Shown one piece after another: positions 1 to 64,000 of a stretch of DNA of 64,000 nt. Positions within the stretch are counted from its first letter, which is position 1. Each line of letters opens with the position of its first letter. Under the pieces are notes generated by a model, which had not been told where the DNA came from, did no database searches, and was given only the letters and a program-made list of their open reading frames with translations. The DNA is from Blastomonas sp. SL216 (GTDB lineage Bacteria > Pseudomonadota > Alphaproteobacteria > Sphingomonadales > Sphingomonadaceae). The DNA lies in NCBI GenBank assembly GCA_026625625.1, contig CP113055.1, positions 1,552,501 to 1,616,500 on the forward strand, read 5' to 3'. The position numbers and the translations under genes were made by a program.

Positions 1-1
1 C

Positions 2-1132
2 GTGGAGCCGGGCACGGGCGAGCTATATTCGCGCGACCCGCGCAGCACCGCCAAGCGCGCCGAGGCCTATCTGCAGTCCACCGGCATCGGTGACACCGTT
101 TATGTCGGCCCCGAAGCCGAATTCTTCATGTTCGACGATGTGCGCTTCTCGGACGGCTATAACGGTTCGATGTTCGCGATCGACGATATCGAGCTGCCGA
201 CCAATACCGGCCGCAGCTATGACAGCGGCAACCTGGGCCACCGTCCGCGCGCCAAGGGCGGCTATTTCCCGGTAGCTCCGGTGGACAGCATGACCGACGT
301 GCGCGCAGAAATGGTCAGCACCATGCTGGAAATGGGCCTGCCCTGCGACAAGCACCACCATGAAGTGGCCGCCGCACAGCACGAGCTGGGACTGACCTTC
401 GGCACGCTGGTCGAAACCGCCGACCGCATGCAGATCTACAAGTATGTCGTGCACATGGTCGCCCAGGCCTATGGCAAGACCGCGACCTTCATGCCCAAGC
501 CGATCAAGAGCGACAACGGATCGGGCATGCACACCCACATCTCGATCTGGAAGGAAGGCAAGCCGCTGTTCGCGGGCAATGGCTATGCTGGTCTGTCGGA
601 AATGTGCCTGTTCTTCATCGGCGGCGTCATCAAGCACGCCAAGGCGCTGAACGCCTTCACCAACCCGACTACCAACAGCTACAAGCGTCTGGTGCCCGGT
701 TTCGAAGCGCCGGTGCTGCTGGCCTATTCGAGCCGCAACCGTTCTGCCTCGTGCCGCATTCCGTACGGCACCGGCGAAAAGGCCAAGCGCGTCGAATTCC
801 GCTTCCCCGATGCGATGGCCAACCCGTATCTGTGCTATTCGGCGTTGCTGATGGCGGGCCTGGACGGCATCCAGAACAAGATCCATCCCGGTGAGGCGAT
901 GGACAAGAACCTGTACGACCTGCCGCCCGAAGAGCTGAAGGAAGTGCCGACCGTCTGCGCATCCTTGCGCGAAGCGCTCGACGCGCTGGCCGCCGATCAC
1001 GACTTCCTGCTCAAGGGCGACGTGTTCCTGAAGGACCAGATCGAAGCCTATATCGACCTGAAGTGGGACGACGTCGTCCGTTGGGAAACGACGCCGAGCC
1101 CGGTCGAATTCGACATGTATTACAGCTACTAA
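2..1132 (+). CDS. glnA: Glutamine synthetase type I, 5' part outside the window
   Basis: This is the C-terminal 376 residues of a cytoplasmic GS-I enzyme (glutamate + NH3 + ATP to glutamine); about 94 residues are missing compared with the usual ~470, so the frame runs off the window start. Visible motifs are the metal-ligand segment [12 protein letters not shown], the [11 protein letters not shown] stretch, the [13 protein letters not shown] loop, and [20 protein letters not shown]. The NLYDLPPEE segment carries the tyrosine (fragment residue 305, codon at 914-916) matching the adenylylation site of the E. coli enzyme, so GlnE-type control is expected. A hairpin terminator follows directly. 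Identity is certain; the start cannot be seen. Confidence 0.97.
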
Positions 1133-1157
1133 GCTTCAATAGCTGCGATATGAACGA

Positions 1158-1188
1158 AAGGCGCTCCGGGATCACCCGGGGCGCCTTT
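1158..1188 (+). terminator. Rho-independent terminator after glnA
   Basis: A GC-rich stem (AAAGGCGCtCCGGG with CCCGGgGCGCCTTT around the loop ATCA) is followed by TTTT 26 bases after the glnA stop. The minus strand also ends in a short T run, so it may serve the convergent lipoprotein gene as well. Confidence 0.8.
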
Positions 1189-1192
1189 TGCA

Positions 1193-1612
1193 TTAGCGGC
1201 AGCGTGCGCCGTTGCGGTCGATCGCAGCGCCGGCAGCCGCCCCTCCCGCAGCACCCAAAATGGTGCCCAGGGTACGCGAATCGCCCGGTGCGATGATGTT
1301 GCCCAGAATACCGCCAGCGATCCCGCCGACGATCAGCCCGGTGGTGCCATCCTGGCGGCGGCAATAGAAGCGGCCGTCCTGCCCGCGATAGACGCGGTCG
1401 TTGCGGCCAAGCCTGCGCTCGCGATATCGACGGTCGTCGCGATAGTATCGCCCCGCATCATAGCCACCATAAGCCGGGTCGGGGCGGTTATAGTCATATT
1501 GCCGATAGGATCCGAAACCGCGATCCTGATAGCCCGATCCCGCACAGCCGCTGACCACGGTCGCAGCAATCAACGCCGCACCCAGCGACATGGTTTTTCT
1601 GTTCAGATACAT
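1193..1612 (-). CDS. Glycine-zipper lipoprotein, 139 aa
   Basis: This is a small envelope protein of the glycine-zipper / 17-kDa surface antigen type. The N-terminus has a lipoprotein signal with lipobox VSGC (Cys23). A Tyr/Arg/Asp-rich middle follows, then GxxxG repeats (GLIVGGIAGGILGNII and GTILGAAGGAAAGAAID, about residues 88-128) that in this family form a two-helix membrane hairpin. I chose the ATG at 1612 because it opens directly into the signal peptide; frames further upstream add no recognisable sequence. It is convergent with glnA and divergent from the binding-protein genes. Such proteins are often envelope-stress or outer-membrane stability factors, but no specific role can be read here. 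Confidence 0.85.
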   Translation of the reverse strand: MYLNRKTMSLGAALIAATVVSGCAGSGYQDRGFGSYRQYDYNRPDPAYGGYDAGRYYRDDRRYRERRLGRNDRVYRGQDGRFYCRRQDGTTGLIVGGIAGGILGNIIAPGDSRTLGTILGAAGGAAAGAAIDRNGARCR

Positions 1613-1720
1613 GATGACAGTCCTCGCTTTGTCTGCAGCGTTGACGCATCGCATCGCAAATGCGTTCCGCGTTGCTAAGCAATTGAGCCTTTTCGGCAGA
1701 AGCAATCGCGGGCATGACGG

Positions 1721-3295
1721 ATGGTGATGCTCCGCTTCTGGCCCCTAATGCTTGCGCTGATGCTGGCCGCGTGTACCGGCGATGCGAGCCCATCGGTGAG
1801 CGCTCCCGGGCAGGACCGGTTGGTGCGCCTGGCCGATGCCGAAATTCGCGGGCTCGATCCGCAGACCTATTCGGACCTTGCCTCACTGCGCGTCGCGGCG
1901 GACCAGTTCGAGGGGCTGACCCGCTTCAATGTGTTCGGCATGGCGGTGACGGGGCTGGCGCGGGACTGGAAGGTGTCCTCCGACGGGCTGACCTGGCGCT
2001 TCGCCCTGCGCGACGGTCTGCGCTTCTCCGATGGCACGCCGATCACCGCATCGGCGTTCGCGCGCGGCTGGCAGCGGCTGAACGACAAGGCCACCGGATC
2101 GCCGCACACCGCTCTGTTCGCCGCGATCCAGTCGGTCGAGGCCGAGGGCGATGCGACCGTTATCGTGAAACTCGCCGCCCCCTTCCCCCAGCTGCCCGCG
2201 CTGCTCGCCCATCCGGCGATGGCGGCGCTGCCGCTGCACCGCGCGGGGCAAGGCGCGGACTGGACCGCCGAGCGTCCGCTGGTCACCTCTGGCCCCTATC
2301 GCACCCGCGACTGGCGGCTGAACGACCGGCTGGTGCTGGAGCGCAACCCGAACTGGCATGGCGGCAAGGCGCCGATCGGCACCGTGATCTGGAAACCGGT
2401 CGATGATCCCCTTGCCGGCATGCGCCTGTTCCTCGCAGGTGAGGCGGATATCTCGGGCGATTATCCGCAAAGCCGCCATGACTGGCTCAGCCGGCAGCGG
2501 CCTGATGCGGTGCGCACCGGTGACTATCTGGGCAGCTATTATTTCACGCTCAACACCCGCAAGCCGCCGTTCGATGACGCGCGCGTGCGCCAGGCGCTCG
2601 GCATGGCGGTGGACCGCGAATGGCTGGCGCGCGCGCTGCTGCCAATGGGCAATGCGCCCGCTTATGGTCTGGTGCCGCCCGCGCTCTATGCCGGTGCGCC
2701 GGTACGACCGGGCTGGGCAATATCGCCGCTCAAGCACCGCCAGGCCGAAGCAAAGCGCCTGCTCGCGGCCGCCGGATATGGCCCCGCGCGCCCGTTGCGC
2801 TTCGAAATCCGCATCAACTCGTCCGCCGAGCATCGCCGCATGGCGGTGGCGCTGGCGGCGATGTGGAAGCCACTCGGCGTCGAGGCGAGCATCCTCAACA
2901 GCGAACCCGCGCTGCATTTCGCCGCGATGCGCCGGGGCGACTTCCAGATGGCGCGCTCGGGCTGGATCGCGGATATCCCAGCGCCGGAAAATTTCCTGGC
3001 GGTCCATCGCTCGGATGCGGGCGAGGTCAATTATTCGGGCTTTGCCGATCCCGGCTTCGACGCGCTGCTCGACCGGGCAATGGCAGAGCCCGACCCCGCG
3101 CGCCGTGTCCCCGCGATGCGTGCTGCCGAGGCGCGGTTGCTCGAGGCGATGCCGGTCATTCCCCTGTGGTTCTATCGCAGCGGTGCGCTGGTCTCGCCCC
3201 GGGTGCGCGGCTGGCAGGACAATCCCGGCAACATCCACCCCAGCGCAGCGTTGTCGCTGGGGACGGCGCCTGCTATCGCGGGGTCGGGCGGATGA
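1721..3295 (+). CDS. ABC-type oligopeptide-binding lipoprotein (SBP family 5)
   Basis: This 524-residue solute-binding protein resembles OppA/DppA. A lipoprotein signal ends in LAAC (Cys18), so it should be membrane-anchored in the periplasm. The body has the family-5 pattern: an early domain with DGLTWRFALRDGLRFSDGTP, and a later ARVRQALGMAVDREWLA stretch. The start could be 1721 or the second ATG at 1727. The next gene overlaps by ATGA and encodes a second binding protein, but no permease or ATPase genes are adjacent. The pair may therefore work with a distant transporter or as sensors. The peptide substrate is unknown. Confidence 0.88.
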   Translation: MVMLRFWPLMLALMLAACTGDASPSVSAPGQDRLVRLADAEIRGLDPQTYSDLASLRVAADQFEGLTRFNVFGMAVTGLARDWKVSSDGLTWRFALRDGLRFSDGTPITASAFARGWQRLNDKATGSPHTALFAAIQSVEAEGDATVIVKLAAPFPQLPALLAHPAMAALPLHRAGQGADWTAERPLVTSGPYRTRDWRLNDRLVLERNPNWHGGKAPIGTVIWKPVDDPLAGMRLFLAGEADISGDYPQSRHDWLSRQRPDAVRTGDYLGSYYFTLNTRKPPFDDARVRQALGMAVDREWLARALLPMGNAPAYGLVPPALYAGAPVRPGWAISPLKHRQAEAKRLLAAAGYGPARPLRFEIRINSSAEHRRMAVALAAMWKPLGVEASILNSEPALHFAAMRRGDFQMARSGWIADIPAPENFLAVHRSDAGEVNYSGFADPGFDALLDRAMAEPDPARRVPAMRAAEARLLEAMPVIPLWFYRSGALVSPRVRGWQDNPGNIHPSAALSLGTAPAIAGSGG

Positions 3296-4776
3296 CGGAC
3301 GCGAGGCAAGGCATGACCGGCGCATGGAAAAAGGCCATTTCGGGCCTGGCAGCTGCGGCGATGCTGGCGCTGACCGCGTGCAGCGGATCGGACAGCTCGC
3401 CGCTCGGCATCTCGATCATCGATCCCGCCACCAAGACCAATCTGGATGCCGCCCGGCTTGAACCTGGTGCCGCCTATCTGCGCGCCGCGACATCGCAAGG
3501 TCTGGTGCGGCTGGATGCTCTGGGCAATATCGTGCCGGGCCTGGCCGAACGCTGGATCGTCACCGATGACGGGCTCAGCTATATCTTCCGCCTGCGCAAC
3601 GCCCGCTGGGAAAATGGCGATACCGTGACGTCCGAGCATGTCGCCGCTGCGCTGAAGCGCCGGCTGCAGATCGAGGCCAGAAGCGCGATCGGAGCGGATA
3701 CGGCGGAGGTGCGCGACATCCGTTCGATGACCGGCCGCGTGATCGAGATCCGCCTGCTTTCGCCCCAGCCGGAACTGCTGCGCATTCTGGCGCTGCCCGA
3801 GCTCGGCATCCGCCGCAACGGCAGCGGCACCGGTCCGCTCGCCGCCAACCGGCAGGAATACTGGACTTTGCTGACCGAACGCGTCGACGATTCGCTCGCC
3901 CCCGATCTGCGCCGCATGGTCCGCCCGCTCCAGGTCCGCACCGAGAGCGCGGCGAAATCGATCGCGCGCTTTTCGCTCGGGGAAAGCGCCATGGTGCTGG
4001 GTGGCCGGTTCGAGCACCTGCCCTATCTCAGCGCGGCGGGCATATCGGACAATGACGTCCGCGCCGATCCGGTGGCCGGGCTGTTCGGGCTGCTGGTGGT
4101 CAACGGCAAGGGCTTTCTGGGCGATCCTGCCAATCGCGAGGCGATTGCGCTGGCGATAGACCGCGACGCGCTGATGACCCCATTGGGCATCGGCCAGTGG
4201 CAGACGACGACGCGGATCGTGCCATTGGGCATGGGCCGCTATCAGCCGCTTATCGGTGATCGCTGGACCGACCTGTCGCTCGATCAGCGCCGCGATCTGG
4301 CGCGCGGGCGTATCGTCCGCTGGCGTCAGGCAAATGCCGCGCTGCCCGAACTGCGCATCGCCATGCCGCGCGGACCCGGCGCGCGGCTGGTGTTCGGGCG
4401 GATCCAGCGCGATCTGGAGGCTGTCGGGCTGAGCGCGCGCCGTGTCGCCCCCGATGCCCGGGCCGATATCGTGCTGATCGACGAGGTGGCGCATTATCGC
4501 CAGCCGGGCTGGTTCCTCAACCAGCTGGCCTGTGCGGTGCGCCCGTTGTGCAATCAGGAAGGCGATGTGCTGCTCGCCCAGGCGCGGCGCGCGGTCGATC
4601 CGGCGGTGCGCATGGCCAAGATGGCCGAGGCAGAGGTGGCAATCACCTCGGCCAATATCTTCATTCCGCTGGGCACGCCGGTGCGCTTTTCGCTGGTGAA
4701 GGGCAATGTTCCGGGCTTTGCCATCACCGCCGATGGCTGGCACGCCTTGCCGGACATGGTAGTCATCCCCAGATAG
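3292..4776 (+). CDS. Second, divergent ABC substrate-binding lipoprotein
   Basis: This 494-residue protein starts inside the previous stop (ATGA), indicating translational coupling. It has a lipoprotein signal ending LTAC (Cys30; an internal ATG at 3313 would give a shorter signal). LVRLDALGNIVPGLAERW and DGLSYIFRLRNARWENGD are family-5 hallmarks, as is NREAIALAIDRDALM. The C-terminal half matches the family less clearly than its neighbour does, so it may bind a different ligand. Being coupled to a paralogue and lacking transporter genes is its main oddity. Confidence 0.8.
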   Translation: MTDARQGMTGAWKKAISGLAAAAMLALTACSGSDSSPLGISIIDPATKTNLDAARLEPGAAYLRAATSQGLVRLDALGNIVPGLAERWIVTDDGLSYIFRLRNARWENGDTVTSEHVAAALKRRLQIEARSAIGADTAEVRDIRSMTGRVIEIRLLSPQPELLRILALPELGIRRNGSGTGPLAANRQEYWTLLTERVDDSLAPDLRRMVRPLQVRTESAAKSIARFSLGESAMVLGGRFEHLPYLSAAGISDNDVRADPVAGLFGLLVVNGKGFLGDPANREAIALAIDRDALMTPLGIGQWQTTTRIVPLGMGRYQPLIGDRWTDLSLDQRRDLARGRIVRWRQANAALPELRIAMPRGPGARLVFGRIQRDLEAVGLSARRVAPDARADIVLIDEVAHYRQPGWFLNQLACAVRPLCNQEGDVLLAQARRAVDPAVRMAKMAEAEVAITSANIFIPLGTPVRFSLVKGNVPGFAITADGWHALPDMVVIPR

Positions 4777-4804
4777 GGGAGCGCAAGGGGCACGGGAGTG
4801 CAAT

Positions 4805-5230
4805 ATGAAGACGATCCGGCCTGAACAGATGGAACAGCTACGCGCGGCCATGCCCGCGTTGTCGAACGATCCGCAGGCGATCCGCCAGCGCGTGGAAATG
4901 CTGGAAATGATGCTGGAGCGCAGCATCACCCTGCCCGGCACCAGCCGCAAGATCGGGCTCGATTTCGTGCTGGGGCTTGTCCCGGTGCTGGGCGATGTCA
5001 TCACCGGCGCGATGGGCCTGTATATCGTCTGGGAAGCGCGCAACCTCGGCATGTCGAAATTCCAGCTGGCGCGGATGGCCGCCAATGTCGGCTTTGACAG
5101 CCTGCTCGGTGCCGTTCCGCTGGTCGGCGATGCGTTCGATTTCTTCTGGCGCTCGAACACGCGGAACCTGAAGATCATCCGCAAGCATCTCGACAAGCAC
5201 CATCCGGGTACCCGCACGATCACTTTCTGA
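4805..5230 (+). CDS. DUF4112 family protein, 141 aa
   Basis: A small, probably membrane-associated protein of unknown function. The core (about residues 50-120) has two similar amphipathic/hydrophobic segments, IGLDFVLGLVPVLGDVITG and VGFDSLLGAVPLVGDAFDFF. This repeated G-x-VP-x-[LV]-GD pattern is what identifies the family. The C-terminus is basic. It lies 28 bases after the second binding-protein gene on the same strand and may share its transcript. No function is assigned. Confidence 0.85.
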   Translation: MKTIRPEQMEQLRAAMPALSNDPQAIRQRVEMLEMMLERSITLPGTSRKIGLDFVLGLVPVLGDVITGAMGLYIVWEARNLGMSKFQLARMAANVGFDSLLGAVPLVGDAFDFFWRSNTRNLKIIRKHLDKHHPGTRTITF

Positions 5231-5267
5231 TTCGCGAATCACGCGATTCGGTCGCTGCAGGCGAATC
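5229..5267. promoter_or_regulatory. Cluster of four GANTC sites
   Basis: Four GANTC pentamers start at 5229, 5236, 5245 and 5263. The first two form the perfect 12-bp palindrome GATTCGCGAATC, and sites two and three form an inverted pair. GANTC is the target of the alphaproteobacterial methylase CcrM and is normally sparse in GC-rich DNA. The cluster overlaps the stop of the DUF4112 gene. A regulatory role is inferred. Confidence 0.4.
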
Positions 5268-5420
5268 AAGGAAGTCTGCGGATGACACCGCTTACCCTCA
5301 CGGCTTGCAATCCTTTGCAGCGACTTCATCTCGCAAATGCAAAAAATAGCCCGGAAATCAAAGGATTTGCCAAGCCGCACGGGCTGGGTTAGGGGCTGCG
5401 CCTACAGGCCATCCAAGCAC

Positions 5421-5449
5421 AAAAAAAGGGCCAGCCCGAAGGCTGACCC
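5421..5449 (-). terminator. Rho-independent terminator, minus strand
   Basis: The stem GGGTCAGCC / GGCTGGCCC (one G-T pair) with a TTCG tetraloop is followed by seven T on the minus strand. On the plus strand only a weak T run follows at a distance. No minus-strand protein gene ends here, which is why a small RNA is proposed just upstream. Confidence 0.75.
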
Positions 5450-5515
5450 GATAAAGTTTTTAGGAGAGGATGCCTGAAAGGCATGATCAATATGGGTCAG
5501 AGACCCTTATTGTGC
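5421..5515 (-). ncRNA. Candidate trans-acting small RNA with three hairpins
   Basis: Read on the minus strand, three hairpins follow one another: GGGTC-TCT-GACCC (5506-5494), ATGCCT-TTC-AGGCAT (5484-5470) and an intrinsic terminator (5449-5428) followed by seven T. The single-stranded linker between the last two carries CCTCTCC, complementary to a Shine-Dalgarno sequence, as in many alphaproteobacterial sRNAs. No protein of useful length fits this stretch. The 5' end is not defined and no convincing -35/-10 pair was found. It is divergent from the LysR gene at 5630. On the plus strand the same DNA could hold a 20-codon leader ORF starting at 5470, which I consider less likely. Confidence 0.5.
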
Positions 5516-5587
5516 AAGTGCGAAATGAATGATTTGAGTTGCAAAGAACGCAACACTGATCGCGCAAAACCGTAGTTTGTCACGATT

Positions 5588-5597
5588 TGCAATTGCA
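5588..5597. promoter_or_regulatory. Possible LysR operator palindrome
   Basis: The perfect palindrome TGCAATTGCA lies 33 bases before the LysR start, between that gene and the divergent small-RNA candidate. LysR regulators usually bind such dyads in the divergent promoter region. This is position-based inference. Confidence 0.35.
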
Positions 5598-5629
5598 CAT
5601 TTCCGCTGCACTGCAATAATGACCCGAAC

Positions 5630-6514
5630 ATGGCCATGCGACGTCTCCCTCCCCTGCGCTCCCTTGAAGCCTTTCTGCGCGTTGCGCGGCTGGGCTCTGC
5701 AAAGGCGGCTGCAAGCGAGCTGGCGCTGTCGCCGTCCGCGCTCAGCCGCCGAATCGGCGGGCTTGAGGATTTTGTCGGCAAGAAGCTGTTCAAGCGCCAC
5801 AACCAGCAGCTCAAGCTCAACGAGGCGGGTGAAGCGCTATACGCAAGTGTCGCCCCGGCGATCGACGCGCTGGCCGATGCCGTGGCCGCGCATATGGACG
5901 ACAGCCGGATCCTGCGCCTGCGGCTGGGCATGCTGCCGCTGTTCGGCAGCCAGCGGCTGGTCCCGCGGCTGGGCGAATTGCGCCGGCTTTATCCGATGCT
6001 GCATATCGATGTGGATACATCGGGCCATGGCGAGGCGCGGCTGGGCGATACGCTCGATGCCGCGATCGTGCTGGCCGAAAGCCCCGACCCGGCGCTCCAT
6101 TCGGTGCGGCTGGACCGCAACTATGTCTATGCCATCGCCTCGCGCGAACTGGTCGACAGCCTGGGCCCGACACCCGACCTGGCCCAACTCAACCGCCAGA
6201 CGATCCTGGTGCACAATGAAATGCCCCAGTCGTTCGAGGCATGGAAGCACGCGCTGGGGCTGACCGACCTGCATCCGCAGTCGATCGATCATATCGACAG
6301 CGGCCCGCTGATGCTTGAAGCGGCGGCCCAGGGGCTGGGCATCGCCATCATGCACGACGATCACCTCACCCGTTCGGGCGATGCGCGGCTGTCCAAGCTG
6401 TTCGACGTGCGCGTCGAGAGCCCGTACAGTTACTGGTTCGTGTGCAAGCCCCGCGCGCTCGACATGCGCGCGGTGCGGCTGTTCCACGACTGGCTGGTGG
6501 AAGCGAATATCTGA
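5630..6514 (+). CDS. LysR-type transcriptional regulator, 294 aa
   Basis: Typical LysR length and plan. The N-terminal winged helix-turn-helix spans about residues 5-65 (LRSLEAFLRVARLGSAKAAA, then SALSRRIGGLEDFVGKKLF). A two-lobed effector domain follows from about residue 90. The sequence is closest in style to the GcvA subgroup. The start could be 5630 or the ATG two codons later. No metabolic gene is divergent from it: what faces it is the candidate small RNA, so that RNA or the regulator itself is the natural target. The effector is unknown. Confidence 0.9.
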   Translation: MAMRRLPPLRSLEAFLRVARLGSAKAAASELALSPSALSRRIGGLEDFVGKKLFKRHNQQLKLNEAGEALYASVAPAIDALADAVAAHMDDSRILRLRLGMLPLFGSQRLVPRLGELRRLYPMLHIDVDTSGHGEARLGDTLDAAIVLAESPDPALHSVRLDRNYVYAIASRELVDSLGPTPDLAQLNRQTILVHNEMPQSFEAWKHALGLTDLHPQSIDHIDSGPLMLEAAAQGLGIAIMHDDHLTRSGDARLSKLFDVRVESPYSYWFVCKPRALDMRAVRLFHDWLVEANI

Positions 6515-6586
6515 GGCGGGCGGCAGCGCTGCCTGCACCTCTGGCTGTCCCCCTCCCCCGAAAGGGAGGGGTTCAGATCCAGCCGA

Positions 6587-7039
6587 TCAGGCCACCGTGG
6601 CCGATGCGATCACGCCGGGCTTTGCGGGCGGTTCACCCTTGGGCAGCGCGTGGACATGTTCCATGCCTTCGATCACCTGGCCCCAGACGGTGTACTGACG
6701 GTCGAGGAAGCGGGCGTCGTCCAGGCAGATGAAGAACTGGCTGTTCGCGCTGTTCGGGTCCATCGTGCGCGCCATCGAGCACACGCCCTCGACATGCGGC
6801 TCGTCGTTGAATTCCTGGCGTAGGTCGGGCTTCTTGGAACCGCCGGTGCCGGTGCCGTTGGGGCAGCCGCCCTGCGCCATGAAGCCGGCGATCACGCGGT
6901 GGAACTTCACGCCGTTGTAAAAGCCTTCGCTGGCGAGCTCGACAATGCGCTCGACATGGTTGGGCGCAAGGTCGGGGCGCAGCTTGATGACGACATCGCC
7001 GCCATCCTGAATGTGAAAGGTAAGCGTTTCGGCGGTCAT
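6587..7039 (-). CDS. Peptidyl-prolyl cis-trans isomerase, cyclophilin type
   Basis: This 150-residue single-domain cyclophilin accelerates proline isomerisation. FHRVIAGFMAQGGCPNGTG contains the catalytic arginine. NSQFFICLDDARFLDRQYTV and the GQVIEGM turn are also characteristic. There is no signal peptide, so it should be the cytoplasmic (PpiB-like) form. It is monocistronic and divergent from mgtE. Family assignment is certain; clients cannot be read from sequence. Confidence 0.95.
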   Translation of the reverse strand: MTAETLTFHIQDGGDVVIKLRPDLAPNHVERIVELASEGFYNGVKFHRVIAGFMAQGGCPNGTGTGGSKKPDLRQEFNDEPHVEGVCSMARTMDPNSANSQFFICLDDARFLDRQYTVWGQVIEGMEHVHALPKGEPPAKPGVIASATVA

Positions 7040-7239
7040 GGTCGGTCCTTCTTGCCTTGGGAAAATTCTGCCGCCGATATAGCGGGGCGCAGGCGAATGT
7101 CACCCCTTGGCCGAGCTTGGCCGATGCGCCGGATCGGGATTGCTTTTGCAGGTGCGAACGGCCAAACACGCGGCCATGCATGTTGGGCGTCGCAGCACGC
7201 CTGCACGCCCCCCTCCAACCCGCCAGACAGGAGCAGGCC

Positions 7240-8667
7240 ATGACCGACCCGACCGACGCTCCGCTCCACGAACCCGATCTGCACGAGATGCCCGACCAGA
7301 GCGCCAGCCTGGACGAGGACAACCGCCTGCTGCCCGGATTTGTCGCGCAGGTCTGCGATGCGCTGGACCGGGAGGATGACGAGGCGGCCTATGACCTGGT
7401 CGAGCCGCTGCACCCTGCCGATATTGCCGACCTTTTCGAGCTGGTCGAGCGCGATTATCGCGGCCCGCTGGCCCGTGCGATCACCGACCTGCTCGGCGCG
7501 GACGTGCTCACCGAGCTCAACGATTATGTCCGCGATGACGTGATCGACGCGCTGCCCGCCGCGCAGGTGGCGGAACTCGCCGGGCAGCTCGAGACCGATG
7601 ACGCGGTGGCGATCATCGAAGAGATGGAGGAGGAGGACCAGCGCGCGGTTCTGGCCGAGCTGGAACCGGCCGATCGCGCGGCGATCGTCGATGCCCTGTC
7701 CTTCCCCGAGGAATCCGCCGGACGCCTGATGCAGCGCGATCTGGTCGCTGTCCCCGAGCATATGAATGTCGGTCAGCTGATCGATTATCTGCGCGAGCAT
7801 GCCGAGCTGACGACCGAATTCTGGGAAATCTTCATCGTCGATCCGCAGCACCGCCCGGTCGGCACCTGCCAGTTGAGCTGGATATTGCGCACTCCGCGCC
7901 ACATTGCGCTGACCGATGTGATGAAGCGCGACCAGACGCTGATCCCGACCGATATGGATCAGGAAGAAGTCGCCCTAAGGTTCCAGAAATACGCGCTTAT
8001 TTCCGCCGCCGTGGTCGATGGCGCCGGGCGGTTGGTCGGCCAGATCACGGTCGATGACATCATCCATATCGTCCAGGAAGAGGCAGGCGAGGACATTTTC
8101 CGCCTGTCGGGCGCGGGCGATGGCGACATTAACGAGCCGGTGCGAGAGACCTACAAGACCCGCGTGCGCTGGCTGATCGCGAACCTGGGCACCGCGCTCG
8201 TCGCTTCCAGCGTCATCGGCTTTTTCGGTGGCGCGATCGAGCAGATGGTGGCTCTGGCGGTGCTGATGCCGATCGTCGCGGGGGTCGGCGGCAATGCCGG
8301 GACGCAGACGCTGGCGGTGACGGTGCGCGCGCTGGCGACCAACCAGCTGACCGAATCGAACACCCGCCGCGCGATCATCCGCGAGATGCGCATCGCGATG
8401 CTCAACGGCGCGACCATTGCGCTGATCGCGGGCACGGCTACCGCCTTGTGGTTCCATGACGCGCATCTGGGGCTGGTGATTGCCGCTGCGATGCAGACCA
8501 ACATCCTGCTCGCAGGACTGGCCGGGGTCGTCATTCCCGTGGTGCTGGAAAAGCTCGATCAGGACCCGGCGGTCGCCAGCTCGATCTTCGTGACGATGAC
8601 CACCGATTCCATGGGTTTTCTCGCCTTTTTGGGCCTGGCGGTGGCGAGCGGACTGGTCAGCCTGTAA
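7240..8667 (+). CDS. mgtE: Magnesium transporter MgtE
   Basis: A 475-residue inner-membrane Mg2+ channel. Order of domains: acidic cytoplasmic N-domain (about 35-140, rich in HPADIADLFELV-type repeats), tandem CBS domains (about 140-270), then a five-helix membrane domain (about 295-475) with the conserved GVGGNAGTQTLAVTVRAL segment and TTDSMGFLAFLGLA near the end. I chose the ATG at 7240, preceded by AGGAGCAGG, rather than an upstream in-frame start, because MgtE-N homology begins shortly after it. The stop overlaps the start of the DUF1489 gene (TAATG), so the two are coupled. Confidence 0.95.
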   Translation: MTDPTDAPLHEPDLHEMPDQSASLDEDNRLLPGFVAQVCDALDREDDEAAYDLVEPLHPADIADLFELVERDYRGPLARAITDLLGADVLTELNDYVRDDVIDALPAAQVAELAGQLETDDAVAIIEEMEEEDQRAVLAELEPADRAAIVDALSFPEESAGRLMQRDLVAVPEHMNVGQLIDYLREHAELTTEFWEIFIVDPQHRPVGTCQLSWILRTPRHIALTDVMKRDQTLIPTDMDQEEVALRFQKYALISAAVVDGAGRLVGQITVDDIIHIVQEEAGEDIFRLSGAGDGDINEPVRETYKTRVRWLIANLGTALVASSVIGFFGGAIEQMVALAVLMPIVAGVGGNAGTQTLAVTVRALATNQLTESNTRRAIIREMRIAMLNGATIALIAGTATALWFHDAHLGLVIAAAMQTNILLAGLAGVVIPVVLEKLDQDPAVASSIFVTMTTDSMGFLAFLGLAVASGLVSL

Positions 8668-9068
8668 TGCCGCTGTCGATGACCAAGATCGCGTTCGGCG
8701 CGACCAGCGTTGGCTCGCTGCGCCAGTGGATCGAGAGCCATGCGCCGCTCGGCGAGGCGCGGCTGACCACGCGCTACCTGCCCAAGCGGCACGAGGAGAT
8801 GGGCGGCGGTTCGCTCTACTGGATTCACAACCGCGCCATTGTCGGCCGCAGCCCGCTGATCGGCTTCATGGACAATGGCCAGGGCCGCATCTGGATCCGC
8901 ATCGAACCGCGCCTGATCGCCGTGCAATCCATCCCCCGCCGCGCGCACCAGGGCTGGCGCTATCTCGAAGCCGCCGACGCGCCTGCCGACCTGGGCGATG
9001 GCGTCAGCGAGGCAGAGGCGATGCCGGCGGAAATGCTGGGCGAACTGGCAAGGCTGGGGCTGGTCTAG
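8667..9068 (+). CDS. DUF1489 family protein, 133 aa
   Basis: A small conserved alphaproteobacterial protein of unknown function. The family pattern is visible as RYLPKRHEEMGGGSLYWIHN, followed by a second conserved stretch around RIWIRIEPRLIAVQ. Length is normal. The ATG overlaps the mgtE stop, giving a two-gene coupled unit. The coupling with mgtE is the only functional hint. REP repeats begin about 40 bases after the stop. Confidence 0.85.
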   Translation: MPLSMTKIAFGATSVGSLRQWIESHAPLGEARLTTRYLPKRHEEMGGGSLYWIHNRAIVGRSPLIGFMDNGQGRIWIRIEPRLIAVQSIPRRAHQGWRYLEAADAPADLGDGVSEAEAMPAEMLGELARLGLV

Positions 9069-9109
9069 GGGGCTAGCGGTTGCCCCTGGGGCAAGCCCCT
9101 CACCCCAGC

Positions 9110-9140
9110 CCGCTCAGCCTGAGCCTGTCGAAGGCCCCGC
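9110..9140 (+). repeat. REP element (family A), solo copy
   Basis: A 31-bp repeat: GCTCAGCCTGAGC (6-bp arms around one base) followed by CTGTCGAAGGCCCCGC. It stands in direct orientation 37 bases before the left end of the GIY-YIG cassette. The same 31-mer occurs, with one or two changes, at 9178, 9526, 22092, 22439, 34411, 34582 and 48181. Confidence 0.9.
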
Positions 9141-9177
9141 GCTGTCGTTGCCAGATTACCCATCCCCGACACCCACC

Positions 9178-9556
9178 CCGCTCAGCCTGAGCTTGTCGAA
9201 GGCCCCGCGATAACGGTAGCGTTTGCGGATGTCCTTCTACGCCTACCTGCTCCGATGCAACGACGGCAGCTACTATGCCGGGCACACCGACGATCTTGAG
9301 CACCGCCTGTCCCAGCACCAACTCGGCACGCTCGGGGGCTACACTGCCAAACGATTGCCCGTCTCGCTGGTCTGGTCTGAGGATTTCGGCTCGCGCGAGG
9401 ATGCTTTCTGGGTCGAGCAACAAATCAAGGGCTGGTCTCGCGCCAAGAAGGAGGCCCTCATTGCCGGCGACTGGGACCTGATTTCTCAACTCGCACAGAA
9501 CAGGACGGCAAGCGGCACCGGCTGTGCGGGGCCTTCGACAGGCTCAGGCTGAGCGG
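9178..9556 (+). mobile_element. REP-bounded GIY-YIG cassette, copy A (379 bp)
   Basis: A 31-bp REP at 9178-9208 and its inverted partner at 9526-9556 enclose exactly one gene. Between the left REP and the ATG are 20 bases. The gene's stop lies inside the right REP, 4 bases from the outer end. The second cassette at 22092-22469 has the same architecture and almost the same length. This matches a small mobile or mobilised unit with a cognate nuclease; transposition itself is inferred and no target-site duplication was identified. Confidence 0.6.
9229..9552 (+). CDS. GIY-YIG endonuclease domain protein, intact catalytic site
   Basis: A 107-residue single-domain GIY-YIG protein (UPF0213/YhbQ type). 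FYAYLLRCNDGSYYAGHTDD holds the YAY...YAG version of the signature, LEHR gives the conserved arginine, and VEQQIKGWSRAKKEALI carries the expected catalytic glutamate (Glu63). The C-terminal CAGPSTGSG is encoded by the REP repeat. The ATG at 9229 has no strong ribosome binding site; GTTTGCGG precedes it. It is about 74% identical, without gaps, to the copy at 22096. The role is unknown; nicking or cleaving REP hairpins is a plausible guess. Confidence 0.88.
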   Translation: MSFYAYLLRCNDGSYYAGHTDDLEHRLSQHQLGTLGGYTAKRLPVSLVWSEDFGSREDAFWVEQQIKGWSRAKKEALIAGDWDLISQLAQNRTASGTGCAGPSTGSG

Positions 9557-9605
9557 ATGTGGGTGCAGTTTAGGAGACGGCCCACCGCCCCCTCAAACCA
9601 GCCCC

Positions 9606-10271
9606 TCAGGCCAGCGCCTTTTCGCGCACCTTGCGGATCACGTTGACGAAGGTCTCCGCTTCCTGTGCGCCGGGGACGAGATATTTGCCGTCGAAGATGA
9701 TCGCGGGCACGCCGCTGATGCCCTGTTCGATCCAGTGGTCGAGATGCGCGCGCACGGCGGCCTCGTTGTCCGGATCGTTGAGCACCGCGCGGCCCTCGTC
9801 GGCGTCCAGCCCGGCATCGGCGACGATCGAGAGCAGCACCTCCTCGTCGCTGACATCGCGATTGTCCTGGAAATAGGCCGCGAACAGCGCCAGCTTCAGC
9901 CGGGTCTGCGCCGCGCTGTCATAGGCCTCGCCCGCCCAGGTCAGCAGCTGGTGCGCCTTGAACGTGTTGTAGATGCGCATGTCCGGCCCGTAGTGAAAGC
10001 CGAAGCCCAGCCGGTCGCCCAGATCGGTCAGCCGTTGGCGATTGCTCGCGCTCTGCTGCGGGGTTGCGCCATATTTGCGCGCGACATGCTCCGAAATCGC
10101 CTCGCCCTCAGGCACCATCTGGGGGTTCAGCTCGAACGGATGCCAGGTGATCTCGGCCTCGACATCATCGCCGACAATGTCGAGCGCCTTTTCGAGCTGC
10201 TTGTAGCCGATGATGCACCACGGACACACGACGTCCGAGACGATATCGATCTTGAGCCTATGGGCAGTCAT
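9606..10271 (-). CDS. DsbA-family FrnE-like oxidoreductase
   Basis: A 221-residue thioredoxin-fold protein of the DsbA/FrnE group. The active-site motif CPWC is at residues 16-19 and the cis-proline loop is in GISGVPAIIFDGKYLVPG. There is no signal peptide, so it acts in the cytoplasm, unlike true DsbA. FrnE relatives are linked to polyketide maturation or oxidative-stress tolerance in other bacteria, but no such genes are nearby. It is followed on the minus strand by no partner and is preceded, about 80 bases upstream, by the dehydrogenase gene. Confidence 0.9.
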   Translation of the reverse strand: MTAHRLKIDIVSDVVCPWCIIGYKQLEKALDIVGDDVEAEITWHPFELNPQMVPEGEAISEHVARKYGATPQQSASNRQRLTDLGDRLGFGFHYGPDMRIYNTFKAHQLLTWAGEAYDSAAQTRLKLALFAAYFQDNRDVSDEEVLLSIVADAGLDADEGRAVLNDPDNEAAVRAHLDHWIEQGISGVPAIIFDGKYLVPGAQEAETFVNVIRKVREKALA

Positions 10272-10352
10272 CCTCGGTCTCCGAAACTTGCAGCTTGGCC
10301 CCGAAGGCCGAGTGTATCGAACTTTTTGGGGCCTGTCAGCCTGTCCGGACCA

Positions 10353-11222
10353 TCAGCGTGTCGGAACCGGGGTTTCGCCCGAATAGTCGTAGAAGCCGCG
10401 CCTAGTCTTGCGGCCCAGCCAGCCGGCTTCGACATATTTCACCAGCAGCGGCGCGGGGCGGAACTTGGGATCGCCGGTGGTGCTGTGCAGCACCTGGGTG
10501 ATGCTGAGGCACGTGTCGAGCCCGATGAAATCGGCGAGCGTCAGCGGCCCCATCGGGTGATTGAGACCCAGCTGCACCGCCGCATCGATATCCTCGATCG
10601 TCGCGACGCCCTCGCCCAGCGCAAAACAGGCTTCGTTCAGCATCGGCAGCAGGATGCGGTTGACGATGAAGCCCGGCGCGTCATTGGCCTGCACCACGCG
10701 CTTGCCGATCCGCTGCGCATAGGCGCGGACGAACTCCACCGTGGCGTCCGATGTCGCCAGGCCCCGGATCAGCTCGATCAGGCCCATCACCGGCACCGGG
10801 TTGAAGAAATGCACGCCGACAAAGCGCGATGCATCGGGGCTGGCGGCGGCCATGCGGGTGATCGGGATAGACGAGGTGTTGCTCGCCAGGATCGCTTGCG
10901 GGGCCAGCACCTTGCCGACATTCTCGAAGATCGCGCGCTTGATGTCCTCGCGCTCGGTCGCCGCCTCGATGATCAGGCCTGCCTCGGCCATGGCAGCATA
11001 GTCGCCGACCGGCTGGATGCGGCCCAGCGTGGCTTCGGCATCGGCGGCATCGAGCTTGCCCTTGTCGACCGCACGGGCCAGCTGCTTGCCGATTCCCGCC
11101 TTGCCCTTTTCCGCCAGTTCGACCGACACGTCGGAAAGAAACACGTGGATACCCGCCTGCGCGCTGACCTGCGCGATGCCTGCGCCCATCTGGCCTGCAC
11201 CGATGACTGCCAATTTATCCAT
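10353..11222 (-). CDS. 3-hydroxybutyryl-CoA dehydrogenase
   Basis: A 289-residue NAD(P)-dependent 3-hydroxyacyl-CoA dehydrogenase. The Rossmann loop is [13 protein letters not shown] near the start. [12 protein letters not shown] and [17 protein letters not shown] contain the conserved catalytic His-Glu area. [19 protein letters not shown] begins the helical C-domain. The length matches the short single-function enzyme of butyrate/polyhydroxybutyrate or fatty-acid metabolism rather than FadB. I chose the ATG at 11222 because it opens directly into the Rossmann fold. Confidence 0.94.
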
Positions 11223-11309
11223 GATGTGCCTCTTTCTGCTGATGCCGGAATCGGATAGGCCCGGCGCATAACCCAAGACCTCGAGTCTGGCTAGGAGCGA
11301 AAATCCGCG

Positions 11310-12368
11310 ATGTTCAGCCCGTTTCTGTTGCTTGCCGCCGCCGCCACGGCCCCCGTCCCCGCCACCGCCCAGGGCCCCGTTCCGGGCGAGGTGAAGATCT
11401 TCAAGGACTGGTATGTCGCCTGCGACAATGTCTGGTCGTGCGATGCGGGAACGCTCTCCGACGATGGCAGCGAGATCTTCACCGCGCAGGTCGTGCGCAT
11501 CCGGCGCGAGGGTGGTCCCAATGCCCGCTTCAGCATCGAGCTGGTCCCGCAGGAAGAACAGGCCAAGGGCCCGGCGAGCCTGGTGATCGATGGCGCCAAG
11601 CCGCTGACCGGCATGCAGGACAGCGATGGCGACACCTGGCTGGACGAGGAGCGGTCGATGGGAATCGCGCGTGGCCTTGCCAATGGCACCAGCGCCAAGG
11701 TCGTGCTGTCGGACGGGTCGGCCATCCCGATCTCGCTGGCCGGTTCGTCGGCGGCGATGCGCTACATAGACGCCATTCAGCAGCGCGCCGGCACCAGCGG
11801 CGCCATCGTCGCGACCGGCCCCAAGCCCGACACCGCGCTTCCCCCCGCCATGCCGCAACTGACGGCGCGCGCCGCGACCAGCCTGATCGAGCTGCCCGAC
11901 CTGAAGGCCTATCCCAAGGTGATCGCCGATACCGGCTGCGAATTCCGCATGGAAGGCGCGCAGGACAGCGTCGAATCGCTCGGCCAGCGCAATGGCAAGG
12001 ACATGGCGCTGGTGCTGATCGCCTGCGATTCGGGCGCGTATAATTTCGGGTCGGTGGTGATGATCGCCGAACGGCCGATGGAGGACCCGAACGCCCGCTG
12101 GACCTTCCGCAAGGCAAAGTTCGAAACGCCCACCGGCTGGGGCGACGAGGAGCAGGTGGCGCAGGTGGTCAACGCCAGCTTCGATCCCGCAACCGGCATC
12201 CTGTCCGAATTTGCCAAGGGCCGCGGTCCGGGCGATTGCGGCACCTCGAACAATTTCGCCTGGGATGGCGAGCAGTTCCGCCTCGCCGAGCAGCATTTTA
12301 TGGACGAATGCCGCGGTGCATGGGACTGGCCGCGCGTCTGGGTGGCGGAAGTTTCGCTGGTCAAATAG
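11310..12368 (+). CDS. DUF1176 family periplasmic protein
   Basis: A 352-residue protein with a short hydrophobic signal ([18 protein letters not shown]). The DUF1176 pattern follows: [18 protein letters not shown] near the start and [18 protein letters not shown] in the middle, with paired cysteines suggesting periplasmic disulfides. It ends 7 bases from the convergent acetyltransferase gene. Function unknown; length agrees with the family. Confidence 0.86.
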
Positions 12369-12375
12369 TGCGCGT

Positions 12376-12843
12376 TCAGAGCGTGCGCGTCATGCACATG
12401 CTGAACGGGTCTTCGGTATAATCGCCAAAGGGCGGGCATTCGGCAAAGCCGTGCTTGCGATAGAGCGCATGTGCCGCGTGGAACGGCTCGGGCCGCCCGG
12501 TCTCCAGGCTCAGCCGCGTCATGCCGCGTGCCTGTGCCTCGGCGATCAGGTGCAGCAGCATCGCCTCGCCCAGCCCGCGCCGCAGGAAGGCGGGGTCGGT
12601 GCGCATCGATTTCAATTCGCCATGCTGAGCGTCGATCTGCTTGAGCGCGCCGCAGGCGGCCAGCTGTCCATCGACGCGCAGCGCATAAAAGGTCACATCG
12701 GGCGCGCGCAGCCGTTCGACGGGAAAGGCATGGACCGAACAGATCGGCGAATGCTGCACCATCTGGTCGAGATGAAAGCGCAGCAGCGCGACGATATCCG
12801 CGCCGCTGAGGTCGTCTTCCGCAATCGTGATCGTCTGCTGCAT
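12376..12843 (-). CDS. GNAT family N-acetyltransferase
   Basis: A 155-residue acetyl-CoA-dependent acetyltransferase. The pyrophosphate-binding loop is RRGLGEAML (motif A) within [35 protein letters not shown] supplies the preceding strand, and [17 protein letters not shown] is the usual C-terminal motif B. The order and spacing fit the PhnO-like small GNATs. The substrate cannot be inferred. It is convergent with the DUF1176 gene. Confidence 0.9.
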
Positions 12844-12982
12844 GCCCTTGCCCCCGGGAACCTTTTCTCACCACCGGACATTGCGATGGAAGCGGCGCGC
12901 GATCCACACAAAGTTTGCGTGGCACAATAAACCCGCCTAATCGCCGCACCCATATTTCCCGCCTGATCCGGAGCCTGTTCCC

Positions 12983-14032
12983 ATGTCGCACCCCTCGCCC
13001 GACAGCACCAGCCAAAGCAGCTGGTCCCTGGTCATCCATGGCGGATCGGGGCAGTTCGAGCGTGGCCGCATCAGCGCCGAAACCGATGCCGGTGCACGCG
13101 CCGGGCTGGATCGGGCGCTTGCCGCCGGGTCGGACGTGCTCAGCGCGGGCGGCAGCGCCATCGACGCGGTGCAGGCGGCGATCCTGGTGCTGGAGGACGA
13201 CCCGCATTTCAACGCCGGGCACGGATCGGTCTATACCTATGAGGGCAAGATCGAACTCGACGCGGCGGTGATGGACGGCACCCATCGCGCCGCCGGAGCG
13301 ATTGCGCGCGCGCACCACACAAAGAACCCGATCCTGCTTGCGCGCAAGGTGATGGAAGACAGCCCGCACGTGATGCTCTCGGGCGAAGGCGCGGACCGCT
13401 TCTCGGCGGAATCGGGACTCACCCAGGTGGAGAACGATTATTTCGGCACGCCCGAACGGCTGCGCCAGCTCGAGGAGATGAAGGCGAAGACCAGCGGCTG
13501 GTTCGATATCGACATGAAATACGGCACCGTAGGCGCGGTGGCGCGCGATGCGCACGGTCATGTTGCCGCAGGCACCTCGACCGGGGGCCTCACCGGCAAG
13601 CGCTATGGCCGGATCGGCGATTCGCCGCTGATCGGCGCGGGCACCTATGCGGACGACCGGTCGTGCGCGGTTTCTGCCACCGGCGCGGGCGAATTTTTCA
13701 TCCGCGTCGGCGTGGCGCATGAAATCTGCACCCGCATCCGCATGAAGGCCGAGGCGCGTGCCGAGTTCCTGGCGCACGAGGCCGAACGGAGCGGCGCGGC
13801 GCTCGACGAGGCGGCGCGCACCAGGCTGCTCGCCACCGCGCTATCGGCGGACGAGGTGCAGGAGATCGTCGACGCCGTGATGGCCGAAATGGTCGATCTG
13901 GGCGGCACCGGCGGTATCATCTACCTCACGCCCTGGGGCCATCAGGGCTATGCTTTCCGCACGCCCGGCATGTATCGTGGCATGGCCAGCAGCGACGGCG
14001 CGCGCAGCGTCGCGATCTATGGCGACGAATGA
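12983..14032 (+). CDS. Isoaspartyl peptidase / type III L-asparaginase
   Basis: A 349-residue Ntn-hydrolase of the plant-type asparaginase family. IHGGSG and FNAGHGSVYT mark the alpha-subunit. Autocleavage should fall before Thr182 in GTVGAVARD, making Thr182 the nucleophile. STGGLTGKRYGRIGDSPLIG carries the substrate-binding residues. There is no clear signal peptide, so cytoplasmic processing is likely. It removes isoaspartyl dipeptides or hydrolyses asparagine. The TPP-enzyme gene follows after 26 bases on the same strand. Confidence 0.94.
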   Translation: MSHPSPDSTSQSSWSLVIHGGSGQFERGRISAETDAGARAGLDRALAAGSDVLSAGGSAIDAVQAAILVLEDDPHFNAGHGSVYTYEGKIELDAAVMDGTHRAAGAIARAHHTKNPILLARKVMEDSPHVMLSGEGADRFSAESGLTQVENDYFGTPERLRQLEEMKAKTSGWFDIDMKYGTVGAVARDAHGHVAAGTSTGGLTGKRYGRIGDSPLIGAGTYADDRSCAVSATGAGEFFIRVGVAHEICTRIRMKAEARAEFLAHEAERSGAALDEAARTRLLATALSADEVQEIVDAVMAEMVDLGGTGGIIYLTPWGHQGYAFRTPGMYRGMASSDGARSVAIYGDE

Positions 14033-14058
14033 GCAACGATTAAAAGGCGAGGAACCTC

Positions 14059-15720
14059 ATGACCGGCATTTCCCCCCGCACCGGCGGGCGCATTCTGGTG
14101 GACCAGCTCGTGGCGCAGGGCTGCGACCGCATCTTCACCGTGCCGGGCGAGAGCTTCCTGGCGGTGCTCGATGCGCTGCATGACGTGCCTGAGATCGACA
14201 CCGTGGTGTGCCGTCAGGAAGGCGGCGTTACCTTCATGGCGTGCGCCGATGGTGCGATGACCGGACGGCCCGGCATCGCCTTCGTCACGCGCGGCCCTGG
14301 CGCTACCAACGCCAGCATCGGCGTGCACGTGGCCATGCAGGACAGCAAGCCGATGATCCTGTTCATCGGCGATGTCGATCGCGGCATGCGCGACCGCGAG
14401 GGCTTTCAGGAGGTCGACTTCCAGGCGATGTTCGCCCCCTTGTGCAAATGGGCAGCGCGGATCGACGATGCGGCACGCATCCCCGAATATGTCGCGCGCG
14501 CCTATTCGGTCGCGATCTCGGGCAGGCCCGGCCCGGTGGTGCTGGCCCTGCCCGAGGACATGCTGAAGGACGTGGTCGAGGCCATGGACCGCCCGCGCGT
14601 CACCCGCCCTGCCCAGCCGGTCTGCCCCAATGGCTTTGCCGTGATGATGGAGATGCTCGGGCAAGCCAAGGCCCCGATCGCGATCATTGGCGGCGCGGAC
14701 TGGAGCCCGTCGGCGCGTCTCAATTTCCAGATATTTGCCGAGCGGATCGGGCTTCCGGTAGCCTGCGCCTTCCGCCAGCAGGATGCGTTCGACAATGCAT
14801 CACCGGTCTGGGCGGGCAATCTGGGCTATGGACCCAACCCGAAGCTGGTCGCGCGGGTCAAGTCCGCCGACCTGATCCTGGCGGTCGGCGCGCGATTGGG
14901 AGAGGCGACCACCGATGGCTATACGCTGGTGACGCCCGAGCATCCCGGTCAGACGCTGGTGCATGTCCATCCCGACCCCAATGAACTGGGCCGCGTCTAT
15001 CGCACCGACCTGCCCTTGTGCGCGGACATGGACGAATTTGCCGAATCCGCTGCCTTGTGGGACGAGGATGCGGTGCATTTTGACAGCGGGGCAGAGGCGC
15101 ATGCCGAATGGCTCGCCTTTTCCGATCCTCAGCCGACCGGCGCAACGCTCGATCTGGGCCAGTGCGTCAAGGCGATGCGCGCTGCGATGCCCGCCGATAC
15201 CGTGATCTGCAACGGCGCGGGCAATTTCTCCGGCTGGTGGCACCGCTATTGGCCATATGGCGAAAAGCCCTCGCAGCTCGCCCCGACCGCAGGGGCCATG
15301 GGCTATGGCGTTCCTGCGGCGGTTGCCGCCGCGCTCAGGCTCAAGCATCGCAAGGTCGTGGCCTTGGCCGGCGATGGCGATTTCCTGATGAACGGGCAGG
15401 AACTGGCAACCGCCGTGCAATATGGCGCGGACCTGCTGGTGATCGTGATCGACAACGGCGCCTATGGCACCATCCGCATGCACCAGGAGCGCGAATATCC
15501 TGCGCGGCTTTCCGCCACGACGCTGCACAACCCGGATTTCGCGGCGCTTGCGCGGGCTTATGGCGGCTGGGCGGCGACGGTCGAACGCACCGACGAATTT
15601 GCGCCCGCGCTGGCCGATGCTCTCGCGCAACCGGGGCTGAAGCTGCTGCACCTCAAGACCGAGATCGAGAATATCGCCGCGAGTGGCGCAACGGTGTCGG
15701 GGCTTCGGGGTCGCGCATAA
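14059..15720 (+). CDS. Thiamine-pyrophosphate-dependent enzyme (acetolactate synthase-like)
   Basis: A 553-residue ThDP enzyme with the three usual domains. The catalytic glutamate is Glu54 in VVCRQEGG. The central domain is around residues 190-330. The TPP/Mg2+ motif begins at AGDGDFLMNGQE (about residue 437) and runs to VIDNGAYGTI. A ribosome binding site (AAGGCGAGGA) precedes the ATG. No IlvN-type small subunit is adjacent, and several ALS positions differ, so it may be a decarboxylase or other ALS-like enzyme rather than the biosynthetic acetolactate synthase. It probably shares a transcript with the asparaginase gene. Confidence 0.9.
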   Translation: MTGISPRTGGRILVDQLVAQGCDRIFTVPGESFLAVLDALHDVPEIDTVVCRQEGGVTFMACADGAMTGRPGIAFVTRGPGATNASIGVHVAMQDSKPMILFIGDVDRGMRDREGFQEVDFQAMFAPLCKWAARIDDAARIPEYVARAYSVAISGRPGPVVLALPEDMLKDVVEAMDRPRVTRPAQPVCPNGFAVMMEMLGQAKAPIAIIGGADWSPSARLNFQIFAERIGLPVACAFRQQDAFDNASPVWAGNLGYGPNPKLVARVKSADLILAVGARLGEATTDGYTLVTPEHPGQTLVHVHPDPNELGRVYRTDLPLCADMDEFAESAALWDEDAVHFDSGAEAHAEWLAFSDPQPTGATLDLGQCVKAMRAAMPADTVICNGAGNFSGWWHRYWPYGEKPSQLAPTAGAMGYGVPAAVAAALRLKHRKVVALAGDGDFLMNGQELATAVQYGADLLVIVIDNGAYGTIRMHQEREYPARLSATTLHNPDFAALARAYGGWAATVERTDEFAPALADALAQPGLKLLHLKTEIENIAASGATVSGLRGRA

Positions 15721-15748
15721 AAAAGCCTTCTCCCTCGATGGGAGAAGG
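15717..15748 (-). terminator. Minus-strand intrinsic terminator
   Basis: A perfect 9-bp stem CCTTCTCCC / GGGAGAAGG (15726-15748) is followed on the minus strand by G, C and six T. The T tract overlaps the stop codon of the TPP-enzyme gene. It would end transcripts from the CsbD gene. Confidence 0.6.
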
Positions 15749-15895
15749 TTACGAAGCCTTGCCAGCTTGCTGGCTAGGCGCAGTTGGATGAGGGTGATGC
15801 GCGCAACATGAGCGCAGTTTCACCCTCACCCAGCTTCGGCTAATTCGCTACGCTCATAAGCCTTCGCAGCCCTCCCCCATCAAGGGGGAGGGATA
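15726..15895. repeat. Composite intergenic repeat (family B)
   Basis: A gene-free stretch made of inverted CTTCTCCC/GGGAGAAG and CCCTCCCCC/GGGGGAGGG hairpins around the block AAGCCTTGCCAGCTTGCTGG followed by CTAGGCG. Nearly the same block sits at 31740-31765 and a reverse-like fragment near 49880. It appears to be dispersed non-coding repeat DNA. Confidence 0.6.
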
Positions 15896-15901
15896 ACTGC
15901 A

Positions 15902-16084
15902 TCAGATCTTGTCGCCGAACGCGCCCTTGACGTCGCCGCTCAGCTTCTGGGTCTTGCCCTTGAGCTGCTGCGCTTCGCCTTCGGCTTCGAGTTCGGGATT
16001 GTTGGTCGCAGCACCGATGCCTTCCTTGACCTTACCGGCCAGGTCGTTGGCAACGCCTGCGGCCTTGTCCTTGAATTCACCCAT
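15902..16084 (-). CDS. CsbD family stress protein, 60 aa
   Basis: A very small, hydrophilic, Lys/Glu-rich protein. The CsbD signature is present almost in full: GEFKDKAAGVANDLAGKVKE followed by GIGAATNNPELEAEGEAQQL, then KGKTQKLSGDVKG. Family members are general-stress proteins in many bacteria (sigma-B controlled in Bacillus; EcfG control would be the alphaproteobacterial counterpart, but I could not confirm a promoter). I chose the ATG at 16084 since earlier in-frame sequence is unrelated. Confidence 0.92.
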   Translation of the reverse strand: MGEFKDKAAGVANDLAGKVKEGIGAATNNPELEAEGEAQQLKGKTQKLSGDVKGAFGDKI

Positions 16085-16134
16085 GTTTCTGCTCCTTCTG
16101 TCTGGCGGGGCCGTGTGCCCCGCTTCGAGACAGA

Positions 16135-16563
16135 TTACGCAGTGCTGGCAGGCGCGTTCCCTGCGAGCATCAGAATATGCGCCCATTCGTCGGGAGCGAT
16201 CGGTGCGACCGAGAGCCGCGTCTGGCGCAGCATCGCCATTCCGGCGAGCGCGTCCTGCGCCTTCATCACCTGCAGCGATACCGCCCGCCTCAGCGGTTCG
16301 ACCGGCTTCACCTTGACCGCCACCCAGCGTCCGCTGTCATCCTTGGGGTCGGCAAAGGCGGTCTGGCTGACGCGCATGATCCCGACCGCCTCCAGCCCGG
16401 TGCGCGAATGATAGAACAGCGCCAGATCGCCCTCGCGCATCGCCTTGAGGTTGTTCGACGCCTGCGCATTGCGCACCCCGTCCCATGTGCCTTCGCCATC
16501 GCGCACCAGATCGTGCCAGCCATATTCTTCGGGTTCGGACTTCATCAGCCAATATTGGGTCAT
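16135..16563 (-). CDS. EVE domain protein
   Basis: A 142-residue single EVE domain (thymocyte nuclear protein 1-like), a PUA-related fold that reads modified nucleobases in other systems. The start MTQYWLMKSEPEEYGWHDL and WDGVRNAQASNNLKAM plus GDLALFYHS are diagnostic. I used the ATG at 16563, where family homology starts. It lies 73 bases from the divergent 2OG oxygenase. EVE proteins sometimes accompany restriction systems, but none is present. Confidence 0.93.
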   Translation of the reverse strand: MTQYWLMKSEPEEYGWHDLVRDGEGTWDGVRNAQASNNLKAMREGDLALFYHSRTGLEAVGIMRVSQTAFADPKDDSGRWVAVKVKPVEPLRRAVSLQVMKAQDALAGMAMLRQTRLSVAPIAPDEWAHILMLAGNAPASTA

Positions 16564-16635
16564 GATTTTTCCTGCCAGCATGCCTAGATGGGCGCATCGC
16601 TCGATATTCGAGACTCAGCTATTGCGGACCGCATC

Positions 16636-17574
16636 ATGATACAACTGCCCATTCTTTCGCTCACCGACGAACCTGCCGCTCTCGCGCAGAAGCTCGGCGA
16701 CAGTTTTTCGACCTATGGCTTTGCGATGATCAAGGACCATGGCCTCGATCCCGCGCTGGTGCGCCTGGGCTGGGCCAAGACCGAAGAGTTTTTCGCGCTG
16801 CCGACAGAGGAAAAGCGCCGCTATTACGATGCGCAAGCCGGCGGTCAGCGCGGGTACACCCCGTTCGGCACCGAGATTGCCAAGGATGCCAAGGCGCATG
16901 ACCTCAAGGAATTCTGGCATGTCGGGCGCGAGATCGATCCCGCCAGCCCGATCGCGCACACGATGCCCCGGAATGTCTGGCCCGAGCGTCCGGACGGCTT
17001 TCGCGCGACGTTCGACCCGCTGTTCGCCGAGTTCGACCGTGTCGGCAACATCATCCTGTCGCGCATCGCGGTGTATCTGGGCCTGAATGCCGACTGGTTC
17101 GAGCCTGCGGTGCATGAGGGCAATTCGATCCTGCGGCTGCTGCACTATCCGCCGATGGACGCGAGCCAGGGCGCAGAAGGCGCGATCCGCGCCGGCGCGC
17201 ATGAGGATATCAACCTGATCACGCTGCTGCTGGGCGCAGAAGAAGGCGGGCTGGAAATTCTCGCCAAGGATGGCAGCTGGATCGACATGCGCCCGCCCGA
17301 AGGCGCGCTCGTCGTCAATGTCGGCGACATGCTGCAGCGGCTGACCAACCATGTCCTGCCCTCGACCACGCACCGCGTGCGCAATCCTGCGGGCGACCGG
17401 GCGCGCTACAGCCGCTATTCGATGCCCTTCTTCCTGCACCTGCGATCGGATTTCCCGATCCGCACGCTGGAAGGCTGTATCAGCGCCGAGCGGCCCAACC
17501 GCTATCCCGAGCCGATCCTGGCCGACGATTATCTGCATGAGCGGCTGGTCGAGATCGGCCTGGTAAAGGCGTGA
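16636..17574 (+). CDS. 2-oxoglutarate/Fe(II) oxygenase, isopenicillin N synthase family
   Basis: A 312-residue non-haem iron oxygenase. The iron facial triad is His189 and Asp191 (AGAHEDINLITLLL) with His246 (STTHRVRN). The 2OG-binding RxS is at about residue 260 (RYSRYSMPFF). The N-terminal DIOX_N segment includes YGFAMIKDHGLDPALV and GQRGYTPFG. I chose the ATG at 16636 because family homology begins there. The substrate is unknown; relatives act on small metabolites rather than only on beta-lactam precursors. Confidence 0.92.
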   Translation: MIQLPILSLTDEPAALAQKLGDSFSTYGFAMIKDHGLDPALVRLGWAKTEEFFALPTEEKRRYYDAQAGGQRGYTPFGTEIAKDAKAHDLKEFWHVGREIDPASPIAHTMPRNVWPERPDGFRATFDPLFAEFDRVGNIILSRIAVYLGLNADWFEPAVHEGNSILRLLHYPPMDASQGAEGAIRAGAHEDINLITLLLGAEEGGLEILAKDGSWIDMRPPEGALVVNVGDMLQRLTNHVLPSTTHRVRNPAGDRARYSRYSMPFFLHLRSDFPIRTLEGCISAERPNRYPEPILADDYLHERLVEIGLVKA

Positions 17575-17613
17575 TCCAGGCCTGAGCAAACGGGCGATGC
17601 GCGCGGCGCGGGT

Positions 17614-18570
17614 TCAGTCCCCGCCGCCGCATCCGCCCCCGCAGCCGCTGCTGCAACCGCTGTCGCCGCCCGAATCGCTGCTGCCGGAATCGCCGCCCGA
17701 ATCCCAACTGCCCTCGGCCCCGCCGCCACCGAAATCGCCGCCGCCCGCGACAAAGGCCGCGCCACCCGCTGCGGCCGCGCCGCCGCCCGATTCCGACCAG
17801 CCGCCAAAGCTGCTGTCCGAACTGCCCGATCCGCTGTCGTCCCGGTCACGCCGCCGCGCGTTGCGCTGGGTCGCCGTTCTGTGGCCGCGCCTCCAGATGC
17901 GGTCGATCAGAGTGCCGATGAGCAGCATCAGCACGAACGCGACGCCGACCAGCACGACAATGCCGTAATTCGTGTCGAACACGAAGTTGAGCGCCCGGTC
18001 AGCCGGCGAAACTCCCTGGGGCTGTGCCGTCTTTGCCACCAGCGCGGTGCACGCCGCCAACAGGCTCGCGCCGCCTGCCATGGCTGCGATCAGCACGGTC
18101 TTTCGTGGCAGCAGGATGTGACGGCTGCGATCCACCCATTGATAGCGCGTGCCGAACCGGATGTCCGATGGCGGCCAGATGTCGCTCGGCGGTTCCTGCC
18201 CGAATGCGGCGCGATAGCGCGCCAGCGTGTCGGCATAGAGGCTGCGGTATTTGCGCGATTCGGCACCGCCGCCTGCGGTCGGCCCATGGTGCAGCGGCCG
18301 CCCGATGATCCGCGCGCACAACTCCTCCCAATAATGCCGGGTATAGGCGAGGTGCAGATGCCAGGCCTGGTCGACCTGGTCGGACGGGGTGACTTCGCCG
18401 GTGCCGGTGGCAGCGAGGTACAGGAAGCGGCGATATTCCTCCATCACCGCTTCGGCATGGGCGCGCGACCAGCCATTTTCACGCGCCAGCCGCCGGGTGA
18501 AGGTCAGCGCTGCACCCTGCGGCTCGATACGCATATCGGCAAGCGCCCGCCAAATCGGATCGTCGACCAT
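17614..18570 (-). CDS. GRDP-like protein with Gly/Ser/Cys-rich tail
   Basis: A 318-residue protein. Residues about 1-120 resemble the glycine-rich-domain-containing protein family (DUF1399), seen in VDQAWHLHLAYTRHYWEELC. Two hydrophobic segments follow (IAAMAGGASLLAACTALVA and IVVLVGVAFVLMLLIGTLI). An Arg-rich stretch precedes a low-complexity tail of Gly/Ser/Asp blocks ending in four closely spaced residues of Cys and Gly (GCSSGCGGGCGGGD). Similar membrane proteins with glycine-rich C-termini are annotated as TIGR04222-like. Function unknown. The start at 18570 begins the recognisable domain. Confidence 0.75.
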   Translation of the reverse strand: MVDDPIWRALADMRIEPQGAALTFTRRLARENGWSRAHAEAVMEEYRRFLYLAATGTGEVTPSDQVDQAWHLHLAYTRHYWEELCARIIGRPLHHGPTAGGGAESRKYRSLYADTLARYRAAFGQEPPSDIWPPSDIRFGTRYQWVDRSRHILLPRKTVLIAAMAGGASLLAACTALVAKTAQPQGVSPADRALNFVFDTNYGIVVLVGVAFVLMLLIGTLIDRIWRRGHRTATQRNARRRDRDDSGSGSSDSSFGGWSESGGGAAAAGGAAFVAGGGDFGGGGAEGSWDSGGDSGSSDSGGDSGCSSGCGGGCGGGD

Positions 18571-18640
18571 CACCGCCCTCCCCGCCGTTTTGGTAGAGCG
18601 GAGGCTATCGAGTCCTTGGCATGGGGGCAATCATCAAATG

Positions 18641-18684
18641 TAAAACAAAAATGGGAGCATTTGCGGTGCTGCAAATGCTCCCAT
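18641..18684 (-). terminator. Strong intrinsic terminator, minus strand
   Basis: A perfect 14-bp inverted repeat (18651-18664 with 18671-18684, loop GGTGCT) is followed on the minus strand by TTTTTGTTTTA. It ends the gene at 18709 and insulates the GRDP-like gene beyond. Confidence 0.9.
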
Positions 18685-18708
18685 TCGTTGTTCGCGAGGC
18701 GCGCAGGA

Positions 18709-19614
18709 TCAGCGGCGGATGCGCGCCCGGGTTTCCAGATCGCTCAGGCGGCGATCGAGATAGGCGCGGTCATCGGCGCTGGCGTTCAGCCGCGCATAGG
18801 CCGCTTCCAGCCGGGTCAGGTCTTCATGCTCGACCCGCAGCTGCGCCTGAGCACTGGCCGAAAGGCCGCTGGAGGGCAGCGCACGGGCAATTGCGTCAAG
18901 CCGCACGCGCGGGGTCTGCACCGTGTTGCCGCCACCCGACGACGCCATGTCGCCGACGCGGGCATCGAGCGCCTCGAGCCGGGTATAGAGGTCATCGCGT
19001 TCCTGGTCGGTGATGCGGCCATCGCGCAGATAGGTGGATTCGGTGCGGACCAGAGTCGCATAATCGGTCTTCAACCGGGCCCCCGCCACGCGGGTGATGC
19101 GGCGCGCGTTGACCGAAGCATCGACACGCTGGTTGAACTCGGTCTGGCCATCGGCGATCGAGATGCCGATATCCGAGCCGTATTCGTCACCATAAGTGCC
19201 GTCGGCGATCACCTGGGTCAGCTGGCCATAACGGTCGGCCAGGTCCTCACGCTCCTGCGTGGTAAAGCGGCGGTCGGCACCATAGCGCGCCTCGAGTTGC
19301 ACCAGATCATAATAGTCGCTCTTCAGCCGCGTCGCGGTGCGCTGGTCGAGCTGGCCCGAACGGACATCGGCATCGATCCGCGCCTCGAACTGGCCGCGCT
19401 GCGTTGCCAGCGGCGTGCGGCCGAACGACCATTGCGCCTCGATCGACTGGGTGGAGCCGGTGCGATCACCGAACAGCGCGCCGAAGATCGAGTTGAGCCG
19501 CTCCTGCTGGCGCGAACGCTGCGGATCGGCGGTGGTGCCGTCGGTCTGGGCGAACGCGGCGGTGCCGGTCAGCATCAGGGCGGCAGCGGCGGTAGCGGTA
19601 TAGAGTGACTTCAT
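18709..19614 (-). CDS. Secreted protein with three internal repeats, unknown function
   Basis: A 301-residue exported protein; the signal peptide ends at about TAAFAQ (residue 23). The mature part contains three related ~57-residue units at about 76-132, 160-215 and 237-293. Units one and two share the pattern ARLKxDYxxLVxxExxYxxDxR[FI]TxQERxDL, while the third is degenerate. The segment LRDGRITDQERDDL loosely resembles half of an EF-hand loop but lacks the full set of acidic ligands. It has its own strong terminator. I do not recognise the family. Confidence 0.8.
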   Translation of the reverse strand: MKSLYTATAAAALMLTGTAAFAQTDGTTADPQRSRQQERLNSIFGALFGDRTGSTQSIEAQWSFGRTPLATQRGQFEARIDADVRSGQLDQRTATRLKSDYYDLVQLEARYGADRRFTTQEREDLADRYGQLTQVIADGTYGDEYGSDIGISIADGQTEFNQRVDASVNARRITRVAGARLKTDYATLVRTESTYLRDGRITDQERDDLYTRLEALDARVGDMASSGGGNTVQTPRVRLDAIARALPSSGLSASAQAQLRVEHEDLTRLEAAYARLNASADDRAYLDRRLSDLETRARIRR

Positions 19615-19704
19615 AACGCAATTTCCTTGTTGAACGATGCACGCAGTACGTGCCGCCCCAAGGAGGGTTGCGACGAACCGTTTCGCCGCCCCTGTAAAAT
19701 CGCG

Positions 19705-20244
19705 TCAATTGGCCAGGCTGGTCCTGAGCTGGCCGATCACCTTGTCCTGGGCGTCCAGCAGGGCGAGCAGATGCACGCGCGCCTGTTCGATCTGGTCGCT
19801 GCCGCCGGGCTTCACCTCGCCCGCCGCTTCCTTCTGCACCCGCGCGACGTACAGCTCTTCCAGATCACCCAGGATCTGCGCCAGTTCGCGCCGGGGGGCA
19901 TCGAGCGCGCTGATCCGGGTCTGCGCCACCGACCAGTCCTCGCTGCCCACCGCATCGCCGCGCGCTGCGCCTGTGGCGGCCTGCGCCGCGGAACGGGCGA
20001 CGGCAAAGTCCGCCTCGGCCGTGTCGGCACGCGCGAGCATCGCGGCAAGATCGCGCGCCAGGGCGGGATCGCTCACGGTCTCGATCGGCGGCGGCGGGGC
20101 CTTGGCCTCGGCCTGGCGATCGCGCAGCTCGACCTCGCGCCGTTCCAGCGAAGGGCGTTCTGCCATCGGCTGAAGGCATGCGGCCAGCAGCACGGGCAGT
20201 GCAAGGGCGGACAAGCGGGCGATTTTTGCCGAGGTGACTTTCAT
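19705..20244 (-). CDS. Lipoprotein of unknown function, 179 aa
   Basis: The N-terminal signal ends in the lipobox LAAC ([20 protein letters not shown]), which decides the ATG at 20244. The mature part is charged, Ala-rich and predicted to be mainly helical, with a likely coiled coil in the C-terminal half ([20 protein letters not shown] and [20 protein letters not shown]). It lies 90 bases downstream of nothing co-oriented and upstream of the repeat-protein gene on the same strand. No family recognised. Confidence 0.8.
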
Positions 20245-20342
20245 GGACCAAGGCTCTAGGACAGCCAGCATATCTGGGCAACCGGCTTGCCACGCCCGCC
20301 GCCGGCAATCCGCCCGAACGGCCAAAAAAGCCGCTGCGATGG

Positions 20343-20371
20343 TTGACAGCACCAGCGGTTTCACCTAACGG
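20343..20371 (+). promoter_or_regulatory. Sigma70-like promoter for rplU-rpmA
   Basis: A perfect TTGACA (20343-20348) is followed after 17 bases by TAACGG. This predicts a start near 20378 and an untranslated leader of about 140 bases before rplU. The -10 is imperfect. Confidence 0.5.
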
Positions 20372-20519
20372 GCATGGCTTTCCGGCGCGGGGCATCCCGT
20401 CGCAGGGCAGTGGTTTTCACTCTACCGATTCGGGCCTGGCTACAGGCAGGATGAAACAGGTGAACGTCACAATTTGCGTGCCCGGAACCCGATTGAAGCT
20501 AACAGAAACGAGACAACCC

Positions 20520-20981
20520 ATGTTCGCTATCGTGCGCACAGGCGGCAAGCAGTATCGCGTTGCAGCCGGAGACAAAATCGCAGTGGAGAAACTGGCCGGC
20601 GAGGCTGGCGACGTCATTGCGCTGAACGACGTTCTGCTCGCCGGTGACGGCGGCGAGGTCAAGGATGTGGCCGGTGTGGTCGTCTCCGCCGAAATCATCG
20701 CCCAAGCCAAGGCTGAAAAGGTGGTGATCTTCAAGAAGAAGCGTCGCCACAACTATCGCCGCAAGCTCGGCCACCGCCAGCAGCACACGATCCTGCGCAT
20801 CGTCGCCGTGGGCGAAGAAGCGAAGAAGGCTCCCGCCAAGAAGGCCGCTGCCAAGACCGAAGCTCCGGTCGAAGCTGCTGCCGAAACCCCCGCTGCCGAG
20901 GCTGCACCCAAAAAGGCTCCGGCCAAGAAGGCTGCCACCAAGAAGGCCGCTGACACCGATTCGTCGGCTGACAACGCCTGA
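20520..20981 (+). CDS. rplU: 50S ribosomal protein L21 with Lys/Ala-rich C-terminal extension
   Basis: Residues 1-102 are an ordinary L21, which binds 23S rRNA ([17 protein letters not shown] at the start, [20 protein letters not shown], then RQQHTILRI). The remaining ~50 residues are a low-complexity tail of KKAPAKKAA- and PAEAAP-type motifs, reminiscent of histone H1 tails; bacterial L21 usually ends near residue 103. Such tails are known in some alphaproteobacteria. It is followed by rpmA after 29 bases, the conserved order. Confidence 0.97.
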
Positions 20982-21010
20982 TCGCGCGCGAACCCAAGGA
21001 GTTTTGAGAA

Positions 21011-21286
21011 ATGGCACATAAGAAAGCAGGCGGTTCGTCGCGCAACGGTCGTGATTCCGCAGGTCGTCGTCTTGGCGTGAAGAAGTTCGGTGGCGAGCCC
21101 GTCATCGGCGGCAACATTATCATCCGCCAGCGCGGAACCAAGGTCTATGCCGGTGCCAATGTCGGCATGGGCAAGGACCATACGCTGTTTGCGCTCACCG
21201 AAGGCCGCGTGAAGTTCCACGAAGGCCGCCTTGGCCGCAAATACGTATCGGTCGTCGCCCCGGCGATGGCGGAAGCCGCCGAATAA
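21011..21286 (+). CDS. rpmA: 50S ribosomal protein L27
   Basis: A 91-residue L27. The N-terminus [20 protein letters not shown] is the flexible tail that reaches the peptidyl-transferase centre. [20 protein letters not shown] is the globular core. A Shine-Dalgarno (CAAGGAG) precedes the ATG. A terminator lies about 70 bases downstream, closing the rplU-rpmA unit. Confidence 0.98.
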
Positions 21287-21354
21287 CGGACGATCGATGA
21301 CGGGTCGTCCTTCAAGGGATGACCCCGGCCGGTGAAAACCCGGACCAGATGACA

Positions 21355-21389
21355 GGGAGATGGGGTCCGTCCCGTCTCCCTTTCTTTTT
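21355..21389 (+). terminator. Terminator after rpmA
   Basis: The stem GGGAGATGGG / CCCGTCTCCC (one wobble pair) is followed by TTTCTTTTTG. It closes the rplU-rpmA transcript. Confidence 0.88.
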
Positions 21390-21464
21390 GTCTCCCTGTC
21401 ACCGCACTGACTCCAGCCTGTCACTTTTGGCTGGCAAGGGCGCGGACAACACAGGAGAGACATA

Positions 21465-22007
21465 ATGTTTGCAAGAACGCAAAGATTGTTGCTGCGGCCG
21501 GTCTGGCCCGAAGATGCCGGTGCACTGTTCGCGGGCATCAACGACGAGCGCATCGTGTGCAACCTTGCCCGCGCGCCCTGGCCCTACAGCCCTGAACACG
21601 CGCGAGAATTCGCCGCCCGCGCGCAGGACCCCTTTTATCCGCACTATCTGCTGACGCTGCCGGGCGATGCCGGGCAGACGCTGATCGGCAGCTGCGGCCT
21701 GGGGCAGACCGATCAGGGCGAGGCCGAGCTGGGATACTGGATCGCGCGCGATCACTGGGGCAAGGGCTATGCCACCGAGGCCGCGCGCGCGGTGATCGCC
21801 AATGCCTGGACATTGGGGCACCGCAAGCTCGTCGCCAGCCACTATATCGACAATCCCGCTTCGGGCGCGGTGCTGCAGCGGCTGGGCTTCGTCCCCACCG
21901 GCGTCACCCGCCCCCGCTTCAGCGCCGGACGCGGCTATGCAGCGATGGCGCAGGAATATGCGCTGGAGAGCGACATGGTGGAGGTAGAGCGACCGCTCGC
22001 GGCGTGA
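21465..22007 (+). CDS. GNAT acetyltransferase, RimJ/RimL type
   Basis: A 180-residue protein of the RimJ/L-like GNAT subfamily. It starts with RTQRLLLRPVWPEDAGALFA, contains the AELGYWIARDHWGKGYATEA acetyl-CoA-binding block (WGKGYATEA is motif A), and ends with SGAVLQRLGFVPTG (motif B). Relatives acetylate ribosomal-protein N-termini or small amines; the substrate here is unknown. It follows the rpmA terminator and precedes the second GIY-YIG cassette. Confidence 0.93.
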   Translation: MFARTQRLLLRPVWPEDAGALFAGINDERIVCNLARAPWPYSPEHAREFAARAQDPFYPHYLLTLPGDAGQTLIGSCGLGQTDQGEAELGYWIARDHWGKGYATEAARAVIANAWTLGHRKLVASHYIDNPASGAVLQRLGFVPTGVTRPRFSAGRGYAAMAQEYALESDMVEVERPLAA

Positions 22008-22091
22008 GAGGTGAGCGAGGCGCGGTGGGTAGCGCCGCCCCAAGCCCCGCCCCTCCGCGAAGGCGGAGGTACCGCGCTATCCGCACCACGC

Positions 22092-22469
22092 CCGCTCAGC
22101 CTGAGCTTGTCGAAGGCCCCGCGCTATCCTTGGCCGAATAACTCACCCCCCTCGAAAGCCGCGAAACGAGCGCCCAATCTCCGGCGATCAGCGCTTCGTT
22201 CTTCGCTCGCGACCAGCCCTTGATCTGCCGCTTCACCCCGAACGCATCCTCGCGCGAGGCAAAGTCCTCAGACCAGACCAGTTCAACAGGCCGTCTTTTC
22301 GCGGTATAGCCCCCGCAGGCACCGCTGGCATGCTGGGACATTCGGTGTTCGAGGTCGTCAGTATGCCCGGCATAATAGCTACCGTCGCTGCATCGCAAAA
22401 GATACGCGTAAAAGGCCATAGCCCAGAATAGCGGTTTCGCGGGGCCTTCGACAAGCTCAGGCTGAGCGG
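22092..22469 (-). mobile_element. REP-bounded GIY-YIG cassette, copy B (378 bp)
   Basis: Inverted 31-bp REP copies at 22092-22122 and 22439-22469 enclose one gene on the minus strand. Spacing from REP to ATG is 19 bases and from stop to outer REP end 4 bases, matching copy A at 9178-9556 (20 and 4). The two copies stand in opposite orientation 12.5 kb apart. The matched architecture implies duplication as a unit. Confidence 0.6.
22096..22419 (-). CDS. GIY-YIG domain protein lacking the catalytic glutamate
   Basis: A 107-residue paralogue of the protein at 9229, ungapped and identical at 79 of 107 positions by hand alignment. The YAY...YAG signature (FYAYLLRCSDGSYYAGHTDD) and LEHR arginine are kept. 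At position 63, where copy A has the expected catalytic Glu (VEQQIKGW), this copy reads Lys (VKRQIKGW; codon AAG). The C-terminal AGPSTSSG and stop come from the REP. The nuclease is probably inactive, or retained as a binding protein. Confidence 0.85.
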   Translation of the reverse strand: MAFYAYLLRCSDGSYYAGHTDDLEHRMSQHASGACGGYTAKRRPVELVWSEDFASREDAFGVKRQIKGWSRAKNEALIAGDWALVSRLSRGVSYSAKDSAGPSTSSG

Positions 22470-22561
22470 AGGTGGGGTGGCGTTGGGACTGCGGAAGACA
22501 AAACTTGCCGTTCAGCAAATAACCCCATTGCGGACATTCACGCTCCGTGTTCAGATGACTG

Positions 22562-22903
22562 ATGGGCCGTTGGATATCCACTGTCTGCGGTATTGCGTTG
22601 GCTGCTTGCGTAATGCTTGTGGTTCTTTGGCTGCGCGCTGAAAGTCACCTTCGTCAGCTACAACAAGAAGTTCGTTACCCGCTTGATGCGCCGTTAGAGC
22701 GCAGAGCTTATCAAGCGAAAGCTCGTTCCGAACGTAGCAGCGTGAGTGAGATCGAAGCCCATCTTTTTCCTGTGACCGTTTCTTTCCCAGATCGTGATTG
22801 TGTGGAGTTGAGACCGCGCTGGGGCGTTAAGGGTGGCACGAGCATTTCATGCTTCTCGAACGAAACGGGTAAACTCCTTAGCCACGACAATATTGGTGAA
22901 TGA
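22562..22903 (+). CDS. Small membrane-anchored hypothetical protein
   Basis: A 113-residue protein with one N-terminal hydrophobic segment (about 5-25, TVCGIALAACVMLVVLWL) and a soluble tail with two cysteines near the C-terminus (RDCVELRP and SISCFSN). Base composition is clearly less GC-rich than the neighbours, with unusual codons (TTG, CTT, TTT), suggesting recent acquisition. It begins about 90 bases beyond the REP cassette. No family recognised; gene reality rests on length, signal and the absence of a competing frame. Confidence 0.5.
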   Translation: MGRWISTVCGIALAACVMLVVLWLRAESHLRQLQQEVRYPLDAPLERRAYQAKARSERSSVSEIEAHLFPVTVSFPDRDCVELRPRWGVKGGTSISCFSNETGKLLSHDNIGE

Positions 22904-23023
22904 ACGGCAGCTGATTACCGAGTAGCAGCCATCTCAACCTGCTGCTCTGCGCCCCTAAACCGGACGCTTGCAACCCTCTGAACCCGTCCAAGCGACCTCA
23001 TCCCTCGGCGCCACACAAGCGGG

Positions 23024-23043
23024 ATTCCCGCTTTCGCGGGAAT
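23024..23043. repeat. Hairpin repeat, ATTCCCGC-tttc-GCGGGAAT
   Basis: A perfect 8-bp inverted repeat with a TTTC loop followed by GACG. This is a widespread proteobacterial intergenic hairpin type; only this copy was noticed here. It stands just downstream of the SPOR-lipoprotein gene (minus strand) without a T run. Confidence 0.6.
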
Positions 23044-23075
23044 GACGAGGGGTTGGATGTTGAAGCCCCCTCGCC

Positions 23076-24575
23076 TCAGCGGCGCGCGGCGATCTGGGTT
23101 CCGGCGGCCTTGGCGGGCACCGCGCGGGCGATGATGCATTCACCGCCACCGGACCGAACCTGCGCACACATGGCGCGGGCGCTCTTCTCGTCGGCAAAGC
23201 CGTTCGCGGTCAGGCGGTGCAGCGTGCGGCTGCCCACCGTGGTCGGCACGGCAACCTTGGAAAAGGCCGCGAGATCCTTGTGCTTGGCGCTATAGCCAGC
23301 CCAGGCGCGGGTGGCATTGGCCGCGCTCGAGAACATGCCGAGCTGCACGGCAAAGGCACCGTTGCTGACCGGGGTGAAGCTGGCCTTCTGGAACAGCGCG
23401 GGCGCGGGAGCCGCCTTGGCGGGTGCCGCCTTGGCAGGCACGGCCTTGGGTGCGGGCGCAGCCTTGGGCAGCGGGGCAGCCGCAGCCATCTGAACCGCCT
23501 GCTTTTCAGCCAGCGCCTTGCGCGCGGCGACCTGTTCGGGGCGCAGCTTGCGCACCGGCTTGGCGCGATAGTTGCCGGGCAGCGGCTGGACGATCTCGCG
23601 CGCGGTCATCAGCGGCGCGACGATCGCACCCGAAGGCGCAGGCGCGACGGCAGGTGCGGCTTCGGCCATCACCGGCGCGGGCACGGCAGCCGGAGCCGAT
23701 GCAGGCACCGGCACAGCTTCGACACCGGCGAGCTCCATCGGCTTGTCTTCGACCGGCGGCAGTTCGATGGGACCGGCAGCGGGCGCGGCAGCTGCCAGAG
23801 CCTGCTGGCCGATCTGGGTTGCGGCGTCGGCCATCGCCGGGGTCGCGGACAGCGCCAGCATCACCGGCTGGCCGGGATCAGCCTGCGCCGGGGCCACGCC
23901 CAGCACCGATGCGACACGCTGGGCATGGGCCTGGGGATGCGCGATACGCGCCCATTCGGCAATCCGTGCTTCGGCGACCGAAGGATCGAGATCCTGTCCT
24001 GCCATGATCTGTGCCTCGCGCCAGCGACCGTCGAGGGCGTAGGCAAAAGCGAGATTCTGTCGTACCTTGGCGGTGTTATCTCCACCGCGAATGAGGTTGG
24101 CGAGCACATCGACACCCTGTTTGGTGTCGCCTGCCAGCGCCATGGCAAGGCCGAAATCGCCTGCGGGAATGGCATCGCGGTGCTGCTCGAGCAGCGCCTG
24201 AGCGGCAGCGGGGCGACCTTCGGCAACATGCATCAGCGCCAGGCTGATCACCGTGCGCGCGCTGGCATCACCCAGCGCCAGCGCATCGTCGAGCGACTGG
24301 CGGGCAGAGGCGAAGCGGCCATTGGCGAGATAGGCCTGGGCCAGCATCTTGCGCAACTCGGCATTGCGCGGGTCGAGCGCGACAGCGGCTTCGGCCTTTT
24401 CGAGCGCCTTGTCGGTCTTGCCGGCAGCGAGCGCCTTTTGCGACGAGGACGACAGGCTCTGCGGACGACCGCCACCGCCATGCGCCGAGCAACTCACCAG
24501 CACGCTGCCGACGAGGATGGTCGATGCCGCCAGCTTGAGCGCCAGCGCCCGGTTGATCTTCGATCCGCTTGCCAT
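23076..24575 (-). CDS. TPR/SPOR-domain lipoprotein
   Basis: A 499-residue protein; the signal ends with LVSC (Cys29), so it should be lipid-anchored. Residues about 45-230 form TPR-like repeats (KALEKAEAAVALDPRNAELR, then RKMLAQAYLANGRFASARQS). An Ala/Pro-rich linker of about 170 residues follows. The C-terminal ~75 residues are a SPOR domain (FAVQLGMFSSAANATRAWAG to SARAMCAQVRSGGGECII) that in the family binds denuded septal peptidoglycan. It ends the ParA / RHH operon, so a role at the division site is likely. Confidence 0.85.
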   Translation of the reverse strand: MASGSKINRALALKLAASTILVGSVLVSCSAHGGGGRPQSLSSSSQKALAAGKTDKALEKAEAAVALDPRNAELRKMLAQAYLANGRFASARQSLDDALALGDASARTVISLALMHVAEGRPAAAQALLEQHRDAIPAGDFGLAMALAGDTKQGVDVLANLIRGGDNTAKVRQNLAFAYALDGRWREAQIMAGQDLDPSVAEARIAEWARIAHPQAHAQRVASVLGVAPAQADPGQPVMLALSATPAMADAATQIGQQALAAAAPAAGPIELPPVEDKPMELAGVEAVPVPASAPAAVPAPVMAEAAPAVAPAPSGAIVAPLMTAREIVQPLPGNYRAKPVRKLRPEQVAARKALAEKQAVQMAAAAPLPKAAPAPKAVPAKAAPAKAAPAPALFQKASFTPVSNGAFAVQLGMFSSAANATRAWAGYSAKHKDLAAFSKVAVPTTVGSRTLHRLTANGFADEKSARAMCAQVRSGGGECIIARAVPAKAAGTQIAARR

Positions 24576-24615
24576 AGCCCTGTTCCCTCTTTGTCGGCCC
24601 CGACCTGCCTGCACC

Positions 24616-25347
24616 TCAGCGCGTTGCCGATCGCGTGACGCGACCTGCCAGGTCTTCTATTTCGGTCATTTTGGTTAACAATTCGTCAAGCGCCGCCGTG
24701 ACCAGCTGCTGCGCGGATTGCCCGCTGACTGCGCTGGCCAGCCGCAGCTTGAGATGCCGGTCGGCATCGAGGCGCAGCGTGAACGCCGCGCGGCGCGCCG
24801 AGGCCTGGACGGCGGCGGCGACGACCTCCTCGATCACCGCCTGCTTGCGCTTGCGCGGCTTGGCGGAAAGAACGGGTGCGAAAGCGGCCTGCGGTGCGGG
24901 CTCTTCCATCGCCATCGGTTCGGCAACCGGGGCCGGTTCGGCGGCGACCACCGGTTCGAGCGCGATGGCGGCGATCGGTTCTGCGACCGGCCCGGGCTCG
25001 GCAAGGCGTTCGGCAATCTCTGCCTGCTGGCGCACCACATCGGGCACCTCCGGCGCGGCCACCGGCTGCGGTTCGGCCTGGCCCGGCACGGCATCGGGGA
25101 TCGCGCCTGCCAGCAGATTGCCATAATGCGGTGCGCGCTCCTCATGCGCAGGATCGACATCATAGCCCATGTCGTTCCAGCCCAGATCGTCCTGCACGCC
25201 ATAGCCGCCCGGTGTCAGCCCCGCGGTTCCCAGCGTGCCCAGACCATCCATGCCCTGGCGGCGCATCGCGGGGCGCGCGGCCCCCTTGCGCGCCAGCAGG
25301 CCGGAAGAAAGCGATGCTATCGGTTTGGGTTCGGCCATAAAGCTCAT
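24616..25347 (-). CDS. Ala/Pro/Glu-rich protein with C-terminal ribbon-helix-helix-like domain
   Basis: A 243-residue protein lying directly after the ParA gene (19 bases) and 40 bases before the SPOR lipoprotein gene. The long N-terminal part is low complexity (PVAEPIAAIALEPVVAAEP). The C-terminal ~60 residues (RAAFTLRLDADRHLKLRLAS onward, SAQQLVTAALDELL) match the strand-helix-helix layout of an RHH DNA-binding domain. The ATG at 25347 follows GAGGGCAAGG; 25338 is an alternative. It may be the DNA- or partner-binding adaptor of the ParA ATPase. Confidence 0.7.
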   Translation of the reverse strand: MSFMAEPKPIASLSSGLLARKGAARPAMRRQGMDGLGTLGTAGLTPGGYGVQDDLGWNDMGYDVDPAHEERAPHYGNLLAGAIPDAVPGQAEPQPVAAPEVPDVVRQQAEIAERLAEPGPVAEPIAAIALEPVVAAEPAPVAEPMAMEEPAPQAAFAPVLSAKPRKRKQAVIEEVVAAAVQASARRAAFTLRLDADRHLKLRLASAVSGQSAQQLVTAALDELLTKMTEIEDLAGRVTRSATR

Positions 25348-25366
25348 CCTTGCCCTCGCCTCTGCA

Positions 25367-26083
25367 TCACGATCCGGCCACGCGGCGGCCGAAGCCACCC
25401 ATCGGGCGGATCGCCCCGGGCGCGACGGGCGCATTGGGCACGGCAAACACGGTGCGGCGGAAGTTCTTTTCCAGCCGGTCGGAAATATAGGTCCACAGCG
25501 CGCGCACCTCGCCGGCGGACTTGCCGTTGGGGTCGACCTCCATCACCGTGCGGCCATCGATCATCGATGCGGCAAAATCGGTGCGATGGTGCAAAGTCGT
25601 CGGCGCGACTGTCCCATGCTGGGACAAGGCGACAGCGGCTTCAGAGGTGATCCGCGCCTTGGGCGTGGCGGCGTTGACGACGAAGATCAGCGGCTTGCCC
25701 GCGCGCTCGCACAGGTCGACCGTCGCCCCCACTGCGCGCAGATCGTGCGGGCTGGGCCGGGTCGGGACCACGATCAGCTCTGCGACCGAGATGACCGACT
25801 GGATCGCCATGGTGATCGCAGGCGGCGTATCGATGACGGCGAGCTTGAAGCCCTGCTGGCGCAAAATGGCAAGATCGGCAGGCAGCCGTGCGACCGTGGT
25901 CTGCGCAAATGCGGGATATTCGGGCTCGCGCTCGTTCCACCAATCGGCCAGCGAGCCTTGCGGATCGATGTCGATCAGCACCACCGGGCCGTCGCCGGCC
26001 AGCTGCGCCTGCACGGCCAGATGACCCGAAAGGGTCGTCTTGCCCGATCCTCCTTTTTGTGATGCCAAAGCGAGTACGCGCAC
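25367..26083 (-). CDS. ParA-family ATPase
   Basis: A 238-residue deviant Walker ATPase. The Walker A motif is QKGGSGKTTLSGHLA (residues 9-23), with VLIDIDPQGSLADWW (A') and LAVIDTPPAI (Walker B-like). Such ATPases position plasmids, chromosomes, chemoreceptor arrays or division proteins by gradient formation. No ParB gene or parS-like repeats are adjacent; instead an RHH-type protein and a SPOR lipoprotein follow. This is therefore probably not the main chromosomal ParA. The promoter region is shared with the Sel1-SPOR gene. Confidence 0.93.
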   Translation of the reverse strand: MRVLALASQKGGSGKTTLSGHLAVQAQLAGDGPVVLIDIDPQGSLADWWNEREPEYPAFAQTTVARLPADLAILRQQGFKLAVIDTPPAITMAIQSVISVAELIVVPTRPSPHDLRAVGATVDLCERAGKPLIFVVNAATPKARITSEAAVALSQHGTVAPTTLHHRTDFAASMIDGRTVMEVDPNGKSAGEVRALWTYISDRLEKNFRRTVFAVPNAPVAPGAIRPMGGFGRRVAGS

Positions 26084-26238
26084 TCCAAACCCCCTATAAG
26101 GTCCATCCGGTCAGGGCAGAAAATGCGGCAGGGCACCTAATTTTGAGTTAACGCTGGGCCGGACGCGGCGGGATGAGGCCCGGAAAATCGGGCTTTGGCG
26201 TGGCTTGCAACGGCTCTTGATGCGGGCGTCAACGCTTT

Positions 26239-26279
26239 GCTAACGTCTCGTTAGCTATAGCCCTTTACGCATGTAAAGG
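26239..26279. promoter_or_regulatory. Two adjacent palindromes between divergent ParA and Sel1-SPOR genes
   Basis: GCTAACG-TCT-CGTTAGC (26239-26255) is followed by CCTTTAC-GCAT-GTAAAGG (26262-26279). They lie between the divergent starts and contain TATAGC, a possible -10. They could be operators or 5' UTR hairpins. Confidence 0.4.
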
Positions 26280-26361
26280 CCGGTAAGCCCGGCTTGCCGC
26301 GTGCATGCCGCCTGATAGGATGAGCGCACGACTTTACCAAATGCGATGGAGCAAGACCCGC

Positions 26362-27558
26362 ATGGCACGTTCGACAAAATTTTCCCGCAATTTTCAGATG
26401 TTGGGCGCTGCGGTGCTCGCACTTACGGTGGCCAGCCCGGCGCTGGCCGATGTCAAGGCCGGGGTCGATGCCTGGGAACGCGGCGATTTCGCCAATGCCG
26501 TGGCCGAATGGCGCGATCCTGCGACCAGGGGCGATGCCGATGCGCAGTTCAACCTGGGCCAGGCCTATAAGCTGGGCCGGGGCGTGCCGATGGATCTGAA
26601 ACAGGCCGAAGCCTGGTACAAGAAGGCGGCTGATCGCGGCCATGTCCAGGCGGCGGACAATTACGGGCTGGTGCTGTTCCAGGACAATCGCCGCGAAGAG
26701 GCGATGCCCTATATCCGCGCGTCCGCCGGGCGCGGCGAGCCCCGCGCGCAATATGTGCTGGGCACCGCGATGTTCAACGGCGACATTGCCGAGAAGGACT
26801 GGGTGCGCGCCTATGCGCTGATGACCCGCGCCTCCGCGCAGGGCCTGCCCCAGGCCTCGCGCAGCCTGGCGACGATGGACAAATATATCCCGCTGGCCGA
26901 GCGGACCCGCGGCACCCAGCTGGCCGCACAGCTTGAGCGCGAGGCCGTGGCCGAACGCCAGAAGCTGGCCGGCGCAGCCGCAGGCCTCGCCACGGCCGAT
27001 ACCGCCACCGGCGCCACCGCTCCGGTCAAGCCGGTCGTCACCGCCGCCGCCAGGCCCGCCCCGGTGCTGACCCGCCCGGCCACCGGATCGACGATCCAGA
27101 CCACCGACCTGCCGCCTTCGCGCGTCAATGGCACGGTGATCCCGACCCTGCCCTCCAGCCCGACTGGCACCGCAGCGAGCGCAGGCGTCGATTTCGCGAC
27201 CATGGGCACGCCTTCCGCACCTGCGCCGACGATGGCTCCGGCCCCGGCCCCGGCACCCAGGCCTGCCGCTCCGGTGGCTGCACCGGTCGCCACCGCCGCC
27301 AGCACCGTGCCTGCGGTCACCGCCATCGGCGACTGGCGCATCCAGCTGGGCGCGTTCAGCGAAGAAGGCCGCGCACGCACCCTGTGGAGCGGGCTCGAAC
27401 GTCAGAATGCCGCGCTGAACGGCCTGCAGCCCTATCTGGTCAAGGCTGGCGCGGTCACCAAGCTTCAGGCAGGGCCGTTCGCGAGCCAGGCGGACGCCAA
27501 AAAGGCGTGCGACGCCGTCGCCCGCACCGGCCAGGCCTGTTTCGCGATCAAGAAATGA
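26362..27558 (+). CDS. Sel1-repeat / SPOR-domain protein
   Basis: A 398-residue exported protein; the signal peptide ends in ASPALAD. Sel1/TPR-like repeats occupy about residues 40-180 (DAQFNLGQAYKLGRGVPMDL, AEAWYKKAADRGHVQAADNY). A Thr/Ala/Pro-rich linker follows. A SPOR domain of ~75 residues ends the protein (DWRIQLGAFSEEGRARTLWS to DAKKACDAVARTGQACF). I chose the ATG at 26362 because it opens directly into the signal. It is divergent from the ParA operon and is the second SPOR protein of this locus. Confidence 0.88.
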   Translation: MARSTKFSRNFQMLGAAVLALTVASPALADVKAGVDAWERGDFANAVAEWRDPATRGDADAQFNLGQAYKLGRGVPMDLKQAEAWYKKAADRGHVQAADNYGLVLFQDNRREEAMPYIRASAGRGEPRAQYVLGTAMFNGDIAEKDWVRAYALMTRASAQGLPQASRSLATMDKYIPLAERTRGTQLAAQLEREAVAERQKLAGAAAGLATADTATGATAPVKPVVTAAARPAPVLTRPATGSTIQTTDLPPSRVNGTVIPTLPSSPTGTAASAGVDFATMGTPSAPAPTMAPAPAPAPRPAAPVAAPVATAASTVPAVTAIGDWRIQLGAFSEEGRARTLWSGLERQNAALNGLQPYLVKAGAVTKLQAGPFASQADAKKACDAVARTGQACFAIKK

Positions 27559-27567
27559 CAATGGCCG

Positions 27568-27595
27568 ACAGGGGGCGAGCGATCTTGCCCCCTGT
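27568..27595. terminator. Hairpin between convergent genes
   Basis: The 9-bp arms ACAGGGGGC / GCCCCCTGT lie between the stops of the Sel1-SPOR and K+ channel genes. There is no T run on either side, so termination is uncertain. Confidence 0.4.
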
Positions 27596-27600
27596 GCTGG

Positions 27601-28650
27601 CTAATCGACGGCCATCGTTACCGGCGGACGGCCATCGCCCTGGGTGATGACGACAATGGTATCGTCCGCGCGCAGGCTGGCGCTCTCATCGTCCCGGAAG
27701 CCATAGGGCTTGCCTTCGCGGTAGATGCGTACGCCGATACCGTCCTTGATGTCCTTGAGCGGAATGCCGATTTCCTCGGTCCGTACGCTGCGCTCGATCA
27801 GCACCACCCGCCCGCTCGACGAGGCGAGATCGGCCAGATAGCTGCTGATATGCGGCCCGCTGCACGATCCGGCGAGCAGCAGCCCGGCAAAGCTCACAGG
27901 ATTTATGACCGTGTTCGCGCCTGCCTGGCGCGCGAGCAGCTCGTTGTCGCCTGCGCGGATCACGACGCTGATCGGCACATCGGGGGCCAGATGGCGGATG
28001 GTCAGCACGATCAGGATCGAGGTATCATCGCGCCCGGCCGACACGATCGCCGAGCACGCCCGGTCGATATGCACGTCCTTCAGCGTCTCGTCGCGCGTCG
28101 CATCGGCGTTGAGCACATTGCAGCCCATCGCTTCGGCCTGGACCAGCGATTCCTCGGACTGGTCGACCACGACGATGCACGACGGATCGGTGCCGCGCGC
28201 GATCAGTTCGCGCACCGCTTCGGACCCGCTTGTACCAAAGCCCAGCACGACAATATGCCCCTTCAGGCGCTGCTGGATCCTGCTCATCTGCCATTTTTCC
28301 CATGTGCGCTTGATGACGAAACTATAGGCGGTGCCCACGAAGATGAAGATCACCGCGACCCGGACCGGCGTCACCAGCACCGATTCGATCAGCCGCGACC
28401 GGTCGGACACCGGGGCGATATCGCCAAAGCCGGTGGTGGTGACCGAGATCATGGTGAAATAGACGACATCCAGAAAGCTGATATGGTTGTCGTAATTGTC
28501 CTTGAGCCCCGCGCGGTCGATCCAGTGGATCAGGATGACAAAGGCGATCAGGAAAAAGGCGATGCTCAGCCGCAGCGTCACATCCGCCCAGACCGGCAGG
28601 CGCGCGGCGCGCTTCAGCAGCGCGCGCGGCTTGGTTTCGGGTTCGGCCAT
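27601..28650 (-). CDS. Potassium channel with RCK/TrkA-N domain
   Basis: A 349-residue inner-membrane channel subunit. Two membrane helices flank the pore: LRLSIAFFLIAFVILIHWI and VAVIFIFVGTAYSFV, with the selectivity filter TTTGFGD between them. The RCK domain starts at HIVVLGFGTSGSEAV (Rossmann), followed by a C-terminal regulatory half. It resembles MthK/Kch-type two-helix channels. The M23 lipoprotein gene ends 11 bases before its start on the same strand, so the two are likely co-transcribed with surE. Confidence 0.92.
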   Translation of the reverse strand: MAEPETKPRALLKRAARLPVWADVTLRLSIAFFLIAFVILIHWIDRAGLKDNYDNHISFLDVVYFTMISVTTTGFGDIAPVSDRSRLIESVLVTPVRVAVIFIFVGTAYSFVIKRTWEKWQMSRIQQRLKGHIVVLGFGTSGSEAVRELIARGTDPSCIVVVDQSEESLVQAEAMGCNVLNADATRDETLKDVHIDRACSAIVSAGRDDTSILIVLTIRHLAPDVPISVVIRAGDNELLARQAGANTVINPVSFAGLLLAGSCSGPHISSYLADLASSSGRVVLIERSVRTEEIGIPLKDIKDGIGVRIYREGKPYGFRDDESASLRADDTIVVITQGDGRPPVTMAVD

Positions 28651-28661
28651 CCGCGCGGCGC

Positions 28662-29756
28662 TCAGTTCTTCGGCAGGTAGAGCAGCGGATCGACCGGCTT
28701 GCGGTCCTTGCGCAGCTCGAAATGCAGCTTGGGGGTTTCGGCAAAGCCGCTCTGCCCGGCAATGCCCAGCACCTGCCCTGCCTTGACCGCCTGGCCGCGA
28801 GTCACATCGATGCGTTCAGCATGGCCATAGGCGCTGACCCAGCCGCCGCCATGGCTGACCAGGATGAGCCCGCCATAGATCGCAACCTCGCTGCCGGCAT
28901 AGCTGACCACGCCATCGGCTGCCGCGCGGAATGCCTGGCCGCGCACGGCGGCGATATCGATGCCGTTGCTGATCTGCCCCTTGCCGACCGGGCCATAGCG
29001 GGTGAGCAGCGTGCCGGTCAGCGGCCAGGTGAACCTGCCAGAAAACGCCTGGGGCACGGCCACCGGCACCGTCGCGGCCACGGGCGCGCGCGCGGGCTTG
29101 GCTGCCGGCACGGGCGTGTCTTCGGCAATGGCAGGCTGGCTGCCGGTGACGACATCGTCGATATTGACCACCAGCGCGCCGATGCGGCCCTGCGCGGTGC
29201 CGGGCCTGGCCGCAGGCGTCGCCGTGGCAGGCGCGGCGATCTGCGCCCCTGCGGGCAGTTTCAACTTCTGCCCGACACGCAGGATATAGGGTTCCTCGAG
29301 CGCGTTGAGCGTCACGATATCGCTCCACGCGACGCGATAGGCGTGCGCGATGGCGATGCCGGTCTCGCCCTGAGCCACGGTGTGATAGCGGCCGCCGGGG
29401 ATGGTCAGCTGCTGGCCCGGGCGCAGCAGGTACGGCGCGGAAAGGCCGTTCGCCGCCGCGATCGCTTCCGATCCCGCACCCGTCCGGTTGCCGATGCCGC
29501 GCAGCGTATCGCCGGGCTGGACGGTATAGCGGGTGCCCGTGACATCGGAGGCGTTGGCGGCGACGCTGCGGCTTTCCCAGACCGGCGCATCGCTGCCTGC
29601 GACCGGCTCTGCGGCGGGCGGCGCGGCGGGTGCCCCGGCCTCGGTAATCTCCGGCTCCAGCCCCCGCGAGGTCACCCCTCCGGGAATGCAGCCTGCAACG
29701 CACAGCGCGGCCATCAAGGCCAGCCCCGTATCGATCCGTTTCCTACCCCTCGCCAT
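28662..29756 (-). CDS. LysM-M23 lipoprotein peptidase (NlpD-like)
   Basis: A 364-residue lipoprotein (VAGC lipobox within the first 25 residues). Two LysM modules follow (GTRYTVQPGDTLRGIGNR and RYHTVAQGETGIAIAHAYRV). A C-terminal M23 domain includes SNGIDIAAVRGQAF and LHFELRKDRKPVDPLLYL. The first-histidine position reads Asn in ISNGIDI, as in NlpD-type activators, so it may regulate amidases rather than cut peptidoglycan. The surE-nlpD order is conserved in proteobacteria. The start at 29756 opens into the signal. Confidence 0.88.
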   Translation of the reverse strand: MARGRKRIDTGLALMAALCVAGCIPGGVTSRGLEPEITEAGAPAAPPAAEPVAGSDAPVWESRSVAANASDVTGTRYTVQPGDTLRGIGNRTGAGSEAIAAANGLSAPYLLRPGQQLTIPGGRYHTVAQGETGIAIAHAYRVAWSDIVTLNALEEPYILRVGQKLKLPAGAQIAAPATATPAARPGTAQGRIGALVVNIDDVVTGSQPAIAEDTPVPAAKPARAPVAATVPVAVPQAFSGRFTWPLTGTLLTRYGPVGKGQISNGIDIAAVRGQAFRAAADGVVSYAGSEVAIYGGLILVSHGGGWVSAYGHAERIDVTRGQAVKAGQVLGIAGQSGFAETPKLHFELRKDRKPVDPLLYLPKN

Positions 29757-29826
29757 GGCAAGCATGTCTAGCACGGATTGCAGCCTTTGCCACCGGGCAG
29801 CGCAGGATTTACAACGCCTTGCCGCG

Positions 29827-30597
29827 TCAATCCGCAGCAAAGGTGGCGGTCAGTGCCGCGATCGACTGATGATGCGTCAGGTCCAGATGCAGCGGCGTCA
29901 CCGCGATGAACCCATCCGCAACCGCCTCCAGATCGGTGCTGTGCGCCGGGCTGCTCTCCGCCGCGCCCAGGCCGAACCAGTGATATTCAAAGCCGCGCGG
30001 ATCGGTGTTGGTGACGATCTTGAGCCGCCCGTAATCGCGAAAGCCCTGGTTCACCACCTTCACGCCGCGCACCTGATCGGCCGGCAGCGCCGGGAAGTTG
30101 ACATTGACCAGCGTGCGCGGCGGCATCGGCTGGTTGATCAGCTTGCGCACCACCTGCTCGCCCCAGGCGGCAGAGGCCTCGAAGGATACGTCCAGCCCCG
30201 CCCCTTCGCGAGCATAGACCTGGCTGAGCGCGATCGAGGGGATGCCCGCCAGCGCGCCTTCCATCGCGGCAGACACGGTGCCCGAATAGGTCACGTCCTC
30301 GCCCAGATTGGCACCCCGGTTGATCCCCGAAAGGATGAGGTCGGGCGGCGTGTCCTTCATCAGCCGCGCCACCGCCATCATCACCGCATCGGTCGGCGTG
30401 CCGGTGACCGAATAATGCTTCTCGCCATGCTGATGCACGCGCAACGGGCGGGTGATGGTCAGCGAATGCCCCGCGCCCGACTGCTCCTCGGCCGGAGCGA
30501 CAATCCACACGTCGTCGGAGAGCGCCCGGGCAATCTCGGCCAGCACGGCCAGGCCCGGCGCGTGGACGCCATCATCATTGGTCAACAGGATGCGCAT
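29827..30597 (-). CDS. surE: 5'/3'-nucleotidase SurE
   Basis: A 256-residue survival protein SurE that dephosphorylates nucleoside monophosphates. The N-terminal MRILLTNDDGVHAPG holds the metal-binding Asp pair. SGINRGANLGEDVTYSGTV is the family signature. I used the ATG at 30597, where the conserved beta-strand begins. It is the first gene of a probable surE / LysM-M23 / K+ channel unit. No pcm gene is adjacent, though pcm is a common neighbour elsewhere. Confidence 0.96.
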   Translation of the reverse strand: MRILLTNDDGVHAPGLAVLAEIARALSDDVWIVAPAEEQSGAGHSLTITRPLRVHQHGEKHYSVTGTPTDAVMMAVARLMKDTPPDLILSGINRGANLGEDVTYSGTVSAAMEGALAGIPSIALSQVYAREGAGLDVSFEASAAWGEQVVRKLINQPMPPRTLVNVNFPALPADQVRGVKVVNQGFRDYGRLKIVTNTDPRGFEYHWFGLGAAESSPAHSTDLEAVADGFIAVTPLHLDLTHHQSIAALTATFAAD

Positions 30598-30864
30598 GCA
30601 AGGGGTCTCCGGCAAATTGGGTCATCGCCCTCTAACCCGAAGCCGGGCGCGGTGCCACCGCCGCATTCGCACCATGGCAACAGGTGCAAAAAATCGCACG
30701 CGGCATTTCCGTTGCGACTCGACGTCATCGCAGCAAAGCGATAATGTCGATGGTGCAGCGCAAAAAAGAGGCATCCCGGCCGGGCAACCAGCCGGGTTTC
30801 ACGTCTAAAAAGCCGGGAAAAAGCCCAAGAACAGGCGCCTAATCGCAGAGGGAGAATACCCAAG

Positions 30865-31701
30865 ATGGATTCGCTGGTTTCAACCGAATGGCTCGCCAAT
30901 GAAATGGGCGCCTCGGATCTTCGCATCGTCGATGCGACCAAGTTTCTGCCCGATCACGGCCGCAATGCGCTCGCCGAATATGAAGCCGGCCACATCCCCG
31001 GCGCGGTATTCATGGACCTGGAAGAGCTGGTGGACAGCAACGCTCCGGTCGAAAACACCCTGCCCCCTGCGGAAAAGTTCGCCAGCCGCATGCAGTCGCT
31101 GGGCCTGGGCGATGGCAGCCGCATCGTGCTCTACGATGACAGCCCGCTCAAGTCTGCTGCCCGCGCCTGGTTCATGCTGACCATGTTCGGCGCGCATGCC
31201 GTCGCGATCCTCGATGGCGGCATCGCCAAGTGGAAGGCCGAAGGCCGTCCGCTCAAGTCGGGCAAGGAAACGCTGCGTCATCGCCACTTCACCGTGTGGG
31301 AAGACCGCAAGAACGTCCGCACCAAGGCCGACATGCTGGCGAACCTGCACAGCAAGGGCGAACAGGTGGTCGACGCCCGCCCCGCCGCACGCTTTACCGG
31401 CGCGGAAGAAGATCCGCGTCCCGGCATCGCCTCGGGCCATATCCCCGGCGCGTTCAATCTGCCGCACAGCAGCCTGTTCAACGCCGATGGCACCTGGAAG
31501 ACCGGTGACGATCTCAAGGCTGCGTTTACCGCCGCCGGGATCGACATCGACCAGCCGATGGTCACCACCTGCGGCTCGGGCATGACCGCCAGCGTCGTCG
31601 CCTTTGGCGCGCACCTGCTCGGCAAGACCGACGTGTCGCTCTATGACGGCAGCTGGGCCGAATGGGGCGCCGATGCCGATACGCCCAAGGTGACGGGGTA
31701 A
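30865..31701 (+). CDS. sseA: 3-mercaptopyruvate sulfurtransferase
   Basis: A 278-residue two-domain rhodanese. The N-terminal domain holds VDATKFLPDHGRNALAEYEA and the C-terminal domain the active-site loop CGSGMTAS with Cys236. The CG[ST]G[MV]TA loop favours mercaptopyruvate over thiosulfate as sulfur donor. A good ribosome binding site (GAGGGAGA) precedes the ATG. The PLP lyase downstream also handles sulfur amino acids, but a repeat of about 150 bases separates them. Confidence 0.94.
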   Translation: MDSLVSTEWLANEMGASDLRIVDATKFLPDHGRNALAEYEAGHIPGAVFMDLEELVDSNAPVENTLPPAEKFASRMQSLGLGDGSRIVLYDDSPLKSAARAWFMLTMFGAHAVAILDGGIAKWKAEGRPLKSGKETLRHRHFTVWEDRKNVRTKADMLANLHSKGEQVVDARPAARFTGAEEDPRPGIASGHIPGAFNLPHSSLFNADGTWKTGDDLKAAFTAAGIDIDQPMVTTCGSGMTASVVAFGAHLLGKTDVSLYDGSWAEWGADADTPKVTG

Positions 31702-31707
31702 CTGAAA

Positions 31708-31857
31708 TCAACTCCTCTCCCTTCACGGGAGAGGATACAAAGCCTTGGCAGCTTGCTGCCTAGGCGACGTTGGAGAGGGCTCAGCCCCCTCTCCCACTGC
31801 GACTAGGCCCGCTTCGCGGACCAAGTCTCGTTCCCCTCTCCCGCAGGGGGAGAGGGC
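31708..31857. repeat. Composite intergenic repeat (family B)
   Basis: CTCTCCC/GGGAGAG hairpins flank the block AAGCCTTGGCAGCTTGCTGC followed by CTAGGCG, the same arrangement as at 15726-15895. It fills the gap between the sulfurtransferase and the lyase genes and contains no credible ORF. Confidence 0.6.
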
Positions 31858-31868
31858 GGAGGTATTCC

Positions 31869-33101
31869 ATGCCCAAGCCCCCCTCCTCGCCGCAAAAGCC
31901 CGCCACCCGTCTCGTTACCGGTGGCCGGCGGCCTGAGTGGACCGGGACGGCGGATCAGCCCGGTGCGGTGGTCAACCCGCCGGTCTGGCGCGCCAGCACG
32001 CACCTTTATCCGGATACAGCCGCGCTCAAGTCCGGCCCGCAAACCAATGAGGATGGACGGTTTTTCTATGGCCGCCGCGGCGCGCCGACGCAATGGGCGC
32101 TGGCCGAGGCGCTGACCGCGCTGGAACCGGGCGCGCATGGCACCATGCTCTACCCCTCGGGTGTCGCTGCGATCACCGGCGCGCTGCTGAGCGTATTGTC
32201 GCCGGGCGATGTGCTGTTGATGACCGACAGCGCCTATGACCCGTCGCGCGGCTTTGCCGACGGCCTGCTCAAGCGTTTCGGTGTTGAGACGCGCTATTAT
32301 GATCCGCTCACAGGCTCCGGAATTACAGCGCTTATCTGCGAACGCACCCGCGCCATCCTGATGGAAAGCCCAGGCAGCCTGACCTTCGAGGTGCAGGATG
32401 TGCCCGCCATCTGCCAGGCGGCGCGCGCGGCCAGCCCCGATATTGCGCTGCTGATCGATAATACCTGGGCGACCGGCCTGTTCCTGCCCGCGCTGGAGCT
32501 CGGCGTGGACATGAGCATCATGGCCTGCACCAAATATATTGTCGGCCATTCGGACGTGATGCTGGGATCGGTCAGCGCGACCGAGCGCTATTATCCGCGC
32601 CTGCGCCAGACCGCGCAGGCCCTGGGCCATGTCGTCTCGCCCGATGATGCCTGGCTGGCGCTGAGGGGCCTGCGCACGCTCGATGTGCGGCTGCGCCAGC
32701 ATCAGGCTTCGGCGCTCAAGGTTGCGCACTGGCTGGCCGAGCAACCGCAGGTGGCACGCGTGCTGCACCCCGCGCTCCCCTCCTGCCCCGGCCATGACCT
32801 GTGGCAGCGCGATTTCCGGGGCTCTAGCGGGCTGTTCTCCTTCGTGCTGAACGGCGGATCGGATACGGCGCGCGCCGCGCTGATCGATACGCTGGAGCTG
32901 TTCGGCATCGGCTATAGCTGGGGCGGGTTCGAGAGCCTGGCGATCCCGGTTGACCCGGCGCGCTGCCGCAGCGTGACGCCCTGGCCGCCTGCCGGTGATG
33001 CCAATCCCTATGCGGTGCGGCTGCATATCGGGCTGGAAGACCCCGATGACCTGATCGCCGACCTTGCCAAGGGGCTGGACGCGTTTACCATGGCGGCATG
33101 A
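31869..33101 (+). CDS. Cystathionine beta-lyase (PLP-dependent)
   Basis: A 410-residue Cys/Met-metabolism PLP enzyme. The PLP lysine is Lys222 in ACTKYIVGHSDVMLG. YGRRGAPTQWALAEALTALE and the YPSGVAAITGALLSVL helix match MetC. LIDNTWATGLFLPALELGVD includes the PLP-binding Asp. I chose the ATG at 31869 at the end of the repeat; upstream in-frame codons belong to repeat DNA. It cleaves cystathionine to homocysteine, pyruvate and ammonia. The next gene overlaps by ATGA. Confidence 0.92.
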   Translation: MPKPPSSPQKPATRLVTGGRRPEWTGTADQPGAVVNPPVWRASTHLYPDTAALKSGPQTNEDGRFFYGRRGAPTQWALAEALTALEPGAHGTMLYPSGVAAITGALLSVLSPGDVLLMTDSAYDPSRGFADGLLKRFGVETRYYDPLTGSGITALICERTRAILMESPGSLTFEVQDVPAICQAARAASPDIALLIDNTWATGLFLPALELGVDMSIMACTKYIVGHSDVMLGSVSATERYYPRLRQTAQALGHVVSPDDAWLALRGLRTLDVRLRQHQASALKVAHWLAEQPQVARVLHPALPSCPGHDLWQRDFRGSSGLFSFVLNGGSDTARAALIDTLELFGIGYSWGGFESLAIPVDPARCRSVTPWPPAGDANPYAVRLHIGLEDPDDLIADLAKGLDAFTMAA

Positions 33102-34423
33102 CCGCAGGGATTTCCGCACTGTTCATGCGCTGGGGCTGGATCGAGCGCCCGCAAGACCTGCAATATGTCGAGGGCGTGATGGCCGCGCTGATCGCCACCG
33201 CCGCGCTGATGATCGGCTGGGGGTTGAGCCGCCTGATCTATATGCGGCTGGCGGCGATCTGGGAACGGCGCGCCGGCTATGAAAGCCAGCTCGCCCGCCG
33301 CCGCATCCGCGACATGGTGCGCCGCTTCACCACCGCGATGCTGATCGGCATGGCGCTCAACCTCTATGACTGGAGCCTGATCGCCTCGGTGGTGTTCGGC
33401 ATCACGCTCGCCATCTCGCTGGCGCTGTTCGTCAACGATCTGGTGCGCGGCGTGCGCATGCCCGACTGGCTGGGCACGTTCCTGGGCCTGGCGACGCTGA
33501 TCTCGATCCTGGCGAGCATGTTCGGCGGATTGGACCCGATCACCACCGCGATGGACCGGGTGGGCTTCAACCTCGGGGAAAAGCGCTTCTCGCTGCTCTG
33601 GGTGGTCACCATAGCGATCACCATCCTGGTGCTCTATACCGCTGCGCGCGTGGTCAACCGCATCGCCGGGCATATCATCGGCAGCAGCGACGGGCTCGAT
33701 CCCACGCAGAAGCTGCTGGGGCAGAAGATCGCCAGCGTCGTCGTCATCGTGCTCGCCTTTTTCATCGGCATCGACACGCTGGGCATCGACCTTACCGCAC
33801 TCAGCTTTTTCTCGGGCGCTTTCGGCCTTGCCATCGGTTTCGGCCTGCAGAAGACGATCGGCAACCTGTTTGCGGGCATCATCCTGCTGCTCGACCGGTC
33901 GATCAAGCCGGGGGATGTCATCGCTGTGGGCGACAGCTTCGGCTGGGTGAACAAGATCGGCGTGCGCGCGGTGTCGGTCATCACCCGCGACGGCAAGGAG
34001 CATCTGATCCCCAACGAGGACCTGATGACCACCCCGGTGGAGAACTGGTCCTATTCGGACCGCAACGTGCGGATGCGCATCCCGCTGGGCGTCAGCTATT
34101 CGAGCGACATGCAGCTGGTGCAGGAACTGCTCTACCGCGCGGTCGATGAAGCACCGCGCGTGCTGAAAGACCCTGCCCCGCGCATCTGGATGACCGATTT
34201 CGGCGACAACAGCGTCAACTGGGAAATCCGCGCCTGGATCAGCGATCCCGAAGGCGGCATGGGCAATATCCGCGGCGACGTTCTGATGCGCGTGTGGGTA
34301 CTGTTCAAGGAACACGGGATCGAGATCCCGTTCCCGCAGCGGGACCTGTATATCAAGGAAATGCCGGGCATGGGGGCGGCGGAGGCCGCTTCGAAAGGTG
34401 ATGCCCCCTCCCGCTCAGCCTGA
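33098..34423 (+). CDS. Mechanosensitive channel, MscS family
   Basis: A 441-residue inner-membrane channel. Several hydrophobic segments precede the MscS core (FSGAFGLAIGFGLQKTIGNL, the pore-lining TM3). DRSIKPGDVIAVGDSFGWVN and NVRMRIPLGVSYSSDM form the beta domain, and FPQRDLYIKEM is the C-terminal part. It is longer than E. coli MscS owing to extra N-terminal helices. The start overlaps the lyase stop (ATGA). The last four residues and the stop codon come from a REP repeat, which may have replaced the native C-terminus. Confidence 0.93.
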   Translation: MTAGISALFMRWGWIERPQDLQYVEGVMAALIATAALMIGWGLSRLIYMRLAAIWERRAGYESQLARRRIRDMVRRFTTAMLIGMALNLYDWSLIASVVFGITLAISLALFVNDLVRGVRMPDWLGTFLGLATLISILASMFGGLDPITTAMDRVGFNLGEKRFSLLWVVTIAITILVLYTAARVVNRIAGHIIGSSDGLDPTQKLLGQKIASVVVIVLAFFIGIDTLGIDLTALSFFSGAFGLAIGFGLQKTIGNLFAGIILLLDRSIKPGDVIAVGDSFGWVNKIGVRAVSVITRDGKEHLIPNEDLMTTPVENWSYSDRNVRMRIPLGVSYSSDMQLVQELLYRAVDEAPRVLKDPAPRIWMTDFGDNSVNWEIRAWISDPEGGMGNIRGDVLMRVWVLFKEHGIEIPFPQRDLYIKEMPGMGAAEAASKGDAPSRSA

Positions 34424-34612
34424 GCCTGTCGAAGGCCACGCACTGCCGCCCGCCCCAATGCCTACGTCATCCTGAACTCGTTTCAGGACCCATGGTGCAC
34501 CAAAAAGCCGAAGCCGCGTGGGGAGAAATGGACCCTGAAACAAGTTCAGGGTGACTCTCTAGATCATAGGGAACGTCAGGCGCGGGGCCTTCGACAGGCT
34601 CAGGCTGAGCGG
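34411..34612. mobile_element. MITE-like nested inverted repeat (202 bp)
   Basis: The outer ends are inverted REP-A copies (34411-34441, with a CACGC variant, and 34582-34612). Nested inside is a second inverted pair (34466-34491 and 34530-34555; core CCTGAACTYGTTTCAGG). The ~38-base centre holds no ORF. The layout fits a miniature inverted-repeat element using the same REP ends as the GIY-YIG cassettes but without the gene. Confidence 0.5.
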
Positions 34613-34634
34613 ACGTAGGGCGCTGTCCGAACGC

Positions 34635-35147
34635 TCAAGGCTGCTCGGTCACCGTGGGCGTCGAAGCGACGGCTTCGGCGGACAGCACCGGCTTGGCGGC
34701 GGCCTTGTCGATGGCGGCGAGCAGGCGGCCGGCTTCGGTGCAGCCGGTGGTGCAGATCGCCTCGATCCGCACCAGGTTGCGCCGTGCCTTTTCCACCGCA
34801 CCACGCTGGATCATTGCCTCGCCCTGGCCGGCCAGCGCGGCGACATCATTCGGGTCGAGACGCAGCGCCTCGCGATAATAGCGGATCGCCTTGCCCGGCA
34901 GGCCTTGCGCGCTCGCCACCTGGGCCAGCGCGATATAGGCGGAGCGGTTGCCCGGATCGACCGCCAGTGCGGCCTCGAACAGCCCGTTTGCATCGTCGAG
35001 CTTGCCCGCAGCCTGCACCTTGGCACCTTCGTTGACCAGCGCCTGCGACGAGGGGTTGACCGGCGTGCGCGGCGATTGGCCGATGCCGGTGCTGGAAACG
35101 GTTGCAAGAACAAGTGACAGGGCAATGGCGGCAGGCGCAAAACGCAT
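34635..35147 (-). CDS. Exported TPR protein, 170 aa
   Basis: The signal peptide is MRFAPAAIALSLVLATVSST, with no lipobox. Two or three TPR units follow (LDDANGLFEAALAVDPGNRS and GKAIRYYREALRLDPNDVAA). A short region with paired cysteines (AICTTGC) comes next. I chose the ATG at 35147 since it opens the signal. A role as a periplasmic adaptor is likely for TPR proteins, but no partner is indicated. The rsmB gene lies directly upstream on the same strand. Confidence 0.82.
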   Translation of the reverse strand: MRFAPAAIALSLVLATVSSTGIGQSPRTPVNPSSQALVNEGAKVQAAGKLDDANGLFEAALAVDPGNRSAYIALAQVASAQGLPGKAIRYYREALRLDPNDVAALAGQGEAMIQRGAVEKARRNLVRIEAICTTGCTEAGRLLAAIDKAAAKPVLSAEAVASTPTVTEQP

Positions 35148-35176
35148 GAAAGTCTCCCAGGCAGACCGCAAGGCTA

Positions 35177-36403
35177 TCATGTCCGGTGCGCTCTTGTGAA
35201 GAAAAAGCCGTCGGTGCCGTCATGATGCGGCGTCAGGAGCCTTCCGGCAGCTTCGCCCGCGCCTTGCGGCATATCGAGCAGCCCGCCATCCACCCCGACA
35301 AGGCGGCCAATGGTCATATTGGGGTCAGTGATAGTCCAGCCCTCGCCGCGGCACAAGCCGCGCGCGGCCTGGCGTGGCCCCTCGTCGGGCAGCAGCGAGC
35401 AGACCGCATAGACCAGCGCCCCGCCGGGCCGCACCAGCCGCCTGGCGATCTCGATCAGCCGCGCCTGTTCGGCGACCAGCCGGGCGAGCCGCTCACTGGT
35501 CAGCCGCCAGCGGGTTTCCGGATTGCGCCGCCAGGTGCCCGAGCCGCTGCACGGCGCATCGACCAGCACCAGCCCGGCCTGGCCCTCGAAGCGCGCCAGC
35601 TTGTCCCATTCGCGCTTCGGGTCGAGCAGCAGCGGCTCGATCCGGTCGGGCCCGGCGCGTTTGCGGCGCGGCTGCATCGCCTGCAGGCGATCGCGGCTGG
35701 TATCCGATGCGATGATCCGCGCGTCCGGCATCAGCGCCGAAAGCGCCAGCGTCTTGCCGCCCGCGCCCGCGCACAGATCGATCACCAGCTCCGGCGCGGT
35801 TTCATCAAGGCAGGCCTGCACGATCGCCTGGCTGCCCCAGTCCTGCACGTCGATCACGCCCTGCTGCCACGGCGCGCTATCCTCCACCGGGGTATTGCCG
35901 GGCAGCCGTGCTGCACGAGGCAAGGCATCGGTGAACACGATCTCGGGCCAGACCGAGCGCAGCGCCTGCGCATCGGTGCGCGCGGGATCGAAACGCAGGT
36001 CGAGCGCGGCGCGATCGAGCAGCGCGGCCTTTTCGGGTTCATCGAACAGCGCAGGCAGCAGCCGCTCGATCCAGCCGGGAATGCGCCCGCCGCTCGCCAC
36101 CGGTTCGGCATCGCTCAGCAGCGCGGGGCCATAGGACGATCCATCGAACAGCGCCGCCAGGTCCGCGTCCTCACGCGCCAGCCCGGCCAGCGCCGCGCGG
36201 CCATTGGCGGGAAGCTCGCCAAAGCGTCGCACTGCGCGCCAGGCCAGATCGCGCACCGCGCGCCGATCGCCCGATCCCATATAGCGCCGCTCGCGGAAGA
36301 ACTGGCGCGCCAGCGTATCCGCGCTCGCGCCCTGTCCGCGTGCGGCATGGAGAATGGCATCGACCAGATCGATCGCAGCCTGGACGCGGGCCGCCGGGGT
36401 CAT
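35177..36403 (-). CDS. rsmB: 16S rRNA m5C methyltransferase of the RsmB/Sun family
   Basis: A 408-residue SAM-dependent RNA cytosine-5 methyltransferase. The N-terminal NusB-like helical domain spans about 1-140. The SAM loop is DLCAGAGGKTLALSALM. The catalytic cysteines are in VDAPCSGSGTWRRNPETRW and YAVCSLLPDEG. The length fits RsmB (16S m5C967). It overlaps the preceding 86-residue gene by 4 bases (TGA/ATG). Confidence 0.9.
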   Translation of the reverse strand: MTPAARVQAAIDLVDAILHAARGQGASADTLARQFFRERRYMGSGDRRAVRDLAWRAVRRFGELPANGRAALAGLAREDADLAALFDGSSYGPALLSDAEPVASGGRIPGWIERLLPALFDEPEKAALLDRAALDLRFDPARTDAQALRSVWPEIVFTDALPRAARLPGNTPVEDSAPWQQGVIDVQDWGSQAIVQACLDETAPELVIDLCAGAGGKTLALSALMPDARIIASDTSRDRLQAMQPRRKRAGPDRIEPLLLDPKREWDKLARFEGQAGLVLVDAPCSGSGTWRRNPETRWRLTSERLARLVAEQARLIEIARRLVRPGGALVYAVCSLLPDEGPRQAARGLCRGEGWTITDPNMTIGRLVGVDGGLLDMPQGAGEAAGRLLTPHHDGTDGFFFTRAHRT

Positions 36404-36660
36404 TCCCCGTCCTCGCGCCAGGCCTTGCGGTCCTGCGCGTCAAGCTGGCGGAACAGGCTGTCAAATTCCTCCGGCCCCGGTACCGGCAGGCAGAAATGGC
36501 TGACGCCACCATGCCGTGTCGCCGCCACAAAGCCCGATGCGGCGCGCTCGCAATCTTCGGCGCTGGCGAACAGCTGGTTGACCCGCTCGATCTCCACCTT
36601 GCCGGTCTGGCCGGGGGAGACCCAGGCCAGCATCAGCATATAGGGGACGAGTTCGATCAT
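36400..36660 (-). CDS. Hypothetical protein, 86 aa
   Basis: A small protein with a hydrophobic start (LVPYMLMLAWVSPGQTG) that could be a signal or a buried strand, then a charged part with two cysteines (SAEDCERAASG and HFCLPVPGPEEF). It lies 6 bases after guaB and overlaps the rsmB start, so it is probably translated as part of that transcript. I do not recognise a family. Confidence 0.6.
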   Translation of the reverse strand: MIELVPYMLMLAWVSPGQTGKVEIERVNQLFASAEDCERAASGFVAATRHGGVSHFCLPVPGPEEFDSLFRQLDAQDRKAWREDGE

Positions 36661-36666
36661 CAGCCG

Positions 36667-38127
<1,461 letters not shown>

Positions 38128-38187
38128 TTATGCCACTTTCTGTCGCGAATCCGGTTTCAGTGGCGGCCCATGTAACCAAGCTGCGCG

Positions 38188-39708
38188 TCAATCGCCAGTG
38201 GGTGCGGCCGGATATTTCGCCTCATCTGCAAAATGACGCGTCAGTTCGACATGCAGATTGGCATCATCCGCCGCCCCGCCCAGCGGCGTCGCATCGGTCA
38301 GCTCGTCATCGGGCTGGTGATATACGGTGGTGAGGAACGCCTGGAGCAGCTTCATGTCGCTGAACGAGCCGCCCGCCATGATCGATTTGACGCCCTTGGC
38401 GCCCAATGCCCAGCCGTCCTGGCGGCGGATGAACGCATTGGCCTCGGTATCGCTGTCGACCGTGCGGCCCATCGATTTGGCGACCTCGTCTACAATGCCA
38501 TCGAGCCCGTTCTCGCCGCGCCCGACCAGCGCCACCGGCGCGCCCGCAGGAGCAATCGCGACGGTATCGACATTGAGCGCGACCTTGATGTCGCCCAGCG
38601 GCACCACCGGATGATCGGCGAAATAATAGGCGCCCAGCAGGCCGCGCTCTTCCGCCGTGGTGCCCATGAAATAGACGTCGCGGTCCATTTGCGCACCACG
38701 CGCCAGCCGCTCGGCGACGGTCAGCAGCACCGCCATGCCGCTGGCATTGTCGACCGCGCCGTTGCAGATGCGATCCTCGGCCTCTTCGCTGCGGCAGATG
38801 CCGAAATGGTCCCAATGGCCGAGCAGCAGGATCGCGCCAGATCCGGGCTTGGTGCCGGGCAGCTTGCCGATGACATTGTGGCTGTCGAACGCACGCACCG
38901 CCGTGCTGGTGGCAAGGTCCAGCGTGACCGGCAGCGTGACCGGAACAAAGCCCGGCACAGCGGCCTTCGCGCCGGCATCGGCGGCTGACAGACGCGCCGC
39001 GCGCAGCATTGCCTCGCTCACATCGCCGCGCAGGACGCCCGCGATCGGCGCGCTGACATCGTCGCTGGCCAGTCGCATCGATCCGTTGGCCAGCTGCGCG
39101 CGCAAGGCGCTCCATGGAACGCCATCGGGCGCGGTGATCAGCACCGCCGCCGCGCCCGATGCCGCCAGCATCTTCTGGCGATCGCGCAGACCGGGCAGCT
39201 TGGCCGCGCCCTCGAACTTGGGCTCGCCCGACAGCATCAGCACGATGCGTCCCTTCACATCGGCATTGAGCGTGCCATCGGGCTTGATGCCATAGCCGAC
39301 GAACAGCGGCTCGCCCGTCGCCCGGTCGGCCGGGTTGCGGCCGGACAGAGCCACGCCATCTTCGGCAAGCTTCACTGCCTTGCCGCGCGCGGTGGCATGG
39401 ACCGCCTGCGCATAAGGCTTGCGCTCGACCAGCGGCACCGGCTGGAACCAGGGGTGCGCCGCGTCGTTCGTGCCCGATACCAGGCCATAGCTGGCCCAGG
39501 TCTTGGCGAGATAATCCAGCGTCTTCGTCTCGCCCGCCGAGCCGGGGCCGCGGCCTTCGAATGCGTCGCTGGCCAGCTGTGCGATATGCGCGCGGACCTC
39601 GGCCTCGCTGATCGGCGCGGGTTTCGACTGGGCCTGGGCTGTGATGGGAAGGATCGAGGCCGCAAGGGCCAGAGCGGTCAGGGCGCGGTGCCGGAAGGTC
39701 TGTGTCAT
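38188..39708 (-). CDS. Exported M28 zinc aminopeptidase
   Basis: A 506-residue secreted peptidase; the signal peptide ends in ITAQAQ. A PA domain lies in the middle. The dizinc ligands can be seen as GHWDHFGI (His and Asp), NGAVDNASGMAVLL (bridging Asp), TTAEERGLLGAYYF (catalytic Glu and zinc Glu), LNVDTVA and the last His in TTVYHQPDDE. It hydrolyses N-terminal residues of peptides in the periplasm. I chose the ATG at 39708 at the signal peptide. Confidence 0.92.
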   Translation of the reverse strand: MTQTFRHRALTALALAASILPITAQAQSKPAPISEAEVRAHIAQLASDAFEGRGPGSAGETKTLDYLAKTWASYGLVSGTNDAAHPWFQPVPLVERKPYAQAVHATARGKAVKLAEDGVALSGRNPADRATGEPLFVGYGIKPDGTLNADVKGRIVLMLSGEPKFEGAAKLPGLRDRQKMLAASGAAAVLITAPDGVPWSALRAQLANGSMRLASDDVSAPIAGVLRGDVSEAMLRAARLSAADAGAKAAVPGFVPVTLPVTLDLATSTAVRAFDSHNVIGKLPGTKPGSGAILLLGHWDHFGICRSEEAEDRICNGAVDNASGMAVLLTVAERLARGAQMDRDVYFMGTTAEERGLLGAYYFADHPVVPLGDIKVALNVDTVAIAPAGAPVALVGRGENGLDGIVDEVAKSMGRTVDSDTEANAFIRRQDGWALGAKGVKSIMAGGSFSDMKLLQAFLTTVYHQPDDELTDATPLGGAADDANLHVELTRHFADEAKYPAAPTGD

Positions 39709-39790
39709 CCGCAGGTCATGGCGCAAGGCCGTGCGCTCGTGCAATATGCGCTCACACCGCCACCGCAAAATCCGGAAGCCTGTTGCAAAA

Positions 39791-39967
39791 ATGCCCCGCA
39801 CCCGCCTCTCGATCTGCCAGCGCAAGCAGCGCTTTGCCAGCGAGGAGGATGCCGTGCGCGCGGCGCTGGCGGCGACGATCGATTTGAGGCCCTATGCCTG
39901 CGACCGCTGCGGCCAGTATCACCTGACCAGCCGCCTCAAGGGCAAGCGCCGCCTGCCCTTGGCGTAG
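39791..39967 (+). CDS. Small Cys/His protein, possible zinc ribbon, 58 aa
   Basis: A basic 58-residue protein. YACDRCGQYHLTSR contains C-x2-C-x3-H, a half zinc-ribbon pattern; a third Cys lies near the N-terminus (LSICQRKQRF). This short CxxCGxxHLT type is recurrent in alphaproteobacteria, in my recollection. It stands between two minus-strand peptidase genes and has no clear Shine-Dalgarno. Function unknown; it could bind RNA or DNA. Confidence 0.65.
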   Translation: MPRTRLSICQRKQRFASEEDAVRAALAATIDLRPYACDRCGQYHLTSRLKGKRRLPLA

Positions 39968-40006
39968 AACATGGGGGCCAGCGAACCGCCAGCCCCCCTG
40001 CCCCTG

Positions 40007-42139
<2,133 letters not shown>

Positions 42140-42167
42140 GGGGCGATCCTCATAGATTGTTGATTGG

Positions 42168-42208
42168 ACAAACGAAAACAGGCCGCGAACTTAGCATTCG
42201 CGGCCTGT
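42168..42208 (-). terminator. Terminator of the rpsM-rplQ operon
   Basis: Perfect 12-bp arms ACAGGCCGCGAA / TTCGCGGCCTGT with a 7-base loop are followed on the minus strand by TTTCGTTTG. It lies 28 bases past the rplQ stop. Confidence 0.92.
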
Positions 42209-42235
42209 CTGGCAATCCGGTATCGCGTGAAACGA

Positions 42236-42655
42236 TTACGCGCCTTCGAATTCTTCCTCGGTCATCACCGGGCCCGAATCCTGGCCCTTCGCGCTGGTGT
42301 CGCGGTCAACCAGTTCGATGATGCCCATCGGCGCGGCGTCAGAGGCGCGGAAACCGGCCTTGAGCACGCGGGTGTATCCACCGGCGCGGTCGGCATAGCG
42401 CGGCGCCAGCGTGTCGAACAGCTTGACCAGCTGGGCGTCGTCCATCAGGCGAGCCATGGCAAGACGACGGTTCGAAAGACCGCCGCGCTTGGCCAGCGTG
42501 ATCAGCTTTTCGACATAGGGACGCAGTTCGCGCGCCTTGGGCAGCGTGGTGGTGATCTGCTCGTGCTTGATCAGCGAGGCTGCCATGTTGCGCAGCATCG
42601 CGATACGGTGCGAGCTGGTCCGCTGCAGCTTACGCTTGCCTACTCCGTGACGCAT
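42236..42655 (-). CDS. rplQ: 50S ribosomal protein L17
   Basis: A 139-residue L17. [20 protein letters not shown] is the conserved start. The core continues with [21 protein letters not shown] ~25-residue tail beyond the bacterial core ends in acidic residues. It is last in the rpsM-rpsK-rpoA-rplQ order but is separated from rpoA by about 200 bases of repeat DNA. Confidence 0.97.
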
Positions 42656-42732
42656 ATTCCTGTACTCCGTTCGTAAGGGGTCCGTTTCAGGTAACCCGGT
42701 CCAGGCAAATCAGGGTCTTGCCGTTTAACCCG

Positions 42733-42850
42733 ATAACCCTCTCCCCTTCAGGGGGGAGGGAGGAGCCGCAAAGCGGCGGAGGGAGGGGGGAAGTCGCCAA
42801 CCGTGGCGCAGGCCCCTCTCCCAACCCTCTCCCCTCAAGGGGAGAGGGCG
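42733..42850. repeat. Repeat insertion between rpoA and rplQ
   Basis: CCCTCTCCCC/GGGGGGAGGG and CCCTCTCCCC/GGGGAGAGGG hairpins plus a GCCGC-aaa-GCGGC stem occupy the gap. It belongs to the loose family-B repeats. Such spacing is unusual inside this operon and might attenuate or process the transcript. Confidence 0.6.
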
Positions 42851-42858
42851 AGATGTCA

Positions 42859-43911
42859 TCAGCCCAGCAGTTCCTGTTCCAGCTTCTTGGCCATTTCCTC
42901 GATATTCTCGGGCGGCCAGCCGGGGATGTCCATGCCGAGGCGCAGACCCATGCTGGAGAGCACTTCCTTGATTTCGTTCAGCGACTTGCGACCGAAATTC
43001 GGGGTGCGCAGCATCTCGGCTTCGGTCTTCTGGACCAGATCGCCGATATAGATGATGTTGTCGTTCTTGAGGCAGTTGGCCGAACGCACCGACAGTTCCA
43101 GCTCGTCCACCTTCTTGAGAAGATAGCGGTTGATCTGGTTGGCATCGCCTTCTTCGGGAGCGGCCTGGCTGACCGAACCGGTGGTGGCGGTGGCAATGCT
43201 GTCTTCGAAATGGACGAACAGCTGCAGCTGGTCCTGAAGGATGCGCGCGGCATAGGCGACGGCATCTTCCGGGGCCACGGTGCCATCGGTTTCGATGGTC
43301 AGCGACAGACGGTCATAGTCCAGTTCCTGGCCGACGCGGGTGTTTTCCACCTTGTACGACACCTGACGGATCGGCGAGAACAGCGAGTCCACGGGGATCA
43401 GGCCGATCGGCGCATCAACCGGACGGTTGGCCACGGCGGGGACATAGCCCTTGCCGGTGTCGCAGGTCAGTTCGATGTTCAGCGTCGCGCCGTCATCCAG
43501 GTGACAGATCACCAGATCCTTGTTCATCACCTCGATATCGCCCGAAACGGCGATGTCGCCCGCCTTCACCTGGGCAGGTCCGGTGGCCGAAAGCTGGAGG
43601 CGCTTGGGGCCTTCGCCTTCCATCTTCAGCGCGATCTGCTTCACGTTCAGCACGATGTCGGTCACGTCTTCACGCACACCGGCGAGCGACGAGAATTCGT
43701 GCAGAGCGTTCTCGATCTTGATCGAGGTGATCGCCGCGCCCTGCAGCGAAGACAGCAGCACGCGGCGCAGGGCGTTGCCCAGCGTCAGGCCGAAGCCGCG
43801 CTCAAGAGGTTCCGCAACAAAGGTTGCCTTGCGCTTGGGATCGCCGCCGCTCTTGACCTCAAGACCGTTCGGCTTCTTCAGTTCCTGCCAGTTCTTGATG
43901 TTGACAGTCAT
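42859..43911 (-). CDS. rpoA: RNA polymerase alpha subunit
   Basis: A 350-residue alpha subunit. The N-terminal dimerisation domain contains [20 protein letters not shown]. The C-terminal domain (about 250-350) contains [20 protein letters not shown], the UP-element and activator-binding surface. [20 protein letters not shown] is the linker side. Length is normal for alphaproteobacteria. It lies downstream of rpsK in the conserved order. Confidence 0.98.
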
Positions 43912-44022
43912 GGACTTCCCCTGAGTGTTGGGCGGGGGCGACGCTCATATGATGCGCTTGGGAGCCCCGGCCGGAAATTTCTTGGAGTGGCGCGTCCGCC
44001 ACCCCGAACGACAGCCTGGGTG

Positions 44023-44412
44023 TCAGACGCGACGCCGCTTGGACGGACGAACCCCGTTATGGGGGATCGGCGTCACATCGCGGATAGAGGTGATGGTGAA
44101 GCCCACCGCCTGCAGCGCACGAAGCGCGGATTCACGGCCCGAACCCGGGCCCTTGACTTCGACTTCAAGCGTGCGGACGCCATGTTCCGCTGCCTTGCGG
44201 CCCGCGTCTTCCGCACAGACCTGTGCAGCATACGGGGTCGACTTGCGGCTGCCCTTGAAGCCCATCATACCGGCCGAAGACCAGCTGATGGCATTGCCCT
44301 GGGCGTCGGTGATGGTGATCATGGTGTTGTTGAAGCTGGCGTTGACGTGGGCAATGCCGGCCGAAATGTTCTTGCGCTCGCGCTTTTTGAGCCTCTGCGG
44401 TTCGCGTGCCAT
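44023..44412 (-). CDS. rpsK: 30S ribosomal protein S11
   Basis: A 129-residue S11. [20 protein letters not shown] and the C-terminal [20 protein letters not shown] are diagnostic; the latter interacts with 16S rRNA in the platform. It lies 72 bases after rpsM and 111 bases before rpoA. No recruitment oddities are visible. Confidence 0.98.
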
Positions 44413-44484
44413 ATGTAATATCCTGGAATAAAGGGATTGCTGGGAAAGAAAACAAGGGCGGGACGCAGGTGCGCCCCGGCAGCC

Positions 44485-44853
44485 TTACTTCTTCTTGCCG
44501 GCGATCGGCTTGGCCTTGCCCTTGCGGGTGCGCGCATTGGTGTGCGTGCGCTGGCCACGAACCGGAAGGCCCTTGCGATGACGCAGGCCGCGATAGCAGG
44601 CGAGATCCATCAGACGCTTGATGTTCATCGCGGTCTGACGACGCAGGTCGCCTTCCACGGTGTGATCCGCGTCGATCGTTTCACGGATCTGCAGCACTTC
44701 CGCATCGCTCAGGTCCTGAACGCGGCGGGTGTGGTCGATGCCCAGCTTGTCGGCGATTTCCAGCGCCTTGGCGCGGCCGATTCCATGGATATAGGTGAGC
44801 GCAATGATAACGCGCTTGTTGGTGGGGATATTTACCCCGGCGATACGTGCCAC
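44485..44853 (-). CDS. rpsM: 30S ribosomal protein S13
   Basis: A 122-residue S13. [20 protein letters not shown] is the start and [20 protein letters not shown] the rRNA-binding C-terminus. It is the first gene of the minus-strand operon. In many relatives adk and secY stand just upstream; here the upstream neighbour is a divergent hydrolase, so the operon is separated from the rest of the ribosomal cluster. Confidence 0.98.
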
Positions 44854-45176
44854 TTAAGTCTTCTCCTGCTCCACAGGGCCGCGACACCTGCCGCACGCCC
44901 CATCTCAACGCTTCCCAAATCTGGGCAGTTCAATGCCACAAAGCGCAAAAATCACAGGCCTTCGCATTGGGACGATGCGGAGCCCGTTTTTAAGCCGCTC
45001 AATGAAAATGAGTGCCGCGCATAAGCGGAGTCGCCCATGCTGTCAAGCGCGGGACAAGACAAAAGCATATCGGGGCGCGACAAATGGATTGCGCCCGCGG
45101 TCACGCCAGAGTCATACTCCTCCCCTGCCCCGCGCGCAAGACAGACGCATGACCGCGCAGGGCCAGGGGGGGGCTT
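44854..45176. other. Divergent intergenic region rpsM / aspartoacylase-like gene
   Basis: About 320 bases without a gene. It must contain the rpsM-operon promoter on the minus strand, but I could not pick a convincing -35/-10 pair. A G-run (GGGGGGGG) sits immediately before the hydrolase start. No repeat or RNA motif was recognised. Confidence 0.4.
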
Positions 45177-46247
45177 ATGACCGACGAGACGACTGACCGC
45201 ACTTCCGGCGCCGCGACACCCTTTACCCTGGCCGGGGTCAGCATAGACCCCGGCACCTCGGCTACCATCGCCATTCCCGTCAGCAACACCGCCACCGGGC
45301 TTCCGGCCAGCCTCTATGTCCGCGTGCTGCACGGAAGCCGGCCGGGCCCGTGCATCTTCGTCTCCGCCGCGATCCATGGTGACGAGATCATCGGCACCGC
45401 AGTGATCCAGCGGCTGCTCGCCAAGCTCGATGCCGCCACCATGGCCGGCACGGTGCTGTTCCTGCCGGTGGTCAACATCTTCGGCTTTCAGCAGCACAGC
45501 CGCTATCTGCCCGACCGGCGCGATCTCAACCGCTCCTTCCCCGGCAGCACCAAAGGCTCGCTCGCCGGGCAGCTGGCCAACAAGTTCCTCAAGGAGGTGA
45601 TCTGCCACTGCTCGCTCGGCATCGATATCCATTCGGCCGCCGTCCACCGCTACAACCTGCCGCAAATCCGTATCGCGCCCGATAACGAGACACTGCGCGA
45701 GCTCGCCATGCTGTTCGGCGCACATGCGGTGATCGAAAGCCCGCTGCGCCCCGGCAGCTTGCGCGACATCGCGCGCGGCGAAGGCGTCGACATGCTGCTG
45801 ATGGAGGCGGGCGAGGCGCTGCGCTTCGACGAGCTGTCGATCCGCAGCGGCGTCAACGGCGTGCTCAACGTGATGGCGCATCTGCAGATGATCCAGCCGC
45901 ACCCTGAGGCGACGCAGGTCATCATCCCCGCGCTATGCCGCCGCGCCATCTGGGTCCGCGCGCCACGCGGCGGCCTGTGCGTGCTCCAGCAGAAGTCGGG
46001 CGATGCAGTCAAGAAAGGCGAAATCATCGGCCGCGTCTCGGGCATCTTCGGCGACGACGCACAAGAATTCCGCGCGCCGATCGACGGCATCATCATCGGC
46101 CACGCCGTGCTTCCGGTCGTCAACCAGGGCGATGCGCTGGTGCACATCGCCGAGGTACTGCGCTTCGGCGATGTCGAGGAACGGGTGGATCAGATTACGG
46201 AAGCGCTGCTGAACGACCGGCTGCTGGATGAGGATGAGTTGATTTGA
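45177..46247 (+). CDS. Succinylglutamate desuccinylase / aspartoacylase family hydrolase
   Basis: A 356-residue zinc hydrolase. Zinc ligands are visible: His67 and Glu70 in AAIHGDEIIG and the later His in GIDIHSAAVHRYNLPQIR. RRDLNRSFPGS is the substrate-binding Arg motif. LLMEAGEA holds the catalytic Glu. The C-terminal beta domain (EIIGRVSGIFGDDAQEFRAP) is typical of the AstE/AspA-like group. No arginine-succinyl-transferase genes are nearby, so the deacylated substrate is unknown. The G-rich leader GGGGGGGGCTT precedes the ATG. Confidence 0.9.
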   Translation: MTDETTDRTSGAATPFTLAGVSIDPGTSATIAIPVSNTATGLPASLYVRVLHGSRPGPCIFVSAAIHGDEIIGTAVIQRLLAKLDAATMAGTVLFLPVVNIFGFQQHSRYLPDRRDLNRSFPGSTKGSLAGQLANKFLKEVICHCSLGIDIHSAAVHRYNLPQIRIAPDNETLRELAMLFGAHAVIESPLRPGSLRDIARGEGVDMLLMEAGEALRFDELSIRSGVNGVLNVMAHLQMIQPHPEATQVIIPALCRRAIWVRAPRGGLCVLQQKSGDAVKKGEIIGRVSGIFGDDAQEFRAPIDGIIIGHAVLPVVNQGDALVHIAEVLRFGDVEERVDQITEALLNDRLLDEDELI

Positions 46248-46557
46248 GGGGGATTTTGGCCTTGCGATAGTTCATCGATGCGACGGCGCTTGAGACTTCT
46301 CGGCCATTCAGACTTGGCGGACTGATCTGGAGGTTTGTGACCGAAACACAACACTGGTTGCGCGTTTGCCAGTGCAGAACTTGCAACTACAACTGGGTTG
46401 GTTGTCGAATGGCAAGTTGCAGGCAAAAATGCGCGGTCGGCTTTCAGGCAGTCGCCGCACGGCATTTCATGGCCGCAACTATACGGGAAGCGGCTTGTCC
46501 GTGTGCGACACGGGCAAGACAATCTGGGCAACGGGAGCTGCAATGGCTGCGCCGGCT
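46248..46557. other. Gene-free stretch between hydrolase and MCP
   Basis: About 310 bases between two convergent genes, less GC-rich than the flanks. An imperfect inverted repeat (AACTTGCAAC near 46378 and GGCAAGTTGC near 46412) is the only visible structure. No terminator with a T tract, repeat-family member or credible gene was found. Confidence 0.4.
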
Positions 46558-47904
46558 TCAGGCGGCGTGGATCTGTTCGACGAAATGGCTGCTTTCGACG
46601 GCAAGTTGCTGGGCGCCGTCAAAGACCCGCTGGGCAATGCCCAGCATCGCCTCCGCCCTCTCCGCCGCGCCCTGAGCAATGCCATTGATCGCATCGGCAT
46701 CGACTCCGGCCGCCCGGCTCGCGTCGTAGGTTTGCGCGGCGTTGAAGGCGATCAATTGCGTCGCCGATCGTTGCAGCGTGACTGCATCCTGGATTTCGGC
46801 GGAGTTCGCTGCAATGCGCGCGATTGCGGTTTCGACCTGAGAATGGCCGCAGGACACTTCGTCGACGGCGTGTCCGATTTCGTCGACATGGGCACGGATG
46901 CGATTGGCTGCGGTGGCGGTCTGGTGCGAAAGCAGCTTGATTTCACCAGCGACCACGGCAAAGCCGCGTCCAGCTTCGCCTGCCCGCGCGGCTTCTATCG
47001 TCGCGTTGAGCGCAAGCAGATTCACCTGACGGGAAATCTCACCGATCAGGTCGATGACGGATTCGATGGATTCGGCCGATACGCGCAGATCGGCTGCACG
47101 TGCGCTGCCGGCCGATACAAGAGCGACGGCTTCGTTTGCGGCATCGCGGGCCTCCTCCGTTCGAGCCGCGATCGAATCGAGCGCGCCCGCCAGTTCGCGA
47201 CCTCTGCCTGCAATCTCTTCCATGTGCATGCTTGTCTGCACGGCTGCTGTGGCGACCGCAGCAGCGCGGGTGCTGGCATGGGTCGATCTTTCTGCCACCT
47301 CGGCAGCGTCCCTTTCCAGCATCTTCGACAGCTTGTCCATCATCCGGCCCAGACTGGCGACTTCGCCATCGAAACGTTCAGCGGCATTCTCGATCTGATC
47401 GGCGCGCCCGACCCTGAGGCGTGCCCGGTGGGCCTCCCATTCGCCAGCGAGCAGCGCCAGTCGGCGATTGGTCAACACTCCGAACAACTGGTTGTCCCGC
47501 AGGATCATCATGCCTTCGGTGCCTCGTCCGATCCGATATTGCTCCAACGTCTCGCCAATAGACTGTGCGAAATCGGCCGTCGGGCAATCGCGGATATGCG
47601 AGGTCAAGTCGCCACCATATGCCGGATTGCGCAGCAGTGCATGACCAAAGGGATTCAGCAACAGGCGGCGCATGTCACGTTCGAAAATAGCACCGCACGG
47701 GCGACCAAGCGCGTCGAGTACTGGTAGCAGCCGCAAGTCCGGATTGGCCTGAAATCGGTCGATCACGCTGATCAGTGTATCGGTGCGCACGACATGGGGC
47801 GCGTTGCGATCTGACGCAGACAACCAGTCGCTGATCCTGTCTGATCGCGAATCCGCCTCAGGCGCTGACGCGGGGCTGTGGGGATCGGGACGCAGCTGGG
47901 TCAT
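46558..47904 (-). CDS. Soluble methyl-accepting chemotaxis-type protein with N-terminal CBS-like domains
   Basis: A 448-residue protein without membrane segments or signal. Residues about 40-165 look like a CBS pair ([20 protein letters not shown] and [20 protein letters not shown]). A long helical region then leads to the MCP signalling tip [20 protein letters not shown] and [18 protein letters not shown]. No HAMP domain or ligand pocket is seen, and no che genes are adjacent. It may report nucleotide or redox state to a cytoplasmic array, or act outside chemotaxis. Confidence 0.86.
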
Positions 47905-47971
47905 ACCGCATCAATTTACCGGCATTGTAGTAAACAACGTTTTAATAAATTGTTTCAGTTTCAAGACACTT

Positions 47972-48112
47972 ACGGTCAGCACGCGGGCCTATCGCCTCCT
48001 CGCCCATGCAATGCCGCCGAGAGCGCAAGATGGAAGCACCTGCGCTTGGCGCAGCGGCCGTAAATCTCCACCGATCCTCGCTGCCGCTCGCAAGGACGCC
48101 GGGCCCGCCGCC
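47972..48112. repeat. Block-conserved non-coding sequence, copy 1
   Basis: Conserved blocks shared with 49508-49659: ACGGTCAGC-R-CGCGGGCCT; then ATGCCGCCGA-R-AGCGCAAG with ATGGAAGCACC; then AGCGGCCGTAAATCTCC. Between blocks the copies differ, yet both can fold locally (here CTGCGC-TTG-GCGCAG). Conservation in blocks with variable hairpins suggests a structured RNA rather than protein. The strand is not settled. Confidence 0.5.
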
Positions 48113-48180
48113 TTGCCTCGCATCCAGGCAATGCGGCACTTTGTCTTCAAACCCATCAGGGTGCATCGGCTCCCGTTAGC

Positions 48181-48211
48181 GCGGGGCCTTCGACAGGCTC
48201 AGGCTGAGCGG
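48181..48211 (-). repeat. REP element (family A), solo copy
   Basis: An inverted-orientation 31-bp REP-A copy just downstream of the TonB-like gene, with no partner found within a few hundred bases. Confidence 0.9.
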
Positions 48212-48248
48212 AGGTGGGCGTGCAGCGCAAAGCCGCCCGCCTTCCCCA

Positions 48249-49097
48249 TCACTCCCCCTTCAAATCCGCCAGCGTGAACGTCGACGTCACCATCGTCCAC
48301 TCGTCATACACCCGCCGCCCGGTCTGGTCGTGGAGCTGGATGCGCAGGCCCGGTTCGGTCTTGAGCGCGGCCCTGCCGAAGCCATAGCCTTTGGGGCTTT
48401 CGCCGATCAGCTTGCAGTCGCTGACCCGTTCATCGCGGATCACGCGGCATTTGAGCCAGGCGACGCCCTCTACCCTGGCCCTGGCGGCGCGGCGCGGATA
48501 GTGTTTGTGGTCCTTGGCAAAGTTCATGCTGGGTGCCCAGGACGCGGTGTAGACGCTCGCCACGCCCCGGCCGCCCTGACCTGCGCCGCCGCCGCCCTCA
48601 CCGCCTGCGCCGCCAGCACCGGTGCCGGTGCCCGGTGCGCCGCTCTGCCCTGCATAAGCCAGCCCGTGCCCCGTATCGGCCAGCACCGGCGGCGCAACGC
48701 TCACCAGCCCATCGGCGGCCCCGTTCAGCGTTTGCGCAAAGTCCGGCAGGGTGATCGGCGCCGGATCGGGCGCTTCGGGGCCGGACACAGGCTCGCGCAG
48801 CGCCGCCTGCGGCTCCGGTGCCTGCGCGTCCGGACGGCGCGGGTCGGTTGACGGCTGCGCCTCGTCCCCGCTTTGGTCCTGCTCTTCTGCGGCGCGATCT
48901 TCGCCCTCGACGCTTGGGATGAGGAACACCTGCAAGCTGCCGACAATCGCCACGCGCCGCTCGACCGTGATCAGCAACGGCCCCAGGAATATGGCCAGTG
49001 TCAGGACAGCAGACAGCAGCGATGCCAATGTCCGTTCCTGAAGCGTGGCTTGCGACGCATCGTGATCACAGCCACGCCCGAAATTGCTCAATGCCAT
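48249..49097 (-). CDS. TonB-like energy transducer protein
   Basis: A 282-residue protein with one N-terminal membrane anchor (SLLSAVLTLAIFLGPLLIT), an acidic and Pro-rich periplasmic stretch, a glycine-rich spacer (GAGGAGGEGGGGAGQGGRG) and a C-terminal domain resembling the TonB C-terminus (ARVEGVAWLKCRVIRDERVS to GYGFGRAALKTEPGLRI). Two cysteines in that domain could pair. No exbB, exbD or receptor gene is next to it, so its partner system is unknown. Confidence 0.75.
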   Translation of the reverse strand: MALSNFGRGCDHDASQATLQERTLASLLSAVLTLAIFLGPLLITVERRVAIVGSLQVFLIPSVEGEDRAAEEQDQSGDEAQPSTDPRRPDAQAPEPQAALREPVSGPEAPDPAPITLPDFAQTLNGAADGLVSVAPPVLADTGHGLAYAGQSGAPGTGTGAGGAGGEGGGGAGQGGRGVASVYTASWAPSMNFAKDHKHYPRRAARARVEGVAWLKCRVIRDERVSDCKLIGESPKGYGFGRAALKTEPGLRIQLHDQTGRRVYDEWTMVTSTFTLADLKGE

Positions 49098-49351
49098 GGA
49101 TCGTCACACCTGCGATGAACTACAGGAATCACACATTCACAGATAGCCCGGGTACGGTTACTTCTCGCTCCTGGTAAGGCGACGGGTGGCCGCCGGTTGG
49201 GGAAAGAAAACCGCCCCGTTCACCGGCAAGATAGGTTGCGGCCATTGATGATGAACAAGAAAGATATGCCGCTCGGCGATAGATACGCGCTATTGCTTCG
49301 CGCCCCATGCCCCGGGGACGGCACTGCGCGAACGATATCGGTTATTCAAGC

Positions 49352-49380
49352 TTGCAATATTGTACCGATTTGGTTATAAT
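49352..49380 (+). promoter_or_regulatory. Near-consensus sigma70 promoter with no downstream gene
   Basis: TTGCAA (49352-49357), a 17-base spacer and a perfect TATAAT (49375-49380) predict a start near 49387. No gene follows on the plus strand for several kilobases, but the block-conserved sequence begins about 120 bases further on. Confidence 0.7.
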
Positions 49381-49386
49381 GCGCCC

Positions 49387-49660
49387 GCCGCCGCACCTAT
49401 CTGCCCGGTGCGGAACCACGGCACAGGCCCCTGCACACAGCCAGGGGGTGGCGGGTCGGGACGGGGCTTTCGCGAGGCATCCGTCAGGGACCGAACCGAT
49501 GCGGCAGACGGTCAGCGCGCGGGCCTGCTTCCGCACCGCGCCATGCCGCCGAAAGCGCAAGATGGAAGCACCAATGGCCCGTGGCGGAGCGGCCGTAAAT
49601 CTCCGCTGCATCCTGCCCATGGCGTTATCGGCACGAGTCCGGACGCCCCGGCCCGCCGCT
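49387..49660 (+). ncRNA. Candidate structured non-coding RNA
   Basis: The expected product of the promoter at 49352 is a GC-rich RNA of at least 270 nt. It includes the hairpin GACGG...CCGTC (about 49464-49490) and the conserved blocks at 49508-49659, which can fold as GCGCGG...CCGCGC and GCGGAG...CTCCGC. The 3' end is undefined, with no clear T-tract terminator. The same blocks recur at 47972-48112. It does not fit RNase P, SRP RNA, tmRNA or the riboswitches I could compare by eye. Confidence 0.4.
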
Positions 49661-49770
49661 TTCGCGCGCCCTGCCTCATGCCAGCCTTACCGCTGCGCGC
49701 GCAAATCCAACAAGGGCGGTGATGCCTGTGCGCGACCTTCGGCTTCGCTCAGGCTGGCCGTGCTGAAAGC

Positions 49771-49940
49771 CCTCCCCCTCGATGGGGGAGGGTTGGGTGG
49801 GGTGATCTCTCCGGATTGAGCCTGGGCTTCCTGGACGCGCAATCAGCATCCAGACGCACCATCACCCTCACCGCTGCGACTAGGCAGCAAGCAGCCAGGT
49901 CTCGCCGCCTCTCCCATCGAGGCAGAGGTGGATGGCGGAG
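49771..49940. repeat. Family-B repeat hairpins
   Basis: CCCTCCCCC/GGGGGAGGG and CTCTCCCATCGAGG-type hairpins, with ACTAGGCAGCAAGCAGCC, a rearranged form of the block seen at 15726 and 31708. No coding potential. Confidence 0.5.
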
Positions 49941-49970
49941 CGCGAAGCTCGAGCGTGCGCGGGTGCGCCG

Positions 49971-50270
49971 TCAGTCGAGGCTGTCTTCCTCGTCATCATC
50001 GTTGCGCTCGCCATCGAACGCGCCGTTGTCGATCACGCCGGAAGTGACCATCTGGTTCATGTGATCGACCAGGTCCTGCTCGTCCTGCGGCACGACGGAG
50101 ACATCACCGCTGTCGACCTTTTCGCTATCCTCGCTGGGATCGTCCTGCCGGTGAAGCGCGTCTTCGGCGACGTCGTTCGCCTGGTCCTCGTCGCGCTGCT
50201 CCTGGTTGTCCATCGCAGAGACGGCCTTGTCCTGCGCGTCTTGCGGGGTGCGATCGGGGGTATCGGCCAT
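49971..50270 (-). CDS. Acidic hypothetical protein, 99 aa
   Basis: A small, very hydrophilic Asp/Glu/Gln-rich protein (SAMDNQEQRDEDQANDVAED, DVSVVPQDEQDLVDHMNQMV) with no cysteines, signal or membrane segment. The only ordered-looking stretch is VPQDEQDLVDHMNQMVTSGV. I chose the ATG at 50270 (upstream AAGGAGCAAC). It is likely disordered and might be a stress protein; no family identified. Confidence 0.7.
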   Translation of the reverse strand: MADTPDRTPQDAQDKAVSAMDNQEQRDEDQANDVAEDALHRQDDPSEDSEKVDSGDVSVVPQDEQDLVDHMNQMVTSGVIDNGAFDGERNDDDEEDSLD

Positions 50271-50377
50271 GATGTTGCTCCTTGCCTGCGCGGGGTGCGC
50301 CTGGGGCACATTACCCGCTGCTGGGCGGGGCGTTCCGCTGCGCGCATCTTGCCGCAGCAGGCCTGGCGGATGACGCG

Positions 50378-50968
50378 TCAGCCGATCAGCGGCACGTGCG
50401 GGGCGCAATCGCGCGGGATCAGGCCGGTAAGGCGCGGGTCAGGCAGCAGCTCGATCTCGCGGCCCGTCGGCACGAAGCCCTTGGCGATATAGAAGCCGAG
50501 CGCGCGCGGATCATCCAGCGTGCAGGTGTGCACCCAGACCCGTTCGATACCGCCGCGCCAGGCGAGCCCGAGCGCCTGGCCCATCAGCCAGCCGCCAAAG
50601 CCCTGCCCGGTCAGCTGCGGGATCAGGCCGAAAAAGGCGATCTCGCACTGGCCGGCCGCGCGGAAATCGAGCTCGAGCAGCCCGACCTCGATGCCTTGCG
50701 GGTCGAGCACCGCGAAGATCTCGACGCCCGGATCGGTCAGGATCGCCGCCAGCGCGTCATCGGCCATCGCCAGCCGCGAGAACCACAGCCAGGGTTCGCC
50801 GACGCGGCGGTAGAGCGTGCGGTATCTGGCGTTATCGGGCGCCTTCCACCGCTTCAGCCGCAGCGGCACGGGCCTGACCGGGCGCGGCCCCGGCCGTTCG
50901 CGCATCTCAAGATGCGTCACCACGGTGGCAATCTCGCCGGGTGCGACCGGCAGAAAGCGCGAGCTCAT
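50378..50968 (-). CDS. GNAT family N-acetyltransferase
   Basis: A 196-residue GNAT. Motif A is LTGQGFGGWLMGQAL (Q-x-x-G-x-G-like). ILTDPGVEIFAVLDPQGIEV precedes it and DPRALGFYIAKGFVPTG is motif B. The pattern agrees with small-molecule acetyltransferases. It lies 40 bases from the PDZ-protein gene upstream on the same strand. The substrate is unknown. Confidence 0.9.
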   Translation of the reverse strand: MSSRFLPVAPGEIATVVTHLEMRERPGPRPVRPVPLRLKRWKAPDNARYRTLYRRVGEPWLWFSRLAMADDALAAILTDPGVEIFAVLDPQGIEVGLLELDFRAAGQCEIAFFGLIPQLTGQGFGGWLMGQALGLAWRGGIERVWVHTCTLDDPRALGFYIAKGFVPTGREIELLPDPRLTGLIPRDCAPHVPLIG

Positions 50969-51007
50969 GCCCGGCCCGCCAGCAACGCCAGCGGGCCTGG
51001 ATAACGA

Positions 51008-51997
51008 TCAGAGCTCGGGTTCTTCATCGCCGCCCGAATCGTCTTCACCGCCGGAATCATCCTCTTCCGGCTCTTCCTCGGCTTCATCGGCTTCCTCTTC
51101 CTCGGCGTCATCCGCCTCGTCAGCCTCGTCAGCCTCGTCCTCGCCTTCGTCGGCCTCGTCTTCGCCCTCTTCGGCATCATCAGCTTCGCCTTCGCCCTCA
51201 TCGGCGTCGTCGGCTTCATCCTCGCCTTCGTCAGCCGATTCTTCCTCTTCGGATTCCTCGCTCGCTTCTTCGGAGCTTTCTTCCGAGCTTTCCTCGCTGA
51301 CTTCCTCGGACGTTTCCTCCGTCACCTCTTCCGAGGTTTCGGTGGTTTCCTCATAGGTCGATTCTTCCGAGGTTATCTCGCTCTCGAAGCTCGACGAGGT
51401 GACGGTCTCCTCGATGATCGTCTCGCTATAGCTATATTCCTCGACGATGACCGTGCTGTATTCCTCGTAATAGCTCGTATAGCTGAAGCTGGACGACGAA
51501 TAGGCGCTCCACGATCCGATGCTGGCCAGATCGATCACCGCCTCGAACAGCGCCAGCGTGATTTCTGCGGCAGAGCTGTAACGCTCACCGCCACGGTTGC
51601 CGCCAAACTGGAACGCGCTGTCACCCTTTTTCAGCCAGTACAGCACATGGGTGTCGACATCGATCGGCCGCAGCACGCGCTTGCCCCGCACGTCGGTGAT
51701 GACATCGCCGGGGACGATCTTGTTCTTGGCGGCAATGCCGCGCGGGTCGGTCGAGATGACCAGCACGCCGTTGACCCTGGGCTTGATGCCGAACTGCGAG
51801 CGGACCGCGGGGGTGATTTCCATCAGCGTCGCATCAATGGCGCGCGACACATAGGGCTTGGGCAGCTTGGCCGACTGCGCAGCGGCGGTGGGTGCAAAGG
51901 CAACCTGCGCCATCGGCACGCCGAGCGCCACCACTGCCAGCCCGACGCCGGACAGCAGCGAGGTGCGCGACACAGCGCGCGTAACAGACTTGAACAT
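51008..51997 (-). CDS. Exported PDZ-like protein with a very long acidic low-complexity tail
   Basis: A 329-residue protein. The signal peptide ends near PTAAAQ (residue 41). Residues about 50-135 look PDZ-like (RVNGVLVISTDPRGIAAKNK, IVPGDVITDVRGKRVLRPID). From about residue 140 no Lys or Arg occurs. First comes a Ser/Tyr/Glu part (SAYSSSSFSYTSYYEEYSTV), then SEE/TEE repeats, then DEADE/EGE repeats to the end. The tail is half the protein and strongly negative, suggesting cation binding, phase behaviour or surface exposure. The start at 51997 begins the signal. No family recognised beyond PDZ. Confidence 0.75.
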   Translation of the reverse strand: MFKSVTRAVSRTSLLSGVGLAVVALGVPMAQVAFAPTAAAQSAKLPKPYVSRAIDATLMEITPAVRSQFGIKPRVNGVLVISTDPRGIAAKNKIVPGDVITDVRGKRVLRPIDVDTHVLYWLKKGDSAFQFGGNRGGERYSSAAEITLALFEAVIDLASIGSWSAYSSSSFSYTSYYEEYSTVIVEEYSYSETIIEETVTSSSFESEITSEESTYEETTETSEEVTEETSEEVSEESSEESSEEASEESEEEESADEGEDEADDADEGEGEADDAEEGEDEADEGEDEADEADEADDAEEEEADEAEEEPEEDDSGGEDDSGGDEEPEL

Positions 51998-52158
51998 CAA
52001 TTCCCCCAATCAGGGCCGGACCCATGCGGGGAAGAGATTGATCCGGACCCACAGCCCCCTGCGAGTCGGCCCCGCGCCGGCACGGCGGAATCTGCACCAA
52101 TGCAGCGCAACATTCCAGCCCTGTCAGCGGGCTCCGCTGCAGTATATTGACACAAATG

Positions 52159-52839
52159 TCAGCGGAAAACGCAGTTCACGCCCGACCACAGGTTGGTGAC
52201 CTTCGCCTTGGGCCCTGTGCCGTCCAATATGCCCGAAAGCCCGGCCGCGTTGAACTCGGTCCCCAGCGTCGTCTGCTCGACCGTCGCGTCATAGGCATCG
52301 AGCAGTTGCGCGCGGGTCGATCCGATGCCGATCCCGCTGATCGTGGTCAGCTTGGGCACCGGCTTGCCATCCTTGCCCTTGGGCCGCGGCGTGCCGGGTG
52401 CGGTTTCATCGAGCGCCCATCCGGCGAACAGGCCATCGAGTGCGTACAAGGTCAGCCCGTCGTTCCAGCTGAGATAGGCGAGCGGCCCTGCCCCGCATTC
52501 CTCGGCGCGGCCCGCCTCGGCTGGGCCCTTGAGCTTTTCGGTGACCAGCTTGAGCTGATCGAGCGGAACGCCGAAGCCGAGGGGGCGGGTCGCGCCGCTC
52601 TCGGGATCGACCAGCCGCAGCCCCTCGCCGTCCAGGCTGACCACCGGCGGATGGGCTGCTGCGCCGCCCTCTGCCGCGACACCGCCTTCGGACAGGTCGA
52701 TCTGCGGATGGCCCGGCGGCAGCTCGATGCCGTCATGCGGATCGGCCTTGGCCTGTTTCTCCGCCGATGGCTGGCAAGCGGCAAGCAGGACGGTCGCCAT
52801 GAAAAACGGCGCGAAGCGAAGCGGAAAACGCGGTGTCAT
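52159..52839 (-). CDS. Lipoprotein of unknown function, 226 aa
   Basis: The signal ends in the lipobox LAAC (FFMATVLLAACQPS), which decides the ATG at 52839. The middle has several Gly/Pro turns. A likely folded C-terminal part contains ISGIGIGSTRAQLLDAYDAT and a terminal NLWSGVNCVFR; the Cys near the end may pair with the one in AEECGAGP. The GIGSTRAQLLDAY motif recurs in lipoproteins of unknown function. Monocistronic. Confidence 0.82.
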   Translation of the reverse strand: MTPRFPLRFAPFFMATVLLAACQPSAEKQAKADPHDGIELPPGHPQIDLSEGGVAAEGGAAAHPPVVSLDGEGLRLVDPESGATRPLGFGVPLDQLKLVTEKLKGPAEAGRAEECGAGPLAYLSWNDGLTLYALDGLFAGWALDETAPGTPRPKGKDGKPVPKLTTISGIGIGSTRAQLLDAYDATVEQTTLGTEFNAAGLSGILDGTGPKAKVTNLWSGVNCVFR

Positions 52840-52907
52840 GCGCGCAAGATGATAGCAGCGGGGCGCCAAAGCAAGGCGCCATTTGCCCTGGCGATTTCCG
52901 CCTGCAA

Positions 52908-53375
52908 TCAGCCGTTGGAGAGCATCAGCGCCGGCTTGTCCTCACCGCTGGTGATCTGCGGTGCGGCGGCCTTGCTCTTGTGGCGGAACTGGCCATCGAC
53001 ATGGCCGCCCTGCTCGATGGTAAGCGTCTCGTAGCTGATATCGCCGGTCACCTGCGCGCTGGCGGTGATCACCAGATCGCGAGCATCGACCGATCCGTTG
53101 ACCGTGCCCGAAAGCCGCGCCGATTCCGCGACGATCGCGCCGTGGATGGTGCTCGATTCGCCCTGCACCAGCGAGGCGCAGGCAATATCGCCTTCGACGC
53201 GGCCGTCGACATGCAGGTCGACCTTGGCCGAGATATTGCCGGTAATCACGACATCCGCGCCGATGACCGAAAAGGTGGAATTGCCGACCATGCTGGATCC
53301 TGACCTGGAAGAGCGGGCGTTAGCGGGTGGCGTCGTCGGTCCGCTGTTCGGCGACGGCTTGGATCTTGAGAACAT
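52908..53375 (-). CDS. Bactofilin
   Basis: A 155-residue cytoskeletal protein whose central beta-helix domain (about 30-135) assembles into filaments on the membrane. FSVIGADVVITGNISAKVDL, HVDGRVEGDIACASLVQGES and the repeat VNGSVDARDLVITASAQVTG are family hallmarks. A short basic N-terminus (MFSRSKPSPN) is typical, so I kept the ATG at 53375. This makes it overlap the upstream M23 gene by 56 bases. Bactofilin-M23 pairs control cell shape in several bacteria. Confidence 0.93.
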   Translation of the reverse strand: MFSRSKPSPNSGPTTPPANARSSRSGSSMVGNSTFSVIGADVVITGNISAKVDLHVDGRVEGDIACASLVQGESSTIHGAIVAESARLSGTVNGSVDARDLVITASAQVTGDISYETLTIEQGGHVDGQFRHKSKAAAPQITSGEDKPALMLSNG

Positions 53376-54504
53376 CTCGGTTGGCCTCCAGAAACGGGCG
53401 AGGGTTCATGGCACGGTCGTTATGGCGCACCTCGAAATGCAGGTGCGTGCCGGTGGAACGGCCGGTGCTGCCCATGCCGCCCAGCCGCTCGCCCTTGTCG
53501 ACCTTCTGGCCGACCCGGACGCCGATTGACGACAGGTGCGCATAGCGGGTGACAAGGCCGTTGCCATGCGCGACTTCGACGCAATTGCCATAGCCCGATT
53601 TGACGCCGGCGAACACGATCTTGCCCTGCGCGGCGGCCAGAATGGCAGAGCCGGGCGCGCCCTTGAAATCAATGCCGCTGTGCAACGCGGCCGCGCCGGT
53701 GAACGGATCGCGGCGATAGCCGAAGCCGCTGGTGATGGCGGGGGCAAGCGCGGGCGTTCCCGAAGGAATGGCGACCAGGCCGCGCTCCAGCGCGTCCATG
53801 CGCGCGAGCGTCTGACCCAGCGTGGTGAAGCGCGGATCGAGCCGGGCGTTGCCCGAGCCCTTGAACGGAATGAACGGACCACCCTGGGCGGTGGCGCTGG
53901 CCTTGGCGACCATTTCGGGGTTCAGGCCGAATTTGCGGATGGCCTGTTCGGCGTTGCGGGCGCGGACTGCTGCGGCGCGGGTCAGCTGTTCGACAAAGGC
54001 AATCTGGCGTGCTTCCATGCGGGCCAGGCCGGCCGCTTCGGGCACCATCGCGCTGATCTTGCGGGCGGTCTGCGCGGCTTCGTCGCTGCTGCCCTTTTCC
54101 GCCTTGCCGACCACGGTGCTGGCATCTTCGCTTGCTGCCTGCTCGCCGATATAGCTGGTCACGATATCTTCGAGGAAAGCCTGGCGTTTTTCGAGGTCCT
54201 TGGCGACGTCTTCTACCGAGGAACGATAGGCATCGACGCGGCTGGCCGAGCTTTCGATCTCTGCCTGTTTGCGGACCAGCGCCAGGCGCTCCATGCTGAT
54301 GCTGTACTGGCTGACCAGCATGAACAGCGTCACCAGCAGCCACAGCAAAAGGGCGGCGGCAATGCTGCCAGCCACCGTCATCTGCAGACGCGCAGACACC
54401 TTCACGAATTTGATCTGTCCCTGCGATCGCATGAAAAATTCGCGATCAGGGAACCATTGCGCAAGCGCGTCCGTAACGCGCTTGCGCATCGTTAAAATGC
54501 GCAT
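53320..54504 (-). CDS. Membrane-bound M23 (LytM) endopeptidase
   Basis: A 394-residue protein with one membrane helix at about 42-65 (VAGSIAAALLLWLLVTLFML), a coiled-coil part (RKQAEIESSASRVDAYRSSV onward), and a C-terminal LytM domain. The zinc ligands are intact: HSGIDF and THLHFEV. Unlike the EnvC homologue at 58319, this one should be an active peptidoglycan hydrolase. It overlaps the bactofilin gene and probably is recruited by it. The start may be 54504 or the second ATG at 54489. Confidence 0.9.
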   Translation of the reverse strand: MRILTMRKRVTDALAQWFPDREFFMRSQGQIKFVKVSARLQMTVAGSIAAALLLWLLVTLFMLVSQYSISMERLALVRKQAEIESSASRVDAYRSSVEDVAKDLEKRQAFLEDIVTSYIGEQAASEDASTVVGKAEKGSSDEAAQTARKISAMVPEAAGLARMEARQIAFVEQLTRAAAVRARNAEQAIRKFGLNPEMVAKASATAQGGPFIPFKGSGNARLDPRFTTLGQTLARMDALERGLVAIPSGTPALAPAITSGFGYRRDPFTGAAALHSGIDFKGAPGSAILAAAQGKIVFAGVKSGYGNCVEVAHGNGLVTRYAHLSSIGVRVGQKVDKGERLGGMGSTGRSTGTHLHFEVRHNDRAMNPRPFLEANRDVLKIQAVAEQRTDDATR

Positions 54505-54567
54505 GCGACCCGTTCGACCCTAAAATTTAACCCCGCCGGGCCGCTAGCAAAGCCCCTCCGGCTTGGC

Positions 54568-54725
54568 GAATCGACTCCACCGGCTTTGCCACGAGTCGGA
54601 CGAGTCGTGCGATGAGTTGCAATCTGACGTGATATTTTCGCAATTTTCGCGTCAGTCCGACTGTCAGAATCGGCCCGCAAACCTTTGCGAGTCGTTTTTA
54701 TCCTATAAATGCGACGAGCCGAGTC
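54568..54725. promoter_or_regulatory. Dense cluster of seven GANTC sites
   Basis: GANTC at 54568, 54573, 54593, 54602, 54667, 54689 and 54721; four are in the form CGAGTCG, two of them only 9 bases apart. It lies between the divergent M23/bactofilin operon and proA. GANTC is the CcrM methylation site and, with GcrA, marks cell-cycle promoters in alphaproteobacteria. TATAAAT at 54704 could be a -10. Confidence 0.6.
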
Positions 54726-54766
54726 GCGGCTTGGAACCTTTCGGCTGGCCTGTTACAGGCGGCGCC

Positions 54767-56047
54767 ATGTTGACCGCCCTTCCCCTTGCCGATGAAACCA
54801 CCGCCGCGCAGGTGATCACCCAGTGCTGCCAGAGCGCCCGGCGCGCCTCGCAGCAGCTCAAGCGGATGGATGATGCCGCCAAGGCCGATGCCCTGCGCGC
54901 GGCAGCGGCCGCGTTGCGCGAGGACGCCGAGGTCATCCTCGCGGCGAATGCGCTCGATTGCGCAAATGGTGCCGCGCGCGGCCTTTCGCCTGCGATGCTC
55001 GATCGGCTGAAGCTGGACGAGCCGCGGCTCGCCGCGATTGCCGACAGCGTTGATGCTGTTGCCGCCCTGCCCGATCCTGTCGGCGAGGAAATCGACCGGC
55101 GCACCGCGCCTGCCGGCATGACGCTGCGCCGGGTACGCGTGCCCATCGGCGTGATCGGCATCATCTATGAAAGCCGCCCCAATGTGACCGTCGATGCCGC
55201 CGTGCTCTGCGTCCGCTCGGGCAACGCCGTCATCCTGCGCGGGGGCAGCGAGGCGCTGCACAGCAACCGTGCGCTGCACGCCAGCCTGGCGCGCGGGCTC
55301 GCGGCGGCGGGCATGGACGAAGGCGCGGTGCAGCTGGTGCCGACGCAGGACCGCGATGCCGTGGGCGCGATGCTCGCGGCGGCAGGCGGCATAGACCTGA
55401 TCATCCCGCGCGGCGGCAAGTCGCTGGTCGCGCGCGTCCAGGCCGATGCCCGCGTCCCCGTGCTCGCGCATCTGGACGGCATCTGCCACAGCTTCGTCCA
55501 TGCCAGCGCCGATCCTGAAATGGCGCGGGCGATCGTGCTCAACGCCAAGCTCCGCCGCACCGGCATTTGCGGCGCGATGGAAACGCTGCTGATCGACCGC
55601 GACTATTCGCATGCCGCGTCGCTGCTGGCCGCGCTGGCCGAAACGGGCTGCGAATTGCGCGGCGACGACATGGTCATGGAACTGGAGCCGCGCGCGGTGT
55701 CGGCCAGCGACGAGGATTGGGACACCGAATATCTCGACGCGATCCTTTCGGTCGCCTTTGTCGAGGGGCTGGACGGCGCGCTGGACCATATCGCACGGCA
55801 CAGCTCGGGCCATACCGATGCGATCATCACCGGCGACACCGCCGCCGCCGCCCGCTTCCAGGCCGAAGTCGATAGTGCGATCGTGATGGTCAACGCGTCC
55901 AGCCAGTTTGCCGATGGCGGCGAGTTCGGGCTGGGTGCGGAGATCGGCATCGCCACCGGCAGGCTGCACGCACGCGGCCCGGTCGCATTGGAAGGGCTGA
56001 CCACCTATAAATGGCTGGTCGACGGCGAGGGCCATATCCGCGCCTGA
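54767..56047 (+). CDS. proA: Glutamate-5-semialdehyde dehydrogenase
   Basis: A 426-residue gamma-glutamyl phosphate reductase of proline synthesis. The catalytic Cys is in RRTGICGAMETLLID. YESRPNVTVDAAVLC and FADGGEFGLGAEIGIATGRL are diagnostic. I chose the ATG at 54767; earlier in-frame sequence lies in the GANTC promoter region. No proB gene is adjacent. It heads the block leading to nadD, interrupted by a toxin-antitoxin pair. Confidence 0.97.
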   Translation: MLTALPLADETTAAQVITQCCQSARRASQQLKRMDDAAKADALRAAAAALREDAEVILAANALDCANGAARGLSPAMLDRLKLDEPRLAAIADSVDAVAALPDPVGEEIDRRTAPAGMTLRRVRVPIGVIGIIYESRPNVTVDAAVLCVRSGNAVILRGGSEALHSNRALHASLARGLAAAGMDEGAVQLVPTQDRDAVGAMLAAAGGIDLIIPRGGKSLVARVQADARVPVLAHLDGICHSFVHASADPEMARAIVLNAKLRRTGICGAMETLLIDRDYSHAASLLAALAETGCELRGDDMVMELEPRAVSASDEDWDTEYLDAILSVAFVEGLDGALDHIARHSSGHTDAIITGDTAAAARFQAEVDSAIVMVNASSQFADGGEFGLGAEIGIATGRLHARGPVALEGLTTYKWLVDGEGHIRA

Positions 56048-56067
56048 GCTATGGTTGCGGCCATCAC

Positions 56068-56082
56068 GTATACATTGTATAC
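56068..56082. promoter_or_regulatory. Candidate toxin-antitoxin operator
   Basis: Two GTATAC palindromes separated by ATT lie 8 bases before the antitoxin start, where an autoregulatory operator is expected. They also resemble overlapping -10 elements. Confidence 0.45.
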
Positions 56083-56089
56083 ATGCGGG

Positions 56090-56392
56090 ATGAGCAAGTC
56101 GCAGATCATCACCGCCCGCATCGATCCCGAAGTCATGGAACTGGTTGACCGCGTCGCCAAGGCGCAAGGACGCAGCCGGTCGTGGCTGGCCGCACGCGCG
56201 ATCGAGAAAATGGTCCGCGCCGAAGTGGCGTTCATGGAATTCGTGCAAGCGGGCGAGGATGACATCGCCGCGGGTCGTTTCCTGACACAGGAACAGATGG
56301 AAGAGTGGATCGGCCAGATGCGCACCGAGGCCGATGCCAGAATCGCCGCGCAGGATGCCAAGCGCCAGCAAGAGCAAGATAAAGCTGCGTGA
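56090..56392 (+). CDS. RHH antitoxin
   Basis: A 100-residue CopG/ParD-like protein. The RHH fold is in IITARIDPEVMELVDRVAKA followed by QGRSRSWLAARAIEKMV. The acidic C-terminal half (EDDIAAGRFLTQEQMEEWIG) would wrap the toxin. Its stop overlaps the toxin start (TGATG). A palindrome before the ATG fits autorepression. Confidence 0.85.
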   Translation: MSKSQIITARIDPEVMELVDRVAKAQGRSRSWLAARAIEKMVRAEVAFMEFVQAGEDDIAAGRFLTQEQMEEWIGQMRTEADARIAAQDAKRQQEQDKAA

Positions 56393-56676
56393 TGCGCGTC
56401 ACCTGGTCGGCGCGCGCGCAGGACGACTTCACCATCATCTTTCGGCAAGCCCTGGATGAGGACGCGCGCTATGCGCGAAATCTGGTTGATGCGTTGAGCA
56501 AGGCTATGGACCGATTGTCGGACTATCCTCGCCTCGGCACGCCGGTCGGATCGGATGGGCACCGCAAATGGCGTTTGCCCGGGACGCCGTTCCTCATCGT
56601 CTACCATGCAGGCGAAGAGAGCTTGCATATCCTGCGCGTCTATCACGAGCGCCAGGACTGGAGCACCGAGCCATGA
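56392..56676 (+). CDS. RelE/ParE-family toxin
   Basis: A 94-residue toxin: VTWSARAQDDFTIIFRQALD at the start and LPGTPFLIVYHAGEESLHIL with VYHERQDWST at the end match the ParE-like fold (strand pair, helical hairpin, sheet). The ParE branch targets gyrase and RelE cuts mRNA; the subfamily is not decided here. Its stop overlaps the nadD start (ATGA), an uncommon coupling of a toxin to an essential gene. Confidence 0.85.
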   Translation: MRVTWSARAQDDFTIIFRQALDEDARYARNLVDALSKAMDRLSDYPRLGTPVGSDGHRKWRLPGTPFLIVYHAGEESLHILRVYHERQDWSTEP

Positions 56677-57317
56677 GGGGCCGTCCTGTCCGTACCGGCC
56701 TGATGGGCGGATCGTTCAACCCGGCGCATCGCGGCCACCGGGCGATCAGCCTGTTCGCCATGGAGGCGCTGGGGCTGGACGAGATCTGGTGGATGGTCAG
56801 CCCCGGCAATCCGCTGAAGGAGGGCGCCAGCGACATGGCCCCGCTCAAGGCCAGGCTCGGTTCGGCGCGCAAGATGGCGCGGCGCAGCCGGATTCGCGCG
56901 ACGGGAATCGAGACCGAACTGGGCACGCGCTACACCGTCGACACGCTGGCTGCCTTGCGCAAACGCCATGCCAAACGCGACTTCATCTGGATCATGGGCG
57001 CGGACAATCTGGCGGGATTCCACCGGTGGAAGGACTGGCGCGGCATCGCGCGGCAAATGCCGATTGCAGTCATCGCCCGTCCGGGATATGATGGCGCTGC
57101 CATTTCGGGCCCCGCAATGGCCTGGTTCGGGCATCGTGTCCGTCCCCGAAGCCAGGCAAGAGACTGGACACGATGGAGTATGCCGGCGCTCGTGCTGATG
57201 CGCTTTCGTCCTGATCCGCGATCTGCCACTGCCTTGCGCAGAAGCGATCCCGACTGGTTTCTGGATTACGCCGATACAATCGTGCGCGATGCAGTGACCC
57301 GGCAGGTCATTGCGTGA
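56673..57317 (+). CDS. nadD: Nicotinate-nucleotide adenylyltransferase
   Basis: A 214-residue nucleotidyltransferase making deamido-NAD+. GGSFNPAHRGHRAISLFAME holds the GxFxPxHxGH motif. DFIWIMGADNLAGFHRWKDW is the substrate-loop stretch. NadD frequently precedes rsfS. Its ATG lies inside the toxin stop, so translation may depend on ribosomes finishing the toxin. Confidence 0.95.
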   Translation: MRGRPVRTGLMGGSFNPAHRGHRAISLFAMEALGLDEIWWMVSPGNPLKEGASDMAPLKARLGSARKMARRSRIRATGIETELGTRYTVDTLAALRKRHAKRDFIWIMGADNLAGFHRWKDWRGIARQMPIAVIARPGYDGAAISGPAMAWFGHRVRPRSQARDWTRWSMPALVLMRFRPDPRSATALRRSDPDWFLDYADTIVRDAVTRQVIA

Positions 57318-57444
57318 CGCCCCGGCCAGCCACTCCGCCCGTCCCCTGGGACATGTCTTCCAACCTGCCTTTTTTCATCGTGCGCGCCGGCAACCTGTCC
57401 GGCCCGTGTGTCGTTTTCGAAATGCCCATCTGCAAGGAACTCCA

Positions 57445-57858
57445 TTGACCAACCTCTCCCAAGCCCAACAATCGGTCGCCAGCCCGCCCCCGTCGGCCAG
57501 CGATCTGCAACTGGCCGAAGCCAGCAAGCTGCACGCGCTGGTGATGCAATCGCTCGACGACGACCAGGCGCAGGAGGTGGTTTCCATCCCGCTCGCCGGT
57601 AAGAGCAACATCGCCGATTTCATGGTGATCGCCTCGGGCCGCTCGACCCGCCAGGTTGCGTCGATGGCGCAGAAGCTGGCCGAACGGATCAAGCAGGCCG
57701 GCGGCAGCGCGCGGATCGAAGGCCTGACCAATGCCGATTGGGTGCTGATCGATGCCGGCGATGTCATCGTCCATCTGTTCCGCCCCGAAGTGCGCAGCTT
57801 CTACAACCTGGAACGGATGTGGGCCTTTGGCGACGCGCCCGAGGCTCCCAACGCCTGA
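57445..57858 (+). CDS. rsfS: Ribosomal silencing factor RsfS
   Basis: A 137-residue RsfS (Iojap), which binds L14 and blocks subunit joining in poor conditions. ADFMVIASGRSTRQVASMAQ and ADWVLIDAGDVIVHLFRPEV with RSFYNLERMW are diagnostic. The start is probably TTG at 57445, with AAGGAAC eight bases before; a GTG 45 codons earlier would overlap nadD and lacks homology. Confidence 0.92.
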   Translation: MTNLSQAQQSVASPPPSASDLQLAEASKLHALVMQSLDDDQAQEVVSIPLAGKSNIADFMVIASGRSTRQVASMAQKLAERIKQAGGSARIEGLTNADWVLIDAGDVIVHLFRPEVRSFYNLERMWAFGDAPEAPNA

Positions 57859-57891
57859 TCCGGGCCACCGGCCCCGCACCAGCGAGCAACC

Positions 57892-58314
57892 ATGCGCCTG
57901 CACATCATCGCGCGCGGCAAGATCGGCCGGTCGCCCGAGGCCGAGCTGGTGCAGCGCTATGTCAAGCGCATCCAGTGGCCGCTGGCGATCAGCGAACTGC
58001 CCGATCGCGGCGGTACCGTGCCCCCTGCCACGCCCGGCAGCCGCACGGTGATGCTCGATGAAACCGGCAAGCAGCTGACGTCGATGGAATTCGCCCAGAC
58101 GCTCGACCGCTGGCGCGGCGATGGCGTGCGCGAGGCGCGCTTCCTGATCGGCGCGGCGGACGGCTTTGACGATGCCGAGCGCGCCAATGCCGACCTGCTC
58201 ATCGCCTATGGCAAGGCGACCTGGCCGCACATGATGGCGCGTGCGATGCTGGCCGAACAGCTCTACCGCGCCACCAGCATCCTGGCCGGCCATCCCTATC
58301 ATCGCGAGGGTTGA
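57892..58314 (+). CDS. rlmH: 23S rRNA pseudouridine-1915 N3-methyltransferase
   Basis: A 140-residue SPOUT enzyme. MRLHIIARGKIGRSPEAELV is the start. LIGAADGFDDAERANADLL is the SAM knot region. The end LYRATSILAGHPYHREG matches the family (HPYH). It sits 33 bases after rsfS, in the usual order. Confidence 0.96.
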   Translation: MRLHIIARGKIGRSPEAELVQRYVKRIQWPLAISELPDRGGTVPPATPGSRTVMLDETGKQLTSMEFAQTLDRWRGDGVREARFLIGAADGFDDAERANADLLIAYGKATWPHMMARAMLAEQLYRATSILAGHPYHREG

Positions 58315-58318
58315 GCCG

Positions 58319-59530
58319 ATGCGGGGGCGCGCATTCATCCTGGCTCTGCTCGCGGGCGCTGCCGCACTCATCGCGCTGCCCGGAAGCGCCGCCGCGCCTG
58401 CACGCCCGGTCAACCTGCTCGACCAGGAACGCACCGCACTCGCCCGCGCGCTCGCCGATGCGCGCACCGCCGCCAGACGCAGTGCGACGCTGGAGCAGCA
58501 GGCCGAGAGCGCGACCGAAGCCGCCGACAAGGCCAAGGCAGAAGCGCGCGTCGTCGCCTCCAAGGTGCAGCAGGCAGAGGCTGAAATCGCCGCCGCCGAA
58601 GCGCGGGTCAAGATCATAGCCACGCTTCAGCGCGCGCAAAAGGCGCGGCTCGCCGCCCGCCAGCAGCCGCTCGCAAGGCTGACTGCGGCGCTCCAGTCGA
58701 TGGCGCGCAGGCCCACCGTGCTCGCACTGGTCCAGCCCGGATCGATCGATGATCTGGTTCGTGTCCGCGCCGTGCTGGCCACCACCCTGCCAAGGGTCGA
58801 GGCAGAGACCGCCGCGCTGCGCAAGGATATTGCCCGGTCGCGCGATCTGGCGCGCCAGGCTGCGCGCGCCGCCGGAATGCAGCGCGCAAGCCGCGAGCAG
58901 CTCGCCTTTCGGCGCGCCGAACTGGCGCGGCTCGAAGCCCGCTCGCGGGCCCGATCGCGCACACTCGCCAGCACCTCGCAGCTGGAAGAGGAGCGCGCGC
59001 TGGGCCTCAGCGAACGCGCGCGCGATCTCGACAGCCTCGTCAGCGATATCGAACAGAGCGCCAGCCTGCGCCAGCGCCTCGCCGCGCTGGAAGGTCCGGT
59101 GCTGCGCCCGCCCCGCCCCGAAGCGTCCGAAGTCGTCGAGAACGCCCCCAGCCCGGTCCGCACCGGTCGCCCCGCCTATCGCCTGCCGACAGCGGGCGCG
59201 ATCGTCACCGGCTTTGGCGAGGTCGCGACCACCGGCGTGCGCTCGCGCGGCATCACGCTGGCCTCCCGCCCCGGCGCGCAACTGATCGCGCCTGCCGATG
59301 GTCGCATCGCCTTTGCCGGGACCTATCGCGGCTTCGGTCAGATCGTCATCATCGAGCATGTCGGCGGTTGGACCAGCCTGATCACCGGGCTTGCGCGCAC
59401 CAGTGCCAAGGTCGGCGAGCGTGTGGCACAGGGCGATCCCATAGGCCGCGCCGCCGATATTCGCCCGAGGGTCACCGTTGAACTGCGCCGCAACGGACGC
59501 CCGATCGATATTGCGGCGCTGATCAGCTGA
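58319..59530 (+). CDS. EnvC-like murein hydrolase activator with degenerate LytM domain
   Basis: A 403-residue exported protein (signal ending GSAAAPA). A long coiled coil covers about 40-260. The LytM-like domain starts near GAIVTGFGEVATTGVRSRGI. The zinc ligands are missing: the H-x-x-x-D position reads RGITLAS and the HxH position reads RVTVELR. It should therefore activate amidases rather than cleave, as EnvC does. The start at 58319 lies 4 bases after the rlmH stop. Confidence 0.88.
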   Translation: MRGRAFILALLAGAAALIALPGSAAAPARPVNLLDQERTALARALADARTAARRSATLEQQAESATEAADKAKAEARVVASKVQQAEAEIAAAEARVKIIATLQRAQKARLAARQQPLARLTAALQSMARRPTVLALVQPGSIDDLVRVRAVLATTLPRVEAETAALRKDIARSRDLARQAARAAGMQRASREQLAFRRAELARLEARSRARSRTLASTSQLEEERALGLSERARDLDSLVSDIEQSASLRQRLAALEGPVLRPPRPEASEVVENAPSPVRTGRPAYRLPTAGAIVTGFGEVATTGVRSRGITLASRPGAQLIAPADGRIAFAGTYRGFGQIVIIEHVGGWTSLITGLARTSAKVGERVAQGDPIGRAADIRPRVTVELRRNGRPIDIAALIS

Positions 59531-59771
59531 AGCTGGCCGTGTTCACCGGACAGAAAGGCAGCAGACCTAGCATCATCGCGTTGGTCGAAGCGCGTGACAT
59601 GCCGGTGGCAAAGCATCTGGCAATTGGCAGCGCGCAGGACTAGATTGCATGCGCCGCGTCAGGGGTAAGCGCGATGCACCTGCCTGGGGAATGCCGCTGC
59701 CATGATCGATGGCGACAGCGCGGCGCGACCTGGGCCTGATATAGCCGGTTCAAGAACAAGGTTGCCATTTG
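59531..59771. other. Intergenic region envC-like / ctpA
   Basis: About 240 bases. A 37-codon open frame (59533-59643) lacks a start signal and any recognisable family. No terminator or repeat was seen; it may contain the ctpA promoter. Confidence 0.4.
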
Positions 59772-61148
59772 ATGATGAAATCCCGCCTCGCCCGAGCCTC
59801 TGCCATCGCCCTTGCGGTGGCCTTGGTGCCGATCACCACGTCGGCCATTTCGCAGGTCGAATCCGACACCCAGGCGGAGATCGCGAAATTCGTGGACATT
59901 TTCGAGCGGGTGAAGACGGATTATGTCGAGCCGGTCGATGACGACAAGCTGGTCCGCGGCGCGATCGACGGCATGCTCGCCGCGCTCGATCCGCACTCGA
60001 GCTATCTCGACGCGCGCGACTTTGCCAATCTGCGCACCCAGACCGAGGGCATGTATGGCGGCCTGGGCCTGTCGGTGACGATGCAGGACGGCGCGGTCAA
60101 GGTGATCGCCCCCACCCGCGAGACCCCCGCCGACAAGGCCGGGATCAAGGCGGGCGACTATATCACGCATCTTGACGGCAAGCTGATCTATGGCGGAACG
60201 CTCGACGATGCGGTCGACCAGATGCGCGGCGAGCCCGGCACCTCGATCAAGCTCACCATCGTGCGCGAAGGCCGCGACAAGCCGTTCGACGTCACCGTCA
60301 CCCGCGCGATCATCGATCTGAAGCCCGTCACCTGGGAGGTGAAGGACGATATCGGCATCATCACCATCGCCAGCTTCACCTCCAGCGTCGGCGACGATGT
60401 CAACGAGGCGATCCAGGGCATCGAGGCGAAGCTGGGCCGCAAGCCGACCGGCTATGTGCTCGATCTGCGCTCCAACCCCGGCGGCCTGCTCGACGAGGCT
60501 GTCGCGGTGTCGGACGTGTTCCTGCAAAAGGGCGAGATCGTTTCGCAGCGCGGTCGCCACAAGGGCGATATCGAGCGCTATTATGCGCGGCCCGGCGACG
60601 CCACGGCGGGCCTGCCGCTGATCGTGCTGGTCGATTCAGGTTCCGCATCCGCATCGGAAATCGTCGCGGGCGCGCTGCAGGATCATCGCCGCGCGCTGGT
60701 GATGGGCGAACGCAGCTTCGGCAAGGGATCGGTGCAGACGCTGCTGCCGCTGTCACGCACCTCGGCGTTGAAGCTGACCACCGCACGCTATTTCACCCCC
60801 TCGGGCAAGTCGGTGCAGGAAGGCGGGATCGAGCCCGATATCGCCGTGCCGCAGATTTCCGACCCCGATTACAAGACGCGGATGAAGCTGCGCGAATCCG
60901 ATCTGCGCGGGCACCTGATCAACGAGATCGGGCTGGACGACAAGGATCTGGAGGTCGACAAGCTTGACGATCCGCGCTTCACCATGACGGCCGATCAGCT
61001 CAAGGAAAAGGGCATCGAGGACTTCCAGCTCTATTATGCGCTGGCGACGCTGCAACGGACCACGCTGGCCAGTCCGCGACTGGCCGCAACCCGCCGCGTC
61101 GCTGCGCGTTCTGCTGCTGTGGGCCGTCCGGTGACGCGCCGCAACTAA
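59772..61148 (+). CDS. ctpA: S41 carboxyl-terminal processing protease
   Basis: A 458-residue secreted or periplasmic CtpA. The signal is near the start (ALAVALVPITTSAIS). The PDZ domain spans about 90-175 (TPADKAGIKAGDYITHLDGK). The catalytic Ser is in DSGSASASEIVAGAL and the catalytic Lys in ERSFGKGSVQTL. An Arg/Ala-rich tail follows. The start is ATG at 59772 or 59775. Its position after the EnvC-like gene is conserved in alphaproteobacteria. Confidence 0.94.
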   Translation: MMKSRLARASAIALAVALVPITTSAISQVESDTQAEIAKFVDIFERVKTDYVEPVDDDKLVRGAIDGMLAALDPHSSYLDARDFANLRTQTEGMYGGLGLSVTMQDGAVKVIAPTRETPADKAGIKAGDYITHLDGKLIYGGTLDDAVDQMRGEPGTSIKLTIVREGRDKPFDVTVTRAIIDLKPVTWEVKDDIGIITIASFTSSVGDDVNEAIQGIEAKLGRKPTGYVLDLRSNPGGLLDEAVAVSDVFLQKGEIVSQRGRHKGDIERYYARPGDATAGLPLIVLVDSGSASASEIVAGALQDHRRALVMGERSFGKGSVQTLLPLSRTSALKLTTARYFTPSGKSVQEGGIEPDIAVPQISDPDYKTRMKLRESDLRGHLINEIGLDDKDLEVDKLDDPRFTMTADQLKEKGIEDFQLYYALATLQRTTLASPRLAATRRVAARSAAVGRPVTRRN

Positions 61149-61189
61149 GCCGTTCCTTTTTCGACCATCATTGCTGGGGGCCTGACCTG

Positions 61190-61696
61190 ATGAACTCGCG
61201 CGCGCCGCGTATCGCCGCATGGCTGGCATTTCTTCTGCCTGCATCGCTTCTGGGCGGAGCCTTGATCAGCCAATATGTCTTCGGGCTCTACCCGTGCGAG
61301 ATGTGCTATTGGCAGCGCTGGCCGCACTGGGCAGCGCTGGCGCTGGGCGGCATCGCGGTGCTGTCCGTGCGCCGCGTGCAGGGCCTGGGCGTCGCGATGG
61401 CGGCGCTGGCAGCCGCGGCGATTGCGGTCAGCGGACTGATCGGCGGCTTCCATGCCGGGGTGGAATATGGCTGGTGGGAAGGCCTGACCCGCTGCGCCAC
61501 CGCGACCCCGGTGAGCGGCACCACCGAGGACGTGCTCAACTCGATCATGGCCGCGCCTCTCGTGCGCTGCGATACGGCGCCTTGGTCGCTGTTCGGCATC
61601 TCGCTGGCGGGCTTCAATTTCCTCTTGTCGCTGGCCGGGGCGAGCGCCATCTATCTGCTGCTGCGCCGCAGAAATACCGGGACGATTGCTGCATGA
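61190..61696 (+). CDS. dsbB: Disulfide bond formation protein B
   Basis: A 168-residue inner-membrane protein with four predicted helices. CEMCYWQRWPHWAALALGG gives the CxxC pair; a second pair is provided by LTRCATATPVSG and PLVRCDTAPWS. It reoxidises DsbA and passes electrons to quinone. Stop overlaps coq7 by ATGA, linking quinone synthesis with quinone use. Confidence 0.9.
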   Translation: MNSRAPRIAAWLAFLLPASLLGGALISQYVFGLYPCEMCYWQRWPHWAALALGGIAVLSVRRVQGLGVAMAALAAAAIAVSGLIGGFHAGVEYGWWEGLTRCATATPVSGTTEDVLNSIMAAPLVRCDTAPWSLFGISLAGFNFLLSLAGASAIYLLLRRRNTGTIAA

Positions 61697-62241
61697 ACCA
61701 CGAGAATGAACCGCTCCAGCCCGTCCGGCAGGAGCTTGACCTGTCCGAGATGATCCGGGTCAACCAGGCGGGGGAATATGGTGCCACCCGCATCTATGCC
61801 GGGCAGCGCGCCGTGATGGGCGATCATGTGCCCGAAGCCCGCGCAATTGCCGGCATGGCGGAGCAGGAAGAGGTGCACCGTGCCTTTTTCGACAAGCTGA
61901 TGGCCGAACGCGGCGTCCGCCCGACTGCGCTGCAACCCTTCTGGAATGTCGCCGGCTTCGGCCTTGGCGCTGTGACCGCGCTGATCGGACCCAAGGCCGC
62001 CATGGCCTGCACGGTCGCGGTGGAAACCGAGATCGACCGCCATTATGCCGAGCAACTCGAAGAACTGGGCGACAGCGACCCGGAACTGAGCGCTGCCATC
62101 GCCAAGTTCCGCGACGAAGAGCTTGAGCACAAGGATCGCGCGCTCGCTGAAGGCGCCGAACAGGCCTTTGGCTATCCGGTGATGAGCGCCGTGATCCGCA
62201 TGGGGTGCCGCGCGGCCATCGCCCTGTCGAAGCGCATCTGA
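61693..62241 (+). CDS. coq7: Demethoxyubiquinone hydroxylase Coq7
   Basis: A 182-residue di-iron monooxygenase of ubiquinone synthesis (replacing UbiF). Ligands: Glu in GEYGATRIYAGQ, EQEEVH (E-x-x-H) near residue 56, Glu in VETEIDRHYAEQL, and the last ExxH in FRDEELEHKDRALAEGAE. It starts in the dsbB stop. Confidence 0.95.
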   Translation: MNHENEPLQPVRQELDLSEMIRVNQAGEYGATRIYAGQRAVMGDHVPEARAIAGMAEQEEVHRAFFDKLMAERGVRPTALQPFWNVAGFGLGAVTALIGPKAAMACTVAVETEIDRHYAEQLEELGDSDPELSAAIAKFRDEELEHKDRALAEGAEQAFGYPVMSAVIRMGCRAAIALSKRI

Positions 62242-62312
62242 TCGCCGATCACGCGCCGTTCATCCGGCACGGGCTAGATGCCCATTGAATACTAATTTGA
62301 GTGGAGGACGAC

Positions 62313-62909
62313 ATGACGAAGACCGGTACCCTGGCAGCCCTGCTGCTGATTGGAACGGCCTTCGCCGCGCCCGCCGCCGCGCAGGAAAATGCAGGCGACA
62401 AGGTCGTCCAGAAGATCGTTTATGGCGATGACGCCTGCGAAGCCTCGACCGATCCCAACGAGATCGTCGTGTGCATGCGGATGGACGAGCAGGAACGCTA
62501 CCGCATCCCCGAAAAGCTGCGCAGCGACCCCAATGCCATCGCCAATACCAGCTGGACCGAGCGCGTCCGGTCGATGGAAACCGTCGGCAATTTCGGCACC
62601 GATAGCTGCTCGCCGGTCGGCGCAGGCGGCTTTACCGGCTGCACCCAGACGCTGGTCCAGGCCGCGCGTGCCGAAAAGAAACAGGGCGAGGAGGCGATTG
62701 CCGGTCGCCTGATCGAGGAAGAGCGCCAGCGCCGCCTGTCGAACATCGATCGCGATGCTGCTGCGGTCGAAGCCCGTCAGAAGGAGATCGAGGCACAGCT
62801 TGATTCGCGCAAGGCAGAGCGCGAAGCCGCAGCCGCCGCGATGCGCGCGCAGGCTGACGGTCTGGAACCCGAGCGTCGCCCCGAGCCGGAAACCCCCTCG
62901 CCCGAATAA
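62313..62909 (+). CDS. Exported hypothetical protein, 198 aa
   Basis: The signal peptide ends in AAAQE. Two cysteine pairs are possible (DDACEASTDP and EIVVCMRMDE; TDSCSPVGAG and GFTGCTQTL). The C-terminal third is a charged helix, likely coiled coil (IEEERQRRLSNIDRDAAAVE onward). A Shine-Dalgarno GGAGG at 62303 supports the ATG at 62313. No family recognised. Confidence 0.8.
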   Translation: MTKTGTLAALLLIGTAFAAPAAAQENAGDKVVQKIVYGDDACEASTDPNEIVVCMRMDEQERYRIPEKLRSDPNAIANTSWTERVRSMETVGNFGTDSCSPVGAGGFTGCTQTLVQAARAEKKQGEEAIAGRLIEEERQRRLSNIDRDAAAVEARQKEIEAQLDSRKAEREAAAAAMRAQADGLEPERRPEPETPSPE

Positions 62910-63012
62910 GCGGCAAGCCCCGCCAAGCAACCGACTTGCGCGACTAATACACCTGCTCCATATATAGAAGTGGCGCGGGCGCAGATGGCGTCGGCGCGCA
63001 GGGAGCGCAGGC

Positions 63013-63540
63013 ATGTCGATTTCGGTGGCGGATGGTTTGATCCCGGCAGAGATGCCGTCGGACAGTCTGAGCCACGGGCTCCGACCGCTGGACCGTGCCT
63101 ATGTTCACGTCATCCGCATCATGACCGCGCTGGTGCTGCTGCCGGTGCTGATCGCGGCCGTGGTGGTCGAATTCGCGCTGGTGGCCAAGGGCGTGATCGA
63201 ACATGGCCCTGTCATCGCGCCGGCATTGGCCCTTGCGGCCTTCATTCTGGTGTTCCTGCCGCAGCGGCGATGGCGGCGCTGGGGCTTTAGCGACAGCGAC
63301 GAACAGCTCCGTGTCGCGCGCGGCTGGATGTTCCGCACCGATACCATCGTCCCGTTCAAGCGCATCCAGCATATCGATATGGGCCAGGGCCCGATCGAGC
63401 GGCTGTTCGATCTGGCGAGCCTGACCGTGCACACCGCCGGCACGCACAACAGCATCGTCACCCTGCCGGGCCTCCGCCGCAGCCAGGCAGAGGCGATGCG
63501 CGATGCGATGCGGCTGCACATTCGCCGCGAGGCCGAATGA
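63013..63540 (+). CDS. Bacterial PH domain membrane protein (YdbS-like)
   Basis: A 175-residue protein with two membrane helices (ALVLLPVLIAAVVVEFALVA and IAPALALAAFILVFL), then a bPH2 domain (QLRVARGWMFRTDTIVPFKR, HIDMGQGPIERLFDLASL). It forms a YdbS/YdbT-type pair with the next gene by ATGA overlap. Function unknown. Confidence 0.88.
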   Translation: MSISVADGLIPAEMPSDSLSHGLRPLDRAYVHVIRIMTALVLLPVLIAAVVVEFALVAKGVIEHGPVIAPALALAAFILVFLPQRRWRRWGFSDSDEQLRVARGWMFRTDTIVPFKRIQHIDMGQGPIERLFDLASLTVHTAGTHNSIVTLPGLRRSQAEAMRDAMRLHIRREAE

Positions 63541-64000
63541 CCGAGACGTTGAGCGCGGATACGCCGCCCGCCGCAACAGCTGCGGAAACCGGCGCGGACC
63601 GGCGGCTGCATCCGCTGACCCTGTTGCTCAACCTGTCGCGCCAAGTGCCGCAGGCGATGCTGGGGCTGATCGCGCTGCGCTTCAGCGGGCCGGACGAGCT
63701 GCGCCCCTGGGTCGGCCTGCTGGCGCTCGCTGCGGTGCTCGCGATGTTCGGTTTCGAATATTATCGCTGGTGGCGCTTTTCCTATCGGCTGGATGCCGAG
63801 GAACTGCGCATTGCCAGTGGCGTCTTCAGCCGCAACGTCCGCTCCATCCCCTATGAACGCATCCAGGACGTCAATCTGGAACAGGGCCCGTTCGCGCGCA
63901 TTCTGGGCATGGCCAAGGTGCGGCTGGAGACCGGCAGCAGCGGCAGCGGCGATGAAGGCGCACTCGATTCAGTCGATCTGGCCGAAGCCGAGCGGTTGCG
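63537..64000 (+). CDS. Bacterial PH domain protein (YdbT-like), 3' end outside the window
   Basis: Starts in the previous stop (ATGA) and runs off the window. Visible part: two hydrophobic helices (PWVGLLALAAVLAMFGF) and the first bPH2 domain (RLDAEELRIASGVFSRNVRS, IPYERIQDVNLEQGPFARIL). YdbT-type proteins carry two to three such domains, so most is missing. Confidence 0.88.
   Translation, partial: MTETLSADTPPAATAAETGADRRLHPLTLLLNLSRQVPQAMLGLIALRFSGPDELRPWVGLLALAAVLAMFGFEYYRWWRFSYRLDAEELRIASGVFSRNVRSIPYERIQDVNLEQGPFARILGMAKVRLETGSSGSGDEGALDSVDLAEAERL

Follow-up and report, generated by a model that had tools for sequence, protein, structure and literature searches.

GIY-YIG nuclease genes between inverted REP sequences in Blastomonas and other Alphaproteobacteria

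REP-bounded units of the Blastomonas window

The window analysed here is a stretch of 64,000 nucleotides (G000:C1:1552501-1616500) of the single-contig, 3.86-Mb chromosome of a Blastomonas strain (G000). It holds two units in which a gene is placed between REP sequences, at 9178-9556 and 22092-22469, with one GIY-YIG gene of 107 aa in each. The left REP of unit 1 (9178..9208, forward strand; 31 bp) consists of the tag CCGCTCA followed by the hairpin GCCTGA..TCGAAGGC, and the right REP (9526..9556, reverse strand), also of 31 bp, is its inverted counterpart. Gene copy 1 (9229..9552, forward strand) begins with ATG, retains Tyr6, Arg26 and Glu63, and ends with a TGA at 9550-9552 within the right REP. 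The original prediction had described inverted 31-bp REPs enclosing a 107-codon GIY-YIG gene with its stop in the right REP, and this layout is confirmed at 9178-9556. An outer REP copy lies just beyond the left REP (9110..9140, forward strand). A second unit of the same layout had been proposed at 22092 and is likewise present. Here, gene copy 2 is on the reverse strand (22096..22419), with its ATG at 22419 and its stop (22098-22096) inside the REP on the 3' side of the gene (22092..22122, forward strand); the REP on the 5' side occupies 22439..22469 on the reverse strand. One correction concerns the protein: Lys replaces the conserved, probably catalytic Glu63, and copy 2 is therefore probably inactive. 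Its three same-site orthologues retain Glu63. In both units the REPs are intact on either side of the gene, so that the gene does not interrupt its own site as that of a homing endonuclease does.

Gene-less REPs had been predicted at 9110, 34411/34582 and 48181, and all are real. The pair with members at 34411..34441 (forward) and 34582..34612 (reverse) encloses a nested pair of CGTC-type palindromes (type D), with approximate outer limits 34465..34556 and cores at 34471-34487 and 34534-34550. A lone REP lies at 48181..48211 on the reverse strand. Another palindrome pair near the centre is seen in several gene-less REP pairs of the window type (type A), at window 34411-34612 and at G000 positions 385602, 1366200, 2495482 and 2556235; the loops of REP pairs look as if they were insertion targets for other palindrome pairs. 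Over the whole chromosome, 37 REP cores are found with at most three mismatches, against none for the reversed control.

GIY-YIG (PF01541) is the sole domain found in either protein (E 1.7e-13 for copy 1, 6.2e-13 for copy 2). The host chromosome matches this profile at four places: the two window genes, a small gene at about 3,758,340-3,758,675 (the third gene below) and a long frame of 656 aa, presumably uvrC. Inverted palindromes flank each of the three small genes. The solved structures nearest by sequence, 1zg2 and 1ywl, are UPF0213/YazA-like, and searches of NCBIfam and PADLOC assigned no family. Plasmid matches to copy 1 amount to 35 records, all below 60% identity. Across the 154 homologous loci described below, Tyr6 is conserved in 153, Arg26 in 149 and Glu63 in 148; we take these positions to be catalytic, as in other GIY-YIG enzymes. 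Five Blastomonas copies at a single site (L042, L043, L046, L049 and L053) have Asp in place of both Arg26 and Glu63 and lack flanking repeats; residue loss coincides with repeat loss there, and the frame is still open. Where it could be measured, in pairs from four orthologous sets and between copies 1 and 2, the ratio dN/dS is 0.02-0.23; this range leaves out three of six locus-1 pairs as saturated and indicates purifying selection on these genes. In-frame stops occur in 17 listed matches, which are not counted as decay because several may be natural ends in a variable C-terminal tail.

Repeats and palindromes around the nuclease genes

Of 298 genomes of the family, 107 have homologues (E<=1e-20). 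From the matches listed, 154 loci were examined (29 of the genus and 125 of the family), with 10 listed places left out. A de novo test finds inverted repeats across the gene, with a score of at least 14, at 127 of these 154 loci, whereas 150 shuffled controls peak at 10; the remaining 27 homologues have no detectable arms. Enclosure of the gene by inverted repeats is not due to chance. The A-type core typically stands about 35 nt before the start codon and again about 280-320 nt after it. Named sphingomonad and allied loci (L119-L154), a set that overlaps the unnamed loci in that some share contigs, score at least 14 in 33 of 36 cases. Of the 28 other named loci (L155-L182), 20 are from Firmicutes, and among the rest are Nitrincola, several MAG contigs and three partial matches of short length, including one from a sphingomonad (L179, Aurantiacibacter); inverted repeats scoring at least 14 are found at none of these 28.

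A-like cores stand on both sides of the gene at 71 loci, and their arms differ by lineage (GCC..GGC, TCC..GGA, CCC..GGG or GGC..GCC). Covariation over the 114 distinct arms of these loci is concentrated in two column pairs: columns 10-28, with a mutual information (MI) of 1.19 (G-C, T-A and C-G) and a Watson-Crick share of 92%, and columns 11-27, with an MI of 0.75 and a share of 94%. Every other column pair has an MI of at most 0.30. Because two outer stem positions covary, the A arm is best read as an unpaired tag CCGYTCR followed by a hairpin. Other lineages carry type B (TCCCGAGCGAAGTCGAGGGA), type D (CCCTGAAC..TTTCAGGG) or further palindromes, and each GIY-YIG lineage evidently has its own palindrome. 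In one genome (G076), two nucleases with different arms are accompanied by both REP variants. Folding energies of the arms as single-stranded DNA are clearly better than those of shuffles for type D only, and types A and B do no better than shuffles; the lowest-energy hairpin of the GCC variant, GCTCA/TGAGC, differs from the covarying one. The association of REPs with GIY-YIG genes is thus far broader than had been claimed: it is systematic, specific to each lineage and seen again with other families of palindromes.

REP counts broadly follow nuclease presence, with exceptions. The median number of A cores per family genome is 27.5 in the 46 genomes with an A-armed nuclease, where it is non-zero by construction because the unit's own arms are counted, 8 in the 61 with another homologue and 0 in the 191 without a homologue (E<=1e-20). 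Among these 191, 115 have no A core, 24 have at least 10 and nine have at least 20. The difference between A-armed and no-homologue genomes gives a Mann-Whitney p of 2e-22, with shared ancestry ignored. Within the genus, six genomes have a D nuclease and carry 18-27 type D repeats each, the two arms of that nuclease included, and the other three carry 3, 8 and 15. The five genomes that encode a B nuclease have 24-72 type B repeats, as against 3, 4, 26 (G006) and 31 (G007) in the remaining four.

The third gene of the host (L057/L303) encodes 110 aa from its ATG and is flanked by CGTCACCCTGAACTTGTTTCAGGG repeats (CGTCACCCTGAAC...TTTCAGGG), with its stop inside the right one. Its repeat has a CGTC tag and a CCA tail and fits the CGTC-tagged REPs, for which Di Nocera et al. 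2013 (PMC3733652) give a CGTC tag, a stem of 8-9 bp, a loop of 4-5 nt and a CCA tail. The REPs of the window units, tagged CCGYTCR, fall outside that superfamily as so defined. According to the same paper, CGTC REPs predominate in Alphaproteobacteria, their counterpart in Neisseriae is dRS3, and the intragenic set excluded REPs inside hypothetical proteins of <120 aa; in the words of the abstract, CGTC REPs 'apparently lack a dedicated transposase' (PMC3733652). The passages of PMC12306157 considered here mention no RAYT, nuclease or transposase, and no link between GIY-YIG and REPs appears in the titles or abstract openings among the literature matches listed.

Homologues of the third-gene protein (E<=1e-15) are found in 122 of 385 alphaproteobacterial genomes. 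In 70 of the longer list of homologous loci, 46 have inverted repeats scoring at least 14, and 70 shuffles peak at 12. A [CT]GTCA-tagged hairpin stands on both sides with tags outward at 23 of the 70, against 5/70 with tags inward, 0/70 shuffles and 0/24 of loci L158-L181. The plasmid collection has 33 records matching the third gene, eight of which were analysed; six have inverted repeats with scores of 21-33 (Neisseria gonorrhoeae, Aeromonas caviae, Azospirillum lipoferum, Sinorhizobium meliloti, Sphingobium and Neorhizobium), and no such repeats are seen in the Planktothrix (score 12) and Photobacterium (score 8) records. The scored pair of N. gonorrhoeae is more distant, at 139 nt before and 358 nt after the start of the match, and a further CGTCATTCCCGC..GCGGGAAT copy stands directly behind the gene. 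The N. gonorrhoeae protein shares 61% identity with the third-gene product over 88 aa and 36% with window copy 1 over 70 aa. A phage search with the third gene gave no match. One alphaproteobacterium (G421) has ten homologues of the third gene, and the eight compared (L331, L345, L346, L373-L377) are old by sequence, so that a number of nuclease-repeat pairs, possibly many, may coexist in a single cell.

Orthologous sites and inversion of the gene

Orthologous sites were compared in nine genomes of the genus (G000-G008), one per species. At locus 1, the site of unit 1, G000, G004 and G007 have the unit and G002 has it inverted. The unit is missing from G005, G006, G008 and G001, the last of which has one degenerate REP; G003 has another neighbour there. 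At locus 2, G000, G005 and G008 have the unit, G003 has it inverted, and G001, G002, G006 and G007 lack it; in G004 a REP pair encloses other filler. A deleted nuclease gene was considered for that filler and rejected, as its alignment score of 15.5 compares with a shuffle maximum of 20.5. Such variation in presence and orientation among orthologous loci argues against an accidental association. The original prediction had also looked to orthologous loci for precise excision or target duplication; presence and orientation do vary, and neither of these marks is readable. At loci 1 and 2 the flanks are too diverged or too filled with palindromes for a target duplication or a clean empty junction to be read.

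The flipped copies at these loci (L036 and L041) branch with their own locus, so the gene was inverted in place there, and independent insertion is rejected for both. For another flipped copy, L074, which branches away from L066/L067, independent insertion is possible. Ten clusters of orthologous sites hold 107 of the 154 loci, and flipped pairs occur in four of them; the largest flipping cluster (13 loci) has 17 flipped and 23 unflipped pairs. No inversion is seen in the other six clusters, including the two largest, of 45 and 24 loci.

A unit of the locus-2 lineage lies at another site in G004, with 86% identity over 413 nt and similarity ending 15-18 nt beyond the REPs. The REP pair at window 34411 is kept in G000, G003, G004, G006 and G008, with a different interior in G003. 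Recent transposition within multi-copy genomes was considered and finds no support in the 11 sampled: they contain no recent copies, aligned copies being only about 65-75% identical in DNA. As a separate observation, gene order over window 17574-27603 is broken relative to G001, G002, G006 and G007, with locus 2 at one joint; in the alternative order of G006, two of three joints carry A-type REPs.

Known systems and competing explanations

The gene between inverted tagged hairpins, with gene-less pairs (REPINs) elsewhere, resembles the RAYT/REPtron arrangement. The window units differ from it in encoding a GIY-YIG protein instead of an HUH/Y1 enzyme, and their REPs lack the GTAG tag. A RAYT in control of the window REPs was considered and set aside: the sole Y1_Tnp (PF01797) match of the chromosome (L064, G000:C1:3645802) has no A-type REP within 1.5 kb. 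Enzymes of the GIY-YIG type cleave DNA by hydrolysis, with no rejoining step. The proposal that the nuclease plays a part equivalent to that of a RAYT is not supported: hydrolysis comes without rejoining, no target duplication or empty junction is readable, copies in the 11 genomes are old and one REP pair is static across species. A RAYT-like transposing role of the nuclease is unproven. Also rejected is a plain UPF0213 housekeeping gene, since the related UPF0213/YazA-like genes of Firmicutes among the named loci, unlike the window genes, lack flanking inverted repeats.

Among known systems, the closest is the Ssn family of Neisseria, GIY-YIG nucleases reportedly described in Nature Communications in 2025 as specific for a repeat, NTS, in single-stranded DNA. 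The N. gonorrhoeae homologue of the third gene is presumably Ssn itself. In both cases a small GIY-YIG protein goes with an abundant palindromic repeat: the host has the 37 REPs, and window copy 1 has the conserved Tyr, Arg and Glu, of which copy 2 has lost the Glu (Lys63). The window genes differ in being tightly enclosed by inverted REPs, with the stop inside one of them, and in flipping between the arms; their main repeat is tagged CCGYTCR, whereas CGTC stands behind the N. gonorrhoeae homologue. CGTC-tagged REPs likewise resemble the present system in that many alphaproteobacterial GIY-YIG genes, the third gene included, lie between such repeats, and differ from the repeat of the two window units in tag. 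Given Ssn, the idea of a nuclease paired with a REP is probably not wholly new. What seems new is the compact, REP-bounded flipping unit, the covariation of the hairpin and the link to CGTC REPs in Alphaproteobacteria.

A partnership between nuclease and REP, in which the gene carries its own target on both sides, is the probable reading of these sequences. The unit would be a one-gene element, a small GIY-YIG endonuclease between inverted copies of its own target hairpin. Most likely the nuclease recognizes the REP as folded single-stranded DNA, with the unpaired 5' tag CCGYTCR and a short bulged hairpin whose outer base pairs may set specificity, and would cut or nick at or near it; scattered gene-less REPs and REP pairs would be further targets. 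The role of passive clients given to gene-less REPs in the original prediction is conjecture. Nicks at REPs, followed by host recombination repair, would account for genes inverted in place and for DNA exchanged between REP arms, and nicking with repair could slowly spread both the REPs and the gene. We infer that the REP serves as substrate, that the nuclease is specific for single strands and that its cutting drives recombination or spread; cutting of the REP, probably in single-stranded form, is suggested by the arm structure and by the Ssn/NTS system of Neisseria. That the nuclease spreads REPs is doubtful.

Other explanations place the same unit in a different setting. The nuclease may serve the host, as in the Ssn/NTS system: its cuts at REPs in single-stranded DNA, whether incoming or exposed, would tune DNA uptake or recombination, and the REPs would then be signposts and not mobile clients. 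This is plausible, if somewhat short of probable, and is consistent with the 61% identity over 88 aa of the N. gonorrhoeae homologue, with repeats directly behind it, the strong purifying selection, the conserved sites of 45 and 24 loci without inversion and the REP pair kept at its site across five species. Patchy presence and inversion of the gene between the arms are more like a selfish or drifting unit. An autonomous mobile element, a non-HUH REPtron whose nuclease moves REPs and whose gene-less REP pairs are non-autonomous members, would account for unit limits that are REP limits, for the locus-2-lineage unit at its other site in G004, for a REP number that tracks the nuclease (own arms counted) and for a REP-pair interior that varies between orthologous sites. 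It is nevertheless unlikely, as no target duplication or clean empty site is readable, the copies within sampled genomes are old and a hydrolytic nuclease needs host repair to complete a move. Accident or hitch-hiking, with REPs as ordinary hairpins or terminators gathering by short genes or the gene as a passenger in REP pairs, could draw on host REP pairs that enclose other palindrome pairs and on the unrelated filler at locus 2 in G004, and is highly improbable in the face of near-fixed spacing, lineage-specific arm variants, enclosure at 127 of 154 loci against none of the 28 remaining named loci and recurrence of the same design with unrelated palindromes.

In its widest form, the nuclease-REP partnership leads to a tentative suggestion. 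GIY-YIG nucleases might be the missing dedicated enzymes of a palindrome superfamily that takes in CGTC- and CCGYTC-tagged REPs. In such a second kind of REPtron, one that does without a transposase, a hydrolytic single-strand nuclease would sit between its own hairpin targets, and cutting and host repair would flip, swap and slowly spread REPs and gene.

The CGTC REPs gain a testable partner, a small GIY-YIG gene found between such repeats in many Alphaproteobacteria, whose usual length of under 120 aa makes it easy to miss. Assays can draw on the lineage variation in the stem bases for natural specificity pairs, and on the flipping units to ask whether the nuclease drives recombination at its own repeats.
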